A stretch of DNA of 38,008 nucleotides from an uncultured Pseudomonadota bacterium. GTDB lineage: Bacteria > Pseudomonadota > Gammaproteobacteria > Burkholderiales > Eutrophovitaceae. Positions 1 to 38,008 of this stretch are shown here, piece after piece. The notes beneath the pieces are model-generated. The model searched no databases and was not told where the DNA came from. It saw only the letters and a program-made list of their open reading frames with translations. The translations under genes and the position numbers were made by a program. The DNA lies in NCBI GenBank assembly GCA_913057675.1, contig CAJXOL010000009.1, positions 1 to 38,008 on the forward strand. Direction: 5' to 3'. The stretch's first letter is position 1, and each line of letters starts with the position of its first letter.

Positions 1-53
1 GAGAGGGTGGCCGTACCGTAGGTGCTGGCGTCGTCTCTAAAGTCACGGAGTAA
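1..53 (+). CDS. tuf: Elongation factor Tu, C-terminal fragment (5' truncated by contig start)
   Basis: The frame starting at base 3 reads EGGRTVGAGVVSKVTE*, the conserved EF-Tu C-terminus, immediately upstream of rpsJ (str-S10 linkage). Confidence 0.9.
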   Translation, partial: EGGRTVGAGVVSKVTE

Positions 54-105
54 AGTTAATCAGGTGGTGCGCGTAAGTGTTTCATCTCAGTTAAGAGATA
101 ATTAA

Positions 106-414
106 ATGGATAACCAAAAAATCCGAATTCGTTTGAAAGCCTTTGATTATAGATTGATTGATCAATCTGCAATCGAGATCGTCGAGACCGCAAAGCGGAC
201 TGGCGCTGTGGTTAAAGGTCCTGTACCCTTGCCAACCCGTATTGAGCGGTTTGACTTGCTGAGGTCTCCTCATGTGGATAAAAAATCACGTGAGCAGCTC
301 GAAATGCGAACGCATCAACGGCTCATGGATATTATTGACCCAACAGATAAAACTGTGGATGCGTTGATGAAACTCGATTTGCCAGCTGGAGTTGATGTAG
401 AAATCAAGTTGTAG
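106..414 (+). CDS. rpsJ: 30S ribosomal protein S10
   Basis: [22 protein letters not shown]... S10 family; position at head of S10 operon. Confidence 0.98.
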
Positions 415-512
415 AGTTAGTGGTGGTTTAGATTGGGGCTCTCGGGCTCCTGATTTTTTAAATAATAAAAGACCTGCCAATTGAAGTGGGTCCCTCAATT
501 GAGGAAATAATA

Positions 513-1157
513 ATGGCTATAGGAATGATTGGTCGTAAAGTTGGAATGACCAGGATTTTCACTGAAGGCGGAGAGTCCGTGCCAGTGACCGTCCTAGATG
601 TTTCAAATAATCGAGTGTCTCAAGTTAAGTCTACAGAGATTGATGGGTACGTCGCCGTTCAAGTTGCATTTGGGGAGCGTAGACGTAGTCGTATTAATAA
701 AGCAATATCAGGGCATCTTGCTAAAGCGGGTGTCGAAAGCGCTCGTGGATTTCATGAGTTTCGTTTCGGTGCTGGTGCGACGCTCGAGTTAACACTCGGT
801 CAGGCGCTTGATGTTGGATTATTCGAAGAGATTAAGTACGTTGATATCTCAGGGGTTACTAAGGGTAAGGGATTCGCGGGTGCCATTAAAAGACACCACT
901 TTTCCTCGCAACGCGCAAGCCATGGTCAGTCAATCACCCATAACGCTCACGGGTCAACAGGTATGAACCAAGATCCTGGCCGCGTTTTTCCTGGAAAAAA
1001 AATGGCTGGTCACCTTGGTTCCGCTAAACGCACAGCACAGAATATTGAGCTAGTTAGGCTGGATAAAGAAAGAAATTTGATATTCGTGAAGGGTTCGGTG
1101 CCTGGTGCAGATGGGTCGGACGTGGTTGTTATTCCTTCCGTTAAGAGGAGGATGTAA
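513..1157 (+). CDS. rplC: 50S ribosomal protein L3
   Basis: [16 protein letters not shown]...; start placed at internal ATG 513 rather than ORF-track GTG 486. Confidence 0.97.
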
Positions 1158-1159
1158 TT

Positions 1160-1780
1160 ATGGAGTTAAAAATTCAGAATGGCTCGAATGAAGCAGCAGG
1201 TTCAATCGAAGTCTCGGATGCACTTTTCGCTCGTGAATACAATGAGCCTCTCATACATCAGTTGGTTGTTTCGTTTATGGCAAATGCCAGAAGCGGAACA
1301 CGTGCTCAAAAAGCGCGAGGAGATTTAACGCGTTCACATAGGAAGCCTTGGAAACAAAAAGGTACGGGTCGCGCTCGTGCGGGTTCAGCAAGCAGTCCAA
1401 TTTGGCGAGGGGGCGGTAAGGCTTTTCCATCTAGTCCCGACGAGAACTTCTCTCAAAAGATCAACCGAAAAATGTACCGAGCTGGTATTTCGTCCATATT
1501 GTCTCAATTGGTCCGTGATGATCGATTGATTGTTATTGATTCATTCACCGTAGATGCGCCTAAAACCAAGTTGTTGAGTGCCAAGATGAAAGCATTGGGC
1601 GTAGACAGCGCTTTAATTGTTACCAATAAGCCTGATGAGAACCTTTATTTGGCGTCGCGAAATTTACATAACGTCGATGTCCTAACGCCAGCGCAAGCTG
1701 ATCCCGTAAGTTTGTTGCACTTTGAGAAGGTCGTGATTACTAAAGACGCGATTGCGCACCTAGAGGAGTCATTAACATGA
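1160..1780 (+). CDS. rplD: 50S ribosomal protein L4
   Basis: L4 motif [12 protein letters not shown]...[15 protein letters not shown]; operon order. Confidence 0.97.
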
Positions 1781-2094
1781 GCGAATTAAAGTTCAGCCAG
1801 GAGCGATTGCTTAAAGTCATTTTGGGGCCAGTAGTATCAGAGAAGGCAACAGAAATCGCAGATACTAGAAGCCAATTTACATTTAAGGTGGCGACCGATG
1901 CGACGAAGGCTGAAATTAAATCGGCGATTGAAATGCTGTTTCAAAAAGATGTCGACAGTGTTCAAGTTGTCAATGTGAAAGGTAAAAAGAAACGTACTGG
2001 TCAGCGTATCGGACAGCGTAAGAATTGGAAAAAGGCGTATGTTTGTTTAAAGCCCGGACAGGATATAGATTTAACATATGGGGAGGTTAGTTAA
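1777..2094 (+). CDS. rplW: 50S ribosomal protein L23
   Basis: L23 family (VSEKATE...[13 protein letters not shown]); overlaps rplD by 4 bp. Confidence 0.97.
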
Positions 2095-2918
2095 TGGCTC
2101 TTGTAAAAATGAATCCAACCTCGCCGGGTAGGCGGAGTGTTGTTGCAGTTGTTAATAAAGAGTTGCACAAAGGTCGTCCCCACGAACCACTTGTTGAGTC
2201 TCTTCATAAGAAGGCGGGTCGGAACAATAGTGGTCATATCACAACTCGACATCAGGGTGGCGGACATAAACGTCTTTACAGAATCATAGACTTTAAGCGC
2301 GACAAGGACGGGATTCCTGGGCGCGTTGAGCGATTAGAGTACGACCCTAACCGTAGTGCCAATATTGCTTTGATTCTATACGCTGATGGGGAAAGAAGGT
2401 ACATTCCAGCGCCGCGGGGGATAAGCGCCGGAGATCAATTAGAAAATGGATCACTTGCAGCTATAAAGCCTGGAAATTCACTTCCTCTCAAAAATATACC
2501 GGTAGGTACCACTATTCACTGTATTGAAATGAAGCCGGGTAAAGGTGCTCAAATGGCGCGTTCAGCCGGCACCTCTGTTCAGTTGCTTGCTAAAGAGGGG
2601 CCTTATGCGCAGTTAAGGTTGCGGTCAGGTGAGATTAGAAAAATATCGGTTGAGTGTCGCGCTACCATCGGTGAGGTAGGCAACAGCGAGCATAGCCTTA
2701 GAAGTTTGGGGAAGGCTGGAGCTAAACGTTGGAGGGGTGTTAGACCAACTGTGCGTGGTGTCGCCATGAATCCCGTCGACCATCCGCACGGTGGCGGCGA
2801 AGGTCGTACCGGTACTAAGCGGGACCCAGTCAGTCCTTGGGGTACCTTGTCTAAAGGGTTCCGGACTCGTAACAATAAGCGAACTCAGAACATGATCGTT
2901 CGAAGAAGAGCTAAATAG
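2094..2918 (+). CDS. rplB: 50S ribosomal protein L2
   Basis: [10 protein letters not shown]...[20 protein letters not shown] signature. Confidence 0.99.
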
Positions 2919-2931
2919 AGGGGTATAAGTA

Positions 2932-3210
2932 ATGGCACGATCACTAAAAAAGGGACCTTTTGTTGACCTCCACCTTGTTAAAAAAGTGGATACGGCGCGC
3001 TCGGAGAATAGTAAGAGACCAGTTAAGACATGGTCTCGTCGCTCGACAATATTGCCTGATTTTGTAGGCTTGACTATCGCGGTGCATAACGGAAGACAGC
3101 ACATTCCCGTGTATGTGACAGAAAACATGGTGGGGCATAAGTTGGGTGAATTTTCGAATACAAGGACCTTTAAAGGTCATGCGGCGGATAAAAAAGTCGC
3201 AAAGAGATAA
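2932..3210 (+). CDS. rpsS: 30S ribosomal protein S19
   Basis: [15 protein letters not shown]...[25 protein letters not shown]. Confidence 0.99.
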
Positions 3211-3225
3211 GGTGAGGGTTTAGAT

Positions 3226-3567
3226 ATGGAAACAGCAGCTGTACTTCGTGGTGTGAGGCTTTCCCCGCAAAAAGGGCGGCTTGTCGCTGACCAGATAAGG
3301 GGCTTGCCTGTTGATAAGGCGCTTGATGTCCTTAAGTTCAGTCCTAAAAGGGGCGCGCAAATCATCAAGAAAGTATTGGAATCAGCGATTGCAAATGCTG
3401 AACACAACGATGGTGCTGACATAGATGAGTTGAAGGTTACTCGGATATTCGTCGAAAAAGGCCCGGTTTTTAAACGCTTTCGTCCTAGAGCCAAAGGACG
3501 AGGGGTGCAGATTCTTAAACCGACAAGTCATGTTTTTCTGACTGTCGGTGACAAGCCTAAGGAGTAG
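3226..3567 (+). CDS. rplV: 50S ribosomal protein L22
   Basis: [26 protein letters not shown]; operon order. Confidence 0.98.
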
Positions 3568-3569
3568 GT

Positions 3570-4289
3570 ATGGGACAGAAAATCAACCCAATTGGATTTC
3601 GCTTAGGTGTTCAGCGTAATTGGACTTCCAAATGGTATGCAGTAGGACGAGACTTTTCATCAATGTTGCTTCAGGACATAGAGGTGCGAAAGTATCTTAA
3701 AAAGCGCCTCGCACATGCTTCAGTAGCGAAGGTAATTATAGAGCGACCTGCGAAGAATGCGAAAATCACTATACATAGTGCTCGACCAGGTATCGTGATT
3801 GGTAAAAAAGGCGAGGACATCGAGGTGTTGCGTGCTGAGTTACAGCGCTTAATGGGCGTCCCCGTCCATTTAAATATTGAAGAAGTGCGTAAACCTGAGG
3901 TTGACGCGCAGTTGATAGCAGACTCCATTGCGCAACAGTTAACGAAGAGAATTGCATTTCGTAGAGCAATGAAGCGAGCGATGCAAAACGCCATGCGTCT
4001 TGGTGCGCAAGGGATTAAAATCATGAGCGCTGGTCGCTTAAATGGTATCGACATTGCGCGCACTGAGTGGTATCGAGAGGGTCGAGTTCCCCTTCATACA
4101 CTTCGGGCGGAAATAGATTATGGTACGGCGGAAGCTCAGACTACTTTTGGAATCATCGGTATCAAAGTATGGATCTATAAGGGAGAAATGCTTGGTTCGA
4201 AGGATCAGATTAAGGCTTTGCCCGCTGATGTAAAGCCTGCACCAAGAAAACAACGAAAAACGGGAGTGAATAATGCTGCAACCGTCTAG
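3570..4289 (+). CDS. rpsC: 30S ribosomal protein S3
   Basis: [24 protein letters not shown]...; KH-domain [12 protein letters not shown]. Confidence 0.99.
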
Positions 4290-4686
4290 GACAAAATTCC
4301 GCAAACAGTTCAAAGGTCGGAATTATGGGGTTGCGACTCGTGGAGCTAAAGTTTCTTTTGGGGATTTTGGTTTAAAGGCAATTGATCGTGGGCGTTTAAC
4401 AGCGCGCCAGATAGAGGCGGCTCGCCGGGCGATGACGCGATACATCAAACGTGGTGGTCGAATTTGGATACGTATTTTCCCTGATAAGCCTATTACTCAA
4501 AAGCCTGCAGAAGTCCGAATGGGCAAAGGTAAGGGTAGTGTGGAGTATTGGGTCGCTGAAATTCAACCAGGAAAAGTGTTGTACGAAATGGATGGAGTGC
4601 AAGAAGATGTCGCAAGAGAGGCGTTCAGGCTCGCGGCGGCTAAGCTTCCCCTTCGTACGGTCTTTGTTCATAAAAATTTGGGATAG
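4273..4686 (+). CDS. rplP: 50S ribosomal protein L16
   Basis: [17 protein letters not shown]; overlaps rpsC 3' end. Confidence 0.98.
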
Positions 4687-4689
4687 AGC

Positions 4690-4887
4690 ATGAAAGCTAC
4701 TGATTTGGAAACTAAAAGCGTTGAAGACTTGAATAAGGAGTTGCACGATCTACTCAAGGCTGCATTTACGCTACGTATGCAAAAGGCGACCCAACAGCTG
4801 ACCAACTCTAGCGAGATTGGTAAAGTGCGCCGAGACATAGCGCGTGTTAAAACTGTATTAGCAAAGAAAGTGAGTGCAAATGTCTGA
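4690..4887 (+). CDS. rpmC: 50S ribosomal protein L29
   Basis: L29 family, 65 aa, operon order. Confidence 0.96.
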
Positions 4888-5149
4888 TAAGACCACCGCT
4901 AATCGACGTAGACTTAAAGGTCGTGTCGTATCCGATAAAATGGATAAGACTGTTACTGTCCTCGTTGAGCGGCAAGTAAAGCATCCGCTATATGGGAAAT
5001 TCATGAAGCAATCGAGTAAGTACCACGCTCATGATGAGCCTAATGAATGTAACATTGGTGACACGGTTCTGATAGAAGAAGGCGTACCTCGATCTAAGAC
5101 AAAGAGTTGGACTGTTGCTCAAGTGGTAGAAAAATCTAGACAAATCTAA
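4880..5149 (+). CDS. rpsQ: 30S ribosomal protein S17
   Basis: [30 protein letters not shown]; start set to ATG 4880 ([11 protein letters not shown]). Confidence 0.97.
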
Positions 5150-5157
5150 CATTAGGC

Positions 5158-5186
5158 TTGTTTGAAGCTTCGGTTTCAGATAAGAT
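5158..5186 (+). promoter_or_regulatory. Candidate sigma70-like promoter for the spc (rplN) operon
   Basis: TTGTTT (5158-5163), 17-nt spacer, TAAGAT (5181-5186) in the ~170-bp gap between rpsQ and rplN; weak -35. Confidence 0.3.
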
Positions 5187-5318
5187 GCACGGCTTTTCCG
5201 GTGTGATGAATCTAGGCATAACTGCCAAGGCTCACTACCAGAAGTTGTTTTTAACCCGAACGGGTGCCAAAACTGTCCTTTATTTTTGGGTAAGTTGGTT
5301 GAATTTAGGCATAAAACT

Positions 5319-5687
5319 ATGATCCAAATGCAAACACGACTTCAAGTCGCTGACAATACTGGTGCGCGTTCTGTGATGTGTATTAAAGTGTTAGGCGGCT
5401 CGAAAAGACGCTACGCGGGGGTTGGTGACGTTATTAAGGTAGCGATAAAAGATGCTGCGCCACGCGGAAGGGTTAAGAAGGGTGAGGTATACAACGCTGT
5501 GGTTGTTCGAACGGCTGCAGGGGTTCGTCGACAGGACGGATCCAAAATTAAATTTGATTCAAATGCAGCAGTGTTGCTCAACGCCAAATTAGAGCCAATC
5601 GGTACACGGATTTTCGGGCCGGTTACCCGAGAGTTGAGGACGGAGAAATTTATGAAAATAGTTTCTCTCGCACCCGAAGTTTTGTAG
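5319..5687 (+). CDS. rplN: 50S ribosomal protein L14
   Basis: [27 protein letters not shown]; conserved start at ATG 5319, not ORF-track start 5286. Confidence 0.98.
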
Positions 5688-5700
5688 AGAAGGACGCGCG

Positions 5701-6018
5701 ATGGAAAAAGTTCGGAAAGGTGATCAAGTCATAGTGTTGTTGGGGCGAGATAAAGGCAAGCAGGGCACCGTTTTGCAAGTGTTCCCTAACTCTAAAATAC
5801 TGGTTGAGGGAATTAATCTTGTAAAAAAGCATCAGAAAGGTAACCCTATGACGGGTTCAGCTGGTGGCATCAATACAAAAGAAATGCCAATACAGAGGTC
5901 GAACATCGCTGTATTTAATCCGGCTACAAAAAAAGGGGACCGCGTTGGCATTAAAACGCTCGACGACGGGGCTCGTGTACGAATATTTCGCTCCAACGGC
6001 GAAATGGTCGATTCTTGA
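5701..6018 (+). CDS. rplX: 50S ribosomal protein L24
   Basis: [22 protein letters not shown] motif. Confidence 0.98.
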
Positions 6019-6028
6019 AAGGTTCTGA

Positions 6029-6610
6029 ATGAGTAAAAACGCTAATGAAGCCAGCCAACAAAGCCACGATACAGTTCGGTTGGCTGAGGTTTACAAAGGA
6101 CAGGTTGTTCCTGGCCTTATGGATGAATATAAGTATAAGTCCATCATGGAGGTCCCGCGCATTATTAAGATTGTGCTAAATATGGGCGTTGGTGAGGCGG
6201 TGGCTGACAAAAAAGTACTTGATCATGCGGTAGGGGACATGACCCTCATTGCTGGGCAAAAACCAATAATTACCAAAGCGAAAAAATCTATTGCTGGTTT
6301 TAAAATCCGTGATGGATACCCCATTGGATGTAAGGTCACTTTACGGGGGCCGAGAATGTACGAGTTCTTGGATCGCTTAATCTCTGTTGCCATTCCGAGG
6401 ATTAGAGATTTTCGCGGAATTCCGGCTAAGTCATTTGACGGTCGAGGTAATTTCAATATGGGTGTGCGTGAACAAATAATTTTCCCAGAAGTAGAGTACG
6501 ACAAGATTGACGTGCTGCGCGGGATGAATGTGACTATCACGACTACTGCTAAGACTGATAAGGAAGCTCGCTCCCTGTTATCGGCTTTTCGTTTTCCGTT
6601 TAGGAATTGA
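6029..6610 (+). CDS. rplE: 50S ribosomal protein L5
   Basis: [19 protein letters not shown]...; L5 family with a short N-terminal extension. Confidence 0.98.
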
Positions 6611-6617
6611 GGATCTA

Positions 6618-6923
6618 ATGGCTAAGAAATCTATCATATATAGAGATGTGAAGCGTCGTGCTACCGTGGCGAAATATGCCGAGAAAAGAGCAGCAATAGA
6701 TGCTGTACTTAAGAGCTCTCAGGCTTCGGAAGAAGAGAAATATGTGGCGCGTCAGGCGCTGCAAAAATTACCTCGGAATGCCAGTCCAGTTCGCTTGCGA
6801 AATCGCTGCGCGCTAACTGGAAGGCCCCGTGGTGTCTACAGTAAGTTTGGTCTTGCCCGCGGGAAGCTTCGTGAAATCGCTATGCGCGGTGAGGTTCCTG
6901 GAATAATTAAAGCGAGTTGGTAG
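6618..6923 (+). CDS. rpsN: 30S ribosomal protein S14 (long, zinc-ligand-free form)
   Basis: 101 aa; [26 protein letters not shown]; lacks the CxxC zinc pairs of the short form. Confidence 0.98.
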
Positions 6924-6941
6924 GAGAGTACAGTTATGAGT

Positions 6942-7334
6942 ATGAGTGATCCAATCGCTGACATGTTGACTAGAATCCGGAACGCCCAAATGGCGGAAAA
7001 GAGTAATGTCAAGATGCCATATAGCAACGTGAAGAAAGCAATTGCGCAAGTTTTGATTGATGAGGGATACATCGAGGCCATGACCGTGATCGGGCAAGAT
7101 GAGAAGAAGCCCGAGTTAGAGTTAAGTCTTAAGTACTATGCGGGGCAGCCTGTGATTGAAAAGATTGAGCGTGTTAGTCGGCCTGGGCTGCGTATTTATA
7201 AAGGGGCGCAAGACATTCCAACTGTTATGAACGGGCTTGGTGTTGCCATTGTTTCTACACCGAAGGGCGTGATGACTGGTCGCAGAGCTAGGAGTACTGG
7301 TATTGGAGGCGAAGTTCTTTGCATTGTTGCCTAA
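6942..7334 (+). CDS. rpsH: 30S ribosomal protein S8
   Basis: [16 protein letters not shown]...[13 protein letters not shown]; start either 6936 or 6942. Confidence 0.97.
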
Positions 7335-7389
7335 GGTATTGATGGCTACCATGATCTTTAAACTAAGAATCGATTTGGAGTTATAGAAA

Positions 7390-7923
7390 ATGTCACGTGT
7401 TGGAAAAAGTCCGATTAATGTCCCCTCCGGAACTCAGGTATCTATTACCGGGAGCATTGTGGAGGTTAAGGGAGCGCTCGGTGTCCTAAGTCGCAAAATT
7501 AGTGATATCGTTAAAGTTTCTCAAGAGAATGGCATTTTAAGTGTTTTGCCTGCGAATGATAGTCGTGAAGCGCGAGCGTTACATGGCACTACGAGGGCTG
7601 TAATAGCGAATATGGTTACTGGTGTGACGACCGGGTTTGAGAAGAAACTCACACTTGTTGGTGTTGGCTATAGGGCGCAAGCTCAAGGGGATAAATTAAA
7701 TCTGTCTCTGGGTTTTTCGCATCCTGTGGTACATCAAATGCCAGCTGGCATTAAGGTTGAGACGCCACAACAAACTGAAGTCCTCATAAAAGGGGTTGAT
7801 AAACAATTAGTTGGTCAGGTTGCAGCAGATGTTCGAGGATATCGACCTCCGGAGCCCTATAAAGGTAAAGGTGTGCGGTACGCGGATGAGCGAGTGGTCA
7901 TGAAAGAAACCAAGAAAAAATAA
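7390..7923 (+). CDS. rplF: 50S ribosomal protein L6
   Basis: [14 protein letters not shown]...[19 protein letters not shown]. Confidence 0.99.
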
Positions 7924-7932
7924 GGCCGAATC

Positions 7933-8295
7933 ATGTCAGAGTCAATTAAAAATGCTTCTAGGGCGCGTAGGGCGCGAAAAATTCGTCACCAGATTCATAG
8001 TTCTGGCGCGAGTCACCGTTTGCAGGTGCATAGAACTAACCTGCACATTTACGCGCAAATTCTTGATCGTGACGCCAAGGTTATTGTTTCTGCGTCTACT
8101 GCGGAGCTGGAAGTACGTAAGTCACTATCCAATGGCGGTAATGTGAAGGCAGCCACCGAAGTTGGGGCGCGTATAGCGAAGAAAGCGAAAGAAAAAGGGT
8201 TGGAACAGGTCGCATTTGACCGCTCGGGGTTTAAATATACAGGGCGAATCAAAGCGTTAGCGGAGGCCGCACGAGAGGCCGGTCTACAGTTTTAA
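7933..8295 (+). CDS. rplR: 50S ribosomal protein L18
   Basis: L18 family; [26 protein letters not shown]. Confidence 0.98.
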
Positions 8296-8304
8296 AGGAT
8301 AACC

Positions 8305-8817
8305 ATGGCACGAGCACAGAATCATTCAGAGGAAAGTAAAGACGGCATCCGTGAGAAAATGGTCGCCGTTAACCGAGTTACTAAGGTGGTCAAGGGCGGT
8401 CGAATCCTTGGGTTTGCCGCGTTGGCTGTGGTTGGCGATGGCGACGGTGGTGTCGGTATGGGAAAAGGGAAGTCAAAAGAAGTTCCCGTAGCTATTCAAA
8501 AAGCGATGGAAGAAGCGCGCAAAAAATTGTTTAAGGTGTCGCTAGATAGCGGCACTTTACACCATGCGGTTATAGGAAGGCACGGAGCGGCCAAGGTTTA
8601 TATGCAGCCGGCTTCAGCTGGTACTGGCATTATTGCTGGGGGTCCGATGCGTGCAGTCTTCGAAGTGATGGGGGTTACTAATATTCTTGCGAAATGTATC
8701 GGGTCAACAAATCCTTATAACGTGGTCCGTGCAACTTTGAACGGGCTGGCAGAAATGAACTCTCCATCTGAGATAGCGTTGAAGCGTGGCAAATCAGTTG
8801 AAGAGATTTTGGGGTAA
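8305..8817 (+). CDS. rpsE: 30S ribosomal protein S5
   Basis: [46 protein letters not shown]. Confidence 0.99.
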
Positions 8818-8820
8818 TTC

Positions 8821-9021
8821 ATGAATACGACAGAGAAGCAATCGGTTAAGACTTTAAGAGTTACATTGGTGAAGAGTGTAATTGGTACTAATAAGTCTCA
8901 TCGTGCTACCGTTATGGGATTAGGTTTGCGTAGGATCAGACACACAGTCACCTTGGAGGATACGCCGTCAGTAAGAGGTATGATTGCGAAGGTAGATTAC
9001 CTTGTGAAAGTTGAGGGTTAA
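8821..9021 (+). CDS. rpmD: 50S ribosomal protein L30
   Basis: L30 family, operon order. Confidence 0.96.
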
Positions 9022-9025
9022 GCGA

Positions 9026-9466
9026 ATGAGATTGAATGATATTTCTCCTGCGGATGGGTCTAAAAAAGTTAGGATGCGTGTCGGCCGTGGGGTTGGTAGT
9101 GGCAAGGGTAAGACCGCGGGACGGGGACATAAGGGTCAGCATTCTCGCGCTGGTGGCTACCACAAGGTGGGTTTTGAAGGTGGTCAGATGCCAATTGCAA
9201 GAAGACTTCCAAAACGAGGCTTTAGGTCAATGACCAGTGGTGATACTCGTGAAGTGAGATTAGATGAATTGAATAAAGTTGACGCGGACGTAATCGATTT
9301 GCAAGCTTTAAAGGCAGCGCAGATCGTTCCAAATTTCGTCAGTGCCGCGAAAGTATTCCTCTCAGGTGCATTAGCAGAGGGTAAGAAACCTCAGCTTAAG
9401 GGGATTCTCGTTACGAAGGGTGCGCGACTCGCTATTGAGACCGCCGGCGGAAAGATAGAGGATTAA
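9026..9466 (+). CDS. rplO: 50S ribosomal protein L15
   Basis: [14 protein letters not shown]...[19 protein letters not shown]; start at ATG 9026. Confidence 0.97.
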
Positions 9467-9470
9467 GGCT

Positions 9471-10796
9471 TTGGCCGTTGGAACAAATAAAGGCTCAGGT
9501 ATGAGTAAATACGGGGATTTGAAAGCTCGATTACTCTTTTTGTTGTTCGCGTTAATCGTATATCGCTTGGGCGCCCACGTTCCCGTTCCTGGTATTGACC
9601 CTGTTCAGCTCGAAGAATTGTTCAAAGCGCAGGAGGGTGGCATATTGGGCATGTTTAATATGTTTTCGGGTGGTGCGTTACAGCGGTTTACAATATTTGC
9701 GTTAGGCATCATGCCGTATATTTCGGCATCCATCATCATGCAGTTGATGACCGTAGTTGTTCCGACTTTTGAGCAATTGAAGAAGGAAGGTGAGACCGGT
9801 CGCAAAAAGATAACTAAATATACTCGTTATGGAACCGTTGGTTTGGCCACATTTCAAGCCATCGGCATATCAGTGGCTCTTGAGTCTCAAGCAAACCTTG
9901 TGCTGGATCCAGGGTTGGCGTTTAGATTTACGACCGTTGTGACCTTGGTAACAGGGACTATGTTCCTTATGTGGTTGGGAGAGCAAATTACTGAGCGCGG
10001 TATTGGTAACGGTATTTCTCTCATAATTTTTGCTGGTATTGCTGCGGGTCTACCTAGTGCTGTTGCCGGCACTTTAGAGCTCGTTAGGACGGGTTCATTT
10101 TCTATCCCACTCGTTATGCTAATTTTTATTGGGGTGATTGCGATTACCGGGGTAGTAGTTTTCGTGGAGCGTGGGCAGCGTAAGATATTAGTAAATTATG
10201 CTAAGAGACAGGTGGGAAACAAGGTTTACGGTGGCCAGAGTTCTCATTTGCCGCTCAAGCTCAATATGGCCGGTGTTATTCCTCCCATTTTTGCATCAAG
10301 TATTATTTTGTTTCCAGCGACCTTGGCTGAATTCCTGGGTACGAACGAAAGTTTATACTGGCTTCGAGATATTGGTGGGCTTCTGCACCCCGGGCAGGTT
10401 CTTTATATGGTCGTATATGCGTTGGCTATCATATTTTTCTGTTTCTTTTATACGGCTTTGGTTTTCAACCCCAGAGAGACGGCGGATAACCTCAAGAAAA
10501 GCGGAGCGTTTGTGCCTGGCATTCGTCCAGGAGATCAAACAACTAAATATATAGAACGAATAGTGACGAGACTTACGCTGGTAGGGGCGTTTTATATTAC
10601 CGTCGTATGTCTCATACCTGAGTTGATGATAGTTAATTTTAATGTTCCGTTTTATTTTGGGGGAACAAGTTTGTTGATTATCGTTGTGGTTACGATGGAC
10701 TTTATGCAGCAAGTTCAAGCTTATGCAATGTCTAATCAGTATGAGAGTCTTCTTAAAAAGACAAACTTCAAGGGTGGGGCTATTCCTTCGCGTTAG
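9471..10796 (+). CDS. secY: Sec translocase subunit SecY
   Basis: [12 protein letters not shown]...[29 protein letters not shown] start 9471, with an alternative ATG at 9501. Confidence 0.98.
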
Positions 10797-10808
10797 GGAG
10801 ATAAAAAT

Positions 10809-10922
10809 ATGAAAGTTAAAGCATCAGTAAAAAAACTTTGTCGAAATTGCAAAATTGTTCGGCGAAAAAATGTCGTTAGGGTTATTTGTAAAGAGCCACG
10901 CCATAAGCAACGGCAAGGTTGA
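10809..10922 (+). CDS. rpmJ: 50S ribosomal protein L36
   Basis: Not in the ORF track (37 aa). Translation [37 protein letters not shown]; zinc-ligand (C-C-C-H) form of L36. Confidence 0.97.
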
Positions 10923-10957
10923 GAACATTCACCAATGAATTTTAGAAGAGATAAAAT

Positions 10958-11314
10958 ATGGCTCGTATAGCTGGCGTTAATATTCCGGATCAAAAGCACA
11001 CCTGGGTGGCTCTCACTGCTATCTATGGACTTGGTCGAACACGTGCGTTCGAGGTTTGCTCGAAAGCAGGTATTGAGCCATCCGTCAAGGTAAAAGATTT
11101 GTCTGGCGATGAAATGGAAAAGCTTAGAGAACAAATCGGTACGTTTATCGTAGAGGGAGATCTGCGACGCGAAGTCTCGATGAACATAAAGCGGTTGATG
11201 GATCTTGGTACTTATCGGGGAACACGACACCGTAAGGGCTTGCCTGTGAGGGGTCAGCGAACTAAAACGAATGCACGTACCCGTAAGGGGCCTAAACGGG
11301 CGATTAGAAAATAG
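10958..11314 (+). CDS. rpsM: 30S ribosomal protein S13
   Basis: [30 protein letters not shown]. Confidence 0.99.
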
Positions 11315-11371
11315 AGTAAGTCAGTAGTTCGATAACTGTAACCAATCACTTAGACTGAATGGAACTTTAGG

Positions 11372-11761
11372 ATGGCAAAAAACACACCAAGAGCACGCAA
11401 AAAAGTTAAGAAGAATGTCGCGGAGGGTATTGCGCACATCCATGCGTCATTTAATAACACGATCATTATGATTACCGACCGTCAGGGTAATGCGCTGTCT
11501 TGGTCCACTTCTGGTGCTAATGGGTTCAAGGGGTCGCGTAAAAGTACGCCATTTGCAGCCCAGGTTGCTGCTGAGGCGGCCGGGAAAATGGCTCAGGAAT
11601 GCGGCGTTAAAAATATTGAAGTTCGAATTAAGGGTCCTGGGCCTGGCAGAGAGTCTGCGGTCAGAGCGCTTAATTCAGTAGGTTTCAAGATCACGAGTAT
11701 CTCAGACGTTACTCCTGTTCCACATAATGGATGTCGTCCGCCAAAACGACGCAGAATTTAA
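11372..11761 (+). CDS. rpsK: 30S ribosomal protein S11
   Basis: [45 protein letters not shown]. Confidence 0.99.
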
Positions 11762-11774
11762 GGAGCAATGAATT

Positions 11775-12401
11775 ATGGCTAGAAATACAGATCCTAAGTG
11801 TCGCCAATGTCGTCGAGAGGGTGAGAAGTTGTTCATCAAAGGCGAAAAGTGCTATACGGATAAATGTGGAATTGAGCGTCGACCCTATCCACCGGGGCAG
11901 CACGGACAAAAAGGCAGTCGTATGTCCGAGTTTGGACGTCAGCTAAGAGAGAAGCAAAAGATGCGTCGTATCTATGGAGTGCTTGAGCGACAGTTCCGTA
12001 AGACTTATAAAGAGGCGGCTCGTCGAAAAGGCGTGACGGGAGAAACTCTCCTACAGGACCTCGAAAGTCGCCTGGATTCAGTTGCTTTGCGCATGGGTTT
12101 CGGTGCGTCTCGTAGTGAGGCACGGCAGGTGGTTAGACACAATGGTGTAATGGTTAATGGAAGGCGTGTCAACATCCCGTCTTATATTGTTAAGCCAGGC
12201 GACATTGTCGAAATTGCGGAGAGGGCCAAAGCTCATCTCAGGGTTAAAGCGTCGCTCGAAGCTGCAGAAGGAAGAGGTTTTCCTGATTGGGTAGAAGTCG
12301 ATGTTAAAGGACTAAAGGGGACTTTCAAATCTATACCGCAACGGGCTGATTTGTCGTCAACGATCAATGAGTCATTGGTTGTTGAGTTGTACTCTAAGTA
12401 A
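11775..12401 (+). CDS. rpsD: 30S ribosomal protein S4
   Basis: S4 family with zinc-type N-terminus ([23 protein letters not shown]) and S4 RNA-binding domain. Confidence 0.99.
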
Positions 12402-12477
12402 GTTTGATTTACGTGTGGAGCTAGTTAGATCAGTTTCACGAATTTATTTTTCGAAACTTTTGAAAAGGGTCGAATAG

Positions 12478-13455
12478 ATGCTTAATAGCTTTTTGAAGCC
12501 AAAAATTATTGATGTTAGATTAATTGCTCCGGGACAAGCCAAAGTGGTCATGGAGCCATTTGAGCGTGGTTTTGGGCATACTTTGGGTAATGCTCTTCGT
12601 AGGGTGCTTCTTTCGTCCTTACCGGGATTTGCGCCAACGGAAGTAAAAATTGATGGTGTATTACATGAGTACTCAACGCTGGATGGTGTGCAGGAGGATG
12701 TAGTAGATATTCTTCTCAACCTCAAAGGGGTTATTTTGCGGTTGCATAACCGGGATGAAATCACCTTGAGTCTGTCCAAAGATGGCGAAGGCGCGGTTAC
12801 CGCGGCTGATATTGAGACTAGTCATGATGTGGAGATTATTAACCCCGAGCATGTGATCGCACATTTGGCTCCTGGTGGAAAAATCAGCATGGAAATCAAG
12901 GTTCAGGGTGGGCGTGGTTACGTGCCTGCTAATGTTCGGTTGAGTGATGGTGATGAAAATCGGGTTATTGGGAGTCTTTTACTTGACGCTTCATTTAGTC
13001 CAGTCACAAAGGTGAGCTATGCTGTCGAGAGTGCTCGTGTGGAGCAACGAACGGACCTTGATAAGCTTGTTATAGATATTGAGACTAACGGGTCCGTTGA
13101 CCCAGAAGAGTCAGTTCGATTTGCGGCACGAATTTTGATGGATCAACTGTCAAGTTTTGCTGAGCTCGAGGGGACGGTCGCGGAGGAAAGTGTTCCGCAG
13201 AAGCCCGATGTTGACCCCGCCTTTTTGCGACCAGTGGATGACTTGGAATTGACCGTACGTTCAGCGAATTGTCTTAAGGCCGAGAGTATTTACTATATTG
13301 GTGATTTGATTCAACGGACGGAGAATGAGCTTTTAAAGACACCTAATCTTGGTCGTAAGTCACTGAATGAAATTAAGGATGTTCTCGCTTCAAGAGGTTT
13401 GTCTCTTGGTATGAAAATAGATAGTTGGCCAGAGTCTCTGTCAGAGGCAGCTTGA
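12478..13455 (+). CDS. rpoA: DNA-directed RNA polymerase subunit alpha
   Basis: [25 protein letters not shown]...; alpha-[19 protein letters not shown]. Confidence 0.99.
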
Positions 13456-13500
13456 GCTGTTTTTGTCGAGACTTAGTTAAAATAAGGAAGGAATCACCCC

Positions 13501-13899
13501 ATGCGACATAGGCTTGGACTTCGAAAACTTAATCGTACTTCTTCTCATCGGGAAGCGATGTTCCGCAATATGACGAATTCGTTATTGCGTCATGAAGTCA
13601 TTAAAACAACCCTTCCAAAAGCGAAGGAATTACGTCGCGTAGCCGAACCAATCATTACGCTTGCTAAAAAAGCTACAGTAGCGAATCGTAGATTAGCTTT
13701 TTCCCGATTGCGTGATCGTGAGATCGTGGGAAAGTTATTCGAGGAGCTTGGACCCCGCTATGCATCACGTAACGGTGGGTATTTACGGATTCTGAAATAC
13801 GGATTCCGACAAGGAGATAATGCACCGATGGCATTGGTGGAGTTGATGGATCGTCCTGCTTTGGATGACGCTGTCGTGCAAGACGCGGCAGAAGAATAG
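13501..13899 (+). CDS. rplQ: 50S ribosomal protein L17
   Basis: [37 protein letters not shown]. Confidence 0.99.
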
Positions 13900-13933
13900 C
13901 AAGAAATTTAGAACGATCAGTTTTTAGAGTTAT

Positions 13934-13967
13934 AAAAAAAGCCGGCAGTTGATGCTGGCTTTTTTTT
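13934..13967. terminator. Bidirectional rho-independent terminator between rplQ(+) and uvrA(-)
   Basis: AAAAAAA-GCCGGCA-gttga-TGCTGGC-TTTTTTTT: GC stem (one G/T pair) flanked by an A-tract and a T-tract at the junction of convergent genes. Confidence 0.9.
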
Positions 13968-13974
13968 CATTTGG

Positions 13975-16803
13975 TCAATTTTTTGTTTCTAAAAGTCGTT
14001 TTAAGTAACGACCGGTGTGACTTTCGTTAACTTTGGCTATTTGTTCTGGAGGCCCCTCAGCTATAATGTGTCCGCCAAGATTTCCGCCTTCAGGCCCTAG
14101 ATCTATGACCCAGTCCGCACGCTTGATAACATCCAAATTGTGTTCAATTACTACAATTGAGTTTCCTTGATCTCTTAGTTTGACTAATATGTGGAGTAGC
14201 CAGGAGATGTCACTGAAGTGAAGTCCCGTTGTAGGTTCATCTAATACGTAGAGCGTGTCACCAGAATTTCTTTTAGATAACTCACTTGCAAGTTTAACCC
14301 TTTGTGCTTCTCCACCTGATAAGGTCGTAGCACTTTGCCCCAAGGTTATATAGCCAAGACCCACCTCGTTTAATATCAAAAGTTTACGCTTTAAGCTCGG
14401 CACTGATGAGAAGAATGTTAACGCTTCTGTGACTCCCATTTCCAAGATATCAGAAATATTTTTGCCCTTATAATTTATGTCTAACGTTTCTTGGCTATAG
14501 CGTTTTCCTTGGCAAACTTCGCAGGTTACAAAAACGTCAGGTAAGAAATGCAACTCTATTCGTCGACTACCTTCACCTTGGCAAGTCTCACATCTTCCTC
14601 CTCGGACATTAAAAGAAAATCGTCCGGAGGAATATCCGCGTTCACGAGCAAGAGGAACTTGAGAAAACAATTCTCTAATTGTAGTGAACATTCCGGTATA
14701 GGTGGCCGGGTTTGATCGTGGGCTTCTTCCAATGGCACTTTGGTCTACGTTTACGAGGTGCTTGATCTGGGTGCTCTCGGTAATATCGTCGTAGAGGTAT
14801 TCTCCTTTTGCGCGACCGCCGAGTTGTCGGGCTATAGCGGGAACAAATGTATCATTGATGAGCGTGGATTTCCCTGATCCGGATACGCCTGTGATACATA
14901 CGAATACGCCTAGCGGTATTACTAAGTCGACTTGTTTAAGGTTATTAGCTCGCGCGCCTGTGAGCTTGATGGTTGGTGTTGCTGCAGTGATAGTCTTAGT
15001 GGGAAATTCGAATATTTTTTTTGTCCCGGACAAGTAAGGTCCAGTAACTGATGTGGAATCAGTCAGTATGTCTATTGGAGTTCCTTCAAACACTACATGC
15101 CCACCCGAGTCTCCCGATCCAGGGCCGATATCAATGACATAATCGGCTTCAACGATTGTTTCTTCGTCGTGCTCCACTACAATTACGGTGTTTCCTAAAT
15201 CTCTGAGTTTTTTAATTGATTGAATGAGTCTTTGATTGTCTCTTTGATGCAGCCCAATCGAGGGTTCATCTAAGACGTACATCACGCCACTTAATCCCGC
15301 TCCAATCTGAGATGCGAGTCTAATGCGTTGAGATTCTCCCCCCGAAAGTGTTGCAGCCTTTCTTTCCAGAGAAAGGTATCCCAAGCCTACGTCGATGAGG
15401 AACCCCACGCGATTGATGATTTCAGCGATGACTCGCTCTGAGATAGCCCTCGTTTGTGAGTGATTAATCAAGCTTTGAAAAAATATTTTGGCCTCAGTCA
15501 GTGGCATTTTGTTCACCTCTGCGATCTCAAGCCCATTAACCCTGACATTCTTGGCTTCTGGTCTTAATCGAGAGCCTGCACAATCCGGACAATTTCTTAG
15601 ACTAATAAACTTTGCTAATTCCTCTTTTACCGCTTCTTCTCTGGTTTCGGTATGGCGTCGATTAAAATTCTTTATGACACCTTCAAATGTATGATTTTCT
15701 GTTTTGGTATCTCCGTCTTTTCCGTGATAATAAAATTTTATTTTTTGTTTTCCTGACCCGTAGAGCACCACGTCTTTAACGTCACTTGTCAAATATTCAT
15801 ACGGTGTATCCAGGTCGAATTTATAATGCTTACTTAGACTGGAAAGCATATTAAAGAAAAATTTATTTCTTCTATCCCAGCCCCTGATAGCCCCTGAGGC
15901 AAGTGATAACGCAGGGTGTGCGATAATTTTTTCAGCGTCAAAAATTTCCAATTGCCCAATGCCCTCGCATGCTGGGCAAGAGCCACTTGGGTGGTTAAAT
16001 GAGAACATCCTCGGGTTCAGTGGGGGGGATGTGTGGTCACATTTAGTACAACTAAAAATTGCTGAAAGATTGTAATCCTTAACTGCGTCAATATCATGCA
16101 CCAGAAGACCATTTGGGTTTTGCCTCAGGGCCGTTTCTAAAGATTCCGCTAGCCGTCCTTTTGAATCGTTAGAGATTTTGAGTCGATCTATTACGAGTTG
16201 GACTTCTTTATTTTTGTGTGTGATTGTTGGTGCAGACTGGTCGTCTAGGTCAATGATTGCGCCGTCGATGCGTATTCGGAAGAAACCCTGCGCTCTGAAA
16301 CGTTCGATAAGGCTAGTAGTTGTTTGCACCTTAGGTTTTTTTATTGGGGCTAAAATCAGTATCCGTTTGTTTGTTCCAATCTCAAGGATAAAATCAATCA
16401 TTTCTGAAATCGAATATGCCTTTAATGGCTCCTGATGTTTAGGACAGTACTGCTCTCCTGTTCGAGAATATAAGAGACGTAAGTAATCGTGAATTTCTGT
16501 AACTGTACCTACGGTAGAGCGCGGATTGTTGTTTTTAGATTTTTGTTCGATAGCGATTGCGGGAGATAGCCCCTCTATTGAATCTACATCGGGCTTTTCT
16601 AATACTTCTAAAAATTGACGTGCATATGCTGAGAGTGATTCAATGTAGCGACGTTGCCCCTCCGCGAACAAAGTGTCAAATGCCAAAGATGACTTCCCAG
16701 ACCCCGATAAGCCTGTGAAAACAACAAGTTTATTTTTTGGGATATCGACGTTGATATTTTTGAGGTTATGGGTTCTAGCGCCTCTAACTTTTATTGCATC
16801 CAT
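13975..16803 (-). CDS. uvrA: Excinuclease ABC subunit A
   Basis: 942 aa; two Walker A ([27 protein letters not shown]), two ABC signatures ([24 protein letters not shown]) and zinc-finger cysteines. Confidence 0.99.
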
Positions 16804-16919
16804 AGTTCTACGTAGGTCAGAATAATTTGCTTATTCGACGATTTCCATTGAAAAAGAGTAACCTGCTACTATACCGACTTAAGTTCTAATTTACCTCTAA
16901 GAATCTCCAATATTATTCA

Positions 16920-18101
16920 ATGACAAGCTTCACTCAGAGCGAACGAAGAGCCAGTATCGGATTGGCAGGCGTGTTTAGTTTACGTATGTTTGGGTTGTTC
17001 GTGATCCTTCCTGTTGTCGCGTTATATGCCGATACTTTGCCCGGTGGTGAGAGCGCGACCCTCATTGGTTTGGCGATAGGAATCTACGGTTTAACGCAAG
17101 CGATGTTTCAGATTCCTCTGGGTCGCTTATCGGATTTTTGGGGTCGAAAAAAGACGATATACCTTGGGTTGTGCATATTCATTGTTGGAAGTCTCGTTGC
17201 CGCATGGGCTGACTCACTACTCACATTGTGTGTTGGCCGGGCTATTCAGGGGGCAGGGGCTGTCTCAGCGGCGGTGATCGCGCTGAATGCGGATCTCACG
17301 CGAGATGAAGTGCGCACTAAGTCCATGGCGGTCATCGGCATTACGATTGGCTTTACCTTTATCTTATCAATCGTGCTGGGTCCGGTCCTAGATGGATTTG
17401 TCGGGCTTCCGGGTATATTTCTAATTACAGCGTTTCTGACTTGTTTATCTATGGCGGTTGTTTACTTCTACGTACCTGACCCCGAGCCGACAAGTAAACG
17501 GGGGGAAGATGTTCCTGTTAAATTAAAAGTAATTTTATGTAATAGAGATTTGCTTAGACTTGATTTTGGCATTTTTTCTTTACATGGGATCCTGATGGCG
17601 ATGTTTGTGTCTTTACCATTTATCCTTTCTGGATTAGAGGGAGGGTTAATTTCTTGGCAGTTCTATCTCGTCGTGATGGTGTCTAGCATCTTAATCATGC
17701 TGCCATTGATGATGGTGTCGGAGAAATTTGGACATCGCAAAGCCATATTTTTATTGAGCATCATGATGATCGTTGCGGCAGAGCTGCTGCTCGGTATATT
17801 TAATTTTGGTCAACTGGGTCTTGGTCTGGCATTGATCCTGTTTTTTGGTGCGTTTAATTTGCTGGAGGCGTCACTTCCTTCTTGGGTGTCGCGTGTGGCG
17901 GATTCCAAGTCTAAGGGCACGGCGTTAGGGGTCTACAGTACTGGCCAATACCTGGGAACGTTTATTGGGGGAGTGGCTGGAGGCTGGACATACCAGCATT
18001 ACTCAGGCCAAGGCGTCTTCATCTTTTGTGCCGTATGGGCTTTGGTGTGGCTGTTTGCGTCGGCAAAAATGTCAGATTCAGGTAGTCGAATTAGCCAATA
18101 A
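16920..18101 (+). CDS. MFS transporter (YajR-like)
   Basis: 12-TM type sequence; motif GRLSDFWGRKKTIYLG; located between uvrA and ssb. Confidence 0.9.
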   Translation: MTSFTQSERRASIGLAGVFSLRMFGLFVILPVVALYADTLPGGESATLIGLAIGIYGLTQAMFQIPLGRLSDFWGRKKTIYLGLCIFIVGSLVAAWADSLLTLCVGRAIQGAGAVSAAVIALNADLTRDEVRTKSMAVIGITIGFTFILSIVLGPVLDGFVGLPGIFLITAFLTCLSMAVVYFYVPDPEPTSKRGEDVPVKLKVILCNRDLLRLDFGIFSLHGILMAMFVSLPFILSGLEGGLISWQFYLVVMVSSILIMLPLMMVSEKFGHRKAIFLLSIMMIVAAELLLGIFNFGQLGLGLALILFFGAFNLLEASLPSWVSRVADSKSKGTALGVYSTGQYLGTFIGGVAGGWTYQHYSGQGVFIFCAVWALVWLFASAKMSDSGSRISQ

Positions 18102-18233
18102 TTTATTTTGGCTATAGCGCATATGTACTAAAGACGTTAAAGTAAGTATTCAAGCGTTGATGAGGTTGTTAATCAGTTTTGAAAAAGGCTGCGCCCAGCG
18201 TGAAATCACAGTTTTAAAAACAGGAGAAAGTTG

Positions 18234-18686
18234 ATGGCTTCCGTAAATAAGGTCATTCTTGTTGGTAATCTTGGGAGAGATCCTGAAGTTCGTCGTATGC
18301 CAAGTGGAGACGCAATGGTTAGCTTAAGTATTGCGACAACGGACACTTGGAAGGATAAGAGTGGTGAGCGTCAAGAGAAGACGGAATGGCACAGAATAGT
18401 CATTTTTGGCCGACTGGCAGAGGTCGCTGGAGAGTATCTTAAGAAAGGGTCACAGACATATTTTGAGGGTCGCTTACAAACCAGAAAATGGACAGATAAG
18501 GAAGGTCAGGAGAAATATACAACCGAGGTTGTAGCTGACCGGATGCAAATGTTAGGGTCTCGACCAGCTTCTGGTGGCGGCGGGGATTTTGGTGGCAGCC
18601 AATCACCTAGCAAGGGGGCTGCCCCCTCTGGTTCTGGTGAATTTTCGGGTGGCTTAGATGATTTAGAGGATGATATTCCGTTTTAA
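18234..18686 (+). CDS. ssb: Single-stranded DNA-binding protein
   Basis: [40 protein letters not shown]-terminal DDIPF tip. Confidence 0.98.
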
Positions 18687-18807
18687 ATGTAAGCTTATGT
18701 GATTGTGATAAAAGAACCGAGGTTTTTTAGCGTGCCTTCTTCTCCGGACGTGCCCTAGCCTAAACACTAGAGAGCTCCTCTTCATTAAATTTGTCCCGTG
18801 ATTGCTG

Positions 18808-19056
18808 TTATTTGTTTTTCCGGATTAAAAACCGGTAACTAGGATCTGATTCTGATGTGTCGAGTAAGTCGTGACCTGTTTGCCGGCAAAAGGCATGAAA
18901 GTCTGGAACCGATCCGGGGTCAGTTGTAAACACCTCTAGTACCTGCCCGATGCCGATTTGTTGAAGCGCTTTTTTTGTTTTCAATATAGGAAGTGGACAG
19001 TTCAGTCCTTTAACATCGAGCGATAAGCCTATTGGGATATTTAATTCCTCTGACAT
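18808..19056 (-). CDS. TusA-family sulfurtransferase-like protein
   Basis: LDVKGLNCPLPILKTKKAL CPxP motif, 82 aa. Confidence 0.85.
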   Translation of the reverse strand: MSEELNIPIGLSLDVKGLNCPLPILKTKKALQQIGIGQVLEVFTTDPGSVPDFHAFCRQTGHDLLDTSESDPSYRFLIRKNK

Positions 19057-19261
19057 TTCTAACTTTGCCTTGATTTCATAAGTAATTTGATTGAATTCTG
19101 ATTATACCTTGGAGAGCCTTATGGGGGGGATAAGAGGCTATTGTGATAGGATTAAAAAATGATGAACTTTGTAATGCGCTTAAACGTTTTAATTTTAAGA
19201 TCGCATACTGATACTGAATAACTCATGTGTGAGTTTAGTTAAACGGGGGGTTTGACTGGTT

Positions 19262-22200
19262 ATGAAACTGAGAGATGTCGCTTTAGAGGATAAATATATT
19301 GTTGAGGAAGGGCGCATCTTTCTCAACGGAACTCAAGCGCTGGTGCGATTGCCATTGATGCAACGTGCCAGAGACAAAAAGAGTGGATTGAATACCGCTG
19401 GCTATATCTCAGGCTATCGGGGTAGCCCATTAGGACAGTTCGATCAACAACTTGGGTTTGCGAAGAAGCATCTTAAGAATAACAATATTGTTTTTCAGGC
19501 GGGCGTGAACGAAGACCTTGCTGCAACAGCGCTGTGGGGGACACAGCAGGCTGGGATGCATGGAGAGGCTAAATACGATGGTGTGTTTGGCATTTGGTAT
19601 GGCAAAGGGCCGGGAGTAGATCGATCGGGAGATATTTTTCGACACGCTAATCTGGCTGGAACCAATAAAAATGGTGGGGTCATCGCTCTGATGGGCGACG
19701 ATCACACGTGTGAATCATCGACCACAGCGCACCAAAGTGAATTTGCATTGGTCGACGCAATGATGCCTATCCTGAATCCAGCTGGAATTCAGGAGTTATT
19801 GGATTACGGGTTGTACGGTTGGGCGCTCTCACGATATTCCGGCACGTGGGTAGGTCTTAAATGCATGAAGGATACGATTGATGCAAGCGCAACCGTTGAT
19901 GTTGGTGAAGATAGAGTGCAGTTGGTTCAGCCCCTCGAATTTGAAATGCCTCAGGGAGGCCTCAGTCTTCGCTACCCAGATCCGCCCCTAGATCAGGAAG
20001 AGCGTCTTCATAAATATAAGATTGAAGCAGTTAAGGCCTTTGCGCGAGCTAATGGAATCGATAGAGTTGAGTTTCAAGGTGAGAATGATGTCTTGGGCAT
20101 CATTACCTGTGGTAAGTCCTATCTTGATGTAAAGCAAGCACTGCATTATTTGGGGATTGATGACCGCCGTGCAAAGCAACTTGGCTTAAGTGTTTATAAA
20201 GTGGGTATGACCTGGCCGCTTGAACCAATAGGGATTACTCAGTTTGCTAACGGCCTCAAGAAGATTCTGGTTGTCGAAGAAAAGCGAGGTCTCTTAGAGC
20301 CTCAAGTGAAAGACATTTTATATTCGCTCGAGCAACGTCCCGTTGTAGTTGGTAAGAAAAATGAACAAGGTAGCGAGTTGCTGCGCTCCAACGCCGCACT
20401 CGAACCAAATGAAATTGCGATTGCGATCGCAGAGCGCATATTAGATTTCACGAATGACCATGATCTTCAAGATAAACTTAACCGAAGACGGTCAATGGCT
20501 CTTGAGACTATTGGGGTGCCGGCTATGGAGCGCACGCCATATTTTTGTTCTGGTTGCCCACACAGCACGGGAACTAAGGTGCCAGAAGGTTCTGTTGCTC
20601 TAGCTGGGATAGGGTGTCATTTTATGGCCCAATGGATGGATCGTAATACGACCGGATATACTCAAATGGGTGGAGAGGGTGCGAGTTGGATCGGAGAATC
20701 TCACTTTGTAGACACACCTCATGTTTTTCAAAATATTGGTGACGGTACGTATTTTCATTCCGGGTTTTTAGCACTAAGGGCGGCAGTCGCCTCGGGAGCT
20801 AACATGACCTATAAAATCTTGTTTAATGATGCTGTTGCCATGACAGGGGGGCAGCAAGTTGATGGCCAATTAACGGTGCCGCAAGTAACACGCCAAGTCG
20901 CAGCTGAGGGTGCAACTGAAGTTGTAGTTGTTACGGATGAACCTGATAAATATGGCGCTGATGCAGGGTTCGCTGAGGGCGTTACAGTTCATCACCGTGA
21001 TGACTATGAACGGGTGCAAAAACAGATCCGTGAAGTTCCGGGTGTGTCAGTAATCGTGTACGACCAAACTTGCGGTTCGGAGAAGAGGCGGCGGCGTAAA
21101 AGAGGAACGTTTCCTGACCCTGCTAAAAGAGCAGTGATTAATGATTTAGTCTGTGAAGGTTGTGGTGATTGTGGTGTTAAATCGAATTGCGTGTCTGTTA
21201 CCCCTCTTGAAACCGAGTTTGGCCGAAAGCGATCAATAGACCAATCAGCGTGCAATAAGGATTATTCTTGTGTTAAGGGATTTTGTCCAAGCTTTGTCAC
21301 GGTGCACGGGGGAGCTCTGAAAAAAGGCCAAGGTGCAGTATCCAAAATTGAAAAAGCCGATCTATTCCCAGCATTGTTAGACCCAGTTTTACCATCTCTA
21401 GATCAGCCGTACGGAATCCTTGTGAATGGTATTGGTGGAACGGGTGTTGTAACCATAGGCGCAATTGTTGGTATGGCGGCTCATTTAGAGAGTAAGTCCT
21501 TTGCGGGGATGGATATGGCTGGTCTCGCACAAAAAGGAGGTGCCGTTTGGAGTCATCTGCAAATCGCAAATCATCAGGAAGACTTGAAAGCGGCTCGCCT
21601 TGGTTTTGCTGGTGCTTCATTGATCCTGGGTTGCGATTTTGTGACGACCGCGAGTGAAAAGACCATGGAGTTGGGTCAAAACGGAAAAACCTATGCCATT
21701 GTTAATGTGCATGAGCAGATGACGGGTATTTTTACGCGCGACAAAAACTATCAATTCCCGAGAAAAGATCTTAAAGATACGATTCGCAAGCGATTGGGAG
21801 GGGAAAATGTGGAGTTCGTAGAAGCAACTCGTATTGCTACCTCTCTAATGGGTAACTCAATTGCATCGAATATGTTCATGTTGGGGTACGCCTACCAAAG
21901 AGGTTTATTGCCTTTGGGACACGAATCCATCAACCGGGCAATAGAGATGAATGGGGCATCGGTCGATATGAATAAGACGGCGTTTCTTTGGGGGAGGAGA
22001 GCCAGTGTTGATTTGGCGACTGTAGAGCGGTTATTGAAGCCAAAAGTTGTGGAGAGTGAGCCGGAGGAGAAACAATCGCAAACTCTTGAAGAGATCGTGC
22101 AGAGAAGAGTCGAGTTTCTCACTGACTATCAAAATGTATATTATGCGAATCAGTATAGAAACCTAGTTGATAGGGTGCGTCGGAGAGAGGAATCGGGAAC

Positions 22201-22735
22201 TATGCTTGATGGGTTAACAGAGGTCGTGGCGCGCTATCATTTTAAGCTGATGGCATATAAAGACGAATATGAGGTTGGTAGACTATATGCTAACGGTGCA
22301 TTTCAAAAGAAGGTTGGTGAACTGTTCGAGGGAAACTATAAGATTCGATATCACCTCGCTCCGCCTCTTTTCGCTAAAAAAGACTCTGAGACAGGCCACC
22401 TTAAGAAAAAAGAGTTTGGCCCATGGGTTTTTGGTGTATTTACAGTTCTGTCACGTTTGAAGTTTTTGCGTGGTACGGTTTTTGATGTCTTTGGGTGGAC
22501 TGCTGAGAGAAAGATGGAGCGACAACTCATTGAGGATTACCGTTCGTTGGTCGAGGAGATTGCCGATACGGTGGATCAAACAAATATTGATGTGGCTAAG
22601 AAGCTTCTATCTTTGCCTGAGGATATACGTGGCTTTGGGCATGTCAAAGAAGCTAGCGTCATTCAGGTAAAGCAATCGTGGCAGGTTTTGCTTGATGAGT
22701 ACCGTGCCAGAGGTGCAGTGCGCAAAGCCGCATAG
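19262..22735 (+). CDS. Fused indolepyruvate ferredoxin oxidoreductase family protein (IorA-IorB-like)
   Basis: 1157 aa; TPP-enzyme type N-terminus (GYRGSPLG), GIGCHFMAQWM, Cys-rich VCEGCGDCGVKSNC, and C-terminal GIGGTGVVTIGAIVGMAAHLE gamma-type domain. Confidence 0.92.
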   Translation: MKLRDVALEDKYIVEEGRIFLNGTQALVRLPLMQRARDKKSGLNTAGYISGYRGSPLGQFDQQLGFAKKHLKNNNIVFQAGVNEDLAATALWGTQQAGMHGEAKYDGVFGIWYGKGPGVDRSGDIFRHANLAGTNKNGGVIALMGDDHTCESSTTAHQSEFALVDAMMPILNPAGIQELLDYGLYGWALSRYSGTWVGLKCMKDTIDASATVDVGEDRVQLVQPLEFEMPQGGLSLRYPDPPLDQEERLHKYKIEAVKAFARANGIDRVEFQGENDVLGIITCGKSYLDVKQALHYLGIDDRRAKQLGLSVYKVGMTWPLEPIGITQFANGLKKILVVEEKRGLLEPQVKDILYSLEQRPVVVGKKNEQGSELLRSNAALEPNEIAIAIAERILDFTNDHDLQDKLNRRRSMALETIGVPAMERTPYFCSGCPHSTGTKVPEGSVALAGIGCHFMAQWMDRNTTGYTQMGGEGASWIGESHFVDTPHVFQNIGDGTYFHSGFLALRAAVASGANMTYKILFNDAVAMTGGQQVDGQLTVPQVTRQVAAEGATEVVVVTDEPDKYGADAGFAEGVTVHHRDDYERVQKQIREVPGVSVIVYDQTCGSEKRRRRKRGTFPDPAKRAVINDLVCEGCGDCGVKSNCVSVTPLETEFGRKRSIDQSACNKDYSCVKGFCPSFVTVHGGALKKGQGAVSKIEKADLFPALLDPVLPSLDQPYGILVNGIGGTGVVTIGAIVGMAAHLESKSFAGMDMAGLAQKGGAVWSHLQIANHQEDLKAARLGFAGASLILGCDFVTTASEKTMELGQNGKTYAIVNVHEQMTGIFTRDKNYQFPRKDLKDTIRKRLGGENVEFVEATRIATSLMGNSIASNMFMLGYAYQRGLLPLGHESINRAIEMNGASVDMNKTAFLWGRRASVDLATVERLLKPKVVESEPEEKQSQTLEEIVQRRVEFLTDYQNVYYANQYRNLVDRVRRREESGTMLDGLTEVVARYHFKLMAYKDEYEVGRLYANGAFQKKVGELFEGNYKIRYHLAPPLFAKKDSETGHLKKKEFGPWVFGVFTVLSRLKFLRGTVFDVFGWTAERKMERQLIEDYRSLVEEIADTVDQTNIDVAKKLLSLPEDIRGFGHVKEASVIQVKQSWQVLLDEYRARGAVRKAA

Positions 22736-22745
22736 GACATTTTTG

Positions 22746-23501
22746 TTAAAAAAAGTATGGCCCGATAGCATCTATTTGTGCTGTCACCAGCGCGTCGACG
22801 TTATGTTCGACGACAGTAATAGCTTCGAGACTGTCGTTAACATTGGTCGCAATTACTGAATGTTTTTTTTGGTGTAATGTGTTGACAAGTTCTGGCGTGA
22901 TTAGCTGCTGCGGGATGAAAACGCAATGGCACATTAGATTTTCGTGATTGCTCGCTTCTTGAGGTAATTCATTATTCCAAATGAGGCCTCTGAATGTATC
23001 TGGAGAAATCTCCATTAAAGTGGTTAGCGTCAAAGCGCTTTGAGACGCTATTAAGGGGAATATTTTTTTTTCTTGAGTGACTGTTCGCAGGATGTCGATA
23101 CTAATTTCTGCTATGGCTCCTTCTTGGTTCAAGCTTGGCTTTAATTCGATTACAGGCCACATTTCGTGTTCGACACAGGTTGAAAGTGCTTGATAGAGCG
23201 TGGGTAATTTCTCCCCAATGTATTCATTGCCGTAGTCGCTACCAATATCCAATCCATTAATTTGATCAAAAAATATTTCACTCACAAGCCCAGAAGAAGT
23301 GCCAGTCAACGGGTCAAGTAGCTCTTGATTCAGGAGAATGGGCACGCCATCGGCCGTCAAGCGGACATCGAAATGAATATTTTGGAACCCGAGATTTCTC
23401 GCATGTTTAATGCCAGCTAGTGAATTTTCGGGGGCTATAATTCCCCCAGTTCTGTGGCTAATGACTTTTTGTCGTGCTGCGAATGATTGATTTTCAAGCA
23501 T
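22746..23501 (-). CDS. Glycerophosphodiester phosphodiesterase (GDPD/UgpQ) family protein with altered active-site motifs
   Basis: HRTGGIIAPENSLAGI...FDVRLTADGVPILL...VIELKP GDPD fold signature; EFDV and HD motifs replaced by HFDV and NQ. Confidence 0.8.
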   Translation of the reverse strand: MLENQSFAARQKVISHRTGGIIAPENSLAGIKHARNLGFQNIHFDVRLTADGVPILLNQELLDPLTGTSSGLVSEIFFDQINGLDIGSDYGNEYIGEKLPTLYQALSTCVEHEMWPVIELKPSLNQEGAIAEISIDILRTVTQEKKIFPLIASQSALTLTTLMEISPDTFRGLIWNNELPQEASNHENLMCHCVFIPQQLITPELVNTLHQKKHSVIATNVNDSLEAITVVEHNVDALVTAQIDAIGPYFF

Positions 23502-23644
23502 GTTTACGTTATTCGATATGCCTGTATGTGGCCGTCTGATTGTTTTAGAGGTTGTAATTAAAAATAAGCCTTATTGTAACTTCCTATTTTAGATAATATC
23601 TTGGTATGTGCGATATACTATTTCCGTTTAATTGAGGTTCCTTA

Positions 23645-23959
23645 ATGCCTATCTATGAATATCGTTGCTCCTCATGTGGTAATAAGCATGAGGCACTTCA
23701 AAAAATCTCAGAAGACCTCTTGGTCGATTGTCCCAAATGCGGCGCGCCATCATTGGTTAAAATGGTAACTGCTGCCGGCTTCCAGCTCAAAGGGGCTGGC
23801 TGGTATGTGACGGACTTCAAAGATAAAAAAGAACCTTTGGCGAGCGAAAGTTCTCCCAGTTCCGGGAGTGATAGCAAGGCAGTTGCAAGTTCCTCTGATG
23901 CAAAGAAAACTAATGAAACGAAATCAACCAAAGAGTCCTCAGTGGGTAGCAGCGATTAA
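23645..23959 (+). CDS. FmdB-family zinc ribbon protein
   Basis: MPIYEYRCSSCGNKHEALQKISED...CPKCG; low-complexity Ser/Lys tail. Confidence 0.93.
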   Translation: MPIYEYRCSSCGNKHEALQKISEDLLVDCPKCGAPSLVKMVTAAGFQLKGAGWYVTDFKDKKEPLASESSPSSGSDSKAVASSSDAKKTNETKSTKESSVGSSD

Positions 23960-24033
23960 CAGTTATCGCAATTTTACATACCCACAGACCCGAATAGTGT
24001 TGTAACAACGCTGTTTAAAAATAACGGAAACTA

Positions 24034-25839
24034 ATGGCAATGCGAACAAATTATTGTGGATTAATTGACTCAAGCTACTTGGACCAGGAGGTTCATTTAT
24101 TCGGATGGGTTCATCGGCGAAGGGATCACGGTGGCGTTATTTTTATCGATCTGCGTGATCGAGAAGGTATAGTTCAAGTGGTATCCGACCCTGATAACGA
24201 ACAAGCTTTTTTGGTCAGTGATCGTGCTCGAAGCGAATACGTTTTAAGGATTAAAGGACGAGTGCGACGTCGACCAGACGGCACGGTCAATTCCGCGTTA
24301 ACGAGCGGTGAGATAGAGGTTCTGGCGGATGACATTGAAATCCTTAATACATCGGAGACACCCCCTTTTACTATTGATGAAGAAGAGCCGTCAGAGATGG
24401 TTCGATTGGAGAACAGGGTTTTTGATTTGCGTCGTCCCCAGATGCAATCGAATTTGCGGTTACGATCTCGTGTATCAAAATGCTTGAGGGGTTATTTAGA
24501 CGAAAATGGCTTTATTGACGTGGAGACCCCGATTTTATATAAATCGACACCTGAGGGTGCTCGTGAATTTCTTGTGCCATCACGTATGCACGATGGGGAG
24601 TTTTATGCGTTGCCGCAGTCGCCTCAGCTATTTAAGCAAATGTTGATGGTCGCTGGATTTGATCGCTATTATCAAGTTGTTAAATGCTTTAGAGATGAGG
24701 ATTTGCGAGCGGATCGTCAGCCTGAGTTTACGCAGATTGATATTGAAACGTCATTTCTTGACGAGTTTGAGATCAGAAAAATCATGGAGGACATGATTAG
24801 AGGATGTTTCAAGAACACTTTGAAGGTGGACCTGCCTGATGCATTCCCAGTGATGCCTTACGATGAGGCGATGCGACTTTACGGGAGTGATAAACCTGAT
24901 CTGAGAATCCCATTAAAGTTTACGGATATCACCGAGTTAATGAAATCTGAGGAATTTAAAGTATTTAGGTCAGCTGCTGACCTTGCGGATGGACGGGTAG
25001 TTGCGTTGAGGGTTCCAGGAGGTGGAGAGATTAGTCGAAAGCAGATTGATGATTACACAAATTTTGTCGCGATCTACGGTGCTAAAGGTTTGGCATATAT
25101 CAAAGTTAATGATGTGACTGAAGGTGTTGGTGGTTTGCAATCTCCTATCATTAAGTTCCTTTCAGAGGAGGTAGTGTTAAAAATAACGGAGCTCTCTGGC
25201 GCGGAAAACGGTGATATTATTTTCTTTGGGGCAGATAAGAGCAAGATTGTTAACGATGCATTGGGCGCTCTTCGTGAAAAATTGGGTCGAGATCTTGGTT
25301 TAGTTGAGACGGGATGGAAACCACTTTGGGTGGTTGATTTCCCCATGTTTGAATATGATGAGCAGTCTAATGAATGGGCTGCTCGTCATCATCCATTTAC
25401 GGCACCTAAAGATGGACACGATGCGTACATTGAGACAAACCCGGGTGCGGCCTATGCTAAAGCCTACGATATGGTCTTGAATGGTTGGGAGATTGGTGGC
25501 GGCTCGGTTCGTATCCATCAGCCCGAATTACAAGAGAAAGTTTTTCGTTCATTGAAAATTACTCCAGAGGACCAGCGAGCGAAGTTTGGTTTCCTACTAG
25601 ACAGTCTTAAGTGGGGGGCTCCTCCACATGGTGGTATAGCTTTTGGTCTAGATCGGATTGTTACGCTTATGTGTGGAGCAACATCGATCAGGGATGTTAT
25701 TGCGTTTCCTAAAACGCAGCGCGGACAGGACTTGTTGACGGGTGCGCCGTCCGCGGTCACGGATGTACAGTTACGTGAACTTCACATTCGTCTTCGTGGT
25801 GCCACGAAGACTGAAACAAGTAGTCAAAACGGCGATTAA
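24034..25839 (+). CDS. aspS: Aspartate--tRNA(Asp/Asn) ligase
   Basis: [64 protein letters not shown]. Confidence 0.98.
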
Positions 25840-25848
25840 ATTCTCGTC

Positions 25849-26322
25849 ATGTTGCCTGACAAAAGGCGAAGTCCGTCATACAAAATCCCGATATCGGTTT
25901 TAGTCGTCATTTATACCGAGGAATTAGACATCCTCTTGCTTGAGCGGGCAGACCGAGATGGTTTTTGGCAATCAGTAACCGGGAGTACCGAATTAAACGA
26001 GTCACTGGATCAAACTGCAGTAAGAGAGCTGCAAGAGGAAACGAGTATTAATGCTTTTGATTATGTTCTAGCGGATTGGAATATTTCTAATGAGTTCGAA
26101 ATATTCAAGCATTGGCGTGGTCGATATGCTCCAGGGGTGACCCACAATACGGAACATGTGTTTGGCGTTCTTGTCCCAGAGAGAGTGCCAGTTACAATAT
26201 CCCCGCGTGAGCATACTCAGTTCGGTTGGTTCCCGATTAATGAGGCTATTGATCGAGTTTTTTCTTGGACTAATGCGGATGCTTTGCGGTTTCTATTGAA
26301 AACTCATTTGAGGTTGCGCTGA
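25849..26322 (+). CDS. nudB: Dihydroneopterin triphosphate diphosphatase (Nudix)
   Basis: Nudix box GSTELNESLDQTAVRELQEETSI; downstream of aspS. Confidence 0.9.
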   Translation: MLPDKRRSPSYKIPISVLVVIYTEELDILLLERADRDGFWQSVTGSTELNESLDQTAVRELQEETSINAFDYVLADWNISNEFEIFKHWRGRYAPGVTHNTEHVFGVLVPERVPVTISPREHTQFGWFPINEAIDRVFSWTNADALRFLLKTHLRLR

Positions 26323-26440
26323 GGTTTGTCTATGTCGGAAAATATCTCATGTAAACTGGGAGTTATAATATTTTAATGGGCCAATGAGGAGGGTGCTTCA
26401 TTGACTAATTTGGATTTTTTGTGTTGAAAGTAAAGCGGAC

Positions 26441-27544
26441 ATGGAATTAGTAACGAGCAGAAATTTTTTGGAGTATCGTGATCGTTCTGACGATGAATGT
26501 CATGAGCTTATTAAAGCAGCTAAGGCTAGCCTTGGACAGGATTTGGTAATTCTCGGTCATCATTATCAAAGGGCGGATGTATATCAACACGCCGATTTGA
26601 GAGGGGATTCTCTAAAGCTCTCGAAGTTGGCATCCCAAACGAATTCAGAACACATCATTTTTTGTGGTGTCCATTTCATGGCTGAAGTAGCCGATATCAT
26701 GTCAAACCAACACCAAAAGGCATTACTTCCTGATTTGGCTGCTGGTTGTTCGATGGCTGATATGGCTAACTTATCTAAAGTTAATCGAGCGTGGACCGAG
26801 ATTAAGTCCGTTCTTGGTGAGGAGATGTCGGTTACGCCAATTACTTATATTAACTCTGCCGCAGACTTAAAAGCGTTTTGTGGGGAGCGTGGCGGGATCG
26901 TGTGCACATCTTCTAATGCATCGCAGATTGTTACTTGGGGGTTAGGGCAAAGAGAAAAAATCTTGTTTTTTCCGGATCAGCATCTAGGTCGTTGGTCTGG
27001 GCATCAACTTGGTCTAATCAACGAAATAGATATGAAAGTTTGGGACCCAGATTTATGGATGGGTGGGCTTAGTGAGGAAGAAATTAAGCAAGCAAAAATA
27101 CTCTTATGGAAGGGGCACTGCTCGGTCCATCAAATGTTTCAGCCTGAGCACATTGCACGATTTCGTGAAAAATATCCTGAAGGCCATGTTATTTCGCATC
27201 CGGAGTGTCGATTCGAAGTTTGTGATCAATCCGACTTTGTTGGGTCGACGGAATATATCGTTCAGACAATTGCCGCTGCTAAGCCTAATACGCGTTGGTT
27301 GGTTGGTACTGAATTAAATTTAGTGAATCGAATTGCTGAGGAATTTCGGTCAGAAGGCAAGGTGGTTGAGTTTATGTCACCGCTTGTGTGTATGTGTTCT
27401 ACGATGAATCGTATCGACCCGCAACATCTGGCATGGCAAGTTGAAAATTTAGTTGATGGCACATTGGTGAACCAAATTATTGTTCCCGATGCAGATAAGG
27501 ATATGGCGCGAGTTGCTCTTGATCGAATGTTATCAATTTCATAA
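26441..27544 (+). CDS. nadA: Quinolinate synthase
   Basis: LGHHYQRADVYQHADLRGDSL; cluster cysteines in AAGCSMAD, GIVCTSSNA, and MSPLVCMCSTMN. Confidence 0.97.
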   Translation: MELVTSRNFLEYRDRSDDECHELIKAAKASLGQDLVILGHHYQRADVYQHADLRGDSLKLSKLASQTNSEHIIFCGVHFMAEVADIMSNQHQKALLPDLAAGCSMADMANLSKVNRAWTEIKSVLGEEMSVTPITYINSAADLKAFCGERGGIVCTSSNASQIVTWGLGQREKILFFPDQHLGRWSGHQLGLINEIDMKVWDPDLWMGGLSEEEIKQAKILLWKGHCSVHQMFQPEHIARFREKYPEGHVISHPECRFEVCDQSDFVGSTEYIVQTIAAAKPNTRWLVGTELNLVNRIAEEFRSEGKVVEFMSPLVCMCSTMNRIDPQHLAWQVENLVDGTLVNQIIVPDADKDMARVALDRMLSIS

Positions 27545-27605
27545 TTTCCCAATGGCTGGTGGCCTGTTGTTTCATGTGTAGAGGTTGCTATTGGAGCCCT
27601 AACTG

Positions 27606-29363
27606 GTGACCAAAACTAATTGGTTGACTCTCAAGTCTCTGGCTCCTTATGTCTGGGAGTTTAAATATCGCGTAATCATTGCGCTCACATTTTTGACGTT
27701 AGCTAAAGTAGCTAATGTGTCGGTACCTCTGGTGCTCAAAGAGGTAGTCGATTCGCTCTCCTTTCAGAATCAGGTTATTTTCCTTCCGCTTGCTTTGCTG
27801 CTTAGTTACGGTGGATTAAGGCTTTGTGCCGTCGTATTTGCTGAGTTACGTGATGTGGTTTTTGTCAAAGTGACTCGTCGTGCAACAAGAAAAGTTGCGC
27901 TAAAGGTGTTTCGGCATCTTCATGATTTAAGTCTTAAATTTCATCTTGAGCGACATACGGGAGGGATTACGCGTGAGATAGAACGAGGAACGCGTGGCAT
28001 TTCCATTTTGTTAACGTATTCATTGTTCTCGATTATTCCCGTCATACTTGAGTTTGCTTTTGTCGCTGCTATTTTGTTGGATCGTTTTGACTGGAGGTTT
28101 GCTGCAATTACTTTTTCAGCAGTGTTTCTTTACTTGATCTACACCTTCTTTGTGTCCGAATGGCGAATGAGCATTCGTCGTGAAGCTAACGACTGGGATA
28201 CGCGATCTAATTCCCACGCAGTTGATAGTCTGCTGAATTATGAAACAGTTAAATATTTTAATAATGAGAATTACGAAGCGGAAAGATACGACAATTTTCT
28301 GAGTGAGTATGAAAGTGCGGATGTTAAAACTGAGACTTCACTCGGCCTACTGAACATAGGGCAAAGTATCATCATAGCTTTAGCAGTTACGGCACTCATG
28401 ATATTAACTTCCCAGGGGGTAGTTGATCAAAAAATGACGATTGGCGACTTAGTTTTGGTGAATGCGCTTTTGATTCAACTGTATATTCCACTTAACTTCA
28501 TGGGCATGGTTTATCGCGAAATAAAACAATCATTCATCGATATGAATAAGATGTTCTCGTTACTCGATACGACGAGAGACATTGTAGATCGGCCTGGGGC
28601 AATTCCATTTGAGTCCTCTAGTCCTACCATTGAATTTAAAAATGTTTCATTTTCCTACGATGGTCGACGTAAAACTTTATCGAATGTCAGTTTCGTCGTG
28701 CCCAATGGAAAGACCGTTGCGATCGTTGGTGAGAGTGGATCGGGAAAGACGACTCTATCCAGATTGTTATTTCGATTTTATGATGTTTGCGATGGTGGGA
28801 TCCTCATCAATGGCATAGATGTCCGAGATTATCTACAAGATAGTTATAGAGGAGCTATTGGCGTTGTGCCTCAGGATACGGTTCTTTTTAACGATACTTT
28901 GGGATTCAATATCAAGTATGGAGAGCCGCTATGCTCCAAGGGAGATTTAGATCGGGTCGTTCACCTTGCCCAGCTTGAGAACTTTGTTAAGGATCTTCCA
29001 GAGGGTTTTGAGACTACTGTGGGCGAAAGGGGTTTAAAAGTATCTGGTGGTGAGAAGCAACGAATAGCGATAGCGCGTGCAATTCTTAAGAACCCACCAA
29101 TTATGATTTTTGATGAAGCGACATCCTCGTTAGATTCGGGGAGTGAGCGATTAATTCAGTTGGCCCTAAATGGAGTGTCAAAAAATAGAACAACTTTGGT
29201 GATTGCGCATCGGCTATCTACGATAGTACATGCGCATGAAATTATCGTTTTAGATGCAGGCAGCATTATAGAGAGGGGGTCGCACCGATGTCTGCTCAAG
29301 AATTCGGGGAAGTATAGCTACATGTGGAATCTTCAACAAAGTAAATTAGAAATAGAGACTTGA
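27606..29363 (+). CDS. ABC transporter, Atm1/HMT1-type ATP-binding permease
   Basis: TM domain plus Walker A GESGSGKTTLSRLLFRFYD, signature VSGGEKQRIAIARAI, DEATSSLD; GTG start. Confidence 0.93.
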   Translation: MTKTNWLTLKSLAPYVWEFKYRVIIALTFLTLAKVANVSVPLVLKEVVDSLSFQNQVIFLPLALLLSYGGLRLCAVVFAELRDVVFVKVTRRATRKVALKVFRHLHDLSLKFHLERHTGGITREIERGTRGISILLTYSLFSIIPVILEFAFVAAILLDRFDWRFAAITFSAVFLYLIYTFFVSEWRMSIRREANDWDTRSNSHAVDSLLNYETVKYFNNENYEAERYDNFLSEYESADVKTETSLGLLNIGQSIIIALAVTALMILTSQGVVDQKMTIGDLVLVNALLIQLYIPLNFMGMVYREIKQSFIDMNKMFSLLDTTRDIVDRPGAIPFESSSPTIEFKNVSFSYDGRRKTLSNVSFVVPNGKTVAIVGESGSGKTTLSRLLFRFYDVCDGGILINGIDVRDYLQDSYRGAIGVVPQDTVLFNDTLGFNIKYGEPLCSKGDLDRVVHLAQLENFVKDLPEGFETTVGERGLKVSGGEKQRIAIARAILKNPPIMIFDEATSSLDSGSERLIQLALNGVSKNRTTLVIAHRLSTIVHAHEIIVLDAGSIIERGSHRCLLKNSGKYSYMWNLQQSKLEIET

Positions 29364-29415
29364 GACTAGTGTCATTGTATTTATAATTGAATATGCGATT
29401 TTGATTTAAATCTTT

Positions 29416-30282
29416 ATGTATTTTAAAACCATGAACAGAGCTGTGTTTCCCTCAGTATTGCTGATTTTTATTTTACTCTTTAGTCTACTGTCTAACATTG
29501 CCTCGGTTGAGGCTAGAAGTAACGCTGGACCCCGTCTTAAATCGAGAGTTGCTATCGTTGTAGATCAAACTAATGGGGAGATCATCTACGAAAAAAATGC
29601 GTCTGATGTGGCGCCAATTGCATCAGTTACCAAATTGATGACAGCAATGGTTATTATTGATTCCGGCGTTCCACTACTCGAGTCTATGACGATTGCTAAG
29701 GCAGATATTGATCGATATAAAGGCTCACAGTCAAAACTGAGCGTTGGTACGACTTTATTAAGGGCCGAGGTGCTAAAGATGGCTTTGATGGCCTCTGAGA
29801 ACCGAGCCTCCGCCGCATTGTCCCGCGTATTTCCGGGTGGGAAAGAGGTTTTCGTGCAGGCTATGAACGAGAAAGCCAAATCATTAGGAATGAATCAAAC
29901 AGTTTTTGTTGATTCAACTGGTTTGCGACCGGGCAATGTGTCCAGTGGTTTAGACTTGGTTAAAATGGCGGTTGCTGCCTATGAATATCCATTGATTCGT
30001 CAGTACACGACTACCTCGTCGTTCCAGCTGCGAGCAAAAATAGGTACGCGACCTGTCAGACTGGACTATGTCAATTCGAATCGTTTGGCGCGAAGTTCCA
30101 GATGGGAGATCGGACTGTCAAAGACAGGTTACATTAGTGAATCGGGTCGTTGTTTAGTCATGCAAACGACAATACTGGATAAACCGGTAATTATGGTCTT
30201 GTTAGACTCTTGGGGTAAGTTGACGGCTTTAGGCGATGCTGGACGAGTTCGCCGTTGGATGGAGCGAGCAAAAAAGAAATGA
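29416..30282 (+). CDS. pbpG: D-alanyl-D-alanine endopeptidase (PBP7-like, S11 family)
   Basis: SxxK in SVTKLMTAM, SxN in SENRAS, KTG in LSKTGYISESGRC; N-terminal signal peptide. Confidence 0.88.
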   Translation: MYFKTMNRAVFPSVLLIFILLFSLLSNIASVEARSNAGPRLKSRVAIVVDQTNGEIIYEKNASDVAPIASVTKLMTAMVIIDSGVPLLESMTIAKADIDRYKGSQSKLSVGTTLLRAEVLKMALMASENRASAALSRVFPGGKEVFVQAMNEKAKSLGMNQTVFVDSTGLRPGNVSSGLDLVKMAVAAYEYPLIRQYTTTSSFQLRAKIGTRPVRLDYVNSNRLARSSRWEIGLSKTGYISESGRCLVMQTTILDKPVIMVLLDSWGKLTALGDAGRVRRWMERAKKK

Positions 30283-30311
30283 TACAGGCCTGAATGTGCA
30301 GCTTGCTGTTA

Positions 30312-31079
30312 TTAAGATTTCGTGCTTCCTAGAACTGCTGAGATTTCATCTGCTGCGGCTTTGATACGTCTTCCCCAGTCACGGTTAAGTCTATGTGAGG
30401 GTGCGGAAATAGATAGGCCGGCAACGAGGGCGTTAGAGTCGTCATAAATCCCAGCGCCGATGCAAGAAAGCCCAGCCTCTGCTTCTTCATTGTCAAAAGC
30501 ATAGCCTTGAACTTTTATCTTTCTTAGTTCGGCAAACAAAATACGGGAGTCTTTAATTGTATTTTTTGTGAAGACTTTAAGTCCATTTCTCTGAATATAA
30601 TTTAAGCTTTTGTCTTCACCATCTTCGATTAAAAAGAGCTTTCCAACTGCTGTGACATGCAAAGGCGCTTTGGCGCCAATGAGGTGAGTGACTCTTATCG
30701 CTAAGTGATTCCCTGCCACACGCTCGACATAGATCATTTCATCGCCTTGACGGATGGATAGGTTGACGGTCTCCTGAAGTTGATGATGGAGCGCTTGCAT
30801 GAATGGCAGCGCCTCTTTTCGGATATCCATTCGGGTTTTAGTGATATTGCCGAGTTCGAGTAAGCGTGTGCCTAGGCGATAGCTGCCAGTTTGGACTTTA
30901 TCGATTATGCGGTATTGAGTCAGCGCATTTAGGATTCGATGAGTTGTAGACGGATGAAGATTGGTGATTTGGGATAAATCTTTAAGGTTCATGGGGTTGC
31001 CTGATTTGGACAAAACGTCAATCAGTTCCATCATTCGGTCAATTACCTGAATGGATGTCTTGCCATTTCTATCTTTCAT
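30312..31079 (-). CDS. IclR-family transcriptional regulator
   Basis: N-terminal wHTH (NLKDLSQITNLHPSTTHRILNAL) and IclR effector domain; divergent from lutABC. Confidence 0.92.
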   Translation of the reverse strand: MKDRNGKTSIQVIDRMMELIDVLSKSGNPMNLKDLSQITNLHPSTTHRILNALTQYRIIDKVQTGSYRLGTRLLELGNITKTRMDIRKEALPFMQALHHQLQETVNLSIRQGDEMIYVERVAGNHLAIRVTHLIGAKAPLHVTAVGKLFLIEDGEDKSLNYIQRNGLKVFTKNTIKDSRILFAELRKIKVQGYAFDNEEAEAGLSCIGAGIYDDSNALVAGLSISAPSHRLNRDWGRRIKAAADEISAVLGSTKS

Positions 31080-31291
31080 TGTTGAGGTGATTTTGTGTTA
31101 TTTTTTTGAGCCCTGAAGAAATATAAATCAAACTCTGTGTCCAAGCAACTGAATAGCTTTCGAGTAGTTAATTGTTTATGACAAGGGTTCAGATAGTGCT
31201 GTGTTAAGATTCTGTTTAATCTATCGTCTTTTGTTGAAATTTTGTTGATTTTCGAGCGAGACAGGAACCATTTAATTTTAGGTAGGTAAAT

Positions 31292-32032
31292 ATGCGGGTA
31301 GGATTATTCGTCACCTGTTTGGCTGATTTGATGCGGCCAAGCATTGGGTTGGCGGCTGTTAAGTTGTTGGAGCGAGCCGGCTGTGAGGTAGTGTTCCCCG
31401 AAAGCCAAACGTGTTGTGGACAACCAGCTTACAACGCGGGAGATAGGCAATCTGCACAGCAGCTTGCTAGGAAAGTGATTTCTGAGTTTGCGGACGTAGA
31501 CTATGTAGTTGTTCCGTCTGGTTCTTGTGGCGGGATGATTAAGACTCACTATGAAGATCTCATGTCAGGTCTGCCAGAGCACCGTGTTAAAGCGCAATGG
31601 TTAGCAGCTAGAACTTATGAATTAACTGACTTTTTGGCAAATGTCATTGATATGAATTCGTTTGATACTGCGTTTCAAGGAACTATTACCTATCATGACT
31701 CGTGCGCAGGCCTTAGAGAACTCAATATTAAAGATCAGCCTAGAAAGTTGCTTGCGTATCTACCTCATGTCGATTTAAAGGAAATGGCGGGCGCTGAGCA
31801 ATGTTGTGGTTTTGGGGGGACATTTTCAGTTAAGTACGGCGATATTTCATCGAGAATAGTTGACGTTAAATGTGATGATGTTGAGGCTACACAAGTGGAT
31901 GCACTGGTCCTCGGTGATCTTGGTTGCATGATGAATATTGAGGGTAAGCTGCGCCGAAGGGGCAATCATAAAACGAAAGTACTTCATATAGCTGAGGTTC
32001 TTACCGGCTTGGTTGGCGACGAGACCGAATAG
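31292..32032 (+). CDS. lutA: Lactate utilization protein A (Fe-S oxidoreductase, YkgE-like)
   Basis: Two CCG-type motifs (SQTCCGQPAYNAGD, AEQCCGFGGTFSVKY); first gene of an A-B-C operon. Confidence 0.94.
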   Translation: MRVGLFVTCLADLMRPSIGLAAVKLLERAGCEVVFPESQTCCGQPAYNAGDRQSAQQLARKVISEFADVDYVVVPSGSCGGMIKTHYEDLMSGLPEHRVKAQWLAARTYELTDFLANVIDMNSFDTAFQGTITYHDSCAGLRELNIKDQPRKLLAYLPHVDLKEMAGAEQCCGFGGTFSVKYGDISSRIVDVKCDDVEATQVDALVLGDLGCMMNIEGKLRRRGNHKTKVLHIAEVLTGLVGDETE

Positions 32033-32049
32033 CAACAGGAAACATTTTC

Positions 32050-33468
32050 ATGGAATTAACATCACATCAATTCAAGTCAGTCTCGAGTGCGAAACTCAAA
32101 GACGTCAAGTTACAAAAGGCGTTGTATCAAGCGAAAGATGGGTTTGTCGTTTCTCGAGCCAAAGTTGTCGCGGAATTGGATAACTTTGAGGAAATACGAC
32201 AGGCTGCAGCCGACGTGAGAGACCATTGTCTTGCACATTTAGATCTCTATTTGGAGGAGTGGGAAAAGCAGGCGCAGGCGGCGGGCACGATAGTCCATTG
32301 GGCTGAGTCTTACGAAGAATTGAATGCGCTTGTTGTCAAGATTGCCCAAGATAATAAAGTCAAAAAGATTATTAAATCTAAATCGATGGTCGGCGAAGAG
32401 ACTGGGCTAAATCAGTATGTCGAAGGTCATGGTATTGAGGTCAAAGAGACGGATTTGGGTGAGTACATTATCCAACAGGCTGACGAACATCCTTCTCATA
32501 TTATTGCACCAGCAACACATAAGTCTAAGGATGATGTCGCTGATTTATTTGCGGAAAAGCACCAACGCCCACGTTTGGATGATGCGGAAAAATTGACGCA
32601 TGAGGCTAGAGAGATTTTGCGCCCCCATTTTTTAGACGCCGATATGGGGATTACTGGCGCCAACTTCATGATTGCTGAAACTGGATCTACAGTCATAGTA
32701 ACCAATGAAGGGAATGGCCGTATGACTACGACGATGCCCAGGGTTCACGTTGCGATAAGTAGTATAGAGAAATGTCTTCCTACTCTTGATGATTTTGCAT
32801 TGATCATGCGACTCTTACCTAGGTCCGCGACCGGGCAAGTGATCAGCAACTACGTGTCAATGACTACCGGGCCTAAGCGAACTGGAGACAAGGATGGGCC
32901 AGGTGCGTTTCATGTCATTATTCTAGATGTCGGTCGTACGAGAGTCTTAGGGTCAGAGTTGCGAGAGGCGCTGCGCTGTATTCGTTGTGGTGCATGTATG
33001 AACCACTGCCCTGTCTATCAAAATGTTGGCGGCCATGCCTATGGTTGGGTCTATCCGGGCCCGATTGGTTCGGTTTTGACTCCGGCCTATAATGGAATCG
33101 AAAACGCAATTGATTTACCCAATGCAGCAACTTTGTGTAATCAGTGTGGCGTAGTGTGCCCAGTGAAAATCCCGTTGCCTGACTTAATGAGAAAATTGAG
33201 AGAGAGACAGTATGAAAAAAATCTCAAGTCATCAACAGAAAAATGGTCACTTAGATTTTGGGCGTATCTCGCGCTTCGACCGAAACTATACTCAGTTGTA
33301 ACGAGAGTTATGGCTCGTGCTGGAAAGGTATTAGGAGGAGACTCGCGGCGTATTAAGCGAATGTTGTTCGCTGGGCAAGACTGGACGCGGCATAGGGATT
33401 TGCCTGCTCCTAGGGGGCGGACTTTCAGAGATATCTACATCAATAAGAATAAGACGGCTAATCGATAA
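32050..33468 (+). CDS. lutB: Lactate utilization iron-sulfur protein B (YkgF-like)
   Basis: KSKSMVGEETGLN; two Fe-S motifs CIRCGACMNHCPVY and CNQCGVVCPVK. Confidence 0.95.
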   Translation: MELTSHQFKSVSSAKLKDVKLQKALYQAKDGFVVSRAKVVAELDNFEEIRQAAADVRDHCLAHLDLYLEEWEKQAQAAGTIVHWAESYEELNALVVKIAQDNKVKKIIKSKSMVGEETGLNQYVEGHGIEVKETDLGEYIIQQADEHPSHIIAPATHKSKDDVADLFAEKHQRPRLDDAEKLTHEAREILRPHFLDADMGITGANFMIAETGSTVIVTNEGNGRMTTTMPRVHVAISSIEKCLPTLDDFALIMRLLPRSATGQVISNYVSMTTGPKRTGDKDGPGAFHVIILDVGRTRVLGSELREALRCIRCGACMNHCPVYQNVGGHAYGWVYPGPIGSVLTPAYNGIENAIDLPNAATLCNQCGVVCPVKIPLPDLMRKLRERQYEKNLKSSTEKWSLRFWAYLALRPKLYSVVTRVMARAGKVLGGDSRRIKRMLFAGQDWTRHRDLPAPRGRTFRDIYINKNKTANR

Positions 33469-33476
33469 ATTACACT

Positions 33477-34124
33477 ATGTCTGCTAGGGAAAATATTTTG
33501 GCCCGAATAAGGGCTGCAAACAAGACTGCCAATATTGACGATGTGATGGATGGTGCTGTCGCGGATCGTCTTGGTAGCCCACCCATAAGTGCTTTGCCTA
33601 AGTTAGACTGGGAATCAGAGGTGCATTTTAAACTTAGATGTAAGGAGTCAGCATCTAGTTTGGATGAGATTGCGCGCATTGAGGAATTGCCGTCCGCTGT
33701 GAATCGTTATCTCAGTAAAAATGTGCTACCTAATAAAGCTGTGTGTTGGCCAGAATTTTTGAATTTATCTTGGGCAGCCGAGGGTATTCAAATGGAGAGT
33801 AGAGGTGCTATTGGCGATGATAAAGTGGGTCTGACCGGAAGTTATTGCGCAGTCGCTGAAACGGGCACGCTAGTGCTGCTCTCGGGACCAGACAGCCATG
33901 CAACTACCAGTCTTCTTCCTGAAACCCACATCGCGGTTGTTCAAAGATCCAGAATTGTGAAAACTATGGAAGATGCTTGGCGATTAATTCGTGGTGAGGT
34001 CGGTTCGTTGCCAAGACAAGTTAATTTTATTTCTGGCCCTTCGAGAACGGCAGATATTGAAATGACCCTTGTCTATGGTGCCCATGGCCCATTTCGGGTT
34101 CATGTGATCATTATTGATCAATGA
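33477..34124 (+). CDS. lutC: Lactate utilization protein C (YkgG-like)
   Basis: CAVAETGTLVLLSGPDSHATTSLLPETHIAVV; FISGPSRTADIEMTLVYGAHGP. Confidence 0.94.
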   Translation: MSARENILARIRAANKTANIDDVMDGAVADRLGSPPISALPKLDWESEVHFKLRCKESASSLDEIARIEELPSAVNRYLSKNVLPNKAVCWPEFLNLSWAAEGIQMESRGAIGDDKVGLTGSYCAVAETGTLVLLSGPDSHATTSLLPETHIAVVQRSRIVKTMEDAWRLIRGEVGSLPRQVNFISGPSRTADIEMTLVYGAHGPFRVHVIIIDQ

Positions 34125-34146
34125 ACGCCACGAATAACTCATGTAA

Positions 34147-34728
34147 TTGAATCATAAGATGCAGACGAAAAAGTTTGGCGGTTGGAGAACAAAGCTTAAA
34201 CGTTTTTTGCCGTCAGCAGAGACCGTTAGAAATAATAAATGGGTTGGTTGGATCGGACCTGCTCTGTATCACCCAAGGTTGTGGCAACTCAATCGAAAAG
34301 GCGTGGCTATGGGGGTTGCAATAGGTGTTTTCTTTGGGTTTTTAGTTCCTTTACTTCAAATACCTTTTGCTGCAATTTTTGCCGTTTGGTTTAGAGGCCA
34401 TTTAGTCGCAGCAGTTGTTTCTACAATGATTACTAACCCTTTGACGTTTGCTCCCATTTACTTGCTCGCGAATGAAATCGGTTCGTTTGTTTTCGAGTTT
34501 TTAGAACCTGATACACCAAACATCATAACGGATGCTGCTTACCAAGCAGGCGATTTGGTTGTCGGGTGGCTAGATACATTCATGTCTGTAGGAAAAAATG
34601 TTGCTGTTGGACTCCTCTTACTCGCAATCTTCGGGGCGATATCTTCCTACCTGTTGGTCCTGGCCGTGTGGCGTGTGATTGTTAACATAGAGTGGTATCG
34701 AAGACGCAGAAGCAGGTCCTCCAGTTAA
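34147..34728 (+). CDS. DUF2062 domain-containing membrane protein
   Basis: RKGVAMGVAIGVFFGFLVPLLQIPFAAIFAVWFRGHLVAAVVSTMITNPLTFAPIY typical of DUF2062; TTG start 34147 or ATG 34159. Confidence 0.85.
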   Translation: MNHKMQTKKFGGWRTKLKRFLPSAETVRNNKWVGWIGPALYHPRLWQLNRKGVAMGVAIGVFFGFLVPLLQIPFAAIFAVWFRGHLVAAVVSTMITNPLTFAPIYLLANEIGSFVFEFLEPDTPNIITDAAYQAGDLVVGWLDTFMSVGKNVAVGLLLLAIFGAISSYLLVLAVWRVIVNIEWYRRRRSRSSS

Positions 34729-34772
34729 ATTAGTCAGATCGGTCACTTCTTATTTTTTGTTTTCTGCCAAGT

Positions 34773-34808
34773 CAATCCATAAGCCTTTTTTAGAGGGCAT
34801 ATGGATTG
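34773..34808. terminator. Hairpin between convergent DUF2062 gene(+) and nhaB(-), possible bidirectional terminator
   Basis: CAATCCATAAGCC (34773-34785) pairs with GGCATATGGATTG (34796-34808), 13 bp with one mismatch and a T-rich loop; T-rich sequence follows. Confidence 0.6.
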
Positions 34809-34824
34809 CTTTTCTTCGGCAAAA

Positions 34825-36429
34825 TTAATGGTGATTCTTGGTGTCTGCTTCTTGATGGTCGAGTTCAGACGCTTCGTGATGGCTGATAAGTCCACTTTCA
34901 TACATGGATGATGTCATAGGCGGCAACCACAGCATGACTGTTACCAGGCCTGTGATAGCCATGGTTATGGTGTAGGGCAATGCCATGAAGACCATTCGCC
35001 CGTATGACAACTGAAGGAGAGGAGCCACAGCAGATGTCAGTAGGAATAAGAAAGCAGCTTGGCCATTGGGTGTTGCCACACTCGGTATGTTTGTGCCCGT
35101 ATTAACCGCTACTGCCAAAAGATCAAATTGATCTCGGGTAATTACTCCTTCTGACAACGCTTTCGCTAACTCATTGATATAAACCGTGGCGACGAATACA
35201 TTATCACTGATCGCAGAGAGCACGCCGTTGGCGGCGTAAAATAAGCCAACTTGCTGAACCCCATCTAGCGAAAGACCATAGTGAATTATGCCGGAAAATA
35301 GATTTTGATCCTGAATAACGGCAACAATAGCAAAGAATACGACTAACAAAGCGGTGAAGGGAAGTGCTTCGGTGAAAGCATGACCAATGTCGTGCTCCTT
35401 AATCACGCCATTAAACGCGGTAATGAATATAATTACCGTTAGGCCGATCACTCCAACCTCTGCAAGATGGAGTCCCAAGGCGATGATCAGCCATATCCCA
35501 GCAATGCCTTGAATGACTAGTTTGGCTTTATCTTCTTTTGTTCTTTTGGCTTCTTCTCGTTTATCAAAGTCTATTAATATCTTTAAAACCTCTGGGGGTA
35601 TTTTTGTTCCATATCCAAATATTTTAAATTTTTCCACCACGGCACACGTTAGCAGGCCTATGACGAGGACTGGGATTGTGACTGGTGCCATGCGGATGAA
35701 GAATTCAATAAATTCCCAACCTGCACGTTCAGCAATTAAAAGGTTTTGTGGTTCCCCAACGATGGTACATACTCCACCCAGGGCAGTTCCTACTGCCCCA
35801 TGCATCATTAAACTTCTTAAAAATGCCTTGAATTGTTCCATCTTATCGCGATGGGCATCTTGGATATTTCGATCATCAGTCAGGTCATCATCATCATCAT
35901 GTGCTTTGCCTGAGGCAACTTTGTGATAGATCCCATAAAAGCCCACAGCGACGCCGATAATGACCGCTGTAACGGTAAGTGCATCGAGAAATGCGGAGAG
36001 AAATGCTGCCATTAGTGAGAACAGCAAAGATAAAATAATTTTAGATCGAACATTAATGAGTACTTTCGTAAAGAGCAGCAAAAGCAATCCCTTCATGAAA
36101 TAGATCCCAGCGACCATAAACATTAGCAACAAAATCACTGGAAAGTTCAACACAATCTCGTGATAAACCGTTGCTGGCGAGGTCATTCCTATCGCAACTG
36201 CCTCAATGGCTAGCAAGCCGCCAGGCGCAAGAGGATAAGCCTTCAGGGCCATCGCAAGAGTAAAAATAAATTGAATAATGAGAATCCAACCTGTAATAAA
36301 TGGACCGACGGTATGAAACAGTATTGGGTTAACGATCAGAAATAAAATGATCGCCGTTTTGTACCAATTTGGTGTTCCTTGAAGAAAATTGGTCATGTAA
36401 ACCGAGCGACCTATATTCGATGCTGTCAC
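34825..36429 (-). CDS. nhaB: Na+/H+ antiporter NhaB
   Basis: [17 protein letters not shown]...[38 protein letters not shown]...[20 protein letters not shown] start with AAGGAGG Shine-Dalgarno. Confidence 0.95.
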
Positions 36430-36669
36430 AGAACTGCCTCCTTTTAAACCTGATCCCGAAACTGTATTAGGGTCTAAGTCTCTTATTATTAGTAATTAAA
36501 ACCGCAGTTTAGCATGCTTCTTGTCGTGCTCCATTCGAAAAGTGAGTCATATTCGGCTTGAATTAATAAGTCAAAGTGCTATTTCATTGTTAGTATTAAC
36601 CGTGCTTTGTGAATCTAATGCCAAGTCATAGATTAAGCTTAAAAAAATCAATTCGGACGCCATATTCTA

Positions 36670-37635
36670 ATGAAGAAAATAATTATCACACGTGAAGTTT
36701 TTGATGAAACTATTGAGTGTTTAGAGGCGCATTTTGATGTCGTGTCCAATCAAGAGGATCGTTTATTTCGCCGAGACGAGCTGCTTTCGTTTATCTCTGG
36801 TGCCGAAGGGATTCAAACATCCGGGGGAGATAAGGTTAACGATGAGTTTTTAGATGCTGCTCCCCAAGTCAAGATCATCGCGAATACAGCTGTTGGCTTC
36901 AACAACATTGATGTTGATGCCTGTTCGCAACGTGGGATTATCGTTACTAACACGCCGGGCGTCTTGGATGAGTGTGTGGCAGACTACGCAATGGGTCTTA
37001 TGATCTCCGCGTGTAGACGGATAGGAGAAGCTGAACGATTTTTGAGGTCAGGCCAGTGGAAGACGATTTACCTGAAGCAGATGTTGGGTGTTGACGTACA
37101 TGGCGCCACGCTTGGATTGGTGGGGTTTGGTCGAATTGGTCAAGCAATAGCTAGACGAGCTAACGGATTTGGTATGCGAATTGTTTATCACACGCGATCA
37201 CGCGTTAGCGAAGATATTGAGAAAGATCTTAATGCAACTTACGTTGACAAGTCGCATTTGCTCCAAGAGTCAGATGTTGTGCTCCTGATTCTGCCCTACT
37301 CAAAGGAGACTCATCACTTTATCGGGGAGCGGGAATTAGCTCAGATGAAGCGACGATCGGTTTTGGTCAACATCGCCAGAGGTGGTATTGTAGATGATAA
37401 GGCTTTAATCGCAGCATTGAAGAGTAATTCTATATTCGCTGCGGGACTGGATGTCTATGAGGGTGAGCCAGCTCTAAGCGCTAAATTTTTAGAACTCGAC
37501 AATGTTGTATTGTCACCGCATATTGGCAGTGCATCTGAGTCTACTCGAAGAGCGATGGCGATGACTGCTGCAAAGAATTTAATAGCAGTCTTAGCAAACG
37601 GACAAGCGCCGTTAAATTGGGTTAATCCTAGATAA
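36670..37635 (+). CDS. 2-hydroxyacid dehydrogenase (glyoxylate/hydroxypyruvate reductase or D-glycerate dehydrogenase type)
   Basis: GLVGFGRIGQAIARRANGFGMRIVYHTRS Rossmann motif; NIARGGIVDDKALIAAL; GLDVYEGEP; LSPHIGSAS. Confidence 0.92.
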   Translation: MKKIIITREVFDETIECLEAHFDVVSNQEDRLFRRDELLSFISGAEGIQTSGGDKVNDEFLDAAPQVKIIANTAVGFNNIDVDACSQRGIIVTNTPGVLDECVADYAMGLMISACRRIGEAERFLRSGQWKTIYLKQMLGVDVHGATLGLVGFGRIGQAIARRANGFGMRIVYHTRSRVSEDIEKDLNATYVDKSHLLQESDVVLLILPYSKETHHFIGERELAQMKRRSVLVNIARGGIVDDKALIAALKSNSIFAAGLDVYEGEPALSAKFLELDNVVLSPHIGSASESTRRAMAMTAAKNLIAVLANGQAPLNWVNPR

Positions 37636-37707
37636 AAGTTTAGAATTAAGGTTTGGAATAAAAATTTAAAATTCATCCATATATTTTTAGCTGTATTGAT
37701 ACCAACT

Positions 37708-37961
37708 ATGAACCAATTGTTTAGGCTTGGGCTGCATGAGGTAGCGCGAAGATTACGTGAAGGCAAACTCAAGCCGTCAGTTTATATCAGTAACTTACTG
37801 GAGCGTATCAATGCTTTAGAGGGCAGCGTTCAGGCCTGGCAGTGGTTGGACCGAGATAGGGCTTTAGGAATTGCAAAAAAAGCTGATATGTCTGCGGCTG
37901 CCCTCCGTGCGGCTCATCCTCTCTATGGCATCCCTATTGGCGTTAAAGACAACATCTATAC
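37708..37961 (+). CDS. Amidase-family protein, N-terminal fragment (truncated by contig end/adapter)
   Basis: Translation MNQLFRLGLHEVARRLREGKLKPSVYISNLLERINAL...AAHPLYGIPIGVKDNIYT; GIPIGVKDN is the amidase-signature catalytic Lys segment. Confidence 0.85.
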
Positions 37962-38008
37962 CTGTCTCTTATACACATCTCCGAGCCCACGAGACAGGCA
38001 GAAATCTC
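37962..38008 (+). other. Illumina Nextera adapter contamination (non-genomic)
   Basis: CTGTCTCTTATACACATCT (Tn5 mosaic end) + CCGAGCCCACGAGAC (Nextera adapter) + AGGCAGAA (8-nt i7 index) + ATCTC (start of P7). Confidence 0.98.

What the first reader, a model, noticed from the sequence alone, without database searches (positions are those of the whole stretch)
37962..38008. Contig ends in un-trimmed Nextera Tn5 adapter, creating a chimeric amidase reading frame
Bases 37962-38008 are CTGTCTCTTATACACATCTCCGAGCCCACGAGAC followed by AGGCAGAA and ATCTC. This is the Nextera transposase mosaic end, adapter, i7 index (AGGCAGAA matches the one I know as N703) and the first bases of P7. The amidase frame continues through it to give ...KDNIYT|CLLYTSPSPRDRQKS, an artefact peptide. 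Any ORF or predicted protein tail here is artificial and could seed false homologs in databases.
Basis: partly seen in the sequence, partly recalled or inferred. Interest (0 to 1): 0.7.

Follow-up and report, generated by a model that had tools for sequence, protein, structure and literature searches.

The report
Untrimmed sequencing adapter at contig end
The last 47 bases of this contig are leftover Illumina Nextera library adapter, not bacterial DNA; they cut an ordinary amidase gene short and give it a false protein tail, and the same fault affects most contig ends of this genome.

Summary
Window 37962-38008 equals the first 47 nt of the reverse complement of the published Nextera N703 primer plus the Tn5 mosaic end: 19-nt mosaic end, CCGAGCCCACGAGAC, index AGGCAGAA, and ATCTC of P7. 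It is an artefact.

Four independent lines support this. (1) The same genome holds 231 copies of the mosaic end on 157 contigs; all 48 ends I read are terminal. They come in an i7 form (124) and an i5 form (92), with one index each: AGGCAGAA = N703 and TATGCAGT = reverse complement of S506. (2) The missing part of the amidase is on contig C24, which overlaps window 37925-37961 by 37 nt and starts with GACAG, the end of the mosaic end. Joined, they give a 439-aa protein. (3) Four same-genus relatives have the same 439-aa gene, reading ...DNIYTAGIPTEMG.... (4) In other assemblies the 8 nt after the adapter varies by sequencing run but not within a run.

I add its genome-wide scale, a probable assembly-graph cause for the 47-nt length, and three deposited proteins carrying adapter peptides. 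No new biology.

The parts
37962..37980 (+). Tn5 mosaic end (CTGTCTCTTATACACATCT), artificial
   Evidence: exact match, single copy in window; 231 copies in the genome, all 48 ends read are contig-terminal
37981..37995 (+). Nextera read-2 adapter segment CCGAGCCCACGAGAC, artificial
   Evidence: reverse complement of GTCTCGTGGGCTCGG of the N7xx primers
37996..38003 (+). i7 sample index AGGCAGAA (N703)
   Evidence: reverse complement of TTCTGCCT in the published N703 primer; the only i7 index in the genome ends read (14 of 14)
38004..38008 (+). first 5 nt of reverse-complemented P7 (ATCTC)
   Evidence: follows the index in 40 of 42 other MAG contig ends long enough to show it
37708..37961 (+). 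genuine 5' part (about 84 codons) of an amidase (PF01425) gene
   Evidence: Pfam Amidase 34.8 bits, profile 3-60; 79-91% identical to same-genus relatives
37925..37961 (+). 37-nt overlap with contig C24 of the same genome, which holds the rest of the amidase gene
37963..38007 (+). artificial C-terminal peptide CLLYTSPSPRDRQKS
   Evidence: translation of adapter in the amidase frame

Best explanation
The 47 bases are untrimmed Illumina Nextera adapter. Library fragments shorter than the read length were read through into the transposase end, the i7 index and P7. The reads were assembled without removing that sequence, so the assembler walked from the amidase gene into the adapter and stopped. 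Shown: identity of all four adapter segments; one index pair across the genome; the true gene continues on another contig of the same genome and in relatives. Inferred: the stop at about 47 nt comes from a k-mer graph with k = 55. All read-through paths in the metagenome merge once they share a 55-mer, that is roughly 47 adapter bases plus about 8 genomic bases that happen to coincide with another fragment. That fits with the order of 25,000-56,000 different adapter junctions.
For: Exact 47-nt identity to the reverse complement of the published N703 primer plus mosaic end. 115 forward and 116 reverse mosaic ends in the genome, none for the reversed control pattern; all 48 ends read lie at contig termini. 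Two adapter kinds (i7 124, i5 92), each with a single index; TATGCAGT is the reverse complement of S506. Amidase continues on C24 with a 37-nt overlap, and C24 itself begins with GACAG, the last 5 nt of the mosaic end. Relatives have an uninterrupted 439-aa gene. In 35 other sequencing runs the index differs by run and is constant within a run (15 runs seen more than once), followed by ATCTC in 40 of 42 cases. 127 of 129 copies in other genome contigs lie within 100 nt of a contig end. Tail lengths in this genome peak at 47 (45-50 for most), as the k = 55 model expects.
Against: None for the adapter identity. For the graph mechanism: the fit is only approximate (i7 tails observed/expected at 49, 48, 47, 46, 45 nt: 4/1.4, 9/16.8, 17/16.5, 9/6.1, 3/1.7), about a tenth to a fifth of tails are shorter (33-42 nt) and unexplained, the assembler and k used for this genome are not known here, and no two ends sharing a last 55-mer were found among 260 distinct ends held, though that sample is far too small to expect one.
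Confidence: 0.99

Rival explanations
1. A natural Tn5/IS50 insertion in the amidase gene, with the contig ending inside the transposon.
For: The mosaic end derives from IS50 ends, and Tn5 does insert into genes.
Against: The 19-mer differs from the natural outside end at 3 positions and the inside end at 4 (end sequences from my own knowledge). What follows is a sequencing primer site, a sample index and P7, not IS50. 231 copies per genome with an i7/i5 split is not a transposon pattern. C24 shows the uninterrupted gene.
Confidence: 0.003
2. Adapter ligated or chimerised at a real genomic rearrangement, so that the amidase gene is truly broken here in this organism.
For: The contig does stop here.
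Against: C24 carries the exact downstream continuation with a 37-nt identical overlap, giving an intact 439-aa protein like that of four relatives.
Confidence: 0.005
3. Bases 37962-38008 are genuine genomic sequence that resembles the adapter by chance.
For: None.
Against: 47 of 47 identical, 231 copies of the mosaic end in this genome against 0 of the reversed control; 7 of 9 genomes of the genus have none at all.
Confidence: 0.001

Closest known systems
Nextera / Nextera XT adapter read-through (Illumina; described in PMC3906532)
   Same: Identical sequence and order: reverse complement of the transposase sequence of the other read, then the index, then the PCR primer; the paper names both trimming sequences found here and notes that such sequence can affect de novo assembly.
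   Different: Nothing of substance; here it has passed from reads into an assembly at most contig ends.
Adaptor contamination in submitted genomes as screened by NCBI (FCS suite; PMC10898089)
   Same: Adaptors are listed among the common contaminants found in genome submissions.
   Different: This genome evidently was not cleaned: 231 mosaic-end copies remain.
Spurious proteins from contamination in bacterial genomes (Breitwieser et al. 2019, cited in PMC10898089)
   Same: Contaminant DNA in draft genomes yields false protein sequences.
   Different: There the contaminant is human DNA; here it is a synthetic oligonucleotide fused to real genes.

Membership tests
Nextera i7 adapter read-through | 19-nt mosaic end directly after genomic DNA | tested here: met
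   37962-37980 exact
Nextera i7 adapter read-through | CCGAGCCCACGAGAC after the mosaic end | tested here: met
   37981-37995
Nextera i7 adapter read-through | 8-nt index that is one of the kit set and constant within a library | tested here: met
   AGGCAGAA = N703; 14 of 14 i7 ends read in this genome
Nextera i7 adapter read-through | P7 sequence after the index | tested here: met
   ATCTC, 38004-38008
Nextera i7 adapter read-through | matching i5 adapter with a single kit index in the same library | tested here: met
   92 copies of the i5 form; TATGCAGT in 23 of 23 read = rc of S506
Nextera i7 adapter read-through | read coverage of genome stops at the junction | not testable with these tools
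   no reads available
Tn5/IS50 natural insertion | natural outside or inside end sequence | tested here: not met
   3 and 4 mismatches
Tn5/IS50 natural insertion | IS50 sequence beyond the end | tested here: not met
   index and P7 follow
Amidase signature family PF01425 (genomic part) | match over the family cut-off | tested here: met
   34.8 bits against 27 for the window part alone; C24 part 225 bits, profile 49-445

The most novel reading that the evidence does not exclude
Most contig breaks of this genome are caused by the adapter rather than by repeats or low coverage, and the adapter tail length records the number of adapter junctions in the whole metagenome assembly. If so, trimming and reassembly would join most contigs, and tail lengths in any deposited assembly would serve as a gauge of how dirty its reads were.
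Probability: 0.5. Interest if true: 0.15.

Novelty: not a real feature. Interest (0 to 1): 0.08.

Why it matters
It matters only as a data-quality warning. The tail should be cut at 37961 and the amidase joined with C24. Of the 48 adapter-bearing ends of this genome that I read in full, 16 carry an open frame of at least 60 codons running into the adapter, and 8 have a frame of at least 60 codons starting at the ATG inside the mosaic end (MCIRD...), so gene predictions at many contig ends will be false. The i7 tail has no stop codon in any of the three forward frames, so any gene cut there gets a clean-looking C-terminus (LSLIHISEPTR, VSYTHLRAHE or CLLYTSPSPRD). Such peptides are already in deposited proteins.

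Tried and rejected
The full-text library has no paper with the peptides CLLYTSPSPRD or SLIHISEPTR, so I could not cite a published account of these particular tails. The 47-nt query had no match in complete E. coli genomes. I tested whether the window comes from the same library as MAGs of runs SRR3933267, SRR3933379 or SRR3933377, which share i7 index AGGCAGAA: it does not, because their i5 indices are TCTACTCT, TCTACTCT and AGAGGATA, against TATGCAGT here. A search for two ends sharing the same last 55-mer, a direct test of the graph model, found none among the 260 ends held. A natural Tn5 insertion and a real gene disruption were considered and rejected as given under the rivals.

Full report
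OBSERVATION. The last 47 bases of the window read CTGTCTCTTATACACATCT-CCGAGCCCACGAGAC-AGGCAGAA-ATCTC. I built the expected oligonucleotide from a printed primer table (N703 in PMC7757419) plus the mosaic end. The window's last 47 bases equal the first 47 bases of its reverse complement, without a mismatch. The mosaic end occurs once in the window, and no other 14-base piece of either Nextera adapter is present. The window is a complete contig, C9 of a 157-contig, 2.13-Mb genome, 94.9% complete.

THE WHOLE GENOME IS AFFECTED. The mosaic end occurs 231 times in this genome, 115 forward and 116 reverse, with none for the reversed control pattern. I read 48 of these ends in full and all are terminal. 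The i7 form occurs 124 times and the i5 form 92 times. Where the index is complete it is AGGCAGAA in 14 of 14 i7 ends and TATGCAGT in 23 of 23 i5 ends. These are N703 and the reverse complement of S506 in the same table. One index pair over the genome is what a single library gives and is not what any genomic repeat would give. If each copy sits at its own contig end, 231 of 314 ends (about 74%) carry at least the full mosaic end. Shorter remnants, such as the GACAG of C24, add to that.

WHERE THE REAL GENE GOES. The genomic part, 37708-37961, is the start of an amidase (PF01425, 34.8 bits). A family search in the same genome found the complementary piece at the very start of contig C24 (profile 49-445, 225 bits). 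C24 begins GACAG-ATGGCATCCC...: GACAG is the last five bases of the mosaic end, and the next 37 bases are identical to window 37925-37961. Joined at this overlap, the two give an uninterrupted 439-aa protein. Four same-genus genomes have a 439-aa homologue each, reading DNIYTAGIPTEMG at the point where the window turns into adapter. The best relatives are 91% identical over the genomic part. C9 and C24 end at two separate transposase cuts 37 bp apart, since a single cut would leave only the 9-bp overlap of Tn5 (the 9-bp figure is from general knowledge).

HOW IT AROSE. Nextera libraries often contain fragments shorter than the read length, and reads then run into the other adapter, index and primer. 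PMC3906532 describes this, names both sequences to trim, and warns that it can affect de novo assembly. In a k-mer assembly graph every such path leads to the same adapter, so contigs end there. The tail length is informative: 5' tails in this genome peak at 47 and mostly lie between 45 and 50, rather than being spread as read lengths would be. If paths merge at the first shared 55-mer, the adapter part should be 55 minus the length of the longest chance match of the last genomic bases among all junctions, about log4 of their number. Fitting gives about 56,000 (i7) and 25,000 (i5) junctions, with a rough fit. MAGs from SRR3933xxx runs with SPAdes-type contig names peak at 46-49. This step is inference: I had neither the graph nor the reads, and the short tails of 33-42 nt are not explained by it.

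OTHER ASSEMBLIES. 127 of 129 copies in genome contigs and 121 of 123 in viral contigs lie within 100 nt of an end. Among 35 identifiable sequencing runs, each shows a single index, and different runs show different ones. In an even draw of 369 genomes of the class, 6 including this one have the exact 34-mer; one of them (G387) has 238 copies. In the genus, 2 of 9 are affected: this one and G004 with 382 mosaic ends. Forty-one of 50,697 phage records and 9 of 72,556 plasmid records have it, and the 47-nt tail has no match in 5,426 complete E. coli genomes.

FALSE PROTEINS. The i7 tail with AGGCAGAA has no stop in its three forward frames; the i5 tail has one open frame (CLLYTSDAADDMQCV) and two that stop. 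In the reverse direction the mosaic end supplies an ATG (MCIRD...). Of the 48 ends read, 16 have a frame of at least 60 codons running into the adapter, and 8 have a frame of at least 60 codons starting at that ATG. Three deposited proteins in other records show the effect: WJD16770.1 (plasmid, ThiF family) ends LSLIHISEPTRLFIL, VUF53723.1 (phage) begins VYKRQ, and QBO66118.1 (phage baseplate protein, with the gene split in two at the adapter) ends VSWARRCV.

VERDICT. It is a technical artefact of a well-known kind and not a biological feature; the tail should be trimmed at 37961 and any protein ending CLLYTSPSPRDRQKS discarded or completed from C24.

Noticed in passing
window 1-53: The 5' end of the contig carries no adapter; it starts inside the last codons of EF-Tu (EGGRTVGAGVVSKVTE*). 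tuf is commonly duplicated, so this end is probably an ordinary repeat break, in contrast to the 3' end.
   Followed up: partly
L341 (MK327946.1, E. coli phage vB_EcoM_G4507): A 'complete' T4-like phage record has the adapter in its interior, splitting the baseplate hub/tail lysozyme gene into two annotated CDSs; one protein (QBO66118.1) ends in adapter-derived residues.
   Followed up: partly
L342 (CP127811.1, S. aureus plasmid pC205_2): A 'complete' plasmid record has the adapter in its interior; the annotated ThiF-family protein WJD16770.1 ends in the adapter peptide LSLIHISEPTR plus LFIL.
   Followed up: partly
L063 (JAOAJQ010000047.1) and L044 (NZ_JAELTJ010000202.1): Copies of the i7 adapter well inside contigs (3976 and 190 nt from the end), which suggests chimeric joins through the adapter rather than mere tails.
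   Followed up: no
G004 (same genus) and G387 (same class): Two further species-representative genomes are heavily adapter-tailed (382 mosaic ends; 238 i7 34-mers).
   Followed up: partly
window 19262-22735: 1157-aa protein with TPP_enzyme_C, POR and DUF6537 domains, which looks like a fused indolepyruvate:ferredoxin oxidoreductase; ordinary but large.
   Followed up: no
window 31292-34124: Three adjacent genes with CCG, LUD/Fer4/LutB_C and LUD domains: a lactate-utilisation lutABC-like operon beside an IclR regulator (30312-31079, minus strand).
   Followed up: no
window 10871-10990: Rfam Alpha_RBS (alpha operon ribosome binding site) just over threshold (39.2 against 38 bits), among the ribosomal protein genes.
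   Followed up: no
5' and 3' tails of G000 contigs: A minority of adapter tails are 33-42 nt long instead of about 47, not explained by the k = 55 merging model.
   Followed up: no
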